64,000 bases of DNA from Pseudomonadota bacterium (GTDB lineage Bacteria; Pseudomonadota; Gammaproteobacteria; Burkholderiales; Rhodocyclaceae), in contig JAPLQT010000039.1 in assembly GCA_026399515.1 (NCBI GenBank), positions 1 to 64,000 on the forward strand, written 5' to 3'. The position numbers and the translations under genes were made by a program. How positions within the stretch are numbered: the first letter of the stretch is position 1; each line of letters starts with the position of its first letter. Shown here in pieces: positions 1-64,000 of this stretch. The notes under the pieces are model-generated. The model did no database searches, had not been told where the DNA came from, and saw nothing but the letters and a program-made list of their open reading frames with translations.

Positions 1-642
1 TGCGCCTCGATCCAGGGCCGTCACGCCTTCCTCGTAGCTGCCCTGGGTATGGCCGATCTGGACCCGGTATCCGGCTGCGCAGAGGGACTCGATCGCCGCC
101 ATGTTGGCGGGTATTTCGGGCGCCAGGGTGATCAGCTTGATCGGCGCCAGGGCATTCAGTTGCCCGAGTTCATCGAGCTGGATGGGGCGGGCAAAATCGG
201 GTTGCGCGCCCAGTTTGCCGGCATTGATGTAGGGGCCTTCGAGATGCACGCCGAGTATCCGGGCGCCCGCAGTGTGCTGTTGCAGTGCGCCAGCCCCGGC
301 AAACAGGGGCGCCATGGCGGCAAACGCCATCTGGAGATCCGCCGCCGGCGCGGTCATGGTCGTTGCCAGCAGCGCCGTGGTGCCATGGCGCGCGTGCATC
401 TCGGCGACGCGGCTGGCGGCGTCTCCGCCTTCCATGATGTCCCGTCCGCCACCGCCGTGTACGTGCAGATCGATGAAGCCCGGCAGGATCAGCGGCAGCT
501 TCGAGTTGCGCACTATGGACTCGCTGACCGGCGTTCCGCTGATATCGGCGATGCGACCATTGTTCGGTCCGTCCGTGGCAAACTCGATGTCGCCGGCGAT
601 GAATCCACTGGGCGTGAGGATGTGTCCGCCAAGTCTGTTCAT
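1..642 (-). CDS. nagA: N-acetylglucosamine-6-phosphate deacetylase, 3' end cut by window edge
   Basis: Removes the acetyl group from GlcNAc-6-phosphate in the cytosol, feeding amino sugars into glycolysis. The 214 visible codons hold the amidohydrolase metal motif DLHVHGGGG (His60, His62), the GVHLEGPYI block whose Glu binds metal in NagA, and IGHT further on. The C-terminal part lies left of the window. The start ATG overlaps the stop of the GntR gene (ATGA), so the two are translationally coupled. It is the third gene of a leftward kinase-GntR-nagA operon. The family call is secure. The substrate could also include deacetylation products of MurNAc breakdown, but that is inference. Confidence 0.93.
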   Translation of the reverse strand, partial: MNRLGGHILTPSGFIAGDIEFATDGPNNGRIADISGTPVSESIVRNSKLPLILPGFIDLHVHGGGGRDIMEGGDAASRVAEMHARHGTTALLATTMTAPAADLQMAFAAMAPLFAGAGALQQHTAGARILGVHLEGPYINAGKLGAQPDFARPIQLDELGQLNALAPIKLITLAPEIPANMAAIESLCAAGYRVQIGHTQGSYEEGVTALDRGA

Positions 643-1394
643 GATTTCGACTGAGCCTCGCGCTTCAGCTCGACCACGAAATCATAGTAGTCGTTGCGGC
701 AATAGGAATGGGTCAATTCGATCGCCTGCCCGGTTTCGCTATAGCCGACACGGGTGATGAACAGCACCGCCTGCCCCGCGGGCACGCCGAGTTGCGCCGC
801 CAGCCCATCGGGTGCATTCACGGCTTGAAGATGCTGTTGTGCGCGCACCGGCGCATGTCCGATGCGCTCCAGGTGACGATAGAGGGAGGTCCTGACGACC
901 CGCGGGTCGGGCAGAACGGTGAGCGGCAGCGCGCTGATCTCGTAAGCCATGACCACGTCGTCGGCCAGGCGCAGGCGCTCGAGATGCGCCACCCGCGCGT
1001 TGCGGGCGAGGCCCAGGAATTGCCGCTCCTCCGCCGTCGCGGTGGCGATGGAGCGCCCCAGCCAACGCGAACCCGGCGTATAGCCGCGCCGTTGCAGTTC
1101 CTCGGAAAAACTGCTGAGGCGCGACAGCGGTTGTTCCAACCGCGGCGCGATGTAGTTTCCCGATCCGCGGCGGCGCAGGACCAGTCCCTCGTCGACCAGT
1201 TGATCGATGGCCTTGCGCGCGGTCACCCGCGACACGTCGAGCTGCGCGGACAAGCTGCGTTCGGAAGGCAGCGCCTGATTCACCTGGTAGCGGCCGTCGC
1301 GCACCGCGCGTCCGAGCTTGCGGGCGAGTTGCAGGTAGAGCGGCGAACTGTCGCGCGCATCCGGCTTGAATTCCGCAATCGCGTCGCGGTTCAT
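639..1394 (-). CDS. GntR-family (HutC/NagR-like) transcriptional regulator
   Basis: 251-residue regulator with an N-terminal winged helix (about 17-85, including PSERSLSAQLDVSRVTARKAI) and a C-terminal UTRA effector domain (about 105-245). This is the architecture of NagR, DasR and FarR, which bind amino-sugar phosphates. A longer upstream frame exists, but the start chosen here (MNRDAIAEF) gives a normal length and overlaps the kinase stop by ATGA. It lies between an amino-sugar kinase and nagA. It most likely represses this operon and perhaps the divergent transporter, acting on the inverted repeat at 2321-2338. Effector identity (GlcNAc-6-P, GlcN-6-P or MurNAc-6-P) is inference. Confidence 0.92.
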   Translation of the reverse strand: MNRDAIAEFKPDARDSSPLYLQLARKLGRAVRDGRYQVNQALPSERSLSAQLDVSRVTARKAIDQLVDEGLVLRRRGSGNYIAPRLEQPLSRLSSFSEELQRRGYTPGSRWLGRSIATATAEERQFLGLARNARVAHLERLRLADDVVMAYEISALPLTVLPDPRVVRTSLYRHLERIGHAPVRAQQHLQAVNAPDGLAAQLGVPAGQAVLFITRVGYSETGQAIELTHSYCRNDYYDFVVELKREAQSKS

Positions 1395-2284
1395 GGGATG
1401 GGAGTTTCCATGGAACGCCGAAGCAGGGTCAGCGCGCCGCTGGCCGAATCGCCCGCCGCCTCGACGTAGCGGCTGCGCAGTTCGGGCGAGAGCCGCCCGG
1501 ACAGGCGCTGGCCCACGCTGCCGCACATGGCTAGCGGCAGCTCGCCGGGTGGATCGAGCGCCAGCGCCAGGGTGTTCAAGGCCGCCACGGCCTCATCCAG
1601 CAGGCGGGCCGCGCTTGGATCGCTGTCGGCACAGGCAAAGACCTTCGGCGCGAGTTGCGCGAAGGCGAACTGTCCGGCTTGCCCGCACCACGCTTGCAGC
1701 GCTGCCCGGTCCGAACCACAAACCGCCCACACCTGCCGCACCAGATCGCCGGCAGGGGCACGGCCATCGATGGCGGATTGCGCCAGTTGTACCGCGCGCT
1801 GTCCGAGCCAGGCGCCGCTGCCTTCATCGCCGTGGGGGAAACCCCAGCCGCCGACCATGCGCCGCGTGCCGTCGGCGCGCAAGGCTTCGCCGACACTGCC
1901 GGTTCCGGACGCCACGATCGCACCTGGACGGCCGCCATGCGCACCGAGCAACATGGTGAAGCAATCGGATTCCAGGACCAGGTGAGCGAAGCCGATGTTG
2001 CGGGCGAGAAACTCATCCCGCCAGGACTGTATCGTCGCGCCGGACAGGCCGGCGCCGAGGGCGCATCGCCGCCACTCGGGCAGCACCACTCGGGCATCGG
2101 CAAAAGCCGCCTGGACCGCGAGTCGCAACTGCACCCAGGCGGATTCGATGCCTTGCCCCAGGGCAGACGGACCGGCCTGCCCGCGCCCCAGCACGTTTCC
2201 ATTGCGGTCGGCCAGCAGAGCGCGCGTGCCGCTGCCACCACCATCCACACCAATCAGGAACGCTATGCTGTCCGCCGTGGGCAT
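1391..2284 (-). CDS. BadF/BadG-type amino-sugar kinase
   Basis: About 297 residues of the BadF/BadG/BcrA ASKHA fold, which includes eukaryote-type GlcNAc kinases, bacterial glucosamine kinases and clostridial MurK. Visible motifs are the phosphate-1 loop GVDGGGSGT (residues 12-20), VASGTGS (124-130) and GGWGFPHGDEGSGAWLG (145-161). The ATG at 2284 is preferred over an upstream GTG because GGAG at 2290-2293 is spaced 5 nt from it and would overlap the GTG. It is the first gene of the kinase-GntR-nagA operon. The likely job is phosphorylating GlcNAc, GlcN or MurNAc released from peptidoglycan. Which sugar cannot be told from sequence, and no MurQ etherase is in the window. Confidence 0.88.
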   Translation of the reverse strand: MPTADSIAFLIGVDGGGSGTRALLADRNGNVLGRGQAGPSALGQGIESAWVQLRLAVQAAFADARVVLPEWRRCALGAGLSGATIQSWRDEFLARNIGFAHLVLESDCFTMLLGAHGGRPGAIVASGTGSVGEALRADGTRRMVGGWGFPHGDEGSGAWLGQRAVQLAQSAIDGRAPAGDLVRQVWAVCGSDRAALQAWCGQAGQFAFAQLAPKVFACADSDPSAARLLDEAVAALNTLALALDPPGELPLAMCGSVGQRLSGRLSPELRSRYVEAAGDSASGALTLLRRSMETPIP

Positions 2285-2316
2285 TTCCACTCCATGACCA
2301 TCATTCTCGATGAATG

Positions 2317-2338
2317 ATACCAGTTTAATACCAAACTG
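2317..2338. promoter_or_regulatory. Candidate operator in the kinase/symporter divergent region
   Basis: The 131-bp gap between the divergent kinase and symporter genes contains a perfect 6-bp inverted repeat with a 6-nt spacer, CAGTTTAATACCAAACTG (2321-2338). It overlaps a direct repeat of ATACCA at 2317-2322 and 2328-2333, one helical turn apart. The position and size suit a GntR-type operator controlling both directions, most simply for the adjacent GntR protein. Promoter boxes around it are not clear enough to call. Confidence 0.5.
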
Positions 2339-2415
2339 CCGTTCATGGACGCGCTGTAGAGTAGAATTCTGGATGATTATTTAAATATCATATGCCGTTT
2401 CGGCAAGGACGACGA

Positions 2416-3897
2416 ATGCTGCCAGGACAGTTGCTGTTTTTCGTATTTGCCTATTTCGGGCTGTTGCTCGGCGTGGCCTGGGTGACTTCGCGCAACGCGA
2501 ACAACGGCTTCTTCATCGGCAACCACGGCAGCAACTGGATGCTGGTGTCCTTCGGCATGGTCGGGACCTCCTTGAGCGGTGTGACCTTCATCAGCGTTCC
2601 CGGCGCGGTGGGCATCGACGGCTTCGGCTATATGCAGGTGGTCCTCGGCTATGTCCTCGGCTACCTGGTCATCGCGTTCGTGTTGTTGCCCTTGTATTAC
2701 CGGCACCAGCTCACCTCGATCTACCGTTATCTCGATACCCGCCTGGGGAGCGGCGCCTATATGACTGGCGCGAGTTTCTTCATCCTGTCGCGCACGCTGG
2801 GCGCTACGGCCCGCTTGTACCTGGTCGTCAGGATCTTGCAGGACGTGATCCTGGATGGTTTCCATGTGCCTTTCTGGCTGACGGCGCTGGTCATCCTCGC
2901 GATGATCCTGTTGTACACCTATGAAGGCGGCGTCAAGACCATCGTTTGGACGGACACCCTGCAAACCACCTGCATGCTGCTGGGCCTGGCGATTTGCGTA
3001 GCTTATATTCTCGGCAGCCTGAATCTCTCTTTCGGCGACAGCCTCCGGCAAATGCAGGAGCGCGATCTATCGAAGGTCTTTTCATTCGACTTCAACAGCA
3101 AGAACTACTTCGTCAAGCAGGTGCTGGCCGGGATGTTCATCGCCATCGCCATGACCGGAATGGATCAGGAAATGATGCAGAAGACCATCTCGGTCAAGAC
3201 CCTGGCGGACTCCCGGAAGAACATCATCGTCCTGAGCATGACCATCGTGGCGGTGATACTGCTGTTCCTCTACCTGGGAGGCTTGCTGTACCTGTATTCC
3301 CCCGTCGTAGGCGTCACCGCGACGGGCGACAGGATCTTTCCCGCCATCGTGTTAGGTCATCTGCCCGCTATGGTCCAAATGATTTTCGTCGTCGCCCTGA
3401 TTTCAGCGTTATTCCCCAGCGCTGACGGCGCGATCACCGCGCTTACCTCGTCTTTCTGCATCGACATCCTGAAATTCAAGCAGCGCCACGACATGGGCGA
3501 AGTGGAGCAGAAGCGCCTGCGCCATCGAGTCCATCTGTGTTTCGCATTGCTGTTCCTGGTCCTGGTCATGCTCTTCAGGTGGGCCGACAACCCCAGCATG
3601 ATAGGCATCATCCTGAAACTCGCGGGATATACTTACGGGCCGCTGCTGGGCTTGTTCGCCTTCGGCATCCTGACCCGCCGTGCGGTGAAAAACTCGTGGG
3701 TTCCTTATGTTGCGGTGCTGGCGCCGCTGATCTGTTATGGCCTGGACGTTTATCAGCGCATGTTGTTCGGCGCCTATGAGATCGGCCTTGAATTGCTGCT
3801 CATCAATGGCCTGCTGACCTTCGCCGGTTTGTGGATGATTTCAAGGCCTGATGGGGCTGCAGTGGGGAATTCCCATGCTGCCGCGTTGCTTCCTTGA
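2416..3897 (+). CDS. Sodium:solute symporter (SSS family)
   Basis: 493-residue inner-membrane protein with about 13 hydrophobic segments and typical SSS sequence, including GMVGTSLSGVTFISVPG near the N-terminus and YTYEGGVKTIVWTD in the middle. The family uses a sodium gradient to import sugars, sialic acids, amino acids or nucleosides. Start 2416 is chosen over 2392 because AAGGA at 2405-2409 lies 6 nt upstream, while 2392 has no Shine-Dalgarno. It is divergent from the amino-sugar kinase operon and first in a rightward group of cell-wall genes. An amino sugar such as MurNAc or GlcNAc, or anhydro-muropeptide, is a reasonable cargo, but this is inference from context. Confidence 0.87.
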   Translation: MLPGQLLFFVFAYFGLLLGVAWVTSRNANNGFFIGNHGSNWMLVSFGMVGTSLSGVTFISVPGAVGIDGFGYMQVVLGYVLGYLVIAFVLLPLYYRHQLTSIYRYLDTRLGSGAYMTGASFFILSRTLGATARLYLVVRILQDVILDGFHVPFWLTALVILAMILLYTYEGGVKTIVWTDTLQTTCMLLGLAICVAYILGSLNLSFGDSLRQMQERDLSKVFSFDFNSKNYFVKQVLAGMFIAIAMTGMDQEMMQKTISVKTLADSRKNIIVLSMTIVAVILLFLYLGGLLYLYSPVVGVTATGDRIFPAIVLGHLPAMVQMIFVVALISALFPSADGAITALTSSFCIDILKFKQRHDMGEVEQKRLRHRVHLCFALLFLVLVMLFRWADNPSMIGIILKLAGYTYGPLLGLFAFGILTRRAVKNSWVPYVAVLAPLICYGLDVYQRMLFGAYEIGLELLLINGLLTFAGLWMISRPDGAAVGNSHAAALLP

Positions 3898-3927
3898 ACG
3901 AATAATGTGTAAGAGCGAGAGCAGAAT

Positions 3928-5109
3928 ATGACGCTTCGAAATTGCTTGTCTGCATTGCTTTGCGCGGGAACTCTGCTCATGAGCCTTAACTGTACCGCCG
4001 ACAATTCCAAATTGGATGAGGAGCTTGGCGCGGTGGTCAACGACCCGTCCCATCCCCTGGCCAGCCTGTCGGTGCTGGCGGTGCTGTCGCTCGATGCGGA
4101 CGTCGGCAAACTGCTCGGCTATGCCCTACGCAATCCTCATTTCCCGGACCGGCCGATCACCCTGCGGATGTTGCTGTCCCACACATCTTCGTTGCGCGAC
4201 GATGGCGGCTACTACTGGGAGTCGATGCGTTCGCTGAAAGAAGTGGTGCTGCCCGGTGGCTCCCTATATGGCAACGGAGCGATGTGGGCTCGCAACGCCC
4301 CGCCCGGCAGCTATTTCAGTTACACCAACTTGAATTCCGGTATTGTCGCGGCCCTGATGGAGAAGGCCAGCGGCGAGCGTTTCGATCTCTTGATGAAACG
4401 CCTGATCCTGGACCCTATGGACTTGCACGGCGGTTTCAATCCGGCGGAATTCTCTGCTACCGACCTGAAGAATCTCGCCACGCTCTACCGCAAGCGCACC
4501 GAAGTCGACGGCAAGGAAATCTGGAATCCAGCCGGGCCGTGGGGCGCGCAGGTCGACGACTACAGTCGGGAGGCGCCGGTTCCCCGCGCCGGACCGGAAT
4601 ACGCGATCGGCAGCAACGGAACGTTAATGGGTCCGCAGGGCGGCCTGAGAATTTCGGCGGCCGACCTGGGCAAGATCATGCTGATGCTGATCAATCGGGG
4701 CAAACATGAAGGCAAGCAGATCCTCAAGCCGGAAACCCTCGCCGCGATGTTTGCCGAGCAATGGCGCCATGACGGCAGGCGCGACAACGGCGATACCTAC
4801 CGTGGACTCTTCAACGCCTGGGGGCTCGGCAACCAGCATTTCCTGGACATCAGCGCACCAGGAACCGGCGACCGGCTGGTCGAAGGCGGCGGATTCAGCG
4901 GAGTCGGCCACCTGGGCGATGCCTGGGGCCTGACCGCGGCATTCGTGTTCGACCCGGCGACCAGGAACGGAGCCATCTACCTGATCGGCGGGCCGGGCAG
5001 CGATCCGGAGGCCTACAAGGGTCTCTATTCCTCGCGCTACCGTTATGAGGAATTGATCATGAGCGCGTTGTACCTGCACGCAATTCAGAAAACGGAATCG
5101 AAACAATAA
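3928..5109 (+). CDS. Beta-lactamase-fold serine hydrolase lacking the SxxK motif
   Basis: 393-residue exported protein (signal-like residues 1-24) of the class-C beta-lactamase/AmpH-like family. Family landmarks are present: LDADVGKLLGY, ITLRMLLSHTSSLRD, the YTN (YxN) motif at 132-134 and a GHLG (HxG) motif near residue 328. However, SLSVLAV (about 46-52) runs straight into LSLDADVG. In relatives about 45-55 residues lie here, carrying a strand pair and the catalytic Ser-x-x-Lys. No other suitable SxxK is seen. The frame stays open, so this looks like an in-frame internal deletion near 4075-4090 giving a dead enzyme or binding-only protein. It sits between the symporter and a phosphodiester glycosidase. 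Confidence 0.82.
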   Translation: MTLRNCLSALLCAGTLLMSLNCTADNSKLDEELGAVVNDPSHPLASLSVLAVLSLDADVGKLLGYALRNPHFPDRPITLRMLLSHTSSLRDDGGYYWESMRSLKEVVLPGGSLYGNGAMWARNAPPGSYFSYTNLNSGIVAALMEKASGERFDLLMKRLILDPMDLHGGFNPAEFSATDLKNLATLYRKRTEVDGKEIWNPAGPWGAQVDDYSREAPVPRAGPEYAIGSNGTLMGPQGGLRISAADLGKIMLMLINRGKHEGKQILKPETLAAMFAEQWRHDGRRDNGDTYRGLFNAWGLGNQHFLDISAPGTGDRLVEGGGFSGVGHLGDAWGLTAAFVFDPATRNGAIYLIGGPGSDPEAYKGLYSSRYRYEELIMSALYLHAIQKTESKQ

Positions 5110-5122
5110 TAGGAGCATGAGC

Positions 5123-6013
5123 ATGCGCAGGATTGCATGGTTGGCGATAGTCGTTCCGCTAGGGCTGGGTTGCGGCGGCGTGTCGGCTGATGCCGGGACA
5201 GGTGCGCCGTCCGGCGTCGGTCAGGCATACAGCGTGGAACGCTTCAGTCTTCCCGGACCGGTGAATGGAGTATTGGCCAGGATCGATCTGGACAGCCGGC
5301 GGGTGCACGTCGAAGTCGCGCTGGCCGACGATCGCGACCCCGACGGCGCGGGGCCCTGCGTCGGACAGATGGAAGTACCGAGCGTAGTCGCCCGCAAACA
5401 TGCGTACAGCATTGCCATCAATGCGAGCTTTTTCGCCACGCCGCACGTCAAGGAGTTCGATGGCAGGAAAATCTCCTACTTCGTCGGCAATTGTGGCTAT
5501 CCCGAAGGCTGGCATTTCTCAGGCGGCAAGCTGATCTCTTCGCCCGTCAAGGAGAATCTGCGTGCAACCATGATCGTGCATGGCGATGGCCACATCACGT
5601 TGACGGATCGCGTGATGGAATTGCCGCCGGACACTAAATTCGCGGTGAGCGGCAACGCGATGGTGCTGGCGAAGGGAGAACTTACGCCGTCCGCCACCAA
5701 TGTGGTGCGGCACCCCCGCAGTGCGGTCGGACTCAGCGCCGATGGCAAGACGCTGTACCTGGTCGCCATCGATGGCCGTCAGGACGGTCATAGCCGAGGT
5801 GTCACCCTGGCCGAACTGGCGAGGATTTTCCAGACCTTCGGCGCGGACAGCGCGATCAATCTGGACGGCGGCGGGAGCACCTCGATGGTCCTCAAGGATA
5901 CGGCAACGGGCGTCTTCACGATTGCCAATCAGCCGTCCGAACCGTCTTCCGCCAAGCTCCCTGTGCGAGTCGAGCGGCCGGTGATCGATGTCGTCGGCAT
6001 CGTCGTCGAATGA
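5123..6013 (+). CDS. NAGPA-type phosphodiester glycosidase, exported
   Basis: 296 residues with an N-terminal signal sequence (about 1-24) and a NAGPA (phosphodiester glycosidase) domain. The diagnostic stretch is HPRSAVGL (197-204), then VAIDGRQ and NLDGGGSTSM (246-255). The human founder cuts GlcNAc-1-phosphodiesters. Bacterial members are poorly characterised and probably act on cell-wall or capsule sugars. Start 5123 is preferred over 5117 because AGGAG (5111-5115) is 7 nt away. The stop overlaps the start of the LD-carboxypeptidase (ATGA), so the two are co-translated. That coupling ties this enzyme to murein breakdown. A periplasmic location is inferred. Confidence 0.88.
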   Translation: MRRIAWLAIVVPLGLGCGGVSADAGTGAPSGVGQAYSVERFSLPGPVNGVLARIDLDSRRVHVEVALADDRDPDGAGPCVGQMEVPSVVARKHAYSIAINASFFATPHVKEFDGRKISYFVGNCGYPEGWHFSGGKLISSPVKENLRATMIVHGDGHITLTDRVMELPPDTKFAVSGNAMVLAKGELTPSATNVVRHPRSAVGLSADGKTLYLVAIDGRQDGHSRGVTLAELARIFQTFGADSAINLDGGGSTSMVLKDTATGVFTIANQPSEPSSAKLPVRVERPVIDVVGIVVE

Positions 6014-6912
6014 ACTCCGGAAAAACCGGTCTGCGGCCGATAACTCCAGGCGCCACCATAGGCGTGATTGCGCCCGGAGGTCCGGCCAGCAACGAAGCCA
6101 TCGATGCGATCACGCCATGGCTGATGAACCGAGGCTACCAGGCCCGCCTGTTTCCGGCGTGCCGGGAGCGGCGCGCTTATCTTGCAGGGAATGATCAGGA
6201 ACGGCTGGCGGATCTTCATGCGGCGTTTTCCGATCCGGCGATAGCCGCCATCATCTGCATGCGTGGCGGCTACGGCAGTGCCCGCCTGCTGGACAAAATC
6301 GACTATGCGCTGGTCAAGCGGCATGCCAAGCCCTTTGTCGGCTACAGCGACATCACCGCCTTGCACACCGCCTTCGCCCAGAACGCCGGCATGGCCAGCA
6401 TCCATGGTCCGATGCTGACTTCCGACCTGGTCGACGACGAAGACGGAACTTCGGCCGATGCACTGTTCCGGCTATTGTCGAACGGACTCGCGCCGGGTTC
6501 CGATCTACCCTGCGGTGACGCCAAGCTGTCCAACCTGGTCGGCGGCATTGCGCAAGGCCGCCTGGCCGGGGGCAACCTCAGCGTGCTCTGCTCGCTGCTC
6601 GGCACCCCCTGGGCTGTCGATACCCGCGATACGATCCTGTTCATCGAAGACTGTGGCGAACCGAGCTATCGTGTCGATCGCCTGCTGACGCAATTGCGCC
6701 TGGCCGGCAAGCTCGACGAGGCGGCCGGTTTCCTGATCGGCAGCTTCAGCGACGCCGACGATCCCGGCGCGGTGATCCGTGAACTGCTGATCCCTTTCGG
6801 CAAGCCCATCCTGGCGGGTTGGCCGGCCGGTCATTGCAAGCCGAACTACCCGCTGCCCCTCAATGTGGAAATCATCCTCGACACCGACGCGAAGCGCCTC
6901 ACCGTTGTTTAA
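6010..6912 (+). CDS. ldcA: Muramoyltetrapeptide LD-carboxypeptidase, cytosolic (peptidase S66)
   Basis: 300 residues without a signal peptide. S66 enzymes cleave the meso-DAP-D-Ala bond of muropeptide tetrapeptides during murein recycling. The catalytic triad is readable: Ser113 in GYSDITAL, Glu213 in FIEDCGE and His275 in AGHCKPNYPLPL. Its ATG overlaps the glycosidase stop. The TAA stop (6910-6912) touches the left end of a 267-bp inverted-repeat element, beyond which a second, Tat-exported LD-carboxypeptidase converges. Product would be tripeptide and free D-Ala in the cytosol. Confidence 0.94.
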   Translation: MNSGKTGLRPITPGATIGVIAPGGPASNEAIDAITPWLMNRGYQARLFPACRERRAYLAGNDQERLADLHAAFSDPAIAAIICMRGGYGSARLLDKIDYALVKRHAKPFVGYSDITALHTAFAQNAGMASIHGPMLTSDLVDDEDGTSADALFRLLSNGLAPGSDLPCGDAKLSNLVGGIAQGRLAGGNLSVLCSLLGTPWAVDTRDTILFIEDCGEPSYRVDRLLTQLRLAGKLDEAAGFLIGSFSDADDPGAVIRELLIPFGKPILAGWPAGHCKPNYPLPLNVEIILDTDAKRLTVV

Positions 6913-7178
6913 GAACCTGTCTCATGAAATCGCACGTACGCGACGGGACTTGGCGGGATGCAGCGCAAGGCGCGGCGGTGCAGCAAAGCTCGCTGCCTTG
7001 CAAGACGCCGCAACGCCGCGATGCGCCCGCCAAGCCCCGTCCCTCCGGGTTGCCGCCAAAATGCGCGTCTGCGGCGTTGTCGGGCTCGCCAATGGAGCAC
7101 CCATTGGCTTCTCCCTCCGCCTTGCATCCATCGCATTTTGGCGACAACGCGTGCGCGTGATTTTATGAGACAGGTTCT
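6912..7178. mobile_element. 267-bp MITE-like element with terminal inverted repeats
   Basis: The ends are AGAACCTGTCTCATGAAATC (6912-6931) and, in reverse complement, AGAACCTGTCTCATAAAATC (7159-7178), matching at 19 of 20 bases with weaker similarity continuing inward. Inside are nested stems. Bases around 6936-6960 pair with about 7025-7048, CGCCAAAATGCG pairs with CGCATTTTGGCG near the right end, and GCCAATGG (7088-7095) pairs with CCATTGGC (7101-7108). There is no plausible gene inside. It fills the space between two convergent LD-carboxypeptidase genes and supplies bases to both stop codons. A clean target-site duplication could not be read. Confidence 0.7.
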
Positions 7179-8235
7179 AGGCGACAACCGCCGGTTCCAA
7201 TAGCGTCAGCGTTTGTTTCTCGGTATCGAGTCGCGCTTTCACCCCCATCGGCAGGGTGAATTGGTGGCCGATATGCCCGAAGGAATAGCCATACACCGCC
7301 GGGATGCTTGAATTAGAGAGGTGATCGTCGATGGTCTCGTCCAGGCTCAGCGAAGGATCGCTGTCCGGCGGACCGCATTTCTCGAAGACGCCCAGCATCA
7401 CGGCAGCGGCATCCCGAAAGCCCTGGCTCAATTCCAGTTGCGTCAGCATGCGATCGATGCGGTAAGGCGCCTCGCCGATCTCCTCCAGGAAGATGATCGC
7501 GCGTTTGAAGTCTGCGGCGTAAGGCGTCCCCACCAAGGCACAGAGGAGGCTCAGGTTGCCGCCGACCAGGGTTCCCTCGGCAATGCCGGAACGCAGGGTA
7601 CGCACCGCGAAATTTGGAGAGGCCGCCGCCTTCGAGCGGTTCTCCTCCGCCATGGGAATCACATATTCCGGCTGGGGTGACATGAGCACGGCGTGCAGGT
7701 GGGTGACCGAATAATCGGAAAAGCTGGACGAAGCCACCGGCCCGTGAAAAGTCACCAGGCCGGTGCGGCGCAGAATCGCCAGGTGCAGGGCGGTGATGTC
7801 CGAATAGCCTACGAATACCTTGGGATTGCGGCGAATCAACTCGTAGTCTAGGGACGCCAGCAGGCCGATGGCGCCGGAACCGCCATGGGCCGCCCAGATT
7901 CCCTTGATCTCGGGATCGGCGAACATCGCGTGAAAATCCTCCAGCCGCTGCTGGGCCGTTCCGGCAAAGTTTCCCCGCAGGGCGCGAATATTCTTGCCCA
8001 GTTTCACCTTGAGGTCCATGGACCGCAGGTTGCCGACGCACTTGTCGATCTTCTCCTGGTCGGCATGACCGCTGGGGGTGATCAGTCCGACCGTGTCCCC
8101 GGGTTTGAGTCGCGGGGGCTTGACGAGTCGCGTCGCCCGCTGCGAAATTTCGCCGGAGGCTTCAAGAGACAAGGCCGAGGCGCTGACGCCGAGGGCGATC
8201 AACTTGCCGAATTGGCGCCTGTCCAAAGACGTCAT
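7177..8235 (-). CDS. LD-carboxypeptidase (peptidase S66) with Tat signal
   Basis: 352 residues. The N-terminus MTSLDRRQFGKLIALGVSAS is a twin-arginine signal, so the enzyme is probably exported folded to the periplasm, unlike the neighbouring cytosolic copy. The S66 triad is visible: Ser145 in GYSDITAL, Glu251 in FLEEIGE and His321 in FGHIGHQFTLPMG. It would remove terminal D-Ala from tetrapeptide stems outside the cytoplasm. It lies downstream of the TonB receptor on the same strand, separated by a strong hairpin at 8301-8327. Its stop codon falls at the right end of the 267-bp element. Exported LdcA enzymes are uncommon, which makes the pair notable. Confidence 0.9.
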   Translation of the reverse strand: MTSLDRRQFGKLIALGVSASALSLEASGEISQRATRLVKPPRLKPGDTVGLITPSGHADQEKIDKCVGNLRSMDLKVKLGKNIRALRGNFAGTAQQRLEDFHAMFADPEIKGIWAAHGGSGAIGLLASLDYELIRRNPKVFVGYSDITALHLAILRRTGLVTFHGPVASSSFSDYSVTHLHAVLMSPQPEYVIPMAEENRSKAAASPNFAVRTLRSGIAEGTLVGGNLSLLCALVGTPYAADFKRAIIFLEEIGEAPYRIDRMLTQLELSQGFRDAAAVMLGVFEKCGPPDSDPSLSLDETIDDHLSNSSIPAVYGYSFGHIGHQFTLPMGVKARLDTEKQTLTLLEPAVVA

Positions 8236-8300
8236 TTCAAGATCGGCCGGGAGGTGTTTTCGGCATGGTTCGGACCTATGCCGGTGACATGGCGAGAAAG

Positions 8301-8327
8301 CCTGCCAGCCGATGATCGGCTGGCAGG
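8301..8327 (-). terminator. Hairpin terminator downstream of the TonB receptor
   Basis: A perfect 12-bp stem, CCTGCCAGCCGA (8301-8312) with TCGGCTGGCAGG (8316-8327) and a 3-nt loop, starts 10 nt past the receptor stop on the minus strand. It is followed in that direction by CTTTCTC, so it probably ends receptor transcription before the LD-carboxypeptidase gene. Confidence 0.7.
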
Positions 8328-8337
8328 AGGGACGGAT

Positions 8338-11082
8338 TTACTTGAAGACGTATTTCGCCATGACGGTGAAGGCACGACCGCGCGGATCGGCAACCCGTGG
8401 ATCCCAGCCGGCGCCCGCCGCGAAGTCCACATCGTGGGCGGTGAAGGGCGGATCGGTATTGAACAGGTTCTTGATGCCGGCCGTGATGGTCGTGTTCTTG
8501 TATCCGGTGTAGGTCGCCGAAACGTTATACACGATGTAGCTCTTCACATCCGGATTGAATCCGGCAGGCACCGCGGCGGTCGGAACCTGATCCTTGTAGC
8601 CGGCCGTGTAGCTTTGCGACACAGTGCCACCCCAGACGCCCTCGGTATACGTGAAGCTGGCCGTATGCTTCCAGCGGACGAAAAGATCGCGGGAATTCCA
8701 TAGTCCGACTGTTTCCGTATATGGGTCAGTCGTGAACACCCTGGAGCGGAAGCTGTTCATGTAAGTGCCATCCAATCCGGCCAGCCACTTGCCGGCCCCA
8801 AGACGGCCATTCAGATTCAAACTGACGTCGACGCCACGAGCGATGTCGCCAGCGGCATTCACGAAGCCTGCACGGATGTATCCGCCGGGACCATCCAGCC
8901 GGCCGTCGGTGCCGCGCACCAGGTAGCCGGGGAAGGATTGGTAGTTGGCGATGACCTGTTGCGGCGTCAACTCGTAGATGCGATCGGTGCGCTCGATTTG
9001 CCAGAGATCGATGGTACCGGTGATCCAGTCCGCGGGCGCCAGCGCCGTGCCGATGCTCCATTGCTTGGACTTCTCGGGCGTCAGGGTGGAGTTGCCGCCC
9101 TGCCTGGCGTTCGGCCGTATCGAGCAAACCGAGAGGTCGCCCGGTTTTTGCGGGCACAGGATCGGGTCGGCGATATTGCCGGGGACCGGCGCGTCGCCCT
9201 GTGCGCCGTACAATTGGAAGAAGCTTGGGGCGCGGAATCCGGTGTTGTAGGAACCGCGGAAAACCGCCTGCTTGATCGGGTTCCAGCGCAACGCCACCTT
9301 CGGATTAGTGGTGCCGCCGAAAAGGCTGTAATCGTCATGGCGCACTGCGATTTGAGCTTCCAGCGTCTTGACGATAGGCACCGCCAGTTCCGCGTATACC
9401 GCCTTGATATCGCGGCTCACCTTCTTGAATTCCGCATCGAAAGGCGCCTGGTAGATCGCCGGTCCGGAGAGGGATCCGTCGCTGAACTGGTAGGTTTCCT
9501 TGCGTATGTCAAAACCCACGGCGGCGCCCAGCGGGCCGGCCGGAAGTTGTGCCAGTTCTCCGGAAATCGAGCCATCCAGTTGCGTCAATCCAGCCTTGCC
9601 ACCGAAGAGTTTCGCGCCCGTGGCGCTGGCAGCCTGGAGCAGAGCCATCCCGGCACTGGTTTGCGACTGGCCGGGCAGCAGCCAGGGATTGATCTGTCCG
9701 GAGCCCAGCGCGCTGATCAAACCAGCCTGGTAATAATAGCCGCCGTTCAGGTTCGAATTGGCGCTGCTACCCGCTGAGGAAAGGCCGAGTTTGTAGTCCC
9801 ATTTGCCTATCACCCCTTCCAGGCCGGCGAGCACCCGATACGCATCGGTGGTGGTCTCGATCTGACGGTTTCCGCAATCGGTGCAACGCCAGCGGTAAGC
9901 GATGGGCTTGGTCGGATCGAAAGTCGGAATATAGGCCGACAGGTTCTGGTAATAGGGTCCGCCAACAGGGTAGGCCGCACCCAGTATGGAGCCGGTGGTG
10001 GTGATCTGGAGCTGCTCGAACTCCTTGTCTGCCTTGTTTCGCGACCCCACGATTTCAAGGAAGGCTGAATGGCTGGGATTCAATTGCATTGTTCCGCGCG
10101 TCACGAAGGTCGTACGTTCCACGGGCTGGATCAGCATTTCCCTGCCGCCGTAATCGTAAGCACAGGCATAAGCCGCCCCCGGGCTGGCCCACAAGGCCGC
10201 CGCGAACTGCGACATGCCGGGAACCGTATCGCACTTGCCCTGGAAGCTCAGGAGGTTGGCGCGATTATAGGTTTGCGCTCCGCCGGCGGGCGTCTTGAAT
10301 GTCGCGCCTATGGCGGTTCCTGCAAGTCCGGTTTGCGATGCAAAGGGTGTACCCGCGGTATTTGGCGCCAATCCCCGGTCAGGCTGGTAGCCATTGGCGA
10401 ATGAGCGGTCGGAACCGGCAAGCCTGTCCTGTTTGTCGAAGGTCAGGGTGGCCATGACGTTGAATCCGTCCTTTGCTAGGTCGCCTTTGCCGACGACGAT
10501 GGAGCCGCGCTTGATGTCGCCGCCGCCTTGCTGAGTCGTGTCAACAAAGCCGGTAAGCTCGGCGCCGGTGAAATCCTTGCGCAGGATGAAGTTGATGACC
10601 CCGCCGATGGCGTCGGTACCGTAGATCGCTGATGCGCCATCCTTCAGTATTTCCACACTCTGCACTGCGGCTAGCGGAATGGAATTCAGGTCGACGGCAT
10701 TGCCTTTGGCGCCATGCAGGGAAATGCGCCGGCCGTTCAACAATACGAGGGTGCTCGAAGCGCCGAGGCCGCGCAGGTTGGCGCTGGCATTGCCATTATT
10801 GTTGCGGTCGGTGGTACCCAACTGGATGCCAACGTTTGAAGAAAGGTTGTCGGCGCCGGTGCCATTGGCGGAAATCCTCGCCACCAACTGTTCGGCGCTG
10901 ACGATGCCGGCCCGGTCGATGTCGTCCTTGCTGATCACCTGAATCGGCAACGCGCCTTCCAACTGGATGCGCTTGATGCTGCTGCCGGTGATGGTGACCC
11001 GCTCGGCATTGGCGTCCTGGGCAATCGCCGGGCTGGCAATACCAATCAATGCGACCAACTGCGCAATCTTTTTCAACTTCAT
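8338..11082 (-). CDS. TonB-dependent outer-membrane receptor
   Basis: 914 residues: signal peptide 1-21 (cut after SPAIA), plug domain about 25-160 and a beta-barrel to the C-terminus (AFTVMAKYVFK). The plug shows RVTITGSSIKR, LRGLGASSTLVLLNGRR, LNSIPLAAVQSVEILKDGASAIYG and AIGGVINFILR, all typical. Such receptors take up ligands too large for porins using TonB energy. There is no SusD partner nearby. It follows an orphan peptide-binding protein gene on the same strand and precedes an exported LD-carboxypeptidase, so a muropeptide or peptide ligand is plausible but unproven. GGAG lies just ahead of the start. The long leader contains a G10 tract. Confidence 0.95.
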   Translation of the reverse strand: MKLKKIAQLVALIGIASPAIAQDANAERVTITGSSIKRIQLEGALPIQVISKDDIDRAGIVSAEQLVARISANGTGADNLSSNVGIQLGTTDRNNNGNASANLRGLGASSTLVLLNGRRISLHGAKGNAVDLNSIPLAAVQSVEILKDGASAIYGTDAIGGVINFILRKDFTGAELTGFVDTTQQGGGDIKRGSIVVGKGDLAKDGFNVMATLTFDKQDRLAGSDRSFANGYQPDRGLAPNTAGTPFASQTGLAGTAIGATFKTPAGGAQTYNRANLLSFQGKCDTVPGMSQFAAALWASPGAAYACAYDYGGREMLIQPVERTTFVTRGTMQLNPSHSAFLEIVGSRNKADKEFEQLQITTTGSILGAAYPVGGPYYQNLSAYIPTFDPTKPIAYRWRCTDCGNRQIETTTDAYRVLAGLEGVIGKWDYKLGLSSAGSSANSNLNGGYYYQAGLISALGSGQINPWLLPGQSQTSAGMALLQAASATGAKLFGGKAGLTQLDGSISGELAQLPAGPLGAAVGFDIRKETYQFSDGSLSGPAIYQAPFDAEFKKVSRDIKAVYAELAVPIVKTLEAQIAVRHDDYSLFGGTTNPKVALRWNPIKQAVFRGSYNTGFRAPSFFQLYGAQGDAPVPGNIADPILCPQKPGDLSVCSIRPNARQGGNSTLTPEKSKQWSIGTALAPADWITGTIDLWQIERTDRIYELTPQQVIANYQSFPGYLVRGTDGRLDGPGGYIRAGFVNAAGDIARGVDVSLNLNGRLGAGKWLAGLDGTYMNSFRSRVFTTDPYTETVGLWNSRDLFVRWKHTASFTYTEGVWGGTVSQSYTAGYKDQVPTAAVPAGFNPDVKSYIVYNVSATYTGYKNTTITAGIKNLFNTDPPFTAHDVDFAAGAGWDPRVADPRGRAFTVMAKYVFK

Positions 11083-11211
11083 GGTGACTTCTCCCTTTAT
11101 CGTTTTTTACGGCGCATGACAGGCAAGGTTCAATGCATCACCCCACCATGGCAGCATGTCATTCAGCCATCAGCGTACGGCTGGCGGAAGTTTGCAGACA
11201 GGCTTGGAACC

Positions 11212-11221
11212 GGGGGGGGGG
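11212..11221. repeat. Homopolymeric G10 tract upstream of the TonB receptor
   Basis: Ten consecutive G residues on the plus strand (C10 on the coding strand) lie 130 bp upstream of the receptor start, in the 224-bp gap after the peptide-binding protein gene. Tracts of this length slip during replication and are known switches when placed in promoters. No promoter box on either side is clear enough to prove an effect. Confidence 0.8.
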
Positions 11222-11263
11222 TTGTTGACTACGCCAACACCATAACCTTGCTCCTTGCCTCAA

Positions 11264-11275
11264 GTCAAGCTTGAC
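11264..11275. promoter_or_regulatory. 12-bp palindrome, candidate operator for the TonB receptor
   Basis: GTCAAGCTTGAC is a perfect palindrome in the gap between the peptide-binding protein and the receptor. On the minus strand it overlaps a TTGACT that could serve as a -35 box, with a weak TATGGT 18 nt downstream. A repressor site is plausible. The regulator is unknown. Confidence 0.35.
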
Positions 11276-11306
11276 ATGACAAGAGTGTTGCAGGAAGGAT
11301 ACGGAC

Positions 11307-13118
11307 TCAGTTCGACAGCGCCCGCTTCCCGTCCCGCTCTCCCAAATCCAGATCCAGATAACGCCAGTTGGTGAATTCCACGGGATGGCGTTTGTAGTTT
11401 TTCAACCAGGCGTGCCAGATGTCGGCGGACAGCGGGTGGATGCGCACCACCCAAGGGTTGTAGGCTTCCATCAAGCGCTGCAGGTCGCGATAGAGGCGCT
11501 GCCTCTCTGGAGAAACGGGCATCTGGCGGGCCGCTTCGTAGAGCTTGTTGTAGTCGGGCAAGTTGAAGCGGGCGTAGTTGGCGCGGCCGCTGTTCGGACC
11601 GTAGAGAAGCTGGAAGAAGTTGTCGCCGTCGGGGAAGTCGGCGATCCAGTTGGTCTCGAACATCTGCACCTTGCCGAGGCGCGACGCCTTGATGATCTCG
11701 GTCTTCTTGTCACCCTTGAATGCCACGCGGATGCCGATGGCATCGAGGCTCCTGCGCCAGACCTCGTCGCGCTGCCGGCCGGCGGTCGAGGTTAATGTGT
11801 GCATCGTCAGCGTCAGGGCCTGGCCGTCCGGCGTTCTCCGGTAACCATCCGGATCGCGCTGGCGGTAGCCGAAGTGATCCAGCAATGCGTTGGCCAGCGC
11901 CGGATCGTAGGATATCGAACTGCGGTAGGCCGCGTCGTAACCCAGGACATTCGGGGGCAGCGGCGATTGCGCCGCCAGGGCCAGCCCTTTCTCCAGCACG
12001 CGGATATCCTCGGCCTGGTTATAGCCGAGCGCAATCGCGCGGCGCAAGGCGATCCGGTCGAGGGTGTAGCCGCCCAGGACCGGGTCATCCATGTTCATCC
12101 ACATGTAATAGGTTTGCAGCGGCGCGAACAACGACAAGCGGATGCCTTGCGCGGCAAGCTCCGGTTTGAGTTTGCCGTCGCTCAACACCATTCCCGAAAG
12201 CTGCGGCGGAACCTGCTCCAGGCAGTCGAACTCACGCTTGAGGAAACCCAGCACGCGCGCCTGGTCTTCTTCCATCACCTTGATTTCGATGCGCCCGACC
12301 AGGGGCAGCTTCTTGCCATTCAATTCCGCGGCGACGGCACTATCGGCAGGGTCAATGCCGGGCGTGGCTTGAAAAATCGTCTCGCGAAAATCCGGGTTGG
12401 CCAGCAGCACGATCTTGTTGCTGCGTTGCCACTCACCCAGCAGGAACGGGCCGGTGCCGACCGGATGGTTGCCCGCCTGTCCGGGATAGGCTTCGATGAC
12501 TTCACGCGCCACGGCGGCCGTGGCCGGCATCGCCAGCTTGAACAGAAAATTGTTGTCGGGTTCGGTCAGTCGTATGCGCAGCGTGTAGCGGTCCAGCGCC
12601 TGCAAGCCATCCAGCGCAGCGTCGTAATCGAACTTGCCTTTCCGACCGCTCTGCACGAGTTTTTCGTCGCCTGCTAGATGGCCTTCGAACAGGAACAGCC
12701 AGGGCGACTTCAATGCCGGATCGTAGACGCGCTTGAAGCTGTACACATAATCCTGGGCGGTCAACTCGCGACGTTTGCCTTGGAATGCGGGATCCGGCGT
12801 GAAATAAATGCCGGGCCGAATCCTGAACAGATAGGTGGTACCTTTGTCACGCGCCTCCGGCATGGCAGCCAGGGTATTGACCTGGAGTTTCACCGGACGT
12901 GCGAGATAGTCGTAACGCAACAGCGGGTCGAAAATGTTTTCGTCGATGCTCAAGGTACTGAGATCGGACGCGGTGGCCGGGTCGAGGCCGGTTTCGCCGT
13001 TGGCGATCATCACCTTCAGGGTCTTGACGGGATCGGCGGCCTGAACGGGCATGGGCTGCAATGCGAGCGCCAGAAACACGGCAGCCAGGCGGGTAATCCA
13101 AAGATAGCGTATGACCAT
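11307..13118 (-). CDS. ABC transporter substrate-binding protein, family 5 (OppA/DppA/MppA-like)
   Basis: 603 residues with a cleavable signal (1-27, ending PMPVQA) and the SBP family-5 fold, including LTAQDYVYSFKRVYDPA, GTGPFLLGEWQRSNKIVLL and LYGPNSGRANYARFNLPDYN. Family members bind oligopeptides, murein tripeptide (MppA), nickel or haem in the periplasm. No ABC permease or ATPase genes are near, so it would need a permease encoded elsewhere, as MppA borrows Opp. The neighbours are a TonB receptor and cell-wall hydrolases, which favours a muropeptide or peptide ligand. That is inference. Confidence 0.9.
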   Translation of the reverse strand: MVIRYLWITRLAAVFLALALQPMPVQAADPVKTLKVMIANGETGLDPATASDLSTLSIDENIFDPLLRYDYLARPVKLQVNTLAAMPEARDKGTTYLFRIRPGIYFTPDPAFQGKRRELTAQDYVYSFKRVYDPALKSPWLFLFEGHLAGDEKLVQSGRKGKFDYDAALDGLQALDRYTLRIRLTEPDNNFLFKLAMPATAAVAREVIEAYPGQAGNHPVGTGPFLLGEWQRSNKIVLLANPDFRETIFQATPGIDPADSAVAAELNGKKLPLVGRIEIKVMEEDQARVLGFLKREFDCLEQVPPQLSGMVLSDGKLKPELAAQGIRLSLFAPLQTYYMWMNMDDPVLGGYTLDRIALRRAIALGYNQAEDIRVLEKGLALAAQSPLPPNVLGYDAAYRSSISYDPALANALLDHFGYRQRDPDGYRRTPDGQALTLTMHTLTSTAGRQRDEVWRRSLDAIGIRVAFKGDKKTEIIKASRLGKVQMFETNWIADFPDGDNFFQLLYGPNSGRANYARFNLPDYNKLYEAARQMPVSPERQRLYRDLQRLMEAYNPWVVRIHPLSADIWHAWLKNYKRHPVEFTNWRYLDLDLGERDGKRALSN

Positions 13119-13143
13119 GGCAATTCAGGAAAATGCTTGGGCT

Positions 13144-13162
13144 TACAATAGAAAAGATTGTA
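13144..13162. promoter_or_regulatory. Inverted repeat between divergent SBP and SpmAB genes
   Basis: TACAATAGAAAAGATTGTA has perfect 6-bp arms around a 7-nt spacer, in the 125-bp gap between divergently transcribed genes. Each arm resembles a -10 box (TACAAT), so it could be back-to-back promoters or an operator. No matching -35 boxes are convincing. Confidence 0.35.
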
Positions 13163-13243
13163 TTCGGAATATCATGCGGTGTTTCGACGGACGACCTCCG
13201 CCAAAATCGCCGCCCTACCCGTTCAAAAACTACGTCTACCGAC

Positions 13244-14482
13244 ATGACACTCACTTTTATCTGGAGCGGATTCTTCCTGATCGGCTTCCTGGCCGCGCTG
13301 GCGCAATGGCTGTTCCTCGGCGACGTGGAAGTGTTCAAGCGCATCGTCGACGGCACCTTTGAAGCCGCGAGAGTGGCGGTGATGGAGATCGCCCTGCCGC
13401 TGGCGGGCGTGATGACTCTGTGGCTGGGGATCATGAATATCGGCGAAAAAGCCGGGGCGGTGACCTGGCTGGCAAGAGTCATCTCGCCTTTCTTCTCGCG
13501 CATTTTCCCGGAAGTGCCCAAGGACCATCCGGCCACCGGCCACATGGTGATGAATTTCTCCGCCAACCTGCTGGGCCTGGACAACGCCGCGACCCCGTTC
13601 GGCCTGAAGGCCATGGAAAGCCTGCAAACGCTCAATCCCAGCCAGGACGAGGCGAGCAATGCCCAGATCATGTTTCTGGTTCTGCACACTTCCGGCCTGA
13701 CCCTGATCCCGCTGTCCATCATGGCGCAGCGCGCGGTACTGGGCGCCGCCGACCCCTCGGACATTTTCATTCCCTGCCTGATTGCGACCTATGTGGCGAC
13801 CGTCGTCGGCATGGTGGCGGTCGCCATCAAGCAGCGCATCGATCTGTTCGATGGCGTGGTGCTGAGCTGGCTGGGCGGCATCACCGCCGCTATCGCCGGC
13901 ATGGTCTGGTATTTCAGCCAGTATCTGACGCGGCCGGAAATCGAGCTGGTTTCCAAGGTCGCCAGCAATCTCATCCTGTTTTCCATCATCATCGTCTTCA
14001 TTCTGGGGGGCTTGCGCAAACGCATCGACGTGTATGAAGCATTCATCGAGGGGGCGAAAGGCGGCATCCAGACTTCGCTGAAGATCATTCCCTATATCGT
14101 CGGCATGCTGGTGGCGATCAGCGTATTGCGCAATTCGGGTATCCTGGGTTTCGTGGTCAATGGTTTCACCTGGCTGTTTACCCAGTTCGGCTTCAATACC
14201 GACTTCACCCCGGCCCTTCCGACCGCGCTGATGAAGCCGATCAGCGGCAGCGGCTCCAGGGCGATGATGATCGATGCCATGAAAACCTATGGCGTCGATT
14301 CGTTCGTCGGCCGGCTGGCCTGCATCTTCCAGGGATCGGCGGACACCACCTTCTATATCGTGGCGCTCTATTTCGGCTCGGTCGGCATCAAGAGAACGCG
14401 CTATGCCATCCCCTACGGATTGCTCGCGGACCTCGCCGGGATCGTCGCCGCGATCCTGGTCGCCTATCTGTTCTTTCACTGA
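13244..14482 (+). CDS. SpmA-SpmB fusion, nucleoside-recognition (Gate) membrane protein
   Basis: 412-residue multi-pass inner-membrane protein with two Gate domains in tandem. The N-terminal half (about 45-150, MEIALPLAGVMTLWLGIMNIGEKAG) is SpmA-like. The C-terminal half (about 270-380, PYIVGMLVAISVLRNSG and ALPTALMKPISGSGSRAM) is SpmB-like. The start MTLTFIWSG at 13244 is chosen because the longer frame adds a non-family 37-residue tail. In Bacillus, spmA and spmB are separate genes in an operon with the DD-carboxypeptidase gene dacB. Here the fusion also lies directly before a DacB gene, suggesting a function tied to peptidoglycan that is not limited to spores. The molecular role of the family is unknown. 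Confidence 0.88.
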   Translation: MTLTFIWSGFFLIGFLAALAQWLFLGDVEVFKRIVDGTFEAARVAVMEIALPLAGVMTLWLGIMNIGEKAGAVTWLARVISPFFSRIFPEVPKDHPATGHMVMNFSANLLGLDNAATPFGLKAMESLQTLNPSQDEASNAQIMFLVLHTSGLTLIPLSIMAQRAVLGAADPSDIFIPCLIATYVATVVGMVAVAIKQRIDLFDGVVLSWLGGITAAIAGMVWYFSQYLTRPEIELVSKVASNLILFSIIIVFILGGLRKRIDVYEAFIEGAKGGIQTSLKIIPYIVGMLVAISVLRNSGILGFVVNGFTWLFTQFGFNTDFTPALPTALMKPISGSGSRAMMIDAMKTYGVDSFVGRLACIFQGSADTTFYIVALYFGSVGIKRTRYAIPYGLLADLAGIVAAILVAYLFFH

Positions 14483-14509
14483 CTCACATGTTCGCCAGAC
14501 ACCCCCCGT

Positions 14510-14655
14510 GCCATGAAATCGTTCAAAACCCCAATTAACGCCCCGAAGGAAGTGGCCTTGGGCCATGCCCCCACCCCCCACCCCCGCCCGGGCGGGGGCG
14601 GCAAATTGCTCGCTGCGCTCGTGGGTTGCGGGGCGCTGCGAAACTGTATTTCACG
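14510..14655 (+). repeat. Dispersed GC-rich repeat, type A, copy 1
   Basis: About 145 bp between the SpmAB fusion and dacB. It contains CGCCCCGAAGGAAGTGG, a C-rich run, the palindrome CCCCCGCCCGGGCGGGGG (14581-14598) and AATTGCTCGCTGCGCTCGTG. The same unit occurs in opposite orientation at 52766-52910 with only scattered differences. It shares its design with the type B repeats at 22.4 and 48.3 kb. The hairpins could also end or stabilise transcripts. No protein is encoded. Confidence 0.8.
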
Positions 14656-14673
14656 CTAAACGGAGGCCATGCC

Positions 14674-16137
14674 GTGATCTCACGTTTCCTGCGACCATCG
14701 ATCGCCGCCCTGTTCCTGATCGCCTGGCTGCCGGCGACGCAAGCCCAGTTGCCGGAACCCGTCACCGGCATGCTGCGTGCCGCCAATATTCCCGAGGATG
14801 CGATGGGCGTTGTGGTATTGCGTCTGCCCGATGGCGTCCCGCTGCTGACCCACGGCGCTGAACGCAGCATGCAGCCGGGTTCCACCATGAAGCTGCTGAC
14901 CACCTTGGTCGCCCTGGATAGACTCGGGCCGACGTATCGCGGCCGTGCCGAACTGCGAACCAACGGCAAGGTCGAGAACAATGTCCTGGAAGGCGACCTG
15001 GTCCTGCGCGGCGGCGGCGATACAGACCTGGGCTGGGAGGCATTTCAGGGGATGCTGCAAAGCCTGCGCAATCAAGGCATCGAGACCATCCGCGGAAACT
15101 TGCTGCTGGACCGGCGGCTATTCAATCCGCCGCGCCCGGATCTCGGCGCTGCACCTTTCGACGAGGCACCCGAGTTCGATTACAACCTGATCCCGGACGC
15201 CTTGCTGCTCAACGGCAACCTGCTCCGCTTCGAACTGGCGTCGGACGAGCACCGGCTCACGGTAAACATGACGCCGACGCTGGACCGGGTGACCGTCGGG
15301 ACCGACATGACCCTGGTCGAACTGGACTGCAAGGATTGGGACAAGGATTGGCTGCCGCCCGAATATATCAAGGCTGACGACGGCGCGATACGCGTCCTGC
15401 TGCATGGCAAATATCCGAAGAACTGCACCAAGTCGCCCTCGATCAATGTCCTCGATCGGGTGGATTTCGCCGATAGGTTGTTCAGAATGCTGTGGACCAG
15501 GCTGGGTGGGAAGTTTCTGGGGAACACCCGCGATGCCGCCATGCCGGCCGATACCCGTCTGCTGGCGGAGCATCAATCGCGACCATTACCCGTCGTGGTG
15601 CGCGACATCAACAAGCAGTCCGACAATGCGCTGGCACGCATGATTTACCTGACCTTGGGTACGGCGAGCGGCGGCGCTTCCGATAGCAGTGTCGCCACTA
15701 CCCAGCTCTCGGAACAAGTCGTTCGCGCCTGGCTGAAGGAACACGGAATCGACGATCAGGGGCTGGTACTGGAGAACGGCTCAGGACTTTCCCGCCTCGA
15801 ACGGATCCGCCCGGCGCAGCTTGCGGCGGTTCTGCTGAACGCCAGCCGCAACACCCTGGCACCGGAGTATCTCTCCAGCCTGCCCATCGCGGGAGTCGAC
15901 GGGACTATGCGCTTGAGGCTCCTGGACAGCCCGGCTGCGGGTCGCGCCCGCATCAAGACCGGTACCCTGAAAGGCGTCTTCGGGGTCGCAGGCTATGTCC
16001 CCGACGCCTCCAACCGACCATGTATCGTGGTGGCCCTACTCAACCACGAGCCTACCGGCAACGCGGTAGGCCGCGCTATCCTGGATACGCTGATCGATAG
16101 TGTTGCGCGTTCGGGGGCTGAACCTTCCGCGAAGTGA
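14674..16137 (+). CDS. dacB: D-alanyl-D-alanine carboxypeptidase/endopeptidase (PBP4 type)
   Basis: 487-residue periplasmic S13 peptidase that trims the terminal D-Ala and cuts DD-crosslinks in peptidoglycan. The three active-site motifs are intact: Ser70-Thr-Met-Lys73, SDN starting at Ser316, and KTG starting at Lys428. The signal peptide spans about 1-24 (ending ATQA). The GTG at 14674 is chosen because GGAGG (14662-14666) stands 7 nt before it, and the longer frame would bury the signal peptide. It follows the SpmAB fusion and converges with the VanX-like gene, only 9 bp away. Confidence 0.93.
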   Translation: MISRFLRPSIAALFLIAWLPATQAQLPEPVTGMLRAANIPEDAMGVVVLRLPDGVPLLTHGAERSMQPGSTMKLLTTLVALDRLGPTYRGRAELRTNGKVENNVLEGDLVLRGGGDTDLGWEAFQGMLQSLRNQGIETIRGNLLLDRRLFNPPRPDLGAAPFDEAPEFDYNLIPDALLLNGNLLRFELASDEHRLTVNMTPTLDRVTVGTDMTLVELDCKDWDKDWLPPEYIKADDGAIRVLLHGKYPKNCTKSPSINVLDRVDFADRLFRMLWTRLGGKFLGNTRDAAMPADTRLLAEHQSRPLPVVVRDINKQSDNALARMIYLTLGTASGGASDSSVATTQLSEQVVRAWLKEHGIDDQGLVLENGSGLSRLERIRPAQLAAVLLNASRNTLAPEYLSSLPIAGVDGTMRLRLLDSPAAGRARIKTGTLKGVFGVAGYVPDASNRPCIVVALLNHEPTGNAVGRAILDTLIDSVARSGAEPSAK

Positions 16138-16146
16138 CAGCGCTTT

Positions 16147-16758
16147 TCAGAGAATGCGGGTGTAGTGTTCCCTGACCCGATTGCGGTCGCCGCAATCGAA
16201 GTGCCACCATTCGCTGTTGATGCCTATCCAGCCGCCATGATGCATCGCTGCGCGCAGCAATTTCCGGTTGACAACCTGCAGTAACGACAGATCGCCGCGC
16301 GCCAGCATGGTGTCCTCCAGGGCCGGATGGGAGCACTCGCTGAGGTCGTCGAAGGGCGTGCCCATATCGAGTTCCTGCCCCAGGCCATCGATCAGGGTGA
16401 TGTCAACGGCCATGCCGAATGAATGTATCGAGCCGCGCTCGGGCGGGGCCAGATAGCCGAGCAGCTCGGTGCCCTGCAAGGCGGCCCAGAGCTGTTCCTG
16501 GACGCGTTGCGGGCGCATGGCGTCGAGCACCAGGAGAGACCAGCCGGGGCGTTCGGCGGCGAGCCAGGCGACGGATTTTTCCAGGGCTTGCGCGGCATGG
16601 CGATGCAACCAGGCGCAATCGAGCGGCGTATACAGGTCGCGGCCAACGAAATTGTCGCTGGTGGCATAACGCAAGTCGACGCGGATACCGTCAACGCTGG
16701 CGAGCGGTGTGAACTCGGAATGGTCCGGGACATCCTCGCACATCAAGGTGTTTTTCAT
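16147..16758 (-). CDS. D-Ala-D-Ala dipeptidase (VanX/DdpX, peptidase M15D)
   Basis: 203 residues without an obvious signal peptide. M15D enzymes hydrolyse D-Ala-D-Ala to free D-alanine. The zinc motif SIHSFGMAVD (Ser110, His112, Asp119) and the EWWHF block (Glu183, His186) are both present, as is the arginine in DAMRPQRV. The start MKNTLMCEDV is chosen because the 43 upstream codons read like antisense of the neighbouring gene. It is the last gene of a leftward amidase, M14 peptidase, dipeptidase run, so it probably finishes muropeptide breakdown rather than giving vancomycin resistance. Confidence 0.9.
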   Translation of the reverse strand: MKNTLMCEDVPDHSEFTPLASVDGIRVDLRYATSDNFVGRDLYTPLDCAWLHRHAAQALEKSVAWLAAERPGWSLLVLDAMRPQRVQEQLWAALQGTELLGYLAPPERGSIHSFGMAVDITLIDGLGQELDMGTPFDDLSECSHPALEDTMLARGDLSLLQVVNRKLLRAAMHHGGWIGINSEWWHFDCGDRNRVREHYTRIL

Positions 16759-16774
16759 TGCGGCCGGCAAGGTG

Positions 16775-17758
16775 TCAGAACTCCGGGTTCGCCCGGGCCA
16801 GGTAGAACCATTCCCGTCCTGCCTTGGCTTTGGCATCGGGAAACACGATGACTGCGTCGTCCTCGGCGACGACGGGCGTGCCGTCATGCCTGGTGCCGAT
16901 CAGATCGCCCCTGGCGAGCCGGTCGAAGCTGGCCCACGCCCGGCTGAACGCGTCGTCCGCATGTATCTTGTCGATGACCTCGTAGAGACTCAACGCCTCC
17001 ATTTCTTCGGTGGCTGCCGGCGCGGCCGTTGGCGTCAGTCCAAGATAGGACAGCGTCCGCAGTATCGCCTGATAGGCCACTTCCGGCGCCGATGGATCGT
17101 CATGCTGGCCGCACTCCAGGGTAAGGGCATAGCCGCCAACCGAGCGCATGTACTCGGTGGTGCCGACGCCATAGCATGCATCCTCGGTCCTGGCGTCCGG
17201 CAAGCGTCCGGCCGAGATCGCCAGACGTATTCTGCGCTCGACGCCCAGCGCATACGTGCCCAACCATCCATCGACGCAACGATGGACGCCCAGACGCCGC
17301 GCCAACGCCCTTTCCTCGGTGGCCTGGCTGAAAGGCTGAAGGTCGCCGGAGTTATTCAAGGGTCCGATCATCACGAAAGCCTCGGCCTGCGCTCGAAACG
17401 AGTGCAAGTCCAGCAGCACTTCATGCCGGGCCAGCAAGGGACACAGCCAATTGGCGACGTGGTCCTCGAAATCCGCGGGTTGCTCGGTAGGGGTCAGGTT
17501 GCGATTCAGGTTGCGCTCGCCTTCCCGTTGCCCTCGTGCATAGGCCAAGGGATTGGCGACGGGAACGAGCGTGAGGCTGCCGCCGACGACGCTCAGCCTG
17601 CCGTTGTCGATGTCGTCCAGAACTCGATGGATTGCCCGCGTGCCGCAGATTTCATTGCCATGTACCGCCCCCAAGATGATCACTCGGGGACCGGGCGCCT
17701 GTCCCGTGTAGGTGATGGATTTGAAATGCAGACCGGGCTCAGGCTTGAGCTCAGACAT
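16775..17758 (-). CDS. M14-like zinc carboxypeptidase, succinylglutamate desuccinylase/aspartoacylase family
   Basis: 327-residue cytosolic enzyme. Zinc ligands His33 and Glu36 (GAVHGNEICG) and His119 (LLDLHS) are visible, with catalytic Glu215 in LTLECGQ. The core also shows ERNLNRNL, the substrate-binding loop of AstE-like enzymes. The family removes acyl groups from amino acids or, in MpaA-like M14 relatives, cuts the D-Glu-DAP bond of murein tripeptide. Its start overlaps the amidase stop by 8 bp and the VanX-like gene follows after 16 bp. The operon suggests a muropeptide substrate, so an MpaA-like amidase role is a fair hypothesis. Confidence 0.85.
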   Translation of the reverse strand: MSELKPEPGLHFKSITYTGQAPGPRVIILGAVHGNEICGTRAIHRVLDDIDNGRLSVVGGSLTLVPVANPLAYARGQREGERNLNRNLTPTEQPADFEDHVANWLCPLLARHEVLLDLHSFRAQAEAFVMIGPLNNSGDLQPFSQATEERALARRLGVHRCVDGWLGTYALGVERRIRLAISAGRLPDARTEDACYGVGTTEYMRSVGGYALTLECGQHDDPSAPEVAYQAILRTLSYLGLTPTAAPAATEEMEALSLYEVIDKIHADDAFSRAWASFDRLARGDLIGTRHDGTPVVAEDDAVIVFPDAKAKAGREWFYLARANPEF

Positions 17759-18602
17759 GCGGACGCTCGATGCCCATCGAAATCGGCCCGATACTTGAGG
17801 CAGATCGGACTTTTGCGGAAACTGGAGTCTGCATCGAGGTCAACACATCGAGTATAGCCGCGGTTTCCGGATCCGGAATTCCGTCGAAACGGGCTGGGCG
17901 GTATTTCATCTGGAAAACCATGAGCACATTGCGCGTTTCATCATCCAGCACGGCGTTCTGCGGTACCGCATAGCCATGTTCGGCAAGCTTCTTCTGGAAC
18001 CATGCGATATCGGGTTGTTGCCGCTCGTATTCGACTCGCTTCAGCGCCACTTGGCCGGCGTCCGGCCAGGGGATCAGACCGGCATCGGCCAACTGCTTCC
18101 AGGGAAACCTTGGACCGGGATCCGTCTTGCGTTGGGGAGCGATATCGCTGTGCGCCAGAATCCGATCCGGCTTGATTTCATGCTGGGCAACGATTTTCTT
18201 CACTAGTTCGATCACAGCGGCCATTTGCGATTCCGGGAAATCGAACCATACCCGCCCCTCGGGCGTGTCCTTGTAGCCGGGGTTGACGATTTCGATCCCG
18301 ATGGAGCTGGCGTTCAGACGGGTAGAGCCCTTCCAGAAACTTTCCCCGGCGTGATAGGCACGGCGGTTTTCATCCACCAGGCGATAGATGTTGGCCGTCT
18401 TGTCGTCCACCAGGTAGTGGCTGCTCACCGGGCCTTCCGTCAGGATTTTCAGCGAGACCGGGAAATCGCCCGCAGTGTAATGCAGGATCAGGTATTGCAC
18501 CCGGCTGTCCTGGCTGACAGCCGTATAGCGGGTATCGATACGCGGTCCGCTGGCGCAACCGGAAATCATGACCATCGTGAGAGCAAGCAGCAGGTAGTTC
18601 AT
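17751..18602 (-). CDS. amiD: N-acetylmuramoyl-L-alanine amidase, AmiD-like lipoprotein
   Basis: 283 residues. The lipobox MISGC places the lipid on Cys16, giving an outer-membrane or periplasmic lipoprotein. The amidase_2 domain has zinc ligands His41 (LILHYT), His151 (AHSDIAPQRKTD) and Asp161, with Glu104 (GIEI) as the catalytic acid. A C-terminal peptidoglycan-binding_1 domain (about 205-265) follows, as in E. coli AmiD. It releases stem peptides from MurNAc or anhydroMurNAc. It is first after the sensor kinase (52-bp gap) and overlaps the M14 gene. The gene symbol rests on domain layout. Confidence 0.92.
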   Translation of the reverse strand: MNYLLLALTMVMISGCASGPRIDTRYTAVSQDSRVQYLILHYTAGDFPVSLKILTEGPVSSHYLVDDKTANIYRLVDENRRAYHAGESFWKGSTRLNASSIGIEIVNPGYKDTPEGRVWFDFPESQMAAVIELVKKIVAQHEIKPDRILAHSDIAPQRKTDPGPRFPWKQLADAGLIPWPDAGQVALKRVEYERQQPDIAWFQKKLAEHGYAVPQNAVLDDETRNVLMVFQMKYRPARFDGIPDPETAAILDVLTSMQTPVSAKVRSASSIGPISMGIERPHV

Positions 18603-18654
18603 CGGTCGGTTCCAATCGGTATTGATCGAGGTATTTTACATGGGACGCATTGCG

Positions 18655-20859
18655 TCATCTGACGGGACGCCGTTTCACCGTATCCAGAGGCAGGGTCATG
18701 ACCACCATTGTCCCGTGCCCCGGTTGGCTGTCGATCTGCATATCCCCGCCGAAATAGGTAACCCGCTCGCGCACGCTGAACAGACCGTAGCCGCCGTCCG
18801 CGGACGGCGCCAGCCACCGTTTCCCGTCGAAGCCGACCCCGTCATCGGAAACAGTGAGCACCAGATTATCCCCATCGGTCACGACCGACACCTCCGCCGC
18901 GCCTACCATGGCGTGTTTCGACACATTGATCAGCAGTTCACGCACGATACGGAACAGCAGGCTGTTCAGCGTGTCGTCCAATGAAGGTAGAGGGCCGTCG
19001 CAATAGATGCGGATAATCAAATCGAAGTTGTGCAGCATCTCCTCGGACAGCCACTCCAGCGCCGGGACCAGCCCCGACTCTGACAGCATGGGCGGGCTTA
19101 ACTGTATCGAGAGCGAATGTACCGAGCGATTCGCCTGGTCGACCATGCCCTCTATATGCAGGACCTGCTGCATCAAGTCACCGGCCCATTCCTTCCCGCC
19201 CGGGATGTTCAGCGACGTGAGCCTGAGCTTGATGATGGAGAGTATCTGGCCAAGATCGTCGTGCAGGTCCTGCGCGATCGAACGCCGCTCCCGCTCCTCG
19301 GCTATCGTCAACTCGGTCGCCAACCTGCGCAATTGGGCGGTCCGTTCGACCACGATCTCTTCGAGATGTTCGCGGTGCCGCTGGAGTTCGGCTTCCGTGC
19401 GCTTACGCTCGCGACGGTCGCGCAGGCTGCCCATGATGAGTTGTCGTCCGCCGGTTTCGACCAGGCTGGCACTGACTTCGACGGCAATCGCTGCACCGTC
19501 TTTGTTACGGAATTGCCGCTCTCCGATAAACGGAGTCTTGCCATGTCGGATTCGCTGCACGTTTTCCATCGCGATTTCCCGGTCCTCGGCCAACAGATCG
19601 CTGTATTTCAGCGCCAGCAATTCGTCGCGGGTATATCCCAATATGTGGCAGACGCTGGGATTGGCCTCCCGGATCGAAAAATCATCCGGGTCGAATAGCA
19701 GCACGCCGTCCGAGGATTGATGCAACACGGCACTGAAAAAATCGCGCTCGGTCTTGAGTTGCGCCTCATGCTGGCCCAGTGTGGCCAGCAGCTGGTTGAA
19801 GCCGCCAACCAACTGCCCGATCTCATCGTGTTTCACCAAGGGCAAGGGTTGCAGCGGGTTGCTCGCAACGGACATTCGCGCCAGGCTTTCGACAGCGGCA
19901 AGGAGTGGGGCGAACAGGCGCCGCAGCAGCCACCAAGAGAGCGCTCCCGCGATCAATGTCAGAAGAAATGCCGCGAGCATGATGCGTCGCTGCATGTCGC
20001 GGATCGGTGCAAACGCCTCCTTGGTCGGTAGCGCGGCAACCACCATCCAGTTCGACGCCGGAATGCGGCTGGCCGACGACAGGACTTCCTCGCCCAAGGA
20101 ATTGACCGATACGGCTGAACCGACAAACCCCAGCCTGCGCCGGTCCATCATTTCGTTGGTTCCGGGAGCCGGCAACGTCTGCAAGACGCGAGTCTTGTCG
20201 GTCGCAGTCACGATTAGATCGTTTTCCAGGTCCATGACCAGATAACCGCCGCTCTTGCCGTAGCGGTGTTCCCCGATGCGATCCAGGAAGTTACTTTTGG
20301 CCAGGTTGATCACGCCGAACAGGGCGCCGATCACCTTGCCGCGGGCATCGACGATCGGTGCGTTGATGTTGAACAAGGGCTGCTTTAACACTCGCCCGAC
20401 CAGCGGGCGGCCGATCACCGTCTTCCCCTTCGTCAGCGTGGTGCGGGTGGCGGCATTGCTGGCATAATTCGTCCCCCTGCGTCCGGCGACGACAGGCACG
20501 TCCGCAATCGCGGTGCCGTCGAGCGAGACGGCAATGACTCCCGAATTGAACATGTCCTGGAAAACGGGACGGTACTCCAGGAATTGCTGCAGAGTATCCG
20601 GATGGCTCAACATCGACGGGGTGATCGAGCGCGCAACTTCTTCCAGCGCAATCACTCTTTCTTCCAGCGCATGGTTGAGTTCGGCGGCGACATACGACAG
20701 AGTCGAAGATTGCTGGTCGGCCAGCAGGCGCTCCATGTCTTCGCGCAACATCCGGCTGGCGTAGTACGACAGCGCCCAGATACTGGCGAGAAAGATCAGC
20801 AGCGTGGAGACGATGATGCGGCGCCTAAGCGAATACCGCGCACGCCCTGCTTCGGCCAT
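18655..20859 (-). CDS. Membrane sensor histidine kinase (dCache-HAMP-PAS-HisKA_3)
   Basis: 734 residues. Transmembrane helices at about 13-32 and 290-312 flank a periplasmic double-Cache sensor. HAMP (about 310-365), PAS (about 375-490), a coiled linker and a NarL-type dimerisation domain follow, with phospho-acceptor His in RRSIAQDLHDDLGQ, and then an HATPase (GLVPALEWL, DDGVGFDG, GGYGLFSVRERV). It partners with NarL-type response regulators, but none is adjacent. The nearest is at 25.5 kb beside another such kinase. It is 52 bp upstream of the amidase gene on the same strand, so it may be co-transcribed with the murein-hydrolase run. AAAAGGAATCACG precedes the start. Confidence 0.93.
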   Translation of the reverse strand: MAEAGRARYSLRRRIIVSTLLIFLASIWALSYYASRMLREDMERLLADQQSSTLSYVAAELNHALEERVIALEEVARSITPSMLSHPDTLQQFLEYRPVFQDMFNSGVIAVSLDGTAIADVPVVAGRRGTNYASNAATRTTLTKGKTVIGRPLVGRVLKQPLFNINAPIVDARGKVIGALFGVINLAKSNFLDRIGEHRYGKSGGYLVMDLENDLIVTATDKTRVLQTLPAPGTNEMMDRRRLGFVGSAVSVNSLGEEVLSSASRIPASNWMVVAALPTKEAFAPIRDMQRRIMLAAFLLTLIAGALSWWLLRRLFAPLLAAVESLARMSVASNPLQPLPLVKHDEIGQLVGGFNQLLATLGQHEAQLKTERDFFSAVLHQSSDGVLLFDPDDFSIREANPSVCHILGYTRDELLALKYSDLLAEDREIAMENVQRIRHGKTPFIGERQFRNKDGAAIAVEVSASLVETGGRQLIMGSLRDRRERKRTEAELQRHREHLEEIVVERTAQLRRLATELTIAEERERRSIAQDLHDDLGQILSIIKLRLTSLNIPGGKEWAGDLMQQVLHIEGMVDQANRSVHSLSIQLSPPMLSESGLVPALEWLSEEMLHNFDLIIRIYCDGPLPSLDDTLNSLLFRIVRELLINVSKHAMVGAAEVSVVTDGDNLVLTVSDDGVGFDGKRWLAPSADGGYGLFSVRERVTYFGGDMQIDSQPGHGTMVVMTLPLDTVKRRPVR

Positions 20860-21016
20860 CGTGATTCCTTTTCTTCCTATGGGCTGTAGCGTTGGCTACT
20901 TATGCAATGATAATACGGACGGCTAGTCCGTGCCAGCAAGCAGTGAAGGGACTTTCCGTGCTAATCTAGCCGCCCAATTCGCCCCCTGCCCCGCAACCTT
21001 TTTCCCGTAGCCAGCC

Positions 21017-22357
21017 ATGAACCCTGCGATCGCCCGCGAGCCCGAATCCATCACCATCAAGGGGGGAGCTCCCCTCTTCGGAAAAGTTTCCGTTGCCGGC
21101 GCCAAGAACGCGCTTTCCAAGCAACTGGTGGCCTCGTTGCTGACGAATGAACCCTGCCATTTCACCAATGTGCCGAATATCACTGAAATTCATGCCACCC
21201 TGGCGATGCTGGAGAGCATCGGCACCATAGTCGAATGGACCGGCCCCGACGCCTTGACGGTGCACACTCCCAGCCTGAAATCGTCCCAGGTTTCGGAACG
21301 CTATTCCGGATTCAACCGCATACCGGTATTGATGCTGGGTCCGTTGTTGCACCGGGAAAAACAGGTCTGGGTTCCCATGCTCGGTGGCTGCAAGATCGGC
21401 GGGCGGCCGGTAGATTTCCATCTGGGTGCGCTGGAACAGATGGGAGCCACGATCACCGACGACGATGCCGGTTACATGGCGAGTGCCGACGAATTGAAGG
21501 GCACGGTGGTGCGTCTTCCCTATCCCAGCGTCGGCGCCACCGAGAATATCCTGATGGCCGCGACGCTGGCGAAAGGCACGACGGTCATCGAAAACGCCGC
21601 GGTCGAACCGGAGATCGTCGATACCATATCCTTCCTGGTCAAGATGGGGGCTTCGATCCTCGCGGACGTCGATCGCCGCATCATCATTCGGGGTGTCAAG
21701 AGCCTCCACGGCGCGTCTCATGAAACCATCGGGGATCGCATCGAGGCGGCCAGTTATGCGGTCGCCGCGGTCGCCACCAACGGGCGCGTGACCGTGCAGG
21801 GCGTGCACATCCAGCACATGCTTTCCTTTCTCCATCATCTGCGCCAGATGGGCGGCGACTTCGTGGCGGAATCCGATGGCATCACCTTCTTCCGAAAATC
21901 CAATCATCTATCGCCCGTGCACATCGAAACCGACGTGCATCCAGGCTTCATGACGGACTGGCAGCAACCCATGGTGGTCGCGCTGACCCAGGCTCAGGGA
22001 ACGTCGGTGATACACGAGACGGTCTATGAAAACCGTTTCGGCTACACCGACATGCTGGTTGAAATGGGCGCCAGGATTTCGCTGAATACCAGTTGCCTGG
22101 GCCACAAGGGTTGTCGCTTCATAGATCGCGACCATCCGCACAGCGCCATCATCACCGGCCCGACTCCCCTGAGTCCCGGGCATATCGTGATTCCCGACCT
22201 GCGCGCCGGATTCGCCTATGTCATCGCCGGACTGCTGGCGGACGGCAGGACCAAGATCGGCGGATATAAGTATCTCGCCAGGGGCTATGCCAATGTACCG
22301 GAAAAACTTGCAAATCTTGGCGTCGAATTGTCGCTGGGCTATCCGGAGACACGCTAA
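21017..22357 (+). CDS. murA: UDP-N-acetylglucosamine 1-carboxyvinyltransferase, divergent MurA
   Basis: 446 residues. MurA joins enolpyruvate to UDP-GlcNAc, the first committed step of peptidoglycan synthesis. Key residues are present: Lys30-Asn31 (AGAKNALSK), the catalytic Cys125 in GGCKIGGRPVDFHL, the Asp in HPGFMTDWQQP and the Arg in PDLRAGFA. The region around residues 90-120 (RYSGFNRIPVLMLGPLLHREK) differs from enterobacterial MurA, and the usual betaproteobacterial his-cluster neighbours are absent. It may therefore be a second MurA copy. Its stop codon lies inside the arm of a type B repeat. Confidence 0.9.
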   Translation: MNPAIAREPESITIKGGAPLFGKVSVAGAKNALSKQLVASLLTNEPCHFTNVPNITEIHATLAMLESIGTIVEWTGPDALTVHTPSLKSSQVSERYSGFNRIPVLMLGPLLHREKQVWVPMLGGCKIGGRPVDFHLGALEQMGATITDDDAGYMASADELKGTVVRLPYPSVGATENILMAATLAKGTTVIENAAVEPEIVDTISFLVKMGASILADVDRRIIIRGVKSLHGASHETIGDRIEAASYAVAAVATNGRVTVQGVHIQHMLSFLHHLRQMGGDFVAESDGITFFRKSNHLSPVHIETDVHPGFMTDWQQPMVVALTQAQGTSVIHETVYENRFGYTDMLVEMGARISLNTSCLGHKGCRFIDRDHPHSAIITGPTPLSPGHIVIPDLRAGFAYVIAGLLADGRTKIGGYKYLARGYANVPEKLANLGVELSLGYPETR

Positions 22358-22536
22358 CTTTCATGATGCGCGGGGGACGCCCCGAAGGAAGGCCCCTGAC
22401 GGGACGCCCCCGATCATGAAAGTTAGCGGCATTCCCATGGCCCCCCACCCCCTGCCCCCGCCCCGGGGCGGGGGGCTGAATGTGCTCGCTACGCTCGATA
22501 TCACCTGGTGCCCTTTTCTTCTTTTTTCACGCTAAT
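22353..22536 (+). repeat. Dispersed GC-rich repeat, type B, copy 1
   Basis: About 180 bp beginning inside the murA stop. It opens with a 75-bp inverted-repeat unit bounded by perfect 15-bp arms, GCTAACTTTCATGAT (22353-22367) and ATCATGAAAGTTAGC (22413-22427). A C-rich run, a CCCCGCCCCGGGGCGGGG-type palindrome and TGTGCTCGCTACGCTCGATATCACC follow. The reverse-oriented second copy is at 48274-48454 and matches along its whole length, down to a final TTTCACG[C/T]TAAT. It is probably also the transcription end for murA. Confidence 0.8.
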
Positions 22537-22604
22537 ATGCGCTGCGCTGCTTTCGCCGCCTTCAGACAATCAAGCAAACGAATATTTTCCTTGGGGAAGT
22601 GAGC

Positions 22605-24337
22605 ATGTACAAGACACTCCAAATCATTAGCGGTTTCATCGTTCTGTTGTTGGCGGCCGGAACAGCCACGGCGGATGAAAAAAAGCGCATCGAGAAGGAA
22701 GCCGATCTTCCGAGGTTTACTTATGCGGTTCAGGGCAAGCTCGACACCGTCGTCCGGGACGACAAAGCCTTCGCCGAATTGACGGGACTGATCCGCCGCG
22801 ACACCGAATCCTTGTTGGCTCATTATGACATTGCCGACAAGAGCGCGGAGCGGGGGCGCCTCGCCATGCTGATGATGCTGGATTTTCTGAACGACCGGCA
22901 CGAGGCAGCCCTACAGACCGCCGAGCGCATCCGTGCCCTGGAGGAAAAGCCCGCCGACAAGCTGCTCTCCGGCCTGCGCCTGCGTGCCATGGTCGCCGCC
23001 GCCCGCAACCACGGCCCGGTTAATTCACCCGCCTACCTGGCGGAAGTCGGCAAGCGCATTCGTACGGAACTCGATACGCTGCCCTATGACGCCATCGCCA
23101 ACGATGTCAAGCAGTACAAGGCCAGCGCCGAATTGATGGGCGAGGGACGCATGTTCGGCTACCTGCACGAGGTGTTGCAGCCCACGGTGGACAAGGCGGG
23201 CAGCCTGAGTTCCGACCTGGCACCGGCCATCATCAATATCCGCTACAGCCTCAAGACCGCGCTGCCGCTCAAACAGACCCTGGTCGCAACTTACGCCGGC
23301 TACCTGGACGCCCATAAGATTGAAAAAGCCGACATCTGGGCGGTGCGTGAAGTCGCACTGCCGAAAGACGGCCTGTACCAGCCGGTGAATGTCGCGGTAT
23401 GGGACGGCGGCGTGGATAGCAGCCTGTTCAAATCCCAACTCGTCAAGGATGCGAAAGGGAACCCGGCCTATATCGCCTACGATCTGCAATCGCGCCCGAC
23501 CAAGGGGGAATTGTTTCCGATACCGGCGGCCCTGCGCGACAAGCTCCCCGAGATGAAGGCACAGACCAAGGGGTTTTCCGACCTGAGATCGAATATCGAC
23601 AGCCCGGAAGCCAGCGCCGTCAAGGCCCTGATTTCCGGTTTGTCGGCGGACGCCTACAAGCAGACCATCGAGCAGATCGGCCTGGCGGGCAACTACGAGC
23701 ATGGCACCCATGTGGCGGGGATCGCGCTGGCGGGCAATCCGTGGGCACGCTTGGTCAACGGCCGGCTGTCCTATGGCTACACCGTACGTCCCGACCCCTG
23801 CCCCAGCCTGGGGCTCGCGAAGCGCGGCGCCGCGGCACATCAGGCTTACGTCGAATTCTTCAAGCGCCACAAGGTACGCGTGGTGAACATGAGCTGGGGC
23901 GGCACCGTCAAAGCCGTCGAAGGCGAGTTGGAACTGTGCGGCATCGGCAAGACGACCGAAGCGCGCAAGGCGCTGGCGCGCGAGTATTTCGAGATCGAGA
24001 AGCGGGCGCTTTCCAAGGCCTTTCAGAGCGCGCCGGAAATTCTCTTCATCACCGCGGCCGGCAACAGCAACCAGGACTCAAGTTTCGCCGAAGCCATTCC
24101 CTCCAGCATTGCCTTGCCCAATCTGCTGACCGTGGGTGCCGTCGATAAGGCGGGCGACGAGGCATCGTTCACCAGCTATGGCCCGACCGTCAAGGTGCAC
24201 GCCAACGGCTACCAGGTGGAGAGCTACCTTCCCGGCGGCGATCGCGTTGCCATGTCCGGAACATGGCGGACCCGAGCGCGGACGGACGCCGGCGTCTGAT
24301 AAATCCGGCAAAGGCAATCGAAAGGGTACGCGGCTGA
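22605..24337 (+). pseudogene. Exported subtilase (peptidase S8), catalytic serine region deleted and frameshifted
   Basis: A 564-codon frame (22605-24299) starts after GGGGAAG with a signal peptide (about 1-22) and a long N-terminal domain of unknown role. The subtilase Asp267 (VAVWDGGVD) and His366 (EHGTHVAGIA) are intact, as is the oxyanion block FITAAGNSNQD. The frame then reads VAMSGT and goes off into WRTRARTDAGV and a stop. The expected SMASP segment with the catalytic serine is missing. The family tail resumes in another frame at 24263 (MADPSADGRRRLINPAKA) and ends at 24335-24337. About 30 residues appear deleted with a frameshift. It is probably inactive. Confidence 0.85.
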
Positions 24338-24397
24338 TTGCAACGCTGTCCCGGGTTACTCGAAGCCGTCATTGACCGTAAACTATCGGCACGTCCT

Positions 24398-24850
24398 TCA
24401 AGCGCTGGCCCACAGGCTCGATTTGGCGTTGGCGGATATTCCGGGGACTACGGTCAGGTAAGGAACGTAGTCCATGTCGGTCCCCGCGATGTGCTCGGCA
24501 AGCCACTCCCTGAGCATCAAAATCAATTCGGACGAGATATCGTGATCAAGATAAGTGCGCCTCAACTCCAGCAATCGATGACGAAAATCGCGATGCGCGG
24601 CGATGTGGGCATCGATACGAGGGTAGCCGACCATGATCATCAGGCGCTCCTCTTCGGCAAAATGCTCATGCGTATATCGGCGTAATTGCTCCAGGGCGTG
24701 AATCGTCGACAACATGGTTTTGTCGCCGACAGCTTTCTCCAGCTCGTTCAGACAGACAAATATTGCTTGGTGCTGTTCATCAAGCGTTGGCACACCGGTC
24801 GATAATTCCACGCTCCAAATCAGCGCAGCCTGTGCCACTCTCTCGTTCAT
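24398..24850 (-). CDS. Bacteriohemerythrin
   Basis: 150-residue four-helix protein with a non-haem di-iron centre that binds oxygen. The ligand pattern is visible: His27 in LDEQHQAIF, His and Glu in THEHFAEEERLM, two His in HIAAHRDFRH, and His plus Asp in EHIAGTDMDY. Bacterial versions serve oxygen sensing or delivery. It overlaps the 3' end of the upstream PAS protein by 71 bp in another frame, and AAGGATC stands before the start, so expression of the two is probably linked. Confidence 0.92.
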   Translation of the reverse strand: MNERVAQAALIWSVELSTGVPTLDEQHQAIFVCLNELEKAVGDKTMLSTIHALEQLRRYTHEHFAEEERLMIMVGYPRIDAHIAAHRDFRHRLLELRRTYLDHDISSELILMLREWLAEHIAGTDMDYVPYLTVVPGISANAKSSLWASA

Positions 24851-25295
24851 GATCCTTGCAACTCCTCAATATCGGGTTGAAGCTTTGCTTGGCGGGTTCG
24901 CCCGCGGGACGCCGCAGGATAAGCAGAAACAAGTCGCTGTCGTCTTCCTCCACGCTGGAAAGGGATACCTCCACCGGAAAACGCTGACCGTGCATATCGA
25001 CGGCCTGAAACCGCCGCCAGCGGCTGTCCTTGCTCATGGCGGCGATGTAACGGGCGTTGAAGCTGGGCGAAGTGTAGCTGGGCGTCATGTTCGATATCAG
25101 ATACCAGATCGTTTTGCCCACGAGATTGCAGACGCTGCTGCCGAACATCGCTCCCGTCGCTTCGCAACAACTGGTAATGACACCGTGACTATCGAGCACG
25201 ATGGCACAGTGATCCATCTCCTGCACCGGGAGCGTCGCCGCATGCAAGTGCTGCGTCAGCATGCCGCGGGATATCGCTAGATTTGTGTGAGCCAT
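24780..25295 (-). CDS. Single PAS-domain protein
   Basis: 171 residues with one PAS fold (about 25-125: CAIVLDSHGVITSCCEATGAMFG, VGKTIWYLISNM, GQRFPVEVSLSSVEEDD). No output domain is visible. The start at 25295 is favoured because GGAGG lies 5 nt upstream. The last 30 or so residues overlap the hemerythrin gene in a different frame and look less like the family. PAS plus hemerythrin side by side suggests an oxygen or redox sensing pair. An ancestral PAS-hemerythrin fusion split by a frameshift is possible but not shown. Confidence 0.75.
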   Translation of the reverse strand: MAHTNLAISRGMLTQHLHAATLPVQEMDHCAIVLDSHGVITSCCEATGAMFGSSVCNLVGKTIWYLISNMTPSYTSPSFNARYIAAMSKDSRWRRFQAVDMHGQRFPVEVSLSSVEEDDSDLFLLILRRPAGEPAKQSFNPILRSCKDHERESGTGCADLERGIIDRCANA

Positions 25296-25469
25296 GCCGC
25301 CCTCCCCCGGTTTCACGCCCGTGGACGATGGTCCAGGATGCGCATGAGCCAATTCTAGGGTTTGCGACAGAACAGGAAATCGACGAAACGCGGTATTTTC
25401 GCTACCTAAAACCGTTAGTTCCGGATGGCCGGCGTTGCAGGATAGTGCAGGATGACAGGAGGACGAACT

Positions 25470-26105
25470 TCAGGGCACCACCAGACCTTCGCGGATTGCA
25501 TACTTCGTGAGTTCGGCGGCATTATGGAGATTAAGCTTGCGGAAAATATTTCGGCGGTGCGCCTCGGCCGTGCTGACGGCAATCTTCAAGCGCGTGGCGA
25601 TCTCGACCGAGGTTCTCCCTTCGGCGATCAGCACCAGCACTTCGGTCTCGCGTTTGCCGAGCCGGTGCGTCGCCCCCTTCATATCGCTGCGACCGGGCTG
25701 CTGCATCAGCATCGCGGCAACATTCTGGGACAGGTAGGATTTCCCTGACGCGGCCGCCCTGACGCCTTCCAGCAGCTCGTTTCTTCCGGCCGCCTTGTTG
25801 ATATAGCCCATGGCGCCGGCTTCCAGCATGCGCTCGACAAAGTTTCGATTGATATGGGTGGACACCGCAAGAACCTTCACCGAAGGATTCTCATCGACGA
25901 GCCTGCGCGTCACATCGATGCCGCTGATATCGGGAAGAGAGATATCCATCAGGACGACGTCCGGTCGCAACTCCCGGCACAATCTCAGCGCGGATGCGCC
26001 GTCGCCCACCTGGCCGACGACGGCAATGTCCGGCGCCTTCTCAAGAATCAAGCTGAAAGCTTCACGCACCAGCTCGTGATCGTCGACAAGCAGAATTCGT
26101 ATCAT
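25470..26105 (-). CDS. NarL/FixJ-family response regulator
   Basis: 211 residues: receiver domain (1-120) with acidic pair Asp8-Asp9 and phospho-acceptor Asp54 (VLMDISLP), and a LuxR-type helix-turn-helix (about 145-205: RLGKRETEVLVLIAEGRTSVEIA). Its start overlaps the stop of the sensor kinase by 4 bp (ATGA), so the two form a cognate pair. Target genes are unknown. It might also serve the orphan kinase at 18.7-20.9 kb, which has the same dimerisation type. Confidence 0.95.
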   Translation of the reverse strand: MIRILLVDDHELVREAFSLILEKAPDIAVVGQVGDGASALRLCRELRPDVVLMDISLPDISGIDVTRRLVDENPSVKVLAVSTHINRNFVERMLEAGAMGYINKAAGRNELLEGVRAAASGKSYLSQNVAAMLMQQPGRSDMKGATHRLGKRETEVLVLIAEGRTSVEIATRLKIAVSTAEAHRRNIFRKLNLHNAAELTKYAIREGLVVP

Positions 26106-27808
26106 GTTCTCGTTTCCTGGTATTTCACTTTGAGCGGCACCATAAGTACCACGATTGTCCCATCACCCGGGCTGGTGTCAATCTGCACGTCACCGCCGAT
26201 GAAGTGTATCCGTTCGCGAACGCTGAACAGGCCGAAACCACCCTTGGCAGACGGCATCGAGCCTTGCTGCGCGTCAAACCCGGCGCCGCTGTCGGTTACG
26301 CTGATGACCAGGTGGTCTTCCTCATACGTCGCCGTAACATCCGCCGAATCGACGAAGGCATGTCGCGCCACGTTGATCAACAACTCGCGCGTGGCGCGAA
26401 AAACCAGGTTAAGGACGTTTTCGTCCAATGGCCTGGCAAGATCCCCAAGGTGCAGATTGACGCGCAAGCCGTAGGACCGGTGCATCTCGTCGGCAAGCCA
26501 TTCCAACGACGCCCCCAGCCCGAGATCACGCAGCACGGGCGGACTCAATTGCAGCGACAACGAACGCACCGTCTTATTGGCGTCGTCAATCAAGGCCTCG
26601 ATTGCCGTGATCTCCTGCTTCAATTCTTCCGGGAACAGGCAATCCTCGTGCGGAGGTTCCAGCGCGGATAGTTTCAACTTGGCGATGGCAAGGGTCTGGC
26701 CCAATCCATCATGCAGATCCTGAGCAAGCGTTTGCCGTTCCCTCTCTTCCACCATCGTCAACTCGGTCGCCATCGCACGCAACTGCACCGTGCGTTCCTG
26801 GACCTGGTGTTCGAGCCGGTCGGCGAAAGCCCTGCGAGCCCAGCCCCGGTAAAACATCCACGCCCAGATTATCGAAATCGCCGCGAACAATCCCGCATAC
26901 GTCACGCGCTCGATCGCTTCGCCACGCCATGGACCGAGGTAATCCTTATTGGCGAGCCCCACGATGATTACCAATGGATATCGACCGATTTTGCGGTACG
27001 AATAGACTCGCTCGACCTGGTCATAACCTGCCCGTACGGTGTAGGTGCCGGCGACCGATCCCGCTTGCATCAATTGCTGAAATTCACGTGACGCCGCCTT
27101 GCTGCCAATGCTGCTGCCGGTCCCCGACGGTTCCGGAAAACGGGCGATAATGCTCAGGTCCACGTCGCGTAGGGTGATGGCGCCGTTTTCGCCGATGGCG
27201 ATCGTCGAAAATATCTTCTGGAAATGTTCGACCGCGATCGGTGCATAGACGACGCCGCCAAACGAGCCGTCAGGGCGTTTGATGCGTCTCGCCAGAATGA
27301 CCACCCATTTGCCGCTGATACGCCCCAACACCGGTTTGGAAAACACCAGCCCCTCGCTTGGATCGTCGCGCAGCCGGATAAAGTAATCGCGGTCTGCGAC
27401 GATTACCCGTGATGAAGGATTTACGCCGATGCCGTAAAGGATATTGCCCTGGACATCGGTTACGCGAAGGCTGTCGAGGTCGGATTGGCGTTCAAATTGC
27501 CGGGTGATGAACCCATTCAGGGCCGCTCCGTCGATCGCGCCGGCGGCAAGCTGCATTTGCGCCTCGTCCGCCACGGACTGCAATGCCAGATCAAGCTTGC
27601 CGACCGCACCATCGAGATATTGCTCGAGCACCCGCGCCAGGTTGCTGGTCTCCCCGGCGGCCCGTTCGTCATATTGTGTCCGGCTCTCATACAGCAACAG
27701 CAGCGTTGCGGTGACGACCAGCAGATTGAACAATACCACCCCAACCGCCATCGGCTTCATGAATCCAGCGGCGGGATGGCGATCCGTAAAAGTGGAAGGT
27801 GCTTTCAT
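26102..27808 (-). CDS. Membrane sensor histidine kinase (dCache-HisKA_3)
   Basis: 568 residues. Two transmembrane helices (about 20-40 and 308-325) enclose a double-Cache sensor with the signature VADRDYFIRLRDDPSEGLVFSKPV and WVVILARRIKRPDGSFGGVV. The cytosolic part is a NarL-type HisKA_3 domain with the phospho-acceptor in RQTLAQDLHDGLGQ, followed by an HATPase (GLGASLEWLADE, GFGLFSVRERI). Cache sensors of this kind usually read small extracellular metabolites. It is co-translated with the response regulator at its 3' end. Confidence 0.94.
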   Translation of the reverse strand: MKAPSTFTDRHPAAGFMKPMAVGVVLFNLLVVTATLLLLYESRTQYDERAAGETSNLARVLEQYLDGAVGKLDLALQSVADEAQMQLAAGAIDGAALNGFITRQFERQSDLDSLRVTDVQGNILYGIGVNPSSRVIVADRDYFIRLRDDPSEGLVFSKPVLGRISGKWVVILARRIKRPDGSFGGVVYAPIAVEHFQKIFSTIAIGENGAITLRDVDLSIIARFPEPSGTGSSIGSKAASREFQQLMQAGSVAGTYTVRAGYDQVERVYSYRKIGRYPLVIIVGLANKDYLGPWRGEAIERVTYAGLFAAISIIWAWMFYRGWARRAFADRLEHQVQERTVQLRAMATELTMVEERERQTLAQDLHDGLGQTLAIAKLKLSALEPPHEDCLFPEELKQEITAIEALIDDANKTVRSLSLQLSPPVLRDLGLGASLEWLADEMHRSYGLRVNLHLGDLARPLDENVLNLVFRATRELLINVARHAFVDSADVTATYEEDHLVISVTDSGAGFDAQQGSMPSAKGGFGLFSVRERIHFIGGDVQIDTSPGDGTIVVLMVPLKVKYQETRT

Positions 27809-27875
27809 CCGAAAGCGTCGGAGCTCGGATCTACTTCAAGCGCCGCGCCAGAGTTTGCCTGGCCTGAGAAAAACA

Positions 27876-28457
27876 TCACTTGGGCTCGATAGCGCCCGCC
27901 GCTGGCCAGTCGGTATTGCCGATACGGAGGAGCTTCATTTCGAAGAAGCGCTGGGGATCTTTTCCGGGAATCAACCGATCTCCGACCTCATGCCAGGTGC
28001 CGTCTTTAACGGTCGCCATATAGCGAATCGTCAGCGGACCGGCGGGGATCACCCAGACGAAGCCGTCAGCGCCGGGGGTGAGCGCAAAATCCCCGACATG
28101 TCCCATCGCATGGGAATGCATGGTAAATGCCCGGTCCGCCGGGTTGTATGAAATGGTTCCAAAGGCATTGAAACCGAGCTTGCCATCGGAATGGTATCCG
28201 CGACCCTCGATCACTTTTACGGTGCCGTCCAGAAAAGGGCCGATCCTCTCGGTCTGGGTGATCGTATGCGTCTCGCCGGACGGCAGCACGGTGCTTGCGC
28301 TACCTCGCCAGACACCGTCCATATACCCCAACTGCGCAAGTGCCTGGCGTTGCGCATCCATCAGCGCCTTCGCATCGGGGCGCCCTTGGGCCCAAGCACC
28401 ACCCGCTCCGAGCGCAAGTGCCAGCAAGGTAACGACCATCAATCTGATACGGTGCAT
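27876..28457 (-). CDS. Exported DUF1579-like protein
   Basis: 193 residues with a cleavable signal (about 1-23, ending GGAWA). The body (DGVWRGSAS, HTITQTERIGPFLDGTVKVIEGRGY, FGTISYNPADRAFTMHSHAMG) resembles DUF1579/lipocalin-like periplasmic proteins of unknown function, which may bind a hydrophobic ligand. Start 28457 is chosen because GGAG sits 7 nt upstream and the longer frame adds charge before the signal. It lies downstream of nothing obvious and is divergent from the DUF2863 gene. Confidence 0.7.
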   Translation of the reverse strand: MHRIRLMVVTLLALALGAGGAWAQGRPDAKALMDAQRQALAQLGYMDGVWRGSASTVLPSGETHTITQTERIGPFLDGTVKVIEGRGYHSDGKLGFNAFGTISYNPADRAFTMHSHAMGHVGDFALTPGADGFVWVIPAGPLTIRYMATVKDGTWHEVGDRLIPGKDPQRFFEMKLLRIGNTDWPAAGAIEPK

Positions 28458-28596
28458 GCCATCGCTCCTCCGCATGTATGAAGAATCTCCGAGGGAGAAT
28501 AAGAAATTTACGCAACTGAGTCAATTCATACGCGGTATTGCGGAATCTCAATCTTGCTTCCCTTCACCTGTTAAAATGCGTGATTCTGGAACGATC

Positions 28597-29802
28597 ATGG
28601 CCACATCAAAACGCCCACGCCTCCCCCGTCGGACCAAACAGACGCCTGATACCGAGCAATTGATCCGCCTGGCCTCCGGCCTCGGCCTTTCAGGCAGCCG
28701 GATCGAGGATGCATTCTGGGAAGCACGCCTGGGTATCCTGATCGACAAGCTGCTCGACGAAGGCAGAGAAGGCACTTTGACCGCCGCCTTGGACCAGTTG
28801 TACGGCGGCCAGGAACGCGCCTACGACGCGCTGGCCGACCTGGTCGAAGCGCGTTGCGAAAGTCGCATCCCTCAGCCGGGAGACAGCACCCCCGGCAAGC
28901 CTGGCAAGATATCCGACCTGCTGCTTTTCGTCGTTCCGATACTGGCCTGGTCGCGCTTCTCCATACCCGCCGGCGCGATTGCCTCGTCCCCGCTCGCCAA
29001 CGCCAGGGTACAACTTCTTGCCCACGTATTCGCCCAGGACGTGCGGATAGGCATGGCTGATTTCCTGTTCAGCCCGGATCAATTGCCACAAAGCTATTGC
29101 GACACCGCGACACTTGCCAACCGCCTGGGCACGGCGGCCCTGCACATCCGTGATGTGCATCTCGACCCCGCCCAGATGCCGGAGACCGCCAACTTCCTCT
29201 CGGATACCCGCTACCTGCTTGGCGTCGCCGCCGTGCCCCATGGTGCGGCGGTATTTCGCTGGCAGGAAGAAGACGGCAACCGCGTCGAAGCCCTCAAGCA
29301 ATGGCGCTCCCAGGGCGGCGAAGCCTTGCGCCCGTTGCTGCCGGGTTGCGCCAGCGAACTGCTGTTGCCGCAACCGTATCACGCCGGTTGTCGCGATGCG
29401 GATCGCCTCTCGCGTCCCTACTCGCTAAGAGCTTCCGTGGCTTATCTCAGCACCACCCTCAACCTCACGCCGGCGGGACTTCGAGCGGTCATCGCCCCAT
29501 TTTACGACCAGCGGCTTGAGGAATATCGAATCGGCTTTACGCTCAAAGAGTCCAACGAGGTGATACATGGCGTGGTCTGGCCGCTGCTCGACGCCGAAGA
29601 CGATGCAAGCGACATGGCAGCGCAGATCGAGACGGTCCTAAAGGAAATCGACGTCGCGGAGGTCATGATCATGGAACATCGCTTGCCATTGGAATATTGC
29701 GACGATTGCGGCGCCCCGCTCTACCCCAATCCCGAAGGCGAACCCGTGCATGCCGAATTGCCTGAGGAACAGGCTGAAGCGGCGCCGCGGCACCTGCACT
29801 AA
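28597..29802 (+). CDS. DUF2863 family protein
   Basis: 401 residues. The sequence (ARLGILIDKLLDEGREGTLTAALDQLY, ISDLLLFVVPILAWSRFSIPAG, LPLEYCDDCGAPLYPNPEGE) matches the DUF2863 family, found essentially in betaproteobacteria, with no known function. A C-terminal CDDCGAPLYPN pair of cysteines could bind metal. The start at 28597 (MATSKRPRLPRR) is chosen from GGAACGATC upstream. An in-frame ATG at 28576 is the alternative. It ends 3 bp from the end of the convergent dadA gene. Confidence 0.85.
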   Translation: MATSKRPRLPRRTKQTPDTEQLIRLASGLGLSGSRIEDAFWEARLGILIDKLLDEGREGTLTAALDQLYGGQERAYDALADLVEARCESRIPQPGDSTPGKPGKISDLLLFVVPILAWSRFSIPAGAIASSPLANARVQLLAHVFAQDVRIGMADFLFSPDQLPQSYCDTATLANRLGTAALHIRDVHLDPAQMPETANFLSDTRYLLGVAAVPHGAAVFRWQEEDGNRVEALKQWRSQGGEALRPLLPGCASELLLPQPYHAGCRDADRLSRPYSLRASVAYLSTTLNLTPAGLRAVIAPFYDQRLEEYRIGFTLKESNEVIHGVVWPLLDAEDDASDMAAQIETVLKEIDVAEVMIMEHRLPLEYCDDCGAPLYPNPEGEPVHAELPEEQAEAAPRHLH

Positions 29803-29805
29803 GCC

Positions 29806-31056
29806 TCAACTGATCGGCGCATACTCCGAGGCGCCGATCTCCGGCTCGCGTCCGGAAACCAGATCGGCGAGCAGGCGTCCCGAACCGCAAGACATGGTCC
29901 AGCCCAGCGTTCCGTGGCCGGTATTTATGTACAGGTTCGGAAATGAGGTGCGTCCGATGATCGGGAGGTTTCCCGGCGTCGCAGGCCGCAGGCCGGCCCA
30001 GAACTCGATCCCGGAGCTTCGCCCGGCGCCCGGAAAAAGCTTCAGGCTGCGCTCCAGCAGGGCTTCGCAACGGACGCTATTGAGCGACGTATCGTAGCCG
30101 GTGAACTCCGCCGTTCCCGCCACGCGCAGGCGATTTCCCAGACGCGAGAACACCAGTTTGCGCTGATCGTCGATGAGGCTGACCGTCGGCGCAACGCTGT
30201 CCTGCTCCAGCGGAATTGTCGCGGAATAGCCTTTCGCCGGCACCACCGGCAAGCTCATTCCCAGAGGTCTGAGCAGCAACGGAGTGTAGCTGCCGAGTGC
30301 CGTGACGTAGGCGTCGGCCGTCAGCGTCTCGCCGCCCTCCAGGCGCACTCCGGTGATGCGCCCGCCTTCCGCCAGCAACTTTTCTATGGATACCCCATGG
30401 CGAACCGTCACGCCCCGTTGCGCGCAACGCTGGGCCAGTTCCTGGGTAAATTTGCAGGCATCGCCGGATTCGTCGCTGGCGGCAAAAATGCCGCCGACAA
30501 GCTTCAGCTCGCTGCCCGCCAAGGCCGGCTCTATGGCGACGCATTCCTCGACGCTCTTGACCACCCGGTCACATCCGTGGCGGCTCATCAGTTCCGCTTG
30601 CGGAATGGCGTGTTCGAATTCCCGCGGGTCGAAATACAGGTGGAGTATTCCGCGTTCCAGGTGATCGTATTCGATGCCGGTGGACAACCTGAGCGTTCGC
30701 AAGGCGGCGCGGCTGTACAGGGCGAGGCGCAGGATGGCGACGATGTTGGCGCGAGCCCGGCCGGCGGTACATTCGCGAAGAAAGCGCAGCCCCCAAATCC
30801 ATTGGCTGGCATCGGCCCGCCAGCGCCATAACAGCGGCGCGTCCTCGCGCCCCAGCCATTCGAGAATCTTCGCCGGCGCCGAGGGATTCGCCCAGGGTTC
30901 GGCATGGCTGACGGAAATCTGTCCGCCGTTGGCAAAACTGGTTTCCATTGCCGATGCCGGCTGCCTGTCGATGACGGTGACTTCATGACCTGCCTCAGCG
31001 AGATACCAGGCCGTTGTTACGCCGACGACTCCCGCGCCAAGCACCAGGACACGCAT
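29806..31056 (-). CDS. dadA: D-amino acid dehydrogenase
   Basis: 416-residue FAD enzyme that oxidises D-alanine and other D-amino acids to keto acids, feeding electrons to the quinone pool at the inner membrane. The Rossmann GAGVVGVTTAWYLA motif (residues 7 onward), SFANGGQISVSHAEPWANP and the C-terminal GHGTLGWTMSCGSG are DadA hallmarks. Start 31056 is supported by GGAG 7 nt upstream. No dadX racemase is adjacent. D-Ala released by the LD/DD-carboxypeptidases and the VanX-like dipeptidase in this window would be its natural fuel. Confidence 0.93.
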   Translation of the reverse strand: MRVLVLGAGVVGVTTAWYLAEAGHEVTVIDRQPASAMETSFANGGQISVSHAEPWANPSAPAKILEWLGREDAPLLWRWRADASQWIWGLRFLRECTAGRARANIVAILRLALYSRAALRTLRLSTGIEYDHLERGILHLYFDPREFEHAIPQAELMSRHGCDRVVKSVEECVAIEPALAGSELKLVGGIFAASDESGDACKFTQELAQRCAQRGVTVRHGVSIEKLLAEGGRITGVRLEGGETLTADAYVTALGSYTPLLLRPLGMSLPVVPAKGYSATIPLEQDSVAPTVSLIDDQRKLVFSRLGNRLRVAGTAEFTGYDTSLNSVRCEALLERSLKLFPGAGRSSGIEFWAGLRPATPGNLPIIGRTSFPNLYINTGHGTLGWTMSCGSGRLLADLVSGREPEIGASEYAPIS

Positions 31057-31180
31057 CAACCGGCTCCGCCTTGGAGATAGTCGGGCCGAAGGAACTTTTG
31101 AGTAAGCCCGCGCTCGGAGGTAATATCCATTTGTCCAATTATACTTGCAAGCCACCGAGACACGGGAACAGGTAGATCCG

Positions 31181-31576
31181 ATGACCCAGAAAATCCGCAA
31201 AACCGAAGCCGAATGGCGTGCTCAACTGTCACCGCAGCAATACCGTGTCGCGCGCCAGAAGGACACCGAACCCGCATTCACAGGACTATACTGGAACACC
31301 CATGATGCAGGCGTTTTCCAGTGTGTCTGCTGCGGCGCTCCGCTGTTCGACTCGGACAAGAAGTATGATTCCGGCTGCGGCTGGCCGAGTTTTACGGCGC
31401 CTCTGGTCGCGGAAAACGTCGCCGAAGCCGAGGATGCCAGCCACGGCATGCGCCGCACCGAAGTCATTTGCAGCCAGTGTGACGCCCATCTCGGCCATGT
31501 TTTTTCCGACGGCCCGAATCCGACCGGCCTGCGCTATTGCATCAACTCAGCATCGCTCAAGCTGGAGAAAAAGTAA
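31181..31576 (+). CDS. msrB: Peptide-methionine (R)-S-oxide reductase
   Basis: 131 residues. Repairs methionine-R-sulfoxide in oxidised proteins. The zinc cysteines are Cys48/Cys51 (CVCC) and Cys97/Cys100 (CSQC). GCGWPSF is conserved, and the catalytic Cys120 lies in RYCINS. Start 31181 (MTQKIRK) follows AGGTAG. It heads the msrB-yciB-bolA run common in betaproteobacteria and is divergent from dadA. Confidence 0.97.
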
Positions 31577-31604
31577 CTAGCCCGCTTGTCGGTATAATCA
31601 CCGA

Positions 31605-32228
31605 ATGAAATTCCTCTTCGACCTCCTCCCGGTCATTCTGTTTTTTATTTCCTTCAAGGTTTCGGAAGGGAGTCCCCAGGCCGCCGCCGACCTTATCGGT
31701 CCGCTGCTGGGCGCCATCGGCCTGGGCGCGGCGATCACCGCCAAACAGGCGCCGATACTGGTCGCCACCCTGGTGGTGATACTCGCCACGGCGATGCAGA
31801 TCGGCTGGGTCTGGCTGCGTCACGGCAAAGTCGACAAGATGCTCTGGGTAAGCCTGGTGCTGGTGGTCTTCTTCGGAGGCTTGACCCTGATTTTCCAGGA
31901 TGAAACCTTCATCAAGTGGAAGCCGACGGTACTCTACTGGATATTTGCCGGAGCATTGCTGTTCTCCAACACCGTGCTGAAGAAAAACCTGATTCGCGGC
32001 ATGCTCGAAGCACAGATGCAACTGCCGGAAAAGCTCTGGCGCGGACTCAATCTCGCCTGGATAGGGTTTTTCAGCGTCATGGGCGTGCTCAATCTGCTGG
32101 TCGCCTTCGCCTTCAACCTTCCCACCGCCATCTGGGTCAATTTCAAGCTGTTCGGCGGCATGGGCTTGCTGATCGTCTTCATCGTCGCCCAGAGCATCTT
32201 CCTGGCGAAGTACATCGAGGAGAAATGA
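31605..32228 (+). CDS. yciB: Septation protein A / inner-membrane protein YciB
   Basis: 207 residues with five predicted membrane segments. [19 protein letters not shown] at the N-terminus and [24 protein letters not shown] in the middle are characteristic of YciB (IspZ), an inner-membrane protein linked to cell envelope synthesis and division. It starts 28 bp after msrB and is followed by bolA, an order widely kept in betaproteobacteria. Confidence 0.95.
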
Positions 32229-32256
32229 TCATGCCGTATGAACGGATCCCTCTTCG

Positions 32257-32520
32257 ATGAGCGTTGCCGAAGAAATTCGCGAGCGCCTCGCGGTCTTGCA
32301 ACCATCGAGGCTGGAAATCATCGACGAGAGCGCCCTGCATGCCGGTCATGCCGGCTCCAAAGGTGGCGGCGGCCATTACCTGATGACGATAGTCTCGCCG
32401 ATGTTCGCGGGAATCGGGACCATCAAACGGCATCGCTTGGTTTATGATGCGCTTGGCGCGCTGATGAAACATGAGATTCATGCGGTGAGCATGACCACCC
32501 TCAGCCCCGAAGAGATGTGA
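32257..32520 (+). CDS. BolA family protein
   Basis: 87 residues with the BolA/KH-like fold. SKGGGGHYLMTIVSPMFAGIGTIKRHRLVYDAL holds the conserved His and the RHRLVYDAL signature. BolA proteins work with monothiol glutaredoxins in iron-sulfur handling and stress-related morphology. The 28-bp gap to yciB and shared strand make it the third gene of the msrB-yciB-bolA operon. Confidence 0.93.
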   Translation: MSVAEEIRERLAVLQPSRLEIIDESALHAGHAGSKGGGGHYLMTIVSPMFAGIGTIKRHRLVYDALGALMKHEIHAVSMTTLSPEEM

Positions 32521-32663
32521 CCCGCCAAGAAACACCACCACCCGACCCTACATCCTCGACCCGTGCCGACCTCTACAGCGGCCCGGTCAAACAGAGGCTA
32601 CAATCCTCTTATGCCTCCTGAAACCTGGGATAGCTCGTTTCGAACCGATAAATGGAGAAAGAC

Positions 32664-33476
32664 ATGTCGCTGAAAAACTTGATGGTACACCTGGATTCGG
32701 GAGAACGAACCGAGGTCAGACTTAAGATCGCGGTATCGATCGCAAAGCAGCACCAGGCGAGGCTGCTGGGCGTATTCGGGCAGCGCGCCCAGCCGGAAAA
32801 AGTCGGCATAGTCGCGAGCTGGCCGAGCGACGAATATGTGGCCGCGGCAAAGGCCAGTAAAGCGCAATTCGAGACGGCGACCGCCGGCCTGGCACAAGCC
32901 GAGTGGCATGATATCAATCGGGGAAGCGATGTCGAAGTCCTCCGACAGATTACCGACATCAGCCGCTACGCGGACCTGATATTGCTAGGTCAGCATGACG
33001 AAAGCGCCAAGGCCTATGTCCCATCTGAATTGCCGGAAGAAATCGTGTTGAATTCAGGCCGTCCGGTTCTATTGATCCCCTATATCGGCGAGTTTGCGCC
33101 GATATTCGCGCGCCCTCTCATCGCCTGGAACAATTCCCGGGAAGCCGCCCATGCGGTCAACGATGCTTTGCCATTGATTGAAAACTGCCAGGAAGTCACC
33201 GTGGTATCGCTGGACACCCAGCATGAAGCAGCCGCCGTTTCATGCACCGAACTGGCCCGGCACCTGGCTTGCCACGGCCTCCAGTCCAAGACCGACGTCC
33301 TGATGGTGAATGATATCGGCATCATGGACATGCTCCTCAACCGGCTCACCGATCGGGATGCCGATCTGCTGGTGATGGGTGCCCACGGCCAGATCGGTTT
33401 TCCCTTTCTCAGCCGCGGCGCTGGAACCAAGCATATCCTCAGGCACATGACGGTGCCCGTGCTGATGTCAAACTAA
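32664..33476 (+). CDS. Tandem universal stress protein
   Basis: 270 residues. The C-terminal UspA domain is clear (RPLIAWNNSREAAHAV, DLLVMGAHGQIGFPFLSRGAGTKHIL, MTVPVLMSN), with the ATP-binding GxxG-like stretch. The N-terminal half is a more degenerate Usp repeat (LVHLDSGERTEVRLKIAVSIAKQ, RYADLILLGQHD, GRPVLLIPYIG). GGAGAAAGAC precedes the start at 32664. It is a soluble stress-linked nucleotide-binding protein. The partner is unknown. Confidence 0.93.
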   Translation: MSLKNLMVHLDSGERTEVRLKIAVSIAKQHQARLLGVFGQRAQPEKVGIVASWPSDEYVAAAKASKAQFETATAGLAQAEWHDINRGSDVEVLRQITDISRYADLILLGQHDESAKAYVPSELPEEIVLNSGRPVLLIPYIGEFAPIFARPLIAWNNSREAAHAVNDALPLIENCQEVTVVSLDTQHEAAAVSCTELARHLACHGLQSKTDVLMVNDIGIMDMLLNRLTDRDADLLVMGAHGQIGFPFLSRGAGTKHILRHMTVPVLMSN

Positions 33477-33487
33477 GATCGACGCGC

Positions 33488-33844
33488 ATGGTGACGATTT
33501 ACGGGATCAAGAATTGTGCGACGATGAAGAAAGCCTTCGCATGGTGCGATACGCAAGGCGTAGAGTTCGTGTTTCACGATTACAAGAAGCAAGGCCTTGA
33601 GCGTTCCCGGTTGGCGCAGTGGTGCAAGCATCTAGGCTGGAAATCCCTGCTCAACACCCGGGGGACGACCTGGCGCCGACTGACGCCCCAGCAACAGGCG
33701 ATTTCGACCGGGGACCAGGCGATGGCGCTGATGCTGGAGCATCTCAGCCTGATCAAGCGCCCGGTTGTGGAGACGGGAACTCAGTTGCTGGTCGGTTTCG
33801 ATCCACAGATGTTCGCCAGCTTCGTCAAGTCGACAGGGTCTTGA
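33488..33844 (+). CDS. ArsC/Spx-family reductase (YffB-like)
   Basis: 118 residues of thioredoxin-fold ArsC family. It starts MVTIYGIKNCATMKKA with a single active-site-like Cys, then NTRGTTWRRL and IKRPVVETGTQLLVGF, typical of YffB. YffB-like proteins are thought to be glutathione-dependent reductases, not true arsenate reductases. It starts 11 bp after the universal stress gene, so the two probably share a transcript. Confidence 0.9.
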   Translation: MVTIYGIKNCATMKKAFAWCDTQGVEFVFHDYKKQGLERSRLAQWCKHLGWKSLLNTRGTTWRRLTPQQQAISTGDQAMALMLEHLSLIKRPVVETGTQLLVGFDPQMFASFVKSTGS

Positions 33845-33896
33845 CGGCGAGTATTCGAACGATTGCAGGGGTGAAGCCGGCGCAAGAGGTGACTTA

Positions 33897-34328
33897 CTAG
33901 CGAATCTCCTGGATATGCTTGCGTCGTTGCGCTTCCGAGACGAATTCCTCCAGGTCTGGATCCAGCGCGTTGCGCGACGAGACGATCCCGATAGGTTTGC
34001 CGTTCTCGATGACCGGCACGTGGCGGAAGTCGTTCTCGTACATCATGAGGAGTGCGGACCCGAATGTCTTGTCGGGTTCTATGGTTTGAGGGGCCTTGGT
34101 CATCACCTCGGACAACGGGGTGGTCTGCGCATCGCGGCCACGCGCAATGACGCGGAACACCGCATCGCGCTCGGTAAATATGCCGATCAGGTGCTCGTTC
34201 TCGACCACCATGACGGCACCCACGTTCTTTTTCGCCATCAGTTCGGCTGCTTTGCTGACCGTTGTCTCGGGCGGCGCCGTGAGCACCTTGTGCGGCTCCA
34301 TGACGCTTCTGATTCGTTGATTGAACAT
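33897..34328 (-). CDS. Two-CBS-domain protein
   Basis: 143 residues made of two CBS motifs (about 8-65 and 75-130), including TVSKAAELMAKKNVGAVMVVENEHLIGIFTERDAV and ALLMMYENDFRHVPVIENGKPIGIVSSRN. CBS pairs bind adenosine nucleotides or AMP-like ligands and regulate partner proteins. GAGGAC precedes the start. It is convergent with the ArsC-like gene, and no partner enzyme is obvious. The 215-bp gap upstream (34329-34543) shows nothing I can name. Confidence 0.93.
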   Translation of the reverse strand: MFNQRIRSVMEPHKVLTAPPETTVSKAAELMAKKNVGAVMVVENEHLIGIFTERDAVFRVIARGRDAQTTPLSEVMTKAPQTIEPDKTFGSALLMMYENDFRHVPVIENGKPIGIVSSRNALDPDLEEFVSEAQRRKHIQEIR

Positions 34329-34543
34329 CCGGTGTCCTCGTAATTATTATGACGGCGCGCAGCCCGATGGATTCCCCAAAACCCTGCAAGCCTTTGGCGA
34401 GGCAGCAACCCGGCCTGCGACGGCTTTTCTGATAGTTGATGCCCTACAGGGGAAAGATCATATCGAGCGGCGTTTGAGGGACTTTGACGACGATCAATTC
34501 CCCTTCAATTAGAATCGACTGTGACTTGTCTTCCTGACCGGAG

Positions 34544-35722
34544 TCAGTTGGGCGGCATGAGTCTTTCGACCAGGGCCACCCAGTAGCGTATCCCCAGCGG
34601 AATGAGTTCGTCGTTGAAGTCGTAATGCGGACTGTGCAGCATGCAACCGCCTTCGCCCAGGCCGTTGCCGAGCCAGACATAGCAGCCCGGCCGCTCGATC
34701 AGCAGGTAGGCAAAATCCTCGGCGCCCATACTGGGCCTGAGGTCGCCGCGCACCTTGTCGCGTCCCAATACCTGCATGGCGACTTCGCTGCACAGCGCGG
34801 TCTCCGCCACCGAGTTGATGGTCGGAGGGTAGCCGCGCTCCAGCGTGTACTCGACCTTCACTCCATAGGCGGCGGCGATTCCCTCGCATATCCTCCGGAT
34901 ACCCGTGTCCATCAGGGTCTGCTGTTCCGCGGTGAAGGTCCGCACGGTGCCGCCCAGGCGCGCTTCCTCGGGCAGCACATTGTCCGCGTGACCGGCGTGA
35001 AAGCGCGTCACCGACAGCACTGCCGGTTCGAAGGGTTCGGTGTTGCGGCTCACCAGCGTCTGCAAAGCCTGGACCAGTGCCGCGCCGGCCACCACCGTAT
35101 CCGCTGCCTGATGCGGCATGGCGGCATGCCCGCCGCGCCCGGTGACGACTATCTGGAGAGTGTCGGTACCGGCCATCACCGGCCCCGGCATCACCGCCAT
35201 CTGCCCCACCGGCAAGCCGGGCCAGTTGTGCAGGCCGAATACCGATTGCATCGGAAACTTCTCGAACAGACCCTGCTCGACCATGATCCGCCCGCCGCCG
35301 TCCCCCTCCTCGGCCGGCTGGAAAATAAAATGCACGGTGCCGTCGAACCTGCCTTCGTCGCGCAGAGCCGTCAAAGCCTCGGCCGCACCCAGCAGCATCG
35401 CCGTGTGGCCATCATGGCCGCAGGCATGCATTTGTCCCGCGTGTGTCGAACGGTGTTCGAAGGCGTTGAGTTCATCGAGCGGCAACGCATCCATGTCGGC
35501 GCGCAATCCGATGGCGCGCCCGCCGGAGCCCGCCCTCAGGGTGCCAACCACCCCGGTGCCCGCCAAGCCACGATGCACCTCCAGGCCCAGCGCCTGGAGC
35601 TTCTTCGCCACGATGTCGGCGGTGCGCCATTCGCCGAAGGCCAGCTCCGGGTGAGCATGGATGTCGCGGCGGACAGCCGCGGTCCGGACATGCAGATCAG
35701 GGATCAAGTCGTCGAGTTTCAT
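34544..35722 (-). CDS. M20D amidohydrolase (hippurate hydrolase-like)
   Basis: 392 residues. Metal-binding features of M20D are present: RRDIHAHPELAFGEW, RADMDALPL, HACGHDGHTAMLLGAA, FQPAEEGDGGGRIM and PSMGAEDFAYL. The family cleaves N-acyl amino acids (hippurate, N-acetyl amino acids, IAA conjugates) in the cytosol. GGAGG lies 4 nt before the start. It is divergent from the FAD oxidoreductase gene. The exact substrate cannot be told. Confidence 0.92.
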   Translation of the reverse strand: MKLDDLIPDLHVRTAAVRRDIHAHPELAFGEWRTADIVAKKLQALGLEVHRGLAGTGVVGTLRAGSGGRAIGLRADMDALPLDELNAFEHRSTHAGQMHACGHDGHTAMLLGAAEALTALRDEGRFDGTVHFIFQPAEEGDGGGRIMVEQGLFEKFPMQSVFGLHNWPGLPVGQMAVMPGPVMAGTDTLQIVVTGRGGHAAMPHQAADTVVAGAALVQALQTLVSRNTEPFEPAVLSVTRFHAGHADNVLPEEARLGGTVRTFTAEQQTLMDTGIRRICEGIAAAYGVKVEYTLERGYPPTINSVAETALCSEVAMQVLGRDKVRGDLRPSMGAEDFAYLLIERPGCYVWLGNGLGEGGCMLHSPHYDFNDELIPLGIRYWVALVERLMPPN

Positions 35723-35893
35723 GCTGCCTCCAGTATGTTGCTCGGATTTCCGTATGCCTCTCGTCGTGGCGGCGCGCCACGATATCGGTGAACGCGATCC
35801 ATCCGGAACTGCCAGTACCGCAGCATTCGGTTATCCTTCGTCCTTACAAAAACCCAGCAGCCATTTTGCCATAGCCCAGCGCACAAGCACGTC

Positions 35894-37000
35894 ATGGAAA
35901 AAATCGATACCGCCGTGATCGGCGCCGGCGTCGTCGGCCTCGCCGTGGCGCGCCGGCTGGCGCAGGCCGGGCGCGAAGTGTTGATCCTCGAAGCGGAGGA
36001 CGCTTTCGGCACCGGCATCAGCGCCCGCAACAGCGAAGTCATCCACGCCGGCATCTACTATCCGGCCGGATCGCTCAAGGCGCGCCTCTGCGTCGCCGGC
36101 CGACGCCAGCTCTATGCCTATTGCGCCGAGCGCGGCATCGCCCACCGCCGCTGCGGCAAACTGATCGTCGCCACCCATGAAAGCCAGCTCGCCGAACTCG
36201 AAGCCATCGCCGCCCATGCCCGTGGCAACGGCGTGGAAGATATTCAGCGCTTAACCCGGAGCACCGCGCGGGAAATGGAACCTGCCCTGGAATGCGTCGC
36301 GGCGCTGCACTCTCCCTCCACCGGCATCATCGACAGCCACGCCCTGATGCTGGCCTTGCTCGGCGACGCGGAAAATGCAGGCGCAGTGCTGGCGCTGAAG
36401 AGCCCCGTGCTCTCGGGTGAAACCAGCGGGGACGGTACCCTCCTTGAAGTGGGAGGCAGCGAGCCGATGCGGCTGCTCGCCAGGAGCGTCATCAACTGCG
36501 CCGGTCTCGGCGCCCAGGAATTCGCCGGCAAGCTGCGCGGACTGCCGCCGGACAGCGTGCCGCCGCTGTCTTACGCCAAGGGCAATTATTACGCGTTGGC
36601 AGGACGAGCGCCGTTTTCGCGGCTGGTCTATCCGGTACCCGAAGCGGCCGGCCTGGGCGTACACCTGACGCTGGATCTCGCCGGCCAGGCGCGCTTCGGC
36701 CCCGACGTGGAGTGGGTGGACAACCTCGATTACAGCGTCGATCCGCGCCGCGCCGAAAGCTTCTACGCCTCGATCCGCCGCTACTGGCCGGCACTTCCCG
36801 ACCACTCGCTGGCGCCCGCTTACGCCGGCATACGCCCCAAGCCGCATTTACGCGGGGATGCGGCGCGCGACTTCATCATCCAGGGACCTGGGGAACATGG
36901 TGTGCCGGGACTGGTCTGCCTCTACGGCATCGAATCGCCGGGGCTGACCTCATGCCTGGCCCTGGCGGAGCATGTGCTCAGGAGTTCACAAAGCCGGTAG
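35894..37000 (+). CDS. FAD-dependent oxidoreductase, L-2-hydroxyglutarate dehydrogenase-like
   Basis: 368 residues of the DAO/LhgO class. N-terminal Rossmann motif [16 protein letters not shown], then [24 protein letters not shown], which is typical of L-2-hydroxyglutarate oxidases, and the C-terminal [18 protein letters not shown] that closes the FAD site. It would oxidise a 2-hydroxy acid and pass electrons to quinone. It ends 14 bp from the convergent SDR gene. The Shine-Dalgarno is weak. Confidence 0.88.
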
Positions 37001-37014
37001 GCACATTACCGGAC

Positions 37015-37788
37015 TCAAGCCTTGGTAATTCTCAGCCCGGCATCGATCAGCAGGACTTCCCCGGTGGTTTTCGCGGCACCGGCGCCCAGCCACCATGCGG
37101 CGGCGGCGATGTCTTCCGGGCTGATCACGGCCTCCAGGGCCGCGCGCGATTTATAGCCGTCGACTGTGGCGGCATAACGCTCCGGGCCGAGTCCTTCCTT
37201 CATCCACGGAGTTTCCACCAGGCCGGGGGCGATAGCATTGACCCTGATCTCTGGCCCCAGGGCGCGCGCCAGTCCGACCGTCATGGCGTTGAGCGCCCCC
37301 TTCGAAGCCATGTAGGCAATCGAAGAGCCGACGCCCATCAGCGATGCGACCGACGAAATATTCACCACCCCGCTACCCGGATGTTTCTGGAGGAGCGGCA
37401 CGAAGGCCCGGGTCATCTGGTAGGCGCCGATCACGTTCACGCTGTAGATGCGCTGAAAATCTTCGGCGGACAGTCCGTCCAGATTCTTGAGCGCGACAAA
37501 CTTGGTGGCTCCCGCGTTATTCACCAGGACATCGGTTCGACCCCAGGCCGATGCGACTTCGCCCGCCATGCGGCGACAATCCTGGTCGTTCGAGACGTCC
37601 GCCTTGATGACCAGGACTTCCGCCCCCAAGGCGCGACACTCCTCAGCCACTGCCTCGGCAGGCGCGGCGTTGCGAGAATAGTTGATGACGACGTTCCAGC
37701 CATTGCCGGCAAACAATTTCGCGGTGGCGGCACCGATGCCGGAGGAAGATCCGGTCACAACACAAATTTTTCTGTCCATGGGCGTCAT
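37015..37788 (-). CDS. Short-chain dehydrogenase/reductase (FabG-like)
   Basis: 257 residues of classical SDR. Cofactor motif TGSSSGIG, NNAG (residues about 92-95), catalytic Ser in NISSVASL and YMASKGA with the Tyr-x-x-x-Lys pair are all present. The C-terminal APGLVETPWM and TGEVLLIDAGLRIT are usual for FabG-like enzymes. The cofactor is probably NADPH, and the substrate is unknown. The start could be three codons further in (37779), since no Shine-Dalgarno distinguishes them. Confidence 0.92.
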   Translation of the reverse strand: MTPMDRKICVVTGSSSGIGAATAKLFAGNGWNVVINYSRNAAPAEAVAEECRALGAEVLVIKADVSNDQDCRRMAGEVASAWGRTDVLVNNAGATKFVALKNLDGLSAEDFQRIYSVNVIGAYQMTRAFVPLLQKHPGSGVVNISSVASLMGVGSSIAYMASKGALNAMTVGLARALGPEIRVNAIAPGLVETPWMKEGLGPERYAATVDGYKSRAALEAVISPEDIAAAAWWLGAGAAKTTGEVLLIDAGLRITKA

Positions 37789-37932
37789 TATGCAGCGGCG
37801 CAGAACGTAAGGGGAGCGTCCGGAACCAGGAATTGAGGGAGATTTACCGCGTTGACTTGCGATGAGGAAAAACCGGATCAGGCATATGGTTTACCCGCAA
37901 CGGGCAGCCGTGTTTTAGAAAAGGAAAATAAT

Positions 37933-38055
37933 ATGACCCATCCATTCATCGTCTGGTATTCCCAACTCTGCGGAGTCACTGCTTCACTGTGGGTCAAAGC
38001 CATGTCCGATGTCTGGCGTTACCCGCAACAAGTCCGCAAGCAGGCGGATCGATAG
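37933..38055 (+). CDS. Small 40-residue protein of unknown function
   Basis: MTHPFIVWYSQLCGVTASLW followed by a basic, helical C-terminus ending KQADR. AAGGA (37921-37925) is 7 nt before the ATG, an excellent ribosome binding site, and the frame fills a gap between convergent genes. The aromatic, amphipathic composition suggests membrane or granule association, which is only a guess. No family was recognised. Confidence 0.5.
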   Translation: MTHPFIVWYSQLCGVTASLWVKAMSDVWRYPQQVRKQADR

Positions 38056-38071
38056 GATCGTTTGACCTGCG

Positions 38072-39709
38072 CTAGACGGCGCCCCGGGCCAGCCGCACAC
38101 GCACGCGGGCGAGGATGTCGGCAGGTGTATCGGCTTGCGTGTCGATGACGATGGCGTAATCGCTCTCTCCGGCATCGAGCGGTTCGTCGTTCCGCAACTG
38201 ACGCTCCAGCACCGCCAGGGTGGCTTCCGAGGCATCCTTGCCTTGCGCTTGGCGCTGGCTCACCCGACGCCGCAACTCGGCTGCATCGGCGACGAAATCG
38301 AGTATCAGGTAAGCCACCTTGAGGTCGGCCGCGATGGCGCGGAAGGCCATGCGCCGCGCGGCGTTCAGGAAAGTGGCATCGACGATGACCGGGTAGCCGG
38401 CCTCGATCGTCCGGACCGCCAGGCTGCCCAGTTCGACATAGGTATCCATGCTGGCGGCGTCGCTGTATAAGCCCGTGCCCAGCGGGGTACCGGTTCTGGC
38501 GTCCCGGGCAAGACCGTGCAGACGTTTGCGTTCGACATCGGAGCGCAGACGCAGCGCACCCAGTTGTTCGACCAGCGGCAGGGTCGCGGTGCTCTTGCCA
38601 GAACCCGAAACGCCGTGGGTAATGATCAACGCCGCCTGCCGCGGCAAGGTGTATGAACGCGCCAGGCGGATATGCCCGGCGTAGTCGGCCAACGCCGCCC
38701 GCTGCGCCTCGCCCCCGGTTTGCGCGGCGCGGATGCGCGCCACCTTGGCGCGCACCATGGCGCGATAGACCAGGTAATAGGGAAGCAGCCGCAGCGACGC
38801 ATAGTCGCCGGTGATTTCCAGGTAGGCGTTGAGAAAGCGCGCTCCCCAATCGGGCCTCCCGCGCGCGGCAAGATCCATGACGGTGAAGGCGACTTCATTG
38901 ACGACATCGATCCAGCGCAATTCGGGATTGAACTCGATGCAGTCGAAAACATGGATTTCCCCGTCGATCCAGGTGATGTTGCCCAGGTGCAGGTCGCCAT
39001 GGCATTCCCGGACATCACCCGCGCTGTGGCGCGCCGCCATCACCGGCGCCAGCTCATTGTGCCGGGCGATGCTCCAGCTTTCCAATGCATCGAGTTCGGC
39101 GATCTCGCCGGCGGCGGATAGCAGCGGGCGGATCTGGGAAAAATTCTGGCGCATCGGCAGTGCGATGCGCTCCGGCGTTCCGTGATCCACATCGCCAGCT
39201 CGGGCGATGCGCGCATGGAATCCCGCCACCGTCTCGGCCAGGGCGTCAATGTGATGCGGCGTCAATTCACCGCGGTCGAGCATGTGATCCAGCAAGGCCG
39301 ATTGGTCGAAGCGGCGCATCTTGACCGCGAATTCGATGGCATCCGCCGCGAGCGGATCGTCCATCGCCACGATGCGCGGCGCTGCCGCACCGCCGACGAT
39401 GGCGACGACATCGAGATAAAGCCCCGGCGCCAGGCGTCGGTTGAGGCGCAGTTCCTCCTCGCAATAGTGATGGCGCAAGGCCAGGGTGGAGAAATCCAGG
39501 AAACCCATATCCACGGGCTTCTTGATCTTGTAGGCATAGGCGCCCGCCAGCAGCACCGTCGAAATATGCGTCTCGATGCGTTCGACCGCGGCCACCTCAT
39601 GCGGATAGCATTGCGGATCGAGCAGCCCGCGCAGTACTTGACCCTGGTCCGGGTCGGAGCGTTTGTCCGCCTGTGCGGGAACCGGCGTATCCTTGGCCTT
39701 GGGAATCAT
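38072..39709 (-). CDS. Aminoglycoside phosphotransferase-like kinase fused to P-loop ATPase
   Basis: 545 residues in two parts. The N-terminal half is an APH/choline-kinase-like fold with the Brenner motif ECHGDLHLGNITW (about 235-248) and FDCIEFNPELRWIDV. The C-terminal half is a zeta-toxin/gluconate-kinase-like P-loop ATPase with GVSGSGKST (about 382-390) and IVDATFLNAARR. This bifunctional arrangement is widespread in proteobacteria, and its substrate is not established. It does not imply antibiotic resistance. It is convergent with the small ORF at 37.9 kb. Confidence 0.9.
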   Translation of the reverse strand: MIPKAKDTPVPAQADKRSDPDQGQVLRGLLDPQCYPHEVAAVERIETHISTVLLAGAYAYKIKKPVDMGFLDFSTLALRHHYCEEELRLNRRLAPGLYLDVVAIVGGAAAPRIVAMDDPLAADAIEFAVKMRRFDQSALLDHMLDRGELTPHHIDALAETVAGFHARIARAGDVDHGTPERIALPMRQNFSQIRPLLSAAGEIAELDALESWSIARHNELAPVMAARHSAGDVRECHGDLHLGNITWIDGEIHVFDCIEFNPELRWIDVVNEVAFTVMDLAARGRPDWGARFLNAYLEITGDYASLRLLPYYLVYRAMVRAKVARIRAAQTGGEAQRAALADYAGHIRLARSYTLPRQAALIITHGVSGSGKSTATLPLVEQLGALRLRSDVERKRLHGLARDARTGTPLGTGLYSDAASMDTYVELGSLAVRTIEAGYPVIVDATFLNAARRMAFRAIAADLKVAYLILDFVADAAELRRRVSQRQAQGKDASEATLAVLERQLRNDEPLDAGESDYAIVIDTQADTPADILARVRVRLARGAV

Positions 39710-39895
39710 GTCCTCACGGGGAAAGACGTGTACCTGCGGATTCTGCGCGCAACACCGCCCCTGCCCGTTTGACCACGATCAAAGTCCATGCAGTCAATTC
39801 ATGGAAGTATTGCCTCGGTACCAGTAGAATCTAAATATGGAAGCTGATGTTGCTCCTCCCCCTTCCGGGTGGAGAGAGTAGATAGGAAATGCACA

Positions 39896-40177
39896 ATGAG
39901 CAATGTGAAAAGCACCACCGATTACGACAAGGCCCGCATCATCGAACGGCCGGACGGCTTCTATTGGCAGGACAAACAGACAGACGAAGAGTTCGGTCCC
40001 TTCGACGACGCCCTCGAAGCCGTCGCCGACATGGAGGACAGCCTCAGTTCCGACGACCCGCTCGAAATGGCGGAAGGACTCAATGAAGCCGAGGAGGAAA
40101 TCGGCATCGCCAACTGGATCGACCCGGACACCGGCGAACCCGCCGAAGAATCGGTTCCGCACATCGAAGAGCATTGA
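39896..40177 (+). CDS. Small acidic conserved hypothetical protein
   Basis: 93 residues, strongly acidic, with ERPDGFYWQDKQTDEEFGPFDDALEAVADME followed by a Glu/Asp-rich tail. AGGAAATGCACA precedes the start at 39896. Similar short acidic proteins are frequent in betaproteobacteria, but I know of no assigned function. It lies upstream of nnrDE on the same strand with a 120-bp gap. Confidence 0.75.
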   Translation: MSNVKSTTDYDKARIIERPDGFYWQDKQTDEEFGPFDDALEAVADMEDSLSSDDPLEMAEGLNEAEEEIGIANWIDPDTGEPAEESVPHIEEH

Positions 40178-40300
40178 GCAGGGCCGACCGGTCGTTCCTG
40201 CACCGGCGGAAATTCGGCATGGATAATCCCCGCCGGGCGACGCGAAGCTCTATCATCCCGTCCTGGCGATGAACCGTCGGCACACAAGCACTGATATCCG

Positions 40301-41776
40301 ATGCACAATCTTCAACCCATCCTGCGCGGCGCCAGCTTGCGCGACATCGAGCGCCGCCACAACAACGTCCAACCGCCGCTGATGGAGCGCGCCGGTGCGG
40401 CGGCGGCCGATCTCGCCGGGCAACTGCTGGCAGGGTCCGCCAAACCTCCGTTGATCGTCGCCGGTCCTGGCAACAACGGCGGCGATGCGTTGGTGGTGGC
40501 GCGTCTCCTGAAACAGAAAGGATTGCAACCCGTCGTGGTGTTTGCCGGCACGGTAGAAAAATTGCCGGCCGATGCCCGCGCCGCCCATGACGCATGGATA
40601 GCATGCAGCGGCACCCTCCATCCGGACATTCCTCCGGGCGACTATGGCCTGGCCGTCGATGGCCTGTTCGGTATCGGCATTGCCCGTCCGCTGGAAGGTC
40701 GTTATGCGGCGCTGGTGGCGCGCATCAACGAACTGCGCTGCCCGGTGCTAGCCCTCGACATCCCCAGCGGGCTTGATTCGGAAACCGGCCGGGCCATGGG
40801 TGTGGCGGTCAATGCCATGCACACGGCGACATTCATCGCCCTCAAGCCCGGCCTGCTGACGCTGGACGGCCCGGATCATTGCGGCGATGTCAGCGTGCAT
40901 GATCTCGGCCTCAGTGTCGAACTGAGCGTCGCCATGACAGATGGATGCACGATCGCCCCGCCGCTGTTCGCCAAGCACCTACAAGCGCGCCGGAAGAATT
41001 CGCACAAGGGCAGCAACGGCAGCGCCGGCATCCTCGGCGGCGCCCCCGGCATGGCCGGCGCCGCGCTGCTGGCGGGACGCGCCGCCCTCCAGCTCGGCGC
41101 GGGGCGAGTCTATGTCGGCATGCTGGAACGACTCGCCGTCGATCCGCTGCAACCCGAGCTGATGCTGCGCGCCGCCGACGAAGTGTTCGCGCTCGCCACC
41201 TGCCTCGCCGTCGGCCCCGGCCTGGGACAGTCCGCCGCCGCCCTAGCCCTGTTGCGCCGCGCGATCGACACCGACCTGCCGCTGCTGCTCGACGCCGACG
41301 CGCTGAACCTGCTCGCCGCACATCCGGTGCTGGCCGGCATCGTCGCCCGGCGCACATCACCGACCGTGCTGACGCCGCATCCCGCCGAAGCCGGACGCCT
41401 GCTCGCCAGCGACGCCGACGCGGTGCAAGCCGACCGCATTGCCGCCACACAGGAACTGACGCGGCGCTTCAACGCCGCGACCGTATTGAAAGGCTGCGGC
41501 AGCATCGTCGCCCTCCCCGACGGCCGCTGGTTCATCAACACCAGCGGCAACCCCGGCCTCGCCTCCGCCGGCACCGGCGACGTGCTCTCCGGCCTGGCCG
41601 TCGCGCTGCTGGCGCAAGGCTGGCCGGTTGCAGAGGCACTACTTGCGGCGGTCCATCTGCACGGTGCCGCCGCCGATGCCTGCGTCGCCGCCGGCATCGG
41701 CCCTATTGGCTTGACCGCCGAAGAGTTGATAGCCCCCTCCCGCAGATTGCTCAACGACTGGATCGCGACGCGGTAG
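40301..41776 (+). CDS. nnr: Bifunctional NAD(P)H-hydrate epimerase / ADP-dependent dehydratase
   Basis: 491 residues. The N-terminal YjeF_N epimerase domain (about 1-210; AGPGNNGGDALVVARLL, LALDIPSGLDSETG) interconverts R- and S-NADHX. The C-terminal ribokinase-like dehydratase (about 230-490; KGSNGSAGILGGAPGMAGAA, TPHPAEAGRLL, GNPGLASAGTGDVLSGL) restores NAD(P)H using ADP. This is a metabolite-repair enzyme of the cytosol. Both active sites look intact. A small perfect hairpin follows 20 bp after the stop. Confidence 0.96.
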   Translation: MHNLQPILRGASLRDIERRHNNVQPPLMERAGAAAADLAGQLLAGSAKPPLIVAGPGNNGGDALVVARLLKQKGLQPVVVFAGTVEKLPADARAAHDAWIACSGTLHPDIPPGDYGLAVDGLFGIGIARPLEGRYAALVARINELRCPVLALDIPSGLDSETGRAMGVAVNAMHTATFIALKPGLLTLDGPDHCGDVSVHDLGLSVELSVAMTDGCTIAPPLFAKHLQARRKNSHKGSNGSAGILGGAPGMAGAALLAGRAALQLGAGRVYVGMLERLAVDPLQPELMLRAADEVFALATCLAVGPGLGQSAAALALLRRAIDTDLPLLLDADALNLLAAHPVLAGIVARRTSPTVLTPHPAEAGRLLASDADAVQADRIAATQELTRRFNAATVLKGCGSIVALPDGRWFINTSGNPGLASAGTGDVLSGLAVALLAQGWPVAEALLAAVHLHGAAADACVAAGIGPIGLTAEELIAPSRRLLNDWIATR

Positions 41777-41796
41777 GTACCTGAACCCCGCGCCGA

Positions 41797-41819
41797 CAAA
41801 TGATGCTTGTCATCATTTG
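41797..41819 (+). terminator. Stem-loop after nnr
   Basis: CAAATGATG (41797-41805) and CATCATTTG (41811-41819) form a perfect 9-bp stem with a 5-nt loop, 20 bp after the nnr stop. It is AT-rich and lacks a strong T-run, so termination is plausible but weak. Confidence 0.4.
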
Positions 41820-41928
41820 GAATTGGGGGTTTAATCCAGTTTGCATACGACTGTACGTTGCACGTGAATGCACTTGTCGACACGGTTTGGCGGCTTAGGC
41901 GGCTTACGAGATTGATAGGACTTCTCGA

Positions 41929-42021
41929 ATGGCTTATAACTCGGCATCACTTGCGCAACTGATGGCAAGCATGCGCGATGACATGCGGTTGAATTCCGAA
42001 ATCGCGCACGAATTGTCATAG
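41929..42021 (+). CDS. Possible 30-residue peptide or interrupted gene start
   Basis: MAYNSASLAQLMASMRDDMR plus ten more residues to a TAG, with AGGA 8 nt upstream of the ATG. It stops 8 bp before the left boundary of the putative integron cassette at 42029. It may be a genuine tiny gene or the surviving start of a gene interrupted by the cassette insertion. No family was recognised. Confidence 0.3.
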   Translation: MAYNSASLAQLMASMRDDMRLNSEIAHELS

Positions 42022-42028
42022 ACATTGC

Positions 42029-42962
42029 GTTGGGCCGCCAAGGAATGCATATGGAACTCGTAGAGAATCAAGCCCAAGTAGAGAGGAACATTTGCACACT
42101 TGAGAAGGCACGTCGATCCTCAGACGACAGTTTGCGGTCTTACCAGTCACTTATCAAGCGCGGAACCTGCTTCGTTGTGTATGAATCAGACTCTGGCGTC
42201 GCTTTCGCACCATCAAAGTTCATCGGGTATGTCAATAATGCGCTTGAGTTGCATATTGAGGACAGGAGAAATCGCGATGGCCGAGATACTAATAAGGCAC
42301 TAGCGGCCGTCTTCGGTCATGGTCCCGAGCTGGATACCTCAGCGGAGGCTGGGTACCGCGCGTTTTGCGAGCGCATCGGGATTCAGCCGGGAAAGACTGG
42401 GACGGCCGGTGCGAAGCGGAAGTTCTGGATCCCAGAGAACCTTTCGGAGGTGTTGTCGGATTTCGCCATCGCGGAGATCGAGGGCGACTCGACGCTGACT
42501 CAAACCGAAAAGCGGCAGTTAGTCAAAGCGCGACTGGGTCAAGGACAGTTTCGCACGGACCTATTCAGCGTCTGGCGCGCCTGTTGCCTTACCGGATGCT
42601 CGCTACGTAGTGTGTTGAAGGCGTCACACATAAAGCCTTGGTGCAAGAGCGACAACACGGAGCGACTCGACAAGTTTAACGGCTTGCTTCTCTCGCCCAA
42701 CGCAGATGCTCTCTTTGACCGAGGCTACATATCATTCTCGGATGCAGGCGAATTGATGATTTCGCCGCAACTCTCGGAGGACGCTCGAAAGGCCCTACTC
42801 ATTGGTTGCAAGAAGAGGATCTCAATACTGGCATCTCACCTTCCGTACCTCGCATACCATCGTGCTCATTGTTTTCGTGGTAAAGCGGCCCAACCAGGCG
42901 TTCCAGCCGAGTTTGTTCCGTCGCTGCTTCACCGCGACGGAACAAACTCGGCTGAACTAGGA
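42029..42962 (+). mobile_element. Putative lone integron gene cassette carrying an HNH endonuclease
   Basis: The left boundary GTTGGGC (42029-42035) fits the integron core GTTRRRY. At the other end GCCCAAC (42888-42894), its exact reverse complement, is the R'' box of an attC-like structure. This complementarity between cassette start and R'' is the signature of a recombined cassette. One ORF in the same orientation fills the unit. The expected right GTTRRRY is replaced by CGGAGGA, so the right boundary is damaged. No integrase gene is in the window. Confidence 0.6.
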
Positions 42963-43013
42963 CGGAGGATCAAAGGGGCCAGGGTCAGATTGACCAGACA
43001 AAACGAGCCGTGA
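42051..43013 (+). CDS. HNH endonuclease
   Basis: 320 residues. The C-terminal third carries an HNH_2-type nuclease: SVWRACCLTGCSLRSVL, KASHIKPWCKSDNTERLDKFNG and LLLSPNADALFDRGYISF hold the expected His-Asn-His and DRG residues. The N-terminal part resembles domains in putative restriction endonucleases. AAGGA (42040-42044) sits 6 nt before the ATG at 42051. Base composition is lower in GC than the neighbours, supporting transfer. The last 40 or so codons run through the attC-like hairpin and are probably a read-through tail. A one-base shift would stop at a TAA at 42881-42883. It could be a restriction or defence nuclease. No methylase is adjacent. Confidence 0.82.
   Translation: MELVENQAQVERNICTLEKARRSSDDSLRSYQSLIKRGTCFVVYESDSGVAFAPSKFIGYVNNALELHIEDRRNRDGRDTNKALAAVFGHGPELDTSAEAGYRAFCERIGIQPGKTGTAGAKRKFWIPENLSEVLSDFAIAEIEGDSTLTQTEKRQLVKARLGQGQFRTDLFSVWRACCLTGCSLRSVLKASHIKPWCKSDNTERLDKFNGLLLSPNADALFDRGYISFSDAGELMISPQLSEDARKALLIGCKKRISILASHLPYLAYHRAHCFRGKAAQPGVPAEFVPSLLHRDGTNSAELGRRIKGARVRLTRQNEP
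42888..42962 (+). other. attC-like recombination site (59-base element)
   Basis: Order of parts: R'' GCCCAAC (42888-42894), 5-nt spacer CAGGC, L'' GTTCCAGCCGA (42900-42910), a 14-bp stem with 9-nt loop (42911-42947), L' TCGGCTGAAC (42948-42957), and 5-nt spacer TAGGA. L'' has one extra C relative to the reverse complement of L', matching the extrahelical base that IntI uses for strand choice. The stem from 42905 is perfect for 20 bp. The final R' box is not conserved (CGGAGGA). Confidence 0.6.
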
Positions 43014-43152
43014 CTCCTGGCGCAAGCGATAATGTCACCTACGCCGGTCATCTCAAACATAGGCCTTCTTCATATCCTGCTGCGTCGCCCCCATACTGGC
43101 ATGCCGATTGCGTTGGGCTATTAAGTGATCAACAGCATTTGAGGAATCTCCC

Positions 43153-43889
43153 GTGCAAATCCAATCAGCCAGCGCCTATTCGGCCGCGTCGCTTCTGAAT
43201 GTTTCATCGCGCCAAGAACAAAAACCCGCCATTGCTACTACGGCAAGTTCTACCGCCTCAACGGCAACTTCTGCCGACAGGACAACTATTTCCCAGGCTG
43301 CGCGAGATCTTCTCGCCGCTCAATCCAGGACATCGGCAACGACGGGAAACAGCGCGACGGCCTTGTTCGACACGGATCAAGGTTCCAAGAATCTGAACAT
43401 AGACGCTTACTTCTCGAACAGGCCGGGGCCTGCTGTCCAATCGCTCTAGACGCTTCCTCCGCGCTGCTTCCGAGCCAGAAGAATGTCGACGCCCTGACCA
43501 AGCACATTTCGGCGACCTTCCCGCAATTCCTGGTCGAACACAATATTCCATCTGCGCCTGCCAGCATCACCTACGACAACGAAGGAAATATCCAGCTCCC
43601 CGCCAATTATCCCTACGCTTCGGAACTCAAGCAGGCGCTGGAAAACAACCCGACGATGGCCCGGGAACTCAGCACCGTCAATGCCCTTGCCTCGCACGTT
43701 GCCGAGATGAAAAAGCTCGCTCCGTTCCAGCAGGAATACGCCGCCGCCACAACGCAGGCAGAGGCCGATGCGATTGTCGCCAAATACAGCTACCTGTTCT
43801 CAGGCGCTCATCATCACGACACCATTGCCCTGCAATTCTCGGCGAATGGCAGTCTGAGCCTGACCGCCGACGGCAAGCCCCTGTCATAG
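43153..43889 (+). pseudogene. Frameshifted hypothetical gene
   Basis: The first part (43153-43446) reads a Ser/Thr/Ala-rich N-terminus (MQIQSASAYSAASLLNVSSR, TTISQAARDLLAAQ) and stops at TAG 43447-43449. In the -1 frame the sequence continues without a break from CTA at 43446 (LDASSALLPSQKNVDALTKH) to a stop at 43887-43889. One missing base near 43440-43446 explains it. The rejoined product of about 245 residues resembles uncharacterised betaproteobacterial proteins with a low-complexity start. A slippery site for programmed frameshifting is not evident. Confidence 0.7.
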
Positions 43890-43991
43890 CCGGTTGCGTT
43901 ATCATTGGTAAGCGTGGATGCCGTGCCTTCACCGTAGAACTAGCGAGGGCCGGCGTCTCATGCACGGCCACGCTGCATCAAGGAGATCACC

Positions 43992-44477
43992 GTGATTCGA
44001 CCCGCCATCGCCACTGACGCCGATTCGATCGCCCGGATTTACAACCACTACGTTCTCAACACCATCATTACCTTCGAGGAACAAGCAGTTTCCGCACAGG
44101 AGATGGCCGGACGCATCGACGAGGTCACATCGGCATCCTTGCCGTGGTTGGTCGTGGAGGACGCCGGCCGGATCGTGGGCTATGCCTACGCTTCGAAGTG
44201 GAAGGGGCGTTGCGCGTATCGCTTTTCCGTCGAGAGCACCGTCTACCTCGATCCGGATTCCGCGGGAAAAGGATACGGCACCAGACTCTACGAACGCCTC
44301 TTCGCCTCGCTCAGGGAGTGCGGAATGCATGTGGTTATAGGCGGCATCGCCCTGCCCAATCCCGCCAGCATCGCGCTCCACGAGAAACTTGGCATGAAGA
44401 AGGCGGCTCACTTTAGTGAGGTCGGCTACAAGTTCGGAAAGTGGATCGATGTCGGTTACTGGCAGGCCACGTTGTGA
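43992..44477 (+). CDS. GNAT acetyltransferase, phosphinothricin acetyltransferase-like
   Basis: 161 residues starting at GTG with AGGAG 6 nt upstream. Features of the PAT/bar/ArsN clade: IRPAIATDADSIARIYNHYVLNTIITFEE, GYAYASKWKGRCAYRFSVESTVYLDP, the acetyl-CoA loop AGKGYGTRLY and NPASIALHEKLGMKKAAHFSEVGYKFGKW. It acetylates an amino group on a small toxic compound or amino-acid analogue. The true substrate is unknown. It stands alone in the accessory region. Confidence 0.9.
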   Translation: MIRPAIATDADSIARIYNHYVLNTIITFEEQAVSAQEMAGRIDEVTSASLPWLVVEDAGRIVGYAYASKWKGRCAYRFSVESTVYLDPDSAGKGYGTRLYERLFASLRECGMHVVIGGIALPNPASIALHEKLGMKKAAHFSEVGYKFGKWIDVGYWQATL

Positions 44478-44594
44478 GGCCGATTTCATGACCAGATTAC
44501 GGGTTTTCAGGTATATCTATTAGCGATTACGAACCTTATCATTCCCGGCAAGCTTGAAGGCAACATGGCAACTTGATATTCAAAGGAGACCGCT

Positions 44595-44969
44595 ATGTCA
44601 ATCAAACGCACATCGCCTCGCAGCCTGTTGGTCGCCTCCCTTCTATGCGGTGTTTTCTGGCCCGGCATACTGTTGGCACAGACCGCCCTGGACATAGGCG
44701 CCACTCTGAAAACTCAAAATGCCGTCAAGTTGAGAGCACTGCCGCCCTCCCAGAAATTCTTGTTTCTGGTGACCGAACCGGGCGACGAAATCGCGAAAAT
44801 GAAGGAAGGCGAGAAGATCAAGATTCAGGAGGTCAAGGAAATCGCCGTGCCTTTCGGCAAGGACATATGGGTCAAGGGCAAGACGGAAAAAGGGGAAACC
44901 GGGTGGGTCTATTACGGCGAAAAGGACAAGCCGGTGAATTTCCTGGACACGACGAAAGCGAAGGAGTGA
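44595..44969 (+). CDS. Exported SH3-like protein
   Basis: 124 residues. AAGGAG precedes the start, and a signal peptide covers about 1-29 (ending ILLAQ). The mature part (NAVKLRALPPSQKFLFLVTEPGD, EKIKIQEVKEI, KGETGWVYYGEK) resembles a bacterial SH3 domain, often peptide- or wall-binding. It is followed after 4 bp by a small membrane protein, suggesting a two-gene unit of unknown function. Confidence 0.65.
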   Translation: MSIKRTSPRSLLVASLLCGVFWPGILLAQTALDIGATLKTQNAVKLRALPPSQKFLFLVTEPGDEIAKMKEGEKIKIQEVKEIAVPFGKDIWVKGKTEKGETGWVYYGEKDKPVNFLDTTKAKE

Positions 44970-44973
44970 AGCG

Positions 44974-45276
44974 ATGGAACCCAACTACTCCGTAACCAAT
45001 GTGCTTGCGGTCACCGTTCCGTTTCTCTGTTATTACTTTGGCATCTTCGTGCGAAAAATGGTTTTGCCCGGAAAGGAGAGCCCGCCGCTCAGCCATCAAT
45101 TTCTCCTCGGGATACCCGTCTCCCTGGTGGTCGTCTCGCCGATGATACCGGTCTATCTTGCGGCGTATTCCAATGTCTCGGCCTTGCTGATAACCTTGGG
45201 CGTCATCATGGAACACGGAATGCTGGTCAACGAAACCGCTACGGTGCATCTTAAGAAACTCACCGCTCGCGGCTGA
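44974..45276 (+). CDS. Small membrane protein of unknown function
   Basis: 100 residues with three hydrophobic stretches (about 8-26, 44-66, 69-86). It starts 4 bp after the SH3-like gene, so it is probably co-translated. No family was recognised, and the C-terminus is basic and cytosolic by the positive-inside rule. Confidence 0.65.
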   Translation: MEPNYSVTNVLAVTVPFLCYYFGIFVRKMVLPGKESPPLSHQFLLGIPVSLVVVSPMIPVYLAAYSNVSALLITLGVIMEHGMLVNETATVHLKKLTARG

Positions 45277-45355
45277 CGCAGACTCCGCGACGTCACTGCA
45301 ACCACTACCCCGCTGCCGCAGCACACGCGGTCATCCAGAACGAAGAGGAGTTTCC

Positions 45356-45727
45356 ATGCCATCCCCAGAAATCCTGAAGCGTTTTATCGCCATGGTCGAA
45401 GCTAACACCCATGTCGAGGCGATCGAGGAGTTCTACGCGCCGCATGCATCCATGCAGGAGAACGAGTCACCCCCGCGAACCGGCCGCGACGCGCTGGTGG
45501 CGAACGAAAGGAAAGTCCTGTCGCGGGCACGATCACTGAGCTCGGAATGTGTGCATCCGGTATTCGTTAACGGCGACCAAGTGGTCATTCGTTGGATATT
45601 CAAGTTCGAGGGCCACGATGGCACGAGTACCCGGCTGGACGAGCTGGCGTACCAGCGCTGGGAGAACGATCGCATCGTCGAGGAAAAGTTCTTCTACGAT
45701 CCACGTCAAGTGAAGCCGCGTGGGTAG
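45356..45727 (+). CDS. SnoaL/NTF2-like protein
   Basis: 123 residues of the nuclear-transport-factor-2 fold: LKRFIAMVEANTHVEAIEEFYAP, a central NGDQVVIRWIFKFEG and a C-terminal RWENDRIVEEKFFYDPRQ. Such proteins are small cone-shaped enzymes or binding proteins. GGAGTTTCC precedes the start. It is 6 bp upstream of the GFA-family gene, so the two are likely co-transcribed. Confidence 0.88.
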   Translation: MPSPEILKRFIAMVEANTHVEAIEEFYAPHASMQENESPPRTGRDALVANERKVLSRARSLSSECVHPVFVNGDQVVIRWIFKFEGHDGTSTRLDELAYQRWENDRIVEEKFFYDPRQVKPRG

Positions 45728-45733
45728 CGCAAC

Positions 45734-46270
45734 ATGGCCGAATACACCTCAAAAGCGTCCATGAGCACCGGCGTAGCCCGGCCTTTCGACGGCGGTTGCA
45801 CCTGCCGCTTCGTGCGCTACCGCATGACGACGCCGCCGCTATTCGTCCACTGCTGCCACTGCCGCTGGTGCCAGCGCGAAACGGGTGCTTCGTTCGCATT
45901 GAATGCAATGATAGAAGCCGACCGCGTGGAGTTGCTGGAGGGCGTGGTCGACATCGTCGATACACCGTCGAACAGTGGCAAGGGCCAGAAGATCGCCCGC
46001 TGTCCGAAATGCCGCATCGCGGTGTGGAGCAACTATGCCGGCGGCGGCGACGCGGTGCGCTTCGTCCGTGTCGGTACCCTGGATGAACCCGACCGCTTGC
46101 CGCCGGACATCCACATCTTCACCGCCTCGAAGCAGCCATGGCTGATGCTCCCGCCTGGAACGCCGGCCGTCGCCGAGTACTACCAGGCCGCCGACCACTG
46201 GCCCAGGGATAGCCTCGAACGTCGCGCGGCGCTGCTCGCCGTCATCTCCGGCGACGGCGCCCGGCGCTGA
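45734..46270 (+). CDS. GFA family (glutathione-dependent formaldehyde-activating/CENP-V-like) protein
   Basis: 178 residues. Zinc-binding cysteines appear in FDGGCTCRFVRY, HCCHCRWCQRETGASF and ARCPKCRIAVWSNY, the pattern of GFA/CENP-V proteins. FVRVGTLDEPDRLPPDIHIF is also typical. Most members have no proven activity despite the family name. A later ATG (45773) is an alternative start, as no Shine-Dalgarno marks either. Confidence 0.92.
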   Translation: MAEYTSKASMSTGVARPFDGGCTCRFVRYRMTTPPLFVHCCHCRWCQRETGASFALNAMIEADRVELLEGVVDIVDTPSNSGKGQKIARCPKCRIAVWSNYAGGGDAVRFVRVGTLDEPDRLPPDIHIFTASKQPWLMLPPGTPAVAEYYQAADHWPRDSLERRAALLAVISGDGARR

Positions 46271-46367
46271 TTCCCGCGCCCACCCCGCTCCGCCGCTCGA
46301 ACAGCGGATTTAGGCTGGGGCAAGTACTCGGTTAGAATACCCGCTTTAAAATAGTGGTTACACGGTC

Positions 46368-48254
46368 ATGAACTTGCAAGCCAAGATCGCGGCATTTTTC
46401 GGTATTCTCGCCTGCTGCCTGATCGCCTCGGTACTCGCGATCGGCCTGTTCTCCTTCCGCCAGTATTCCATCGCCACAGCCACCGAGCATATTCGCAGCT
46501 CGGCGGAGATGCTGCGCGTCAGTCTCACGGAGGAAATGATCAACGGCGTCATTGCTAAGCGCGAAAGCCTGCTGGTACGCATGCTGGAGGTGGAGGGCTT
46601 GAAGTCGGTGCGCATCGTGCGCGGCCCGCAGGTGGCGCAGCAATTCGGCAAGGGTCTGCTGCGCGAACAATCGGCGGATGAAATCGAACGCCGCGTGCTC
46701 GGCAGCGGCCAGGCCGAATTCGGCCTCGTCGACGCCACGGGCGAGGGCGAGAGCGAGATCATCTTTCGCGGCACCATTCCGTATATCGCCACCAACCGCG
46801 GCAGCCCCAACTGCCTGATGTGCCACCAGGTTGCCGAAGGCACGGTGCTGGGCGCCGTCACCATCACCATGTCCATCGACCACCTCAAGCGCAAGGCGAT
46901 CCTGACGCTGTCGCTGATGGTCGCCGCAGTGACGCTGTTCTCCCTCGTCACCTTCTTCCTGCTGCGGCGCCTGACCTACCCCATAGTCGAAACCGCCACC
47001 CACGTCGAAAAGGCTGTGCAGCGCGCCCTCGAAGGCGACTTCAAGAGCCAGATCGTGGTCCGCACCGACGATGAAATCGGCCATATCGCTGGCGAGATGA
47101 ACCGCCTTCTGAACCATCTCGACAACGGACTGAACCGCATCAACGACATGGTGACGCAACTGACCAACCACGCCCCCAACGACGGCAACGGCAACCTCCT
47201 CAATTCGACCATCGAGATGGTGGAAACCCTCACCGAAGCGGCCCATTTCAAACAGGCCATCGAAGAGGACGAAACCAAGTCGGAAATCTATATCCGCCTG
47301 TCCGGCGCCATCGCAGGCTTGTTCGACATCCATCATTATTCGATCTATGAAGTACTTGCGGGGCGCAAGCAGATGATGCCCGTGCTGGTCGACGGCCAGA
47401 TACGAGGCCCCTGTAGCTGGTGCGATCCACAAATCCTCGTTCGCAACGAAACCTGCCGCGCGCGGCGCACCGGCCACATCGTCAATTCCATCGCCACACC
47501 GGATATTTGTTTCGCATTCAAGCCGCCGGAAGACCTGCCCGGCTGCCGCCACATCTGCTTCCCCATCATCCAGTCCGGCACCGTCGGCAGCGTGTTGCAA
47601 CTGCTCGCGCCCGCCGCGGAACTGGATCGCATCGACAAGCTGGTGCCCTACATCAGCGTCTATCTGCGGGAAGCCGCGCCGGTGCTGGAAGCGAAACGCC
47701 TCACGGAAACCCTGCGCGAATCCAACCTGCGTGACCCGATGACAGGGCTGCACAACCGGCGCTTCCTCGAAGAGTCGGTCGAAATGCTGGTCGCCCAGTC
47801 GCAGCGGCACAAGTCGCCGCTGTCCATTCTGATGCTCGACCTCGATTATTTCAAGATGGTCAACGATGTCTACGGCCACGATGTCGGCGATACCGTGCTC
47901 AAGGTGCTGGCCAAGTTGTTGGCCGAATCGGTGCGCACCTCCGACTATGTCATCCGCTACGGCGGCGAAGAATTCCTGATCCTGTTGCAGGACACCGATG
48001 CCGCCGCGGCCACCGATGTCGCCGAAAAGATTCGCGCCGCCGTCGAGGATCTCAAGGTGCAGGTCGCCAGCGGCATGCTGCAAAAGACCATTTCCATAGG
48101 TATTTCCGCGCTTCCGGACGATAGCGACACCTTCTGGCAGGCGGTGAAGTTCGCCGATGTGGCCCTGTACCACGCCAAGGAAACGGGACGCAACCGCGTC
48201 GTGCGTTTCACCAAGGACTTGTGGGAAAAGCAGGACAACAAGAAGAATTACTAG
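46368..48254 (+). CDS. Diguanylate cyclase with periplasmic CXXCH haem domain, HAMP and Cys-rich GAF-like domain
   Basis: 628 residues. Helices at about 7-29 and 175-200 enclose a periplasmic domain carrying CLMCH (Cys149, Cys152, His153), a c-type haem attachment motif as in DUF3365-like sensors. HAMP (about 195-250) follows. A GAF-like domain (about 285-440) contains six cysteines beginning GPCSWC (Cys349, Cys352), then TCRAR, DICFAF and GCRHICFP. The C-terminal GGDEF domain has RYGGEEF and should make cyclic di-GMP. Haem plus a cysteine cluster points to redox, NO or oxygen sensing. No EAL domain is present. Confidence 0.9.
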   Translation: MNLQAKIAAFFGILACCLIASVLAIGLFSFRQYSIATATEHIRSSAEMLRVSLTEEMINGVIAKRESLLVRMLEVEGLKSVRIVRGPQVAQQFGKGLLREQSADEIERRVLGSGQAEFGLVDATGEGESEIIFRGTIPYIATNRGSPNCLMCHQVAEGTVLGAVTITMSIDHLKRKAILTLSLMVAAVTLFSLVTFFLLRRLTYPIVETATHVEKAVQRALEGDFKSQIVVRTDDEIGHIAGEMNRLLNHLDNGLNRINDMVTQLTNHAPNDGNGNLLNSTIEMVETLTEAAHFKQAIEEDETKSEIYIRLSGAIAGLFDIHHYSIYEVLAGRKQMMPVLVDGQIRGPCSWCDPQILVRNETCRARRTGHIVNSIATPDICFAFKPPEDLPGCRHICFPIIQSGTVGSVLQLLAPAAELDRIDKLVPYISVYLREAAPVLEAKRLTETLRESNLRDPMTGLHNRRFLEESVEMLVAQSQRHKSPLSILMLDLDYFKMVNDVYGHDVGDTVLKVLAKLLAESVRTSDYVIRYGGEEFLILLQDTDAAAATDVAEKIRAAVEDLKVQVASGMLQKTISIGISALPDDSDTFWQAVKFADVALYHAKETGRNRVVRFTKDLWEKQDNKKNY

Positions 48255-48273
48255 TCCAGAGTCACTGGCATTG

Positions 48274-48454
48274 ATTAACGTGAAATCACCGAAGAGGACG
48301 CCTGGTGATATCGAGCGTAGCGAGCACATTTAGCACCCCGCCCCGGGGCGGGGGCAGGGGGTGGGGGCCATGGGAATGCTGCTAACTTTGCTGATCGGGG
48401 GCGTCCCCCCAGGGGACGTCCTTCGGAGCGTACCCCGCGCATCATGAAAGTTAG
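48274..48454 (-). repeat. Dispersed GC-rich repeat, type B, copy 2
   Basis: The reverse complement of this stretch follows the repeat at 22353-22536 almost base for base: CTAACTTTCATGATGCGCGG, a gapped inverted-repeat unit, a C-rich run, the GC palindrome, and GTGCTCGCTACGCTCGATAT. One arm of the inverted repeat has decayed (GCTAACTTTGCTGAT). It lies between convergent diguanylate cyclase and LysR genes and ends 3 bp before the LysR stop. Confidence 0.8.
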
Positions 48455-48456
48455 GA

Positions 48457-49386
48457 CTATCCAGCCCCGTCCACTCCGGTCTTGCGCGCCTCATCCAGCA
48501 ACCAGGCGGCGAAGCGTTCCACTTCGGGACGCGCGGCATGAGGGGCTCGCACCAGGAAGTAGGCGCGCGCGGCGACATGGCGCCGGGCATCGCCGAGCTG
48601 CCGCAGGCGCCCCTCGGCGATCGACTGGGCCACCAGCGGGCCGCGCGCCAGGGCGATGCCGCGGCCATCCTCCGCTGCCCGGATTACCTGGTCGTACTGG
48701 TTGAACTGGAGCACCGCCTTGGGCTTGGCGCGGGCCAGCCCGAGGCCCAGCAGCCAGGGTTCCCAGGACAGCCAGGGCGTGTTGTTGCCGCTGTCGAAAG
48801 CCAGCAAAGTGGTTTTTGCCAGATCTTCGGGACGCAACACTGCGGGTAGCCCGGCAGCCACAGCCGGACTCGCGACCGGGAAGACCACTTCGTCGAACAA
48901 CGGTGTCGCTCCTTGAGGCGGCGCCTCGGGTGAGATGTAGCGCAAGGCCAGGTCGATGCCTTCGCGCTCCAGGTCGACCACGCGATTGTCGGCGGAGATC
49001 AGCACGTCGAGATCGGGCTCGAGTTCCTGAAACGCGGCGAGTCGCGGCACCAGCCACAGCGCGGCAACTCCCACCGCCGCCGACACGGTGACGCGCGGCC
49101 GGCGCTGGCCGGTCCGCAGTCCGGCGCAGACCTCCGCCAGCCGCGCCAGCATCTCGGCAACCGCGCGGGCGAGCACCTCGCCTTCGGGCGTCAGCGCCAG
49201 GCGCCGTACTTCGCGCCGGAACAGCTTGACGCCGAGTTGAGATTCCAGCGTCTGGATCTGGCGGCTGACGGCCGACTGGGTGAGGAACAACTCGGCCGCC
49301 GCCTGGGTGAAGCTCAAATGCCTGGCGGCCGCATCGAAGCCTTTGAGCGGGTCGAGGGAAGGCAGCTTGCGCACATCGCCATACAT
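48457..49386 (-). CDS. LysR-family regulator, GcvA-like
   Basis: 309 residues: N-terminal helix-turn-helix (about 10-70; PLKGFDAAARHLSFTQAAAELFLTQ, SAVSRQIQTLESQLG) and a C-terminal type-2 periplasmic-fold effector domain (about 95-295). GAGGAATAATC lies before the start. It is divergent from a DUF2917 gene, a pairing common in betaproteobacteria, so it probably regulates that gene and itself from the 119-bp gap between them. Confidence 0.94.
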   Translation of the reverse strand: MYGDVRKLPSLDPLKGFDAAARHLSFTQAAAELFLTQSAVSRQIQTLESQLGVKLFRREVRRLALTPEGEVLARAVAEMLARLAEVCAGLRTGQRRPRVTVSAAVGVAALWLVPRLAAFQELEPDLDVLISADNRVVDLEREGIDLALRYISPEAPPQGATPLFDEVVFPVASPAVAAGLPAVLRPEDLAKTTLLAFDSGNNTPWLSWEPWLLGLGLARAKPKAVLQFNQYDQVIRAAEDGRGIALARGPLVAQSIAEGRLRQLGDARRHVAARAYFLVRAPHAARPEVERFAAWLLDEARKTGVDGAG

Positions 49387-49505
49387 GATTATTCCTCATG
49401 CATCGAATACTAATTTAGCGTTTGTCTTGCTACCAAGGCTGCCCTATCGTGACAACACATGCAGCGACAACTCCGTCTATGCATTTTACGCATGAAAGGA
49501 TCATT

Positions 49506-49841
49506 ATGGCAAGCATCGTGCAAGAAACCCGTTTCGACCTCGCCAAGAGCGAACTGTTCGCCTTGTCGGATATCCAGGACCATGTGCTGAGTTGCGGCAG
49601 CGGCGAACTGTGGATCACGGTGGACGGCGACAGGCGCGACATCATCCTCGCTCCGGGCGAAAGCCTGCGGATCGAAAGCCGCGTCCCGGTGGTGATCACC
49701 GCGCTCCGGGCGTCTACCCTGAACTTGTTGCATCCCCAGGCTGCCGCGTCCTGGAAGGCCCGCATGTTCGGCGTGTTGAACGCGCTGTCGCGCTGGAAGT
49801 TTCCCCCGCTGGCGAGCTTTCCCAGCCCGATGATACGTTGA
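49506..49841 (+). CDS. DUF2917 family protein
   Basis: 111 residues: VQETRFDLAKSELFALSDIQ, then GSGELWITVDGDRRDIILAPGESLRI, the cupin-like core of DUF2917. Function unknown. AAGGA sits 5 nt upstream of the ATG at 49506. It is divergent from the LysR regulator and closed by a strong terminator 13 bp after its stop. Confidence 0.9.
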   Translation: MASIVQETRFDLAKSELFALSDIQDHVLSCGSGELWITVDGDRRDIILAPGESLRIESRVPVVITALRASTLNLLHPQAAASWKARMFGVLNALSRWKFPPLASFPSPMIR

Positions 49842-49854
49842 GAACGCGAACTCC

Positions 49855-49888
49855 GACCCGGTCGGCCACGCACGTGGCCGACCGGGTC
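49855..49888 (+). terminator. Rho-independent terminator after the DUF2917 gene
   Basis: GACCCGGTCGGCCACG (49855-49870) pairs perfectly over 16 bp with CGTGGCCGACCGGGTC (49873-49888), followed by GTCGTTTT. The hairpin begins 13 bp after the stop codon. Confidence 0.85.
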
Positions 49889-49986
49889 GTCGTTTTGCCG
49901 CCGAATGTGGCATAAGGCGGCATAATGTTGCTTTGCGTCAATTCAAAGCCCTTGCCCCGACGAACGGGTTGGCCACTTACCACTAA

Positions 49987-50862
49987 ATGCCCGAATCCCA
50001 GCAACACCCGGTCCGAGGAATTCTGCTGATTCTTTCGGCCTTATTCTTCTTTGCGGCGCTTGACGCCACCTCCAAGCATCTCTCCCAGAAGTTCGCCGTG
50101 CCGCTACTGGTTTGGGCGCGTTACACCCTGCACTGCCTGTTGATGATCGTCTTCCTGGCGCCCTCTATGCGCTTGAGGCTGGTGGCAACGCAACGGCCGC
50201 TGACCCAGGTCATGCGGGCGCTGATGCTGGTCGGCACCACCGGTTTTGTGATGGGCGCGCTACGCCTGATGCCGCTGGCCGAGACCACCGCGATCCTGTT
50301 CATCACGCCGCTGCTGGTCACCCTGATGGCCGGCCCATGGCTCGGCGAAAAAATCGGTTGGCGGCGCTGGTTGGCGGTGGTCATCGGGTTTGCCGGCGCC
50401 TTGCTGGTCGCCCGGCCTGGAGGCGCCTTGGCCACTCCCGGCATTCTGCTGGCGCTGGCCGCCGCGGTTTGCTACGGCGTATACCAGATCCAGACACGTC
50501 AACTGTCATCCTCCGAAGGCACCTTCACCATGCTGTTTTATACCGCACTGGTCGGCACCGTCGTCATGACGCTGGGATTGCCATGGTTCTGGGACGGACC
50601 AAGGCCGACGCCGTTCGAGGGGTTGTTGATCGCCTCGATGGGCATATACGGCGGCACCGGCCATTACCTGCTGACGCGGGCCTTCCGCCATGCGCCGGCG
50701 ACGACCCTGACCACCTTCATGTATGCACAGCTGATCTGGGCGACCTTGCTCGGCTGGCAGGTGTTCGATCACCTGCCCGACACCTGGTCCATCCTCGGCA
50801 TGACCGTCATCGCCGGCAGCGGCCTGGCGGTGGCACTTTCGGAAAGGCGCAAGACGCTATGA
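49987..50862 (+). CDS. DMT-superfamily (EamA) transporter
   Basis: 291 residues, ten predicted membrane helices in two EamA repeats (about 8-140 and 150-285). ALDATSKHLSQKFAVPLLVWARY and MPLAETTAILFITPLLVTLMAG are characteristic of the RhaT/S-adenosylmethionine-carrier-like group. It probably exports or exchanges a small metabolite. The stop overlaps the start of the hydrolase gene (ATGA). Confidence 0.92.
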   Translation: MPESQQHPVRGILLILSALFFFAALDATSKHLSQKFAVPLLVWARYTLHCLLMIVFLAPSMRLRLVATQRPLTQVMRALMLVGTTGFVMGALRLMPLAETTAILFITPLLVTLMAGPWLGEKIGWRRWLAVVIGFAGALLVARPGGALATPGILLALAAAVCYGVYQIQTRQLSSSEGTFTMLFYTALVGTVVMTLGLPWFWDGPRPTPFEGLLIASMGIYGGTGHYLLTRAFRHAPATTLTTFMYAQLIWATLLGWQVFDHLPDTWSILGMTVIAGSGLAVALSERRKTL

Positions 50863-51713
50863 ATCGGATTTCAGTCAACACCAGCGACGGCTATTCTGTT
50901 GCCGCCTATCGCTTCGACCCGGCCGGTCCACCACAAGGCTGCATCGTGATCGCCGCGGCGATGGCAGTGCCCCAGTCCTTCTATGCGCCTTTCGCGGCGT
51001 ATCTGGCGACCCAGGGATACGCGGTATGGACCTTCGACTATCGCGGCATGGGCGAGTCGCTACAGGGTTCGCTGAGGCATCTGAAGGCCGACCTCAGCGA
51101 CTGGCTGACCCTCGACTACGATGCGGTGGTGAATGCCGCCGCCGACGCCCTCCCGCATCTGCCCTTGTTTGTGGTGGGACACAGCTTCGGCGGCCAGACG
51201 GCGCCGTTGCTGCCTTCCCGCGAACGCGTCGACGGCCTGGTGAATATCGCGGTGGGCAGCGGATCGCTGCGCCACAACACGCCGCGCATCCGTCGTTCGG
51301 CGCCCTTCATGTGGTATCTATTTGCACCCCTGTTGTGTCCGCTGTTCGGCTACTTCCCCGGCGCGCGCCTGGGCGTCGTCGGCGATCTTCCCAACGGCGC
51401 GATGTTCCAGTGGCGGCGCTGGTGCCTGACGCCCGACTATATTTTGAGCGGGGAACCCGGAGCACGCGCCGCCTATGCCAGCGCCGAATTTCCCGTGCTG
51501 GCGCTGACCTTCGCCGACGACGAACTGCTGCTCGAAGCCGGCTCACGCATGCTGCACGAGGCCTACCTCATGCGCCCCGCCGATTACCGCGTCATCGAAC
51601 CCGGACAAATCGGCATGCAACGCATCGGCCATTTCGGATTCTTCAAACGCAACAGCGAAGCGACTCTGTGGCCGATCGTGAGAGACTGGCTGGCGCATTA
51701 TTTACCCAAGTAA
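50859..51713 (+). CDS. Alpha/beta hydrolase
   Basis: 284 residues. The nucleophile elbow GHSFGGQ, an upstream FDYRGMGES and a C-terminal Asp (TFADDELLLEAG) and His (RIGHFGFF) give a plausible catalytic triad. It resembles serine aminopeptidase-like lipases/esterases. Its ATG overlaps the transporter stop, so the two are co-translated. The substrate may be related to what the transporter carries, but neither is known. Confidence 0.88.
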   Translation: MNRISVNTSDGYSVAAYRFDPAGPPQGCIVIAAAMAVPQSFYAPFAAYLATQGYAVWTFDYRGMGESLQGSLRHLKADLSDWLTLDYDAVVNAAADALPHLPLFVVGHSFGGQTAPLLPSRERVDGLVNIAVGSGSLRHNTPRIRRSAPFMWYLFAPLLCPLFGYFPGARLGVVGDLPNGAMFQWRRWCLTPDYILSGEPGARAAYASAEFPVLALTFADDELLLEAGSRMLHEAYLMRPADYRVIEPGQIGMQRIGHFGFFKRNSEATLWPIVRDWLAHYLPK

Positions 51714-51773
51714 GCGAGGTGTTGCGCTTCGAGTTTCCGCCGGCATGCGCTAAGATATTCGAAGGGAGGATTC

Positions 51774-52127
51774 ATGATGAAGAAGTTATTTCTCTGCGCC
51801 GGCCTGGTCATGTCGATGGCGGGTTGCGGCAACCTGTTGACCCATACCGTGTATCACCAACCGCAAAGTCCCGAAGGCCGGGTCTGCACATCCCAGTGCT
51901 ACAACGCGCAACAGCAATGCCGGAACCAAATGGAGGCCCAGCGCAAGGAATGCGAGACCCAGCACCGTTACGCAATGGAGGCCTTCAAGCACTGTAAGGA
52001 CTCGGCGGGGAAAGATTGCCGGGAGCCGCCGGCGTGCTCCTATCCGAGCTATTACCGCTGCGACAACGACTACAAGGCCTGCTTCGGCGCCTGCGGAGGC
52101 ACGATGGAAGTGCTGCCCGGGTTGTAG
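51774..52127 (+). CDS. Cysteine-rich lipoprotein of unknown function
   Basis: 117 residues with lipobox MAGC at about 16-19. The mature part has nine further cysteines in a spaced pattern (VCTSQCYNAQQQCRNQ, KECETQ, HCKDSAGKDCREPPACSYP, YRCDNDYKACFGACGG), suggesting four or so disulfides in the periplasm or outer membrane. GGGAGG precedes two adjacent ATGs, and the second (51777) has the better spacing. No family was recognised. Confidence 0.8.
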   Translation: MMKKLFLCAGLVMSMAGCGNLLTHTVYHQPQSPEGRVCTSQCYNAQQQCRNQMEAQRKECETQHRYAMEAFKHCKDSAGKDCREPPACSYPSYYRCDNDYKACFGACGGTMEVLPGL

Positions 52128-52136
52128 GTCCGACTC

Positions 52137-52724
52137 TCAGCCGGGCAAACGCAAGGGGCCGCCACGCACCGCGCAAAGCCGTTGCACGACTGCCGGACGT
52201 GGTTCCGCTATTTCGCCCTGCTCGAAGGCGATGATTTCCAGGTGATGGTGCACGACATGGCGTAATTCGTCCCGCCGCAGCAGGTAGGCGGGATTGCTGG
52301 GCTTGCCGAAGAGTTCGTTGCCTGTCATGAAGGTCTCGTAGATCAGGATGCCCCCCTTGTCCAATGTCGCCATCAACTGGGGAAACAGAGGCCGCCACAG
52401 ATAATTGGTGACGATGACACAGGCAAAGTGGCATCCCATATAAGGCCAGGGACCACCCTCCAGGTCTGCGCAACGCGCCTGGATACCCGGTATGTCGCGC
52501 AGCGCCTCGACGGCTTCCGCATCCCGGTCCACCGCTTCGACGGTATAACCGAGGCCGGCAAGATAACGCGCATGCCTGCCGCCGCCGCACGCCAGATCCA
52601 GAACCTTGCCGCCTGGAGCAATCAATGGGACGAAGCGACCGACCCAGGGCGAGACGTCCGCATATGCACCCGCGAGCGGATGGGTGTCGAGCGAGGCAGG
52701 TGGTGCTGGTTCACTGTTGTTCAT
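52137..52724 (-). CDS. Class I SAM-dependent methyltransferase (TehB-like)
   Basis: 195 residues. SAM-binding motif I is VLDLACGGGRHARYLA, motif II VEAVDRDAEAVEAL, and the post-I Asp is in RCADLEGGPWPY. The small size and sequence resemble TehB/UbiE-like methyltransferases. Convergent with the Cys-rich lipoprotein, 9 bp apart. Substrate unknown. Confidence 0.9.
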   Translation of the reverse strand: MNNSEPAPPASLDTHPLAGAYADVSPWVGRFVPLIAPGGKVLDLACGGGRHARYLAGLGYTVEAVDRDAEAVEALRDIPGIQARCADLEGGPWPYMGCHFACVIVTNYLWRPLFPQLMATLDKGGILIYETFMTGNELFGKPSNPAYLLRRDELRHVVHHHLEIIAFEQGEIAEPRPAVVQRLCAVRGGPLRLPG

Positions 52725-52765
52725 AGTGGTTCAAAATGTTGTGGCGGGTTGGTCTGTTTGGTCTA

Positions 52766-52910
52766 CTGAAATACCGTTACGAAGCGCCCCGTCACCCACG
52801 AGCGCAGCGAGCAATTTGTAGCCCCCGCCCGGGCGGGGGTTGGGAGTGGGGGCGTGGCCCAAGGCCACTTCCTTCGGGGCGTAAATACCGTCTTTGAGCA
52901 ATTTCATGGC
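52766..52910 (-). repeat. Dispersed GC-rich repeat, type A, copy 2
   Basis: Reverse-complement match to the repeat at 14510-14655, including GCCATGAAAT, CGCCCCGAAGGAAGTGG, the palindrome CCCCCGCCCGGGCGGGGG and AATTGCTCGCTGCGCTCGTG. It lies in the 213-bp gap between the methyltransferase and the PatZ-like gene. No gene is encoded in it. Confidence 0.8.
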
Positions 52911-52937
52911 ACGAGGGTGGTCTGACGGCGATGCGAG

Positions 52938-55538
52938 TTAGAGATGCCGCGAGACTTCAACGATATCCACTTCATCGGTCAGCTTCACGTCGAAGCCGAG
53001 CGTTTCCATCAGGGCCAGCATCGCTTCGTTGTCCGCCAGCACCTGTCCGCGCATGATGGCGATTCCCTGCGCGCACGCAGCGGCGATCAGGCAGCGCATC
53101 AGGCGCGAGGCGAGACCCCGGCCGCCCATGTCGTCGGCGATGACGACTGCAAACTCGCAGGTCTTGCCGCCGGGCAGGCAGGAATAATTGGCTTCTCCCA
53201 GCAACTTCTGTTGGCCGTTGCCGGGCGCGGTGGCGATCAGGGCAAGCTCGCGGCCGAAATCGAGCTGGACGAAACGGGCCAGCGAACTTTGCGGCAATTC
53301 CCGCATGGTGCTGAAGAAACGCATGTGGCGGCTTTGCGCCGTCAGGCCGCGGACGAAATCCTGGAACATGACGGCGTCATCCGGGCGAATCGGCCTGATG
53401 GTACAGGTGCTGCCGTCCTTGAGGGTCCACTCCCCCACCAGTTGGGACGGGTAGGGATAGATGGCCATGTGGCCATAGCGGTCCCCGCCTTCCGCAAGCT
53501 GCCGCACTTCGGCCTTGGCGTCGACCGCAACGGCACCCCGCTCATCGGCCTCCAGCGTGATATCGAGCGCATGCAGCCAGGGCAGCTCGCTCGCCATTTC
53601 CGAGACGCGCAGCAGGATCGCCTCCAGCGGTGCCAGTGCCACCGCCGGATTATGGCGGATCGGCCCCAGCAGCCTGGCCACATGGGGTACGCCTATCATG
53701 TCGCCGACCAGGCGCGGGTTGAGGGGCGGCAGGGCGATTGAACGCGCGTCATAGATTTCCGGAGCGATCCCCGCCTCGGAAAGCGTGATCACGGGGCCGA
53801 AAACCTGGTCGGTACGTATCGATATGCTCAGCCAGCGTCCCTGTGGTCGGTCGATATGAGGTTCGAGATACACCGAGGCACCGGCGTCCGGATGCAACTC
53901 GCGGAAGGCCAGGGCCACCTCGGCGGCCGAACGCAATCCAAGCCGCATGCGTCCGTTGCCGCCGCTTTTCATCGCCACGGGATAGCCAAGCCGGCTGGCA
54001 ACAGCCACGGCTTCCGTGGGCGTGGTTGCACTCTCGGAAGGCGTGACCGGAATTCGGAAAGCGGCGAGTATCGATTTGGCGTCCGGCAGGCTCAGCATCC
54101 GGCCAGAGCCTCGCAGGTGCGCCTCGATGACGCCCTGCGCCTGAGCGGTGTTCGGCGCGATGTAGGAAGACAGCGCCGCCGGTGTTTCCAGCAGCAGGAT
54201 TTGATTGCGCACCCAATTCATCATGAAGGCGAAAGCGGAAACGGCGTTCTCGGCGGTGCGAAAGGTGGGGAAACGGGCCTGGGCAAATGCGGCGCGCGCG
54301 GCGCGCGACCGAACCTCTCCGAGCAGGCAGGCAAGCACCGGCTTCTCGGTACGCCTCAGACTGTCGATCGCCAACCGGGCGTAGTCGAGGGGATCGGCGA
54401 CCGAATTGGGCGTCAGTATCGCCAGCACGCCATCGACGCCCGGATCGGCGGTACAGGCGGAAATGGCGGCCAGCCAATTCTCCGGAGCGGCGTCGAGACC
54501 GAGATCGATCGGATTGCCCGCCGACCAGTCGGCCAATACCAGGGATCGCAGGCGTTCGAGCGTCTCGGGTGTCAAACTTGCCGCGACGATATCATCCTCG
54601 GCTGCCTGATCCAGGGCCAGAACCGCCGGCGCACCGCCGTTGGCGACGATGGCAAGCCGGTTGCCCCGCGGCTTCCTGGGTGTCGCCAAGGCACGCGCCG
54701 CGGAGAACATGTCGCCGATCGAGAGCACGCGCAATACGCCGGCCCGCCGGAGGGCAGCGTCGAAGGCATCGTCGCGATCCACCAATGCGCCGCTGTGCGC
54801 GGCCGCCAGCGGCGCCGAAGCTGCATGGCGCCCGCCCTTGAGGGTGATCACCGGCTTGACCATGGCCGCCGCGCGCACCGCGCTGAGGAAGCGGCGTGGG
54901 TGGTGCAAGCCTTCGAGGTAGATCAGGATGCTCTCGGTCTTGAGGTCGGTGGCCAGGTAGTCGAGGATCTCCGGCAGTTCCAGGTCCGACGACAGCCCCG
55001 GGCCGAATATGGCGGAAAAACCGAATTCGTCGTTGTGGCTCCAGTCAAGGATATTGGCGCAGACCGAGGCCGATTGAGATACCAGCGCCAGGTTGCCGGC
55101 CGGAACCGATAGTTCCATGGCGCTGAGATTCAGGCGCGCGTGAGGCAGGATGCAGCCCAGCGCCTTGGGCCCGAACAGGCGGATGCCGAGGCGCGCCGCT
55201 TCCGCGGACAGTTGTAGCTGTTGCTCACGCCCCTCGACCAGAGAGTAGAGGATGGCAACCCGGGCGCCCTTGCGAGCGCAGGCGGCCAGGATTTCGTGCA
55301 GGTCCGCCAGCGGCGACGTCACCGCGACCAGGGTGATCTGCCCGGGAATTTCGTCCAGGACGGCGTGGCAGGCAACACCCTCTTGGGTAACAGCCTCACT
55401 ACCGAGATAGTGGATTTTCCCGGCGAGGCTACCGGCGGCGAGATTGCGCAGCAAACCGCGCGCGACGGGGCCCGATCCGAAGACAGCGATCCGCCCTGGT
55501 TTGACGAGGGGAAGCAGGGGGTTGTCGTGAACGAACAT
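52938..55538 (-). CDS. PatZ/YfiQ-like protein: NDP-forming acyl-CoA ligase domains fused to GNAT acetyltransferase
   Basis: 866 residues. Order of domains: CoA-binding Rossmann (about 10-130), succinyl-CoA ligase-like (about 150-430, with AAAHSGALVDRDDAFDAALRRAG), ATP-grasp_5 (about 480-690) and a C-terminal GNAT (about 705-865; IRPIRPDDAVMFQDFVRGL, MGGRGLASRLM). This is the layout of the Salmonella Pat and E. coli PatZ protein-lysine acetyltransferases, which silence acetyl-CoA synthetase. Start 55538 (MFVHDNPLL) is chosen because the 65 upstream codons look non-coding. It follows the tandem PAS gene by 19 bp. Confidence 0.9.
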   Translation of the reverse strand: MFVHDNPLLPLVKPGRIAVFGSGPVARGLLRNLAAGSLAGKIHYLGSEAVTQEGVACHAVLDEIPGQITLVAVTSPLADLHEILAACARKGARVAILYSLVEGREQQLQLSAEAARLGIRLFGPKALGCILPHARLNLSAMELSVPAGNLALVSQSASVCANILDWSHNDEFGFSAIFGPGLSSDLELPEILDYLATDLKTESILIYLEGLHHPRRFLSAVRAAAMVKPVITLKGGRHAASAPLAAAHSGALVDRDDAFDAALRRAGVLRVLSIGDMFSAARALATPRKPRGNRLAIVANGGAPAVLALDQAAEDDIVAASLTPETLERLRSLVLADWSAGNPIDLGLDAAPENWLAAISACTADPGVDGVLAILTPNSVADPLDYARLAIDSLRRTEKPVLACLLGEVRSRAARAAFAQARFPTFRTAENAVSAFAFMMNWVRNQILLLETPAALSSYIAPNTAQAQGVIEAHLRGSGRMLSLPDAKSILAAFRIPVTPSESATTPTEAVAVASRLGYPVAMKSGGNGRMRLGLRSAAEVALAFRELHPDAGASVYLEPHIDRPQGRWLSISIRTDQVFGPVITLSEAGIAPEIYDARSIALPPLNPRLVGDMIGVPHVARLLGPIRHNPAVALAPLEAILLRVSEMASELPWLHALDITLEADERGAVAVDAKAEVRQLAEGGDRYGHMAIYPYPSQLVGEWTLKDGSTCTIRPIRPDDAVMFQDFVRGLTAQSRHMRFFSTMRELPQSSLARFVQLDFGRELALIATAPGNGQQKLLGEANYSCLPGGKTCEFAVVIADDMGGRGLASRLMRCLIAAACAQGIAIMRGQVLADNEAMLALMETLGFDVKLTDEVDIVEVSRHL

Positions 55539-55557
55539 CGCTATGGGAAGATGATGC

Positions 55558-56424
55558 TCAGCTTGGCCTTTCGTCCGCGAACTCGACCAGGGTTTCGATA
55601 GCGCCGACGACCGCGCCGGCAACGTCATGCAGCGGAGCCGCCATGAAGCGCAGATGCTTGCCGTCGCCGCCGAAAGCGGGAAAGAAATCGCGTCCTTCGA
55701 ACGCCCCGGCCACCAGCTTCGACGGGCTTGCATGTCCGCTGTAGCGCTGTTCCACCTCGAGTGCCGTGGCGCCGTGCACGATCATTTCGGCGAGCACGAC
55801 GCGGCGCGTTTCATAGGGATAAAAGGCGTGCCAGATATCGCCGCGACCGATCATCTCCTGAGCCGACACACCGGTCAGCGCTTCGCAGGCGCGGTTCCAG
55901 TGAGTTACGCGGCATTGCGCGTCCACCACAAAAGTGGCGACCGGGCTGCCCGCGATGATTTCGGTCAGCCGCCTTTCCGCGGCGCGTTGCGCCAATTCGG
56001 CCTGCTTGCGTTGCGTGATGTCCTGCAAGGTCTCGACGCAACCGACCACCTGGTCGGCGGCGTTGCGGATGGGCGACGCGGAGAAGGCCAGCCAGCGGCC
56101 GTCTTCGCCAAAATCCGGGAAAAAATCCTCGGACTCCCAACCCCCCGGCGCATGAGGCGAGGGCCGGTACTTGCCACGATAGAATTTTTCGAGCAGCGGC
56201 AACGGAGCGCCATCGACAACCAGGTCGGCGAGCACCGGACGGTGGGCCGGATAAAATGCCCGCCACTGGTCGTGAGTGCCCAGCACCTCGGCTGCCGCCA
56301 CTCCGGTCATGCGCGCCAGCGCCTCGTTCCAGTAAACCACGACATGGTCCGTGTCTACCACGAAGCTGGCCACCGGGCTGCCGTCGAGTATGCGCGCCGG
56401 GTCGAACAGCGCCGAATCGATCAT
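55558..56424 (-). CDS. Tandem PAS-domain protein without output domain
   Basis: 288 residues made of two PAS units that repeat each other (about 5-135 and 150-280). Each has GSPVA[ST]FVVD, HWN/YWNEAL, a DxWxAFYP block and a DFFP[DA]FGxDGxxL block. The second of each pair ends in an IETL/VETL strand. No kinase, GGDEF or HTH domain is attached. GGGAGGTA precedes the start. It lies between a GGDEF-EAL gene and the PatZ-like gene and may pass a signal by protein contact. Confidence 0.88.
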   Translation of the reverse strand: MIDSALFDPARILDGSPVASFVVDTDHVVVYWNEALARMTGVAAAEVLGTHDQWRAFYPAHRPVLADLVVDGAPLPLLEKFYRGKYRPSPHAPGGWESEDFFPDFGEDGRWLAFSASPIRNAADQVVGCVETLQDITQRKQAELAQRAAERRLTEIIAGSPVATFVVDAQCRVTHWNRACEALTGVSAQEMIGRGDIWHAFYPYETRRVVLAEMIVHGATALEVEQRYSGHASPSKLVAGAFEGRDFFPAFGGDGKHLRFMAAPLHDVAGAVVGAIETLVEFADERPS

Positions 56425-56481
56425 TACCTCCCCTCCCTCTTATTCCTCGCATGTTATCGCACTTCGTAGCGAGATTGAATT

Positions 56482-59226
56482 TCAGGAAGGTGCCGCCGGT
56501 ATAGGTTGAAATATGTTCTTGGCCAGTCCCGGCCGACCGAACAGATAACCTTGATAGGAATGGCAGCCGTGGCTGGCAAGAAAATCGCGCTGCGCCGTCG
56601 TCTCCACCCCTTCGGCGATGACCGCCAGGCCCAGGCCCTGGGCCAAGGCCACGATCGTCTTGGCAATCGACGCGTCGTTGGAATCGGTGAGCACATCCCG
56701 CACGAAAGACTGGTCGATCTTCAACTGATCCAGCGGCAATCGCTTGAGGTAGGAAAGCGAGGAGTAGCCGGTGCCGAAATCGTCCAGGGAGAAACTCACG
56801 CCGATGGCTTTCAGCGCGGTCATTTTGGCGATCACGTCTTCCACATTCTCCAGCAGCAGGCTTTCGGTGAGTTCGAGTTTGAGTTTCAGCGGATTTGCGC
56901 CGGTGCAATCGAGAACCGCCATGACTTGGCCCACGAAATCCCGATGGCGGAACTGTTTGGCACTCACATTCACGGCCAGCATGAGGCCAGCCGTTTCCTC
57001 CTGGCTGGCCCACGCCACCAGCTGATCGCAGGCGGTTTCCAGCACCCAGTAGCCCAGCGGCAGGATCAACCCGGTCTCTTCGGCCAACGCGATAAACTCG
57101 AAAGGCGAAACCAGGCCGCGACTCGGATGCTGCCAGCGAATCAGGGCTTCGGCACCCGTCAAGCAGCCATCGCCATCCACCTGGGGTTGGTAGTAAAGGA
57201 GGAACTGCTTCTCCTGCAACCCCAGGCGCAGGTCCGCCTCCAGAGCGACCCGCGCCGAGACCACGGCTTGCATCCTCGGGTCGAAGAAGCGCAAGGTATT
57301 GCGGCCTGCCGCCTTGGCCTGGTACATGGCGAGATCGGCGCGTTTCAGCAGTTCGTCCACCGAGTTGTCGTGTTCGTCGAACAGGGCGACGCCGATGCTG
57401 GGAGTGCTGTGGTGCGGCTGGCCGGCCAGCGGGTAAGCCTGGTTAAGCGCGACGAGAATCTTTTCGCCGACGATCTCTGTCTGGGTAGCGGCTTCTTGCA
57501 GGTTCTCGCTGAGGTCTTCCAGCATCACCACGAACTCGTCGCCCCCCAGGCGAGCCACCGTGTCGCCCTCGCGTACGCAGGTGGCGAGACGCTGGGCGAC
57601 TTGTTGCAACAACAGGTCGCCCTTGTCATGGCCGAGGGTGTCGTTGAGATTCTTGAAGTCGTCGAGATCGATGAACAGCAGCGCGCCTTGACGTTTGCTG
57701 CGGGTACTGGCGGCCAGCGCCTGTTGCAGACGATCGAGCAGCAGGCGCCGGTTGGGCAAACCGGTCAGGGGATCGGAGAAGGCCAGTTGTTGGATCTTGT
57801 CTTCCGCCCGCTTGTGCTGGGTAATGTCCGTGAAGGCGGCGACATAATGGGTCACCTTGTCCTGCTCGTCGAGCACGGCGGTAATCGACAGCCACTCGGG
57901 ATAGACTTCTCCATTCTTGCGGCGATTCCAGATTTCGCCCTCCCAGAAGTGATCGTTATTCAGGCTGTGCCACATGCCTTGGTAGAACTTGTCGTCCTGG
58001 CGCCCGGACTTGAGAATGGCGGGAGTCCGTCCGATAACTTCTTCCTCGGCATATCCGGTAATCAAGGTGAAGGCCTTGTTGATCTTGAGGATGACCTGAT
58101 TGGCGTCGGTGATGGTCATGGCCTCCTGCGATTCGAAGGCAATCGCGGCAATACGCAGTTGCTGTTCCGCCAGCTTGCGCTCGGTGATGTCATACAACAC
58201 GACCAGGCGGGCACCGGCAAACGAATGACGGGTGGAAGCGGGACTCACCAGGACCGACACCAGCTTTCCGGATTTCGCCCGCACGTTGAATTCCATGGGC
58301 TGTGGTTTCGCATCCTCGCGCTTCATATTCTGAATTGTTGCCCGCCAGGTATCGATCACCCCGCGGCGATATTCCGGATCGGGATAGGCTTTCCGCTCCC
58401 AATCGGCAAGGGTCGGAATGTCCTCCAGGGTATAGCCGAAAGCCTCGATGATGGAATGAAGTCTCGCTTCGCTCGATTTCAGGGCGCTTGACGCCGCCTC
58501 CCCGGCCGCAAGGCTACCCCGCAGTCTCCGGATCATCGGATGGACCAGGCGAAAGGTACTCAATACGATGAATACCACGATCAACGCCGAAGAAAGCAGC
58601 ATCAACCGCCACAGCAGGCTGACCCTGCGCTCGGACTCCCTTTGAAACGCGAAGGTGGCGGCGTCGAGATCCTGAAGCAAACTGGTATCCGCCATACGCT
58701 GCAATCGTTCGCTGCTGGCTACTTGAGCTTTCGCTATGGATTCGGTATCGGCAACTACTTGCCGCGCAAATTCTATAAATCGTCTTGAATCCTCATCGAT
58801 AAGACGTATCGTACCAAAGTAAAGCTTGTGAAGTTCGGACTCCTCGTCGAGCGACTTCACGATCGCAGCGAGCCGGGTATGCGCGCTTTCAAATTCGAGG
58901 ATATTGATATTGAGCAGCCGGCTGAATTTCTTCCTGCTGTCGCTCTCCATCGTGTCGATGTAGAGGTGGGCATAGAGCGCGACCCGCTGCGACAGCATGC
59001 GCTGGCGACCCGCCAGGTTGATGATTTCAGCAGCCTGTTCATTGCGCAGGATCAGCATACCTGCGAGGAAAAGCGAGCCGAGAGTCAGCGCTATCAGCAG
59101 CAGGACAATGACGTTCTGCCGCTGCGATAACCGGCGAACCAGTTTCAGGGTGTCTTCGTCGCTTGGATTTATCGACAACATTATCAGAGAAGATATCGCC
59201 TTGTCTTCCGCGTTGCGGCCAAGCAT
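56482..59226 (-). CDS. Membrane GGDEF-EAL protein with PilJ-type sensor and PAS domains
   Basis: 914 residues. Helices at about 38-60 and 208-228 enclose a PilJ/NIT-like periplasmic helical domain (NLAGRQRMLSQRVALYA). Two PAS domains follow (about 250-365 and 370-490). The GGDEF domain has an intact RLGGDEF. The EAL domain has AEALIRW, ELTES, DDFGTGYSS, KIDQSFV and AEGVET, all catalytic features. It may therefore make and break cyclic di-GMP. A downstream start at 59181 (MLSINPSDED) is possible, since no Shine-Dalgarno favours either. Confidence 0.94.
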   Translation of the reverse strand: MLGRNAEDKAISSLIMLSINPSDEDTLKLVRRLSQRQNVIVLLLIALTLGSLFLAGMLILRNEQAAEIINLAGRQRMLSQRVALYAHLYIDTMESDSRKKFSRLLNINILEFESAHTRLAAIVKSLDEESELHKLYFGTIRLIDEDSRRFIEFARQVVADTESIAKAQVASSERLQRMADTSLLQDLDAATFAFQRESERRVSLLWRLMLLSSALIVVFIVLSTFRLVHPMIRRLRGSLAAGEAASSALKSSEARLHSIIEAFGYTLEDIPTLADWERKAYPDPEYRRGVIDTWRATIQNMKREDAKPQPMEFNVRAKSGKLVSVLVSPASTRHSFAGARLVVLYDITERKLAEQQLRIAAIAFESQEAMTITDANQVILKINKAFTLITGYAEEEVIGRTPAILKSGRQDDKFYQGMWHSLNNDHFWEGEIWNRRKNGEVYPEWLSITAVLDEQDKVTHYVAAFTDITQHKRAEDKIQQLAFSDPLTGLPNRRLLLDRLQQALAASTRSKRQGALLFIDLDDFKNLNDTLGHDKGDLLLQQVAQRLATCVREGDTVARLGGDEFVVMLEDLSENLQEAATQTEIVGEKILVALNQAYPLAGQPHHSTPSIGVALFDEHDNSVDELLKRADLAMYQAKAAGRNTLRFFDPRMQAVVSARVALEADLRLGLQEKQFLLYYQPQVDGDGCLTGAEALIRWQHPSRGLVSPFEFIALAEETGLILPLGYWVLETACDQLVAWASQEETAGLMLAVNVSAKQFRHRDFVGQVMAVLDCTGANPLKLKLELTESLLLENVEDVIAKMTALKAIGVSFSLDDFGTGYSSLSYLKRLPLDQLKIDQSFVRDVLTDSNDASIAKTIVALAQGLGLAVIAEGVETTAQRDFLASHGCHSYQGYLFGRPGLAKNIFQPIPAAPS

Positions 59227-59371
59227 GCCAATGCATATTCAGGCCGGCTTACGCAGCTAGACATATTCTACTACTTTACTCAACTTTAAGCCTCAGCGGT
59301 GGCCTATCAGGGAGTTTCATGAAAGCGCGGATCGGGCGATCGGCGAACGTCCATCCGCGAAGATCCACAAT

Positions 59372-61423
59372 TCATAAAGCAGCGCAAGGTATGGTGAAAT
59401 AAAACGTGCTGCCCTTGCCGGGTTCCGATTCGATCCAGATCTTGCCGCCGTGGTGCTCCACGATCTGACGACAGATTGAAAGTCCCAGGCCCGTGCCTTG
59501 CGGTTTGTCGGTGAGCGTGTCGCCGATCTGCCTGAACCTGTCGAATACTTTCCCCTGGTTTTCCGGGGCGATGCCGATGCCCGTATCCTGGACGCAAAAG
59601 CGGATGCATCCTTCCTGGCGTTCGGCACGCAGGGTGATTTGGCCGATCTCGGTGAACTTGACGGCGTTGGAAATCAGATTTACCAGGACCTGACGCAGGC
59701 GAATTTCGTCGCCGGAAATTTCCGGAAGATTTGGTTCGACTTGCCAGGATAGGGCCAGCCCCTTTATATCCGCCAATCCTTGGGTAGTGGTGGCTGTACA
59801 CTCCAGGAGATGCGCTGCGGCCACGGGTGAAAGCTGCCATTCGACTTTGCCGGCGTCGAGCGTTGCCATGTCCATCACATCGTTGATCAACAGGCTGAGG
59901 CGCTCGCTTTCGGTGACGATGATGTCGAGGTTGCTGCTGACTTGTGAGGCCGCACGCGCGGCTTTCTTGTCGGTGCCGACCTGGGGCAAGACGACGTCAT
60001 CGAGTTTCTTCTTCGCCAGCTTGGCGAAACCGACGATCGAGGTCATCGGCGTACGCAGTTCATGCGAAACAGTGGAGATGAAATCCGACTTGGTCTGGTC
60101 GAGTTGCCTGAGTTCCCTGTTGGCGGTTTCGAGTTCGGCGGTGCGTTCGCTCACCTTAGCGTCGAGGTTCTGGATATTGTCCCGCAGGCGATCCACCATG
60201 CCATTGAACGCATCGGCCAAAACGCCGAATTCGTCGTCGCGTTTCAGAGGACAACGGGCGTCGAGATCGCCTTTGCCTATGGACAGGGCCGTATCGCTGA
60301 GCTGCTTCAGCGGGCCGAACAGCCCTTTCACGAAGAAGTAGACCTGCACCAGGGAGATCAGCAATGCGATACCGAAGATCAGCAGCGCACGGTTCCTGAC
60401 GGTGCGTGCGCTGTCATCGAGTTCGTCGACATACACCGAGGTGCAGATGTACCAGTCGAGTCCGGGAAAATGGCGCACCCAGGAAATCTTGTCGTAAATA
60501 TAGTTGCCCGGGTCGTCTGGGCGGTCCCATTTGTAGCGCAATCCTTCCGGCTTGTCGGCGACCGCCGCGAGCATCGGCGCCAACGGCTTTCCGGTGGCAG
60601 GGTCGGTCGCGTCCGCAAATGTCTTGGTTTCTATGTTGGCGTTCGGATGGATGAGCATGAACCCGTGGCTGTCGAAGATATAGACGTAACCGGTTTCCCC
60701 GAGCCGGGTCTTGCGCAATTGCGAACGTAGTTCGTCGATGGCTATGCCGCGCTGTCGGTTGATCGTGGCGTCGATGTCGTCGAGATAAAGCCCAGTGCCG
60801 ATGACCAGTTCGAAAGCGGGAAGATGTTTGTAGAAACTCAGTTTTTCGATCGGTTGCTGATCACCGAGTCGCCGCCACCAATAGGAATAATAACCCTCGC
60901 CCGTGGCTAATGCGCCAGCGACCATCGGCGGCACGATCAGATTGCCGCGGGTGTCGCGTTGCTGGGAAAAATCGCTGTTGTTCAGCTTCTGGTCGGGGTG
61001 GGCAACCAGTACCGAGCGGTAATCCGACGCCCAAACATAATCGCCGTTGCCATAGCGGATTTTTCGAATCTCTTCGAGCAGCATGCTTTTCGCTTGATCG
61101 CGAGTGAGCTTCCCGGTGCGTGCCTGCTGTTCCAGCCAGGATGCCCGCGATTCGACCACGGCGACGATGTCGCGCAGCGTCGTCTTGCGTGCCAAGAGGA
61201 CGGTCTGGCGGTTGTTTTCAAGGCTATGCTGGATATGCTCGACCGTGTCATAGACATTGTCGAGTATGGTGCGTGCCGAGCGGTGCTCGATGCTTTCGAT
61301 GGTGCTTTGAATGAACGGTACGGCGAGCAGATACATGATGGCGAACAGTGCCACCCGTGTGATGGTGGTGGTCGCAATAATCCGCCGGAACAGGCCCGAC
61401 TTGAACTGGCTATTCAAACTCAT
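59372..61423 (-). CDS. Sensor histidine kinase (dCache-HAMP-HisKA-HATPase)
   Basis: 683 residues. Helices at about 18-40 and 345-368 flank a double-Cache sensor (YGNGDYVWASDYRSVLVAHP and a similar second unit, TGYVYIFDSHGFMLIHP). HAMP (about 368-420), HisKA with phospho-acceptor in FISTVSHELRTPM, and HATPase (DTGIGIAPENQGKVFDRFRQ, GTGLGLSICRQIVEHHGG) follow. The gene starts 9 bp after the HD-GYP stop, so it belongs to the receiver, HD-GYP, kinase operon. Its phosphate probably goes to the single-domain receiver. Confidence 0.95.
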   Translation of the reverse strand: MSLNSQFKSGLFRRIIATTTITRVALFAIMYLLAVPFIQSTIESIEHRSARTILDNVYDTVEHIQHSLENNRQTVLLARKTTLRDIVAVVESRASWLEQQARTGKLTRDQAKSMLLEEIRKIRYGNGDYVWASDYRSVLVAHPDQKLNNSDFSQQRDTRGNLIVPPMVAGALATGEGYYSYWWRRLGDQQPIEKLSFYKHLPAFELVIGTGLYLDDIDATINRQRGIAIDELRSQLRKTRLGETGYVYIFDSHGFMLIHPNANIETKTFADATDPATGKPLAPMLAAVADKPEGLRYKWDRPDDPGNYIYDKISWVRHFPGLDWYICTSVYVDELDDSARTVRNRALLIFGIALLISLVQVYFFVKGLFGPLKQLSDTALSIGKGDLDARCPLKRDDEFGVLADAFNGMVDRLRDNIQNLDAKVSERTAELETANRELRQLDQTKSDFISTVSHELRTPMTSIVGFAKLAKKKLDDVVLPQVGTDKKAARAASQVSSNLDIIVTESERLSLLINDVMDMATLDAGKVEWQLSPVAAAHLLECTATTTQGLADIKGLALSWQVEPNLPEISGDEIRLRQVLVNLISNAVKFTEIGQITLRAERQEGCIRFCVQDTGIGIAPENQGKVFDRFRQIGDTLTDKPQGTGLGLSICRQIVEHHGGKIWIESEPGKGSTFYFTIPCAAL

Positions 61424-61432
61424 CTCCGCGTC

Positions 61433-63250
61433 CTAGCCGAGATAGCGCGCCACATCGACTTGATCGATCTGGCTGGCGGCGAGATGTTTCCGGGCATATT
61501 CGAGGTAAACCCCTTCGGAGAGAAACAGGTCGAACAGTTCGCCGTCGATGTGTCCATCTTTTTTCATGCGATACATGACCTCGACCGCCCAATTCAGAGT
61601 GCCGGCCTTGCGGTAAGGCCGGTCATGCGCGGTCAGCGCTTCGAAGATGTCGGCGATGGCCATGATTCGCGCCGGGATCGACAGTTGTTCGCCTTTCAGC
61701 CCGCGCGGGTAGCCGTTCCCGTCCATGCGCTCATGGTGTCCGCCGGCGTATTCAGTGACATTCCGCAAGGATCGCGGAAAAGGAATTTGCGACAGCATCC
61801 TGATAGTGATGACGGCGTGCTCCTCGATGATTTTCCGCTCTTCCGCGTTCAGCGTGCCGCGCTGGATGCACAGGTTGTAGACCTCGTTTTCGCTGAGCAG
61901 CGGCAGCTCTTCTCCACGGGCATTACACCAGCGCCTGGCGGCGATGCCCTGGATACGCCCGACATGCTCCGGGGACATGAATTCGTTGCCCAAGTTGCAC
62001 TTCGCCAAAAAGGCGAAATCCTCATCCAGTTCGCGCAGGCGCTCCTGGTAAATCTGCTCGGCGGCGGGCAGTCCATCGGCCGAATCGCGCAAACAATCGA
62101 TCCAGGCATCCCGCCGCAGCACTTCGAAACGCAGGGCGATCAGGTCGAGGCGATTGCTGAGGCTGTCCAGCTTGGTGGCTTTGTCCACCACCCACTCGGG
62201 CGTCACCATCTTGCCGCAGTCGTGCAACATGGCGGCGATTTCCAGGACGTTCCGCTCCTCGTCGTCGAGCCTGAACGCGGCGAAGGAGGCACTGTCGGCC
62301 AGGTGCGCCTTCTCGGCGAGCATCAGGGCGATTTCCGGCACGCGGCGGCAATGTCCGGCGGTGTATGGCGACTTGGCGTCAATGGCGGTGGCAATCACCT
62401 TGACGAAGGCCGGGAATATCATCTGCTCGGCGGCGTAAAGCTGGGCATTGCGCAAGGCGCTGGCGGCGACCGAAACCAGCATCTGCGCCCGCTTCATGTC
62501 GGCAGCGGAAAATCCTTCGGCCCGGCGCGAGGCCAACACCAGCAGGCCGAGATTTTCACCATGCACGGCCAGGGGGAGCCACAACAGGGATTGAAATTCC
62601 TGAATTTCGCCCTTCCACAGTGGTGCTTCCGCCAGGTTGTTGAGGATGTCCCCGAGCGGATGTTCGGCCATCGCGGCAAACAGGCGGCTTTCAATGAGGC
62701 GGGGAAAGGCGTCGGCGGCATTTTCGCCAAAAGATTGAATCAGGGTATAACTCGCGTCATCGGCATCGCGCAGAAACACCGCGCCGAAGTCGGTTGCGTT
62801 CTTGCGGCCGTCGAATTCCTTGAGCAGGGAGGCCGCAACCGCTGCGGGCTTGAGGGAATGATTGAGCTCGGTGACGGCCCGTTGCAGCAACGCCATCTCG
62901 CGGTAACTTGCCAGCGCCTCCTGCGCGACCGAATGACGCGCGTGTTCCGCCTCGATGACGCCTTGCAGGCTGTGCACCAGGAAGTCTCCCCAGATCCCTT
63001 CCGCGGCGCTTGCGGCTTCCGGCGGCAGGCGCAGCAGCAACATGCCGCGCATTTTTCCTTCCAGGGTCAAGGGAAACGTCTGCACTCCCGCCGCGTCTTC
63101 GCTCAGGTCTGGCCCGTCTTCGCCCATCGCCGCCAGCCGCTTGCCACCAAACCATAGCGCCACGCGGGCGCCTGCAGGCAGCAATGGGTATGCGAGTTCA
63201 AGCTGCCGCCGCGCCCACGTCGGTTTGAGATAAGCCGCCGGTTTGCTCAT
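61433..63250 (-). CDS. HD-GYP phosphodiesterase with GAF domain
   Basis: 605 residues. N-terminal region of unclear fold (1-115), a GAF domain (about 125-275), then HD-GYP (about 285-590) with the metal motif MLHDCGKM and the signature GHHERMDGNGYP, LSIPARIMAIADIFEAL. An insertion (about 365-480) separates the HD and GYP halves. It should degrade cyclic di-GMP. Its start overlaps the receiver stop (ATGA). Confidence 0.94.
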   Translation of the reverse strand: MSKPAAYLKPTWARRQLELAYPLLPAGARVALWFGGKRLAAMGEDGPDLSEDAAGVQTFPLTLEGKMRGMLLLRLPPEAASAAEGIWGDFLVHSLQGVIEAEHARHSVAQEALASYREMALLQRAVTELNHSLKPAAVAASLLKEFDGRKNATDFGAVFLRDADDASYTLIQSFGENAADAFPRLIESRLFAAMAEHPLGDILNNLAEAPLWKGEIQEFQSLLWLPLAVHGENLGLLVLASRRAEGFSAADMKRAQMLVSVAASALRNAQLYAAEQMIFPAFVKVIATAIDAKSPYTAGHCRRVPEIALMLAEKAHLADSASFAAFRLDDEERNVLEIAAMLHDCGKMVTPEWVVDKATKLDSLSNRLDLIALRFEVLRRDAWIDCLRDSADGLPAAEQIYQERLRELDEDFAFLAKCNLGNEFMSPEHVGRIQGIAARRWCNARGEELPLLSENEVYNLCIQRGTLNAEERKIIEEHAVITIRMLSQIPFPRSLRNVTEYAGGHHERMDGNGYPRGLKGEQLSIPARIMAIADIFEALTAHDRPYRKAGTLNWAVEVMYRMKKDGHIDGELFDLFLSEGVYLEYARKHLAASQIDQVDVARYLG

Positions 63251-63633
63251 GGGACTTGCAGAATCTTGCGCGCCAAATCGAGAATTTCATCAGGGTCGAA
63301 AGGCTTGGTCATGAAGTAGTTGACTCCAACTTCCAGTCCGTGCACCCGGTCCGACTCCTGTCCCTTGGCAGTCAGCATGACGATAGTGGTCGCCGCCAGT
63401 TCGGGATTTTTCCTCACTGCCGCGCAGACGTCGTAGCCGTTCATGAGCGGCATCATCACGTCCAGGAACACCAGTTGCGGACGCTCGCTCTCGATCAGCG
63501 CCAAGCCCTCGGCACCGTTGGAAGCCGTCAGTATTTCCGGTTCGCCTTCCAGGTCTTCCAAGGTTTGCTCGAGCAAGGCGCGTATATGGACTTCGTCGTC
63601 GACTATCGCGATTTTGGCGTTTTGCGTGATCAT
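63247..63633 (-). CDS. Single-domain response regulator (CheY-like)
   Basis: 128 residues: acidic pair in IAIVDDEVH, phospho-acceptor Asp in VFLDVMMPLMNG, conserved Thr/Lys in MLTAKG and TKPFDPDE. There is no output domain. AGGGGAAGAAC precedes the start. It is co-translated with the HD-GYP gene and probably relays from the Cache kinase two genes downstream. Confidence 0.95.
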   Translation of the reverse strand: MITQNAKIAIVDDEVHIRALLEQTLEDLEGEPEILTASNGAEGLALIESERPQLVFLDVMMPLMNGYDVCAAVRKNPELAATTIVMLTAKGQESDRVHGLEVGVNYFMTKPFDPDEILDLARKILQVP

Positions 63634-63649
63634 GTTCTTCCCCTGTGCA

Positions 63650-64000
63650 TTATTCGGTTGATTCTGTTGCAGCCCGGTTCGGCTTGCCGAAGTGAACCGG
63701 CATGATCATGACTTCCAGCATTGGGGTTGCTTGCAGCATGCTCAAGTCGACCTTGCCTATCATATGGGTGGGAATCACCACCATGCCTTGAAAACCGGAC
63801 TGGATGCGCGCCGGCAGTTCGTCCAGCGTGCAAAAATCCACTTCGCATTGTTCCGAAAAATCCCCCAGCGTCCGTTCCGGAGATTCGCTCGCTTCGTGCA
63901 GCACGAGGAAGCGCACTGCTCTGGAACCGGTGTTTTTCTCTCCATCCAGAAGCAGGTGGATGTTTTTCAGGAAACGTGGTTCGTCCAGAGGTTTGTCCAT
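63650..64000 (-). CDS. Gene open at right window edge, receiver-like C-terminus
   Basis: At least 117 codons ending ...VHFGKPNRAATESTE. An ATG lies exactly at the window edge, but the segment KPLDEPRFLKNIHLLLDGE resembles the end of a receiver domain, so the gene very probably continues to the right. The last 80 residues (FLVLHEASESPERTLGDFSE) suggest a PilZ- or sensor-like module, which I cannot name. It is 16 bp upstream of the receiver gene and part of the same leftward operon. Confidence 0.6.
   Translation of the reverse strand: MDKPLDEPRFLKNIHLLLDGEKNTGSRAVRFLVLHEASESPERTLGDFSEQCEVDFCTLDELPARIQSGFQGMVVIPTHMIGKVDLSMLQATPMLEVMIMPVHFGKPNRAATESTE

Follow-up and report, generated by a model that had tools for sequence, protein, structure and literature searches.

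The cassette and its recombination site

The window, by which we mean the whole stretch of DNA analysed (64,000 nt, positions 1–64000 of contig C36 in a 5.3-Mb assembly of 139 contigs), contains a gene for an HNH endonuclease whose reading frame runs into a hairpin with the layout of an integron attC site. The features are collected in Table 1.

Table 1. Features of the HNH gene cassette and its flanks (window coordinates; a slash marks a junction).
Feature	Position	Strand	Basis
Possible, unproven attI-like left flank (TAGACATTGC/GTTGGGC)	42015–42035	+	attI matrix, 2.2 bits
Left junction G/TTGGGC; crossover G 42029, cassette start 42030	42029–42035	+	exact complement of R''
HNH gene cassette, 935 bp, left crossover to right crossover G	42030–42964	+	sequence; attC models R1 and R2
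AAGGA, likely ribosome-binding site, 6 nt 5' of ATG 42051	42040–42044	+	sequence; inference
HNH endonuclease ORF, stop 43011–43013, frame crossing attC	42051–43013	+	ORF list; domain match
attC without the TTRRRY of R'	42888–42964	+	R2 34.5 bits, E 2.9e-5; R1 19.5 bits; fold z −8.08
R'' GCCCAAC, followed by 5-nt spacer CAGGC	42888–42894	+	part of attC
L'' GTT-C-CAGCCGA, one extrahelical C	42900–42910	+	part of attC
Stem, perfect 21 bp, arms 42904–42924 and 42934–42954	42904–42954	+	part of attC
L' TCGGCTG-AAC	42948–42957	+	part of attC
6-nt spacer TAGGAC (42958–42963), then crossover G 42964	42958–42964	+	part of attC
GAGGAT where TTRRRY of R' is expected	42965–42970	+	sequence; R1
Remains of a decayed second attC (inner stem, 3' half)	43021–43058	+	similarity to C22-array attC

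A gathering scan of the 64-kb window with Rfam gave no family, and we therefore built our own attC covariance models, using as training sites the cassette arrays adjoining intI in relatives together with the array on contig C22 of the same genome. R1 is the full attC model (25 sites, 16 pairs); because the site in the window has no R', a second model, R2, was built without TTRRRY (26 sites). The training set of R1 (alignment A3) omits L083:7077 and L084:11025, which were misaligned in A2, as well as L088:1254, L089:3259, L089:7667, L093:7820, L094:2695, L078:2024, L090:7670 and L082:2273, the grounds being odd length, another attC type, misalignment or doubt; minus-strand duplicates were omitted too, and L088:1254 was restored in the training of R2 (A4). 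Three attCs of the C22 array sit in both training sets, so that their matches in the own genome arise by construction.

Searched over the window with default filters, R1 returned the site as its sole match at E ≤ 10 (E 0.015), and with the filters off over 40000–45500 the site came first (E 0.0013), followed by five others at E 1 to 5.1. The R2 match ended at the crossover G, the next match in the window having an E of 2.4. Scaled to the whole genome, the E value becomes 1.27 with R1, which expects R', and 0.0024 with R2, and the site ranks 25th among the 38 R2 matches listed genome-wide. None of 200 shuffles folded as well as its bottom strand. Judged from its sequence, 42888–42964 is an attC site that lacks only its R' box: R'', L'' with its extrahelical base, the stem, L' and the spacers are all in place, and after L' there is GGAGGAT (42964–42970) instead of GTTRRRY. 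The original prediction had described an attC with correct spacers, an extrahelical base in L'', a long stem and a lost right R' box, and had proposed covariance scoring as the check; every one of these elements was found, and both models score the hairpin as an attC.

At the left junction the sequence is ...AGACATTGCG/TTGGGCCGCC, with the G at 42029; the cassette thus spans 42030–42964, a correction of the 42029–42962 first given. The GTTGGGC found there is complementary to R'', as had been claimed, and the junction follows the G/TTRRRY rule for the left edge of a cassette. The match of the two 7-base boxes is by itself at chance level, because GTTGGGC occurs four times and GCCCAAC three times in the window; it is the whole attC site that carries the evidence. 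The cargo, also as predicted, is a single ORF in the orientation of the attC, encoding an HNH nuclease (HNH_2, PF13391, E 1.7e-11). The ORF list starts it at TTG 42030. We prefer ATG 42051, which lies 22 nt from the junction, versus 26–28 nt in homologous cassettes (there GTTATGC or GTTATAC). The frame passes through the attC, so that the tail of the protein is encoded by the recombination site and the flank (42888–43013). In the homologue of Undibacterium aquatile (L098) the stop codon is supplied by R'' (GCG GCA TAA C, with R'' GCATAAC); the counterpart in the window is GCG GCC CAA (R'' GCCCAAC), and it is this replacement that leaves the frame open to 43013. The HNH frame of another homologue, in L102, likewise enters its attC.

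A lower GC content of the cargo had been taken as a further mark of the cassette. The value is indeed lower (0.544 over 42030–42964 versus 0.613 over 1–41776), but it is not specific to the cassette, as the low-GC tract extends over 41777–45355 (0.498 for 41777–42029, 0.532 for 42965–43152 and 0.561 for 43153–45355).

A probable remnant of a second attC downstream

The 38 nt at 43021–43058, which lie 56 nt downstream of the first attC, align with an attC of the C22 array with a local score of 36, a value that none of 1000 control pieces from the window reached (maximum 33; 50 own-genome attCs were used, all in one orientation). A smaller run gave the same best score, with none of 391 controls as good. 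A blastn search of the stretch against 121 genomes gave matches of 78–82% in G004 (E 0.0026), G003 (E 0.0087 and 0.060) and the own C22 (E 0.074), and all four matched sites were called attC independently by R2. R1 applied to 42988–43058 gave 6.8 bits and an E of only 2; about 38 nt of the site can still be recognised, and nothing of the 5' half. Since half of a decayed attC lies this close, the HNH cassette is probably not lone, and what is preserved would be the remnant of a short decayed array. The description of the cassette as lone holds for attCs above threshold, of which there is one, and becomes doubtful once the decayed half is counted.

Two other features of these flanks should be mentioned. 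A 34-nt direct repeat (42002–42035 and 43085–43118; identity 71%, complete over the last 12 bases, ATTGCGTTGGGC) brackets the cassette and the attC remnant; it is neither an attC nor clearly an attI, and in the attI matrix described below its second copy scored −10.7. A dispersed repeat at 42960–42990, with likeness to L211 and L212, was considered as the cause of the R' loss and could not be established: allowing for as many as three mismatches, its 27-mer has one copy in the own genome, and its 14-base core has 13 copies in 6 of 61 genomes, seven of them in one genome, versus one copy of the reversed control.

Integrases and attC sites in the genome and its relatives

The search for IntI that had been recommended was positive: two full-length IntI frames above the TIGR02249 cut-off are present, on contigs C22 and C87. 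Throughout, the genome-wide attC counts, for this genome and for relatives, are lower bounds, 150 candidate sites having been scored per genome. R1 gave at least 41 matches at E ≤ 10 (at E ≤ 0.01, at least 34 on at least 16 contigs), and R2 at least 38 matches (at E ≤ 0.01, at least 25 on at least 14 contigs, C36 included). The R' or R'' boxes are damaged in many of the own-genome attCs (27 sites displayed). With its two integrases and its dozens of attCs at varied stages of decay, this genome may be read as a natural record of cassettes becoming ordinary chromosomal genes. One more observation from the same genome is that the C22 array ends in an attC with a cut R' (GTCAAAC/TACAAGGG), after which lies an IS110-family transposase gene (PF02371, PF01548; L012:7728-9122).

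At E ≤ 1e-80, intI is present in 84 of 150 genomes of relatives, the own genome included. Among seven genomes negative for intI at this threshold, three have no R2 match at E ≤ 0.01 among those listed; the other four have at least one, three, five and 13, which we read as attCs without a (detected) integrase. G444 combines at least 13 attC matches at E ≤ 0.01 with no intI at E ≤ 1e-80, and its integrase may have been lost, fall in an assembly gap or be too diverged. In G020, which belongs to the same family, at least 30 R2 attC matches and four intI matches, one of them with a stop, are spread over a 5.2-Mb chromosome; the genome being a single contig, this dispersal is no effect of assembly.

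An empty version of the site was searched at the DNA level in 61 genomes and no relative with these flanks was found; besides the own genome, the search returned just 67 bases of the yjeF-like gene upstream of the cassette, in G003. The neighbouring GNAT gene is itself accessory: with a threshold of E ≤ 1e-30, four of 41 genomes have it, counting the own one, and none of the three genus mates does.

Homologues carried as cassettes elsewhere

The same gene was to be looked for in integron arrays, and it is there. In U. aquatile (L098) the HNH gene (4001–4837) lies between attCs at 3881–3979 and 4835–4906, and two more attCs are present. In a gammaproteobacterial MAG (L102) it comes right after a HAD-family gene (Pfam HAD), which we take to be serB-like, with a GTTATGC at its start; after it come an attC (4837–4905), a PIN7-domain gene and a weaker attC (R1 28.2 bits, no R2 match at E ≤ 1). 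In L225, from a genome of the same order (G751), GTTATAC precedes the gene and an attC (2339–2393) follows it. These three loci share the point, past the conserved C terminus, at which the attC begins. The locus L224 (G689) has attC scores equal to those of L098 and is probably not independent of it. In Zoogloea (L103) a GTTATGC precedes the HNH gene, and some 1.1 kb past the end of the gene lies an attC. The full-length aligned relatives are 32–52% identical to the protein of the window, those in cassettes 48–50%. As a separate observation, the HNH and PIN7 two-cassette cluster of L102 (3137–6521) lies among chromosomal genes (HemN-like, TraB-like and methyltransferase), and tblastn found no intI match in that stretch.

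Order-wide, 3 of 399 genomes match the protein at E ≤ 1e-50, namely the own genome, G689 and G751, and in both of the latter an attC lies directly 3' of the HNH gene. Of 24 full-length homologues in alignment A6, the gene adjoins an attC in two (L098 and L102), with L103 having one nearby (R1 and R2). By the loci compared, the HNH gene family is sometimes, and not mainly, cassette-borne. Four weak R1 matches on one strand in Vibrio metschnikovii (L109; 13.8–16.8 bits, E 0.5–2.9), and others near the homologues of L121 and L145, were also seen; R2, like R1 trained without Vibrio sites, gave no confirmation at L109 and L121. IntI searched by tblastn in 30 other loci, with flanks of at most about 4 kb, gave nothing at E ≤ 1e-3.

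Class-wide, 27 of 369 genomes match at E ≤ 1e-10; apart from the own genome, one of these has the protein at full length. In plasmids, 107 records match, three over most of the protein and all below 60% identity; the attC had no match there, nor the cassette DNA any in phages. When the genome contigs were searched at the protein level, the single sequence led to no confirmed relative; with an alignment as query, relatives were confirmed among the best 80 matches. From the protein alignments we omitted L106 (one stop in frame), L116 (longer match) and, as partial matches, L121 and L125–L177; the plasmid rows L045–L047 and L017 are in A5 and out of A6 and A7. A literature search for integrons or attC sites in Rhodocyclaceae found none, and one for an integron cassette with an HNH endonuclease and an attC was matched just by an oral-metagenome study.

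Origin of the cassette

The explanation we favour, with a probability of about 65%, is that this is a chromosomal integron cassette with a VcaM4I-type HNH gene as cargo, the residue of a small array that lay downstream of the yjeF-like gene and decayed there. The anatomy suggests that the cassette would have been captured by attC recombination, through one of the two IntI of the genome or an ancestral one; the TTGGGC at the left edge would be the R' half, and on the right the cassette would end with the attC, as far as the crossover G. At a later time the R' box that came after it would have disappeared, together with most of the cassette next in line, of which the half attC similar to those of the C22 array would be what is left. 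Since R' is missing and no upstream attC was detected in the window, excision by IntI is no longer to be expected and the HNH gene is probably fixed, much as the original prediction had it.

The locus agrees with an integron gene cassette in its single ORF, its 3' attC, its left junction complementary to R'' and its common orientation, and with a cassette of a chromosomal (sedentary) integron in that full-length IntI are found elsewhere in the genome. It differs in the missing R' at the right end, in standing almost alone and in having no proved integrase or attI at the locus. As attC-bearing DNA away from intI, with no intI match in the window, it is also like a CALIN. A CALIN has at least two close attCs, however, and here there is one above threshold plus the decayed half; two attCs are also the default of IntegronFinder according to PMC12444791.

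A single circular cassette could instead have been inserted by IntI acting in trans at an attG-like chromosomal site, in which case R' was never present. The primary paper on cassette insertion outside integrons is reportedly that of Loot et al. 2024. Such insertions are documented in PMC12444791 and PMC12901181, and are in print also in PMC10127599, which gives GNT as the target motif of IntI1 and reports as well a junction without GTT nearby. Both junctions are precise in the window, the genome has two IntI, and the R2 match stops exactly at G 42964, as an insertion of this kind would also predict. The L102 pair, which lies between chromosomal genes, after a HAD-family gene and without intI there, could be a parallel case. 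Against this, the target triplet implied by G 42029 and GA 42965–42966 is GGA, unlike GNT, and the half attC downstream is left unexplained. We consider this origin rather unlikely, and decay of an array in place accounts for that downstream remnant.

It is more improbable still that the left flank is a decayed attI, with the HNH gene as first cassette of a complete integron whose intI was deleted. The flank TAGACATTGC/GTTGGGC is indeed similar to the attI core presumed for this bacterial family, as seen for instance in the C22 integron of the own genome (GTCGACATTACGTTAGG). In a matrix built from 22 of 31 attI candidates (nine unlike ones were dropped, including that of the own C87 integrase), its score was the best of the 41 GTTRRRY sites of the window, and was reached by 6 of 968 such sites elsewhere and by 1 of 25 attC R' ends. 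But it is lower than that of all 22 presumed attIs (4.9–20.5, leave one out), themselves chosen from the 31. Of 1533 GTT sites in the window, three are as high, and unconstrained alignment of the flank to attI was not significant, with 18 of 300 controls as high. In addition, the window contains no trace of IntI that tblastn could detect at E ≤ 1e-3. We take the likeness as a hint.

Finally, an ordinary hairpin after the HNH gene, such as a terminator with an accidental likeness to attC, is very improbable: a perfect 21-bp hairpin needs no integron, and the 7-base boxes recur in the window as noted, but there is no T-run 3' of the stem, the conserved attC elements are correctly spaced and include an extrahelical base, an attC occupies the same position in homologous genes, and the fold z and the R2 score argue against chance.

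With array decay as the preferred reading, the locus is a good specimen of an already known kind, an integron cassette with a decayed recombination site, and a clear case of integron cargo that outlasted its broken recombination site outside an array.

The encoded nuclease

PADLOC labels the protein HNH or REase_II. Its HNH half (residues 136–276) matches without gaps that of VcaM4I (6yex; phmmer E 9.4e-33), described in PMC7897488 as an EVE-HNH modification-dependent restriction endonuclease whose H224A variant is inactive. Here H193 is aligned with H224, and the assignment to the VcaM4I type concerns the HNH domain, with this pair as the catalytic residue compared individually. The protein retains all 37 columns that are invariant in 24 other homologues and 51 of the 52 that are constant in at least 22 of the 24. 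The AlphaFold2 model (pLDDT 88.8, pTM 0.62) aligns by VIA-align with 6yex (Z 19.8, rmsd 4.6, 138 residues) and with TagI (Z 10.6, rmsd 2.9, 104 residues). From these similarities the protein probably cuts DNA.

The difference from VcaM4I, a type of enzyme whose modification sensor is a PUA-superfamily domain (EVE or SRA), lies in the N-terminal domain, which is mainly helical when its 147 residues are modelled alone (pLDDT 90.4, pTM 0.84) and resembles neither EVE nor any other PDB chain at a detectable level. A Pfam scan of the domain in 25 members gave no family at E ≤ 0.01 (best 0.012), and Foldseek gave no PDB match with an E below 1; the lack of a match is no demonstration that the modelled domain has a new fold. 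If VcaM4I and TagI are taken as a guide, its most likely role may be that of a sensor of DNA modification, for example in phage DNA.

Integron cassettes with defence genes are known from recent papers. A modification-dependent restriction enzyme is a plausible function for this protein, and the phage-defence cargo hinted at in the original prediction is likewise plausible in view of the VcaM4I-type HNH domain; a partly cassette-borne nuclease family with an uncharacterised N-terminal domain would be a candidate source of anti-phage cargo. As a tentative and rather doubtful extension, these proteins may be type IV-like restriction enzymes that act stand-alone and form one family, in which the N-terminal domain (F-x-P-S-x-x-x-G-Y-x-x-N core) would be a modification sensor of unsolved fold. 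Integron cassettes would account for part of the spread of the family between betaproteobacteria and gammaproteobacteria, and decay of the attC would at times have fixed a member in the chromosome.

Two homologues in other settings were noted along the way. That of Kluyvera georgiana (L106) has an in-frame stop in the matched stretch and is possibly a pseudogene. In Acinetobacter (L045, L046 and L113) the HNH homologue is located 3' of xseA-xseB (exonuclease VII), in what could be a three-gene unit; among the loci tested, xseAB adjoins the homologue in these three only.
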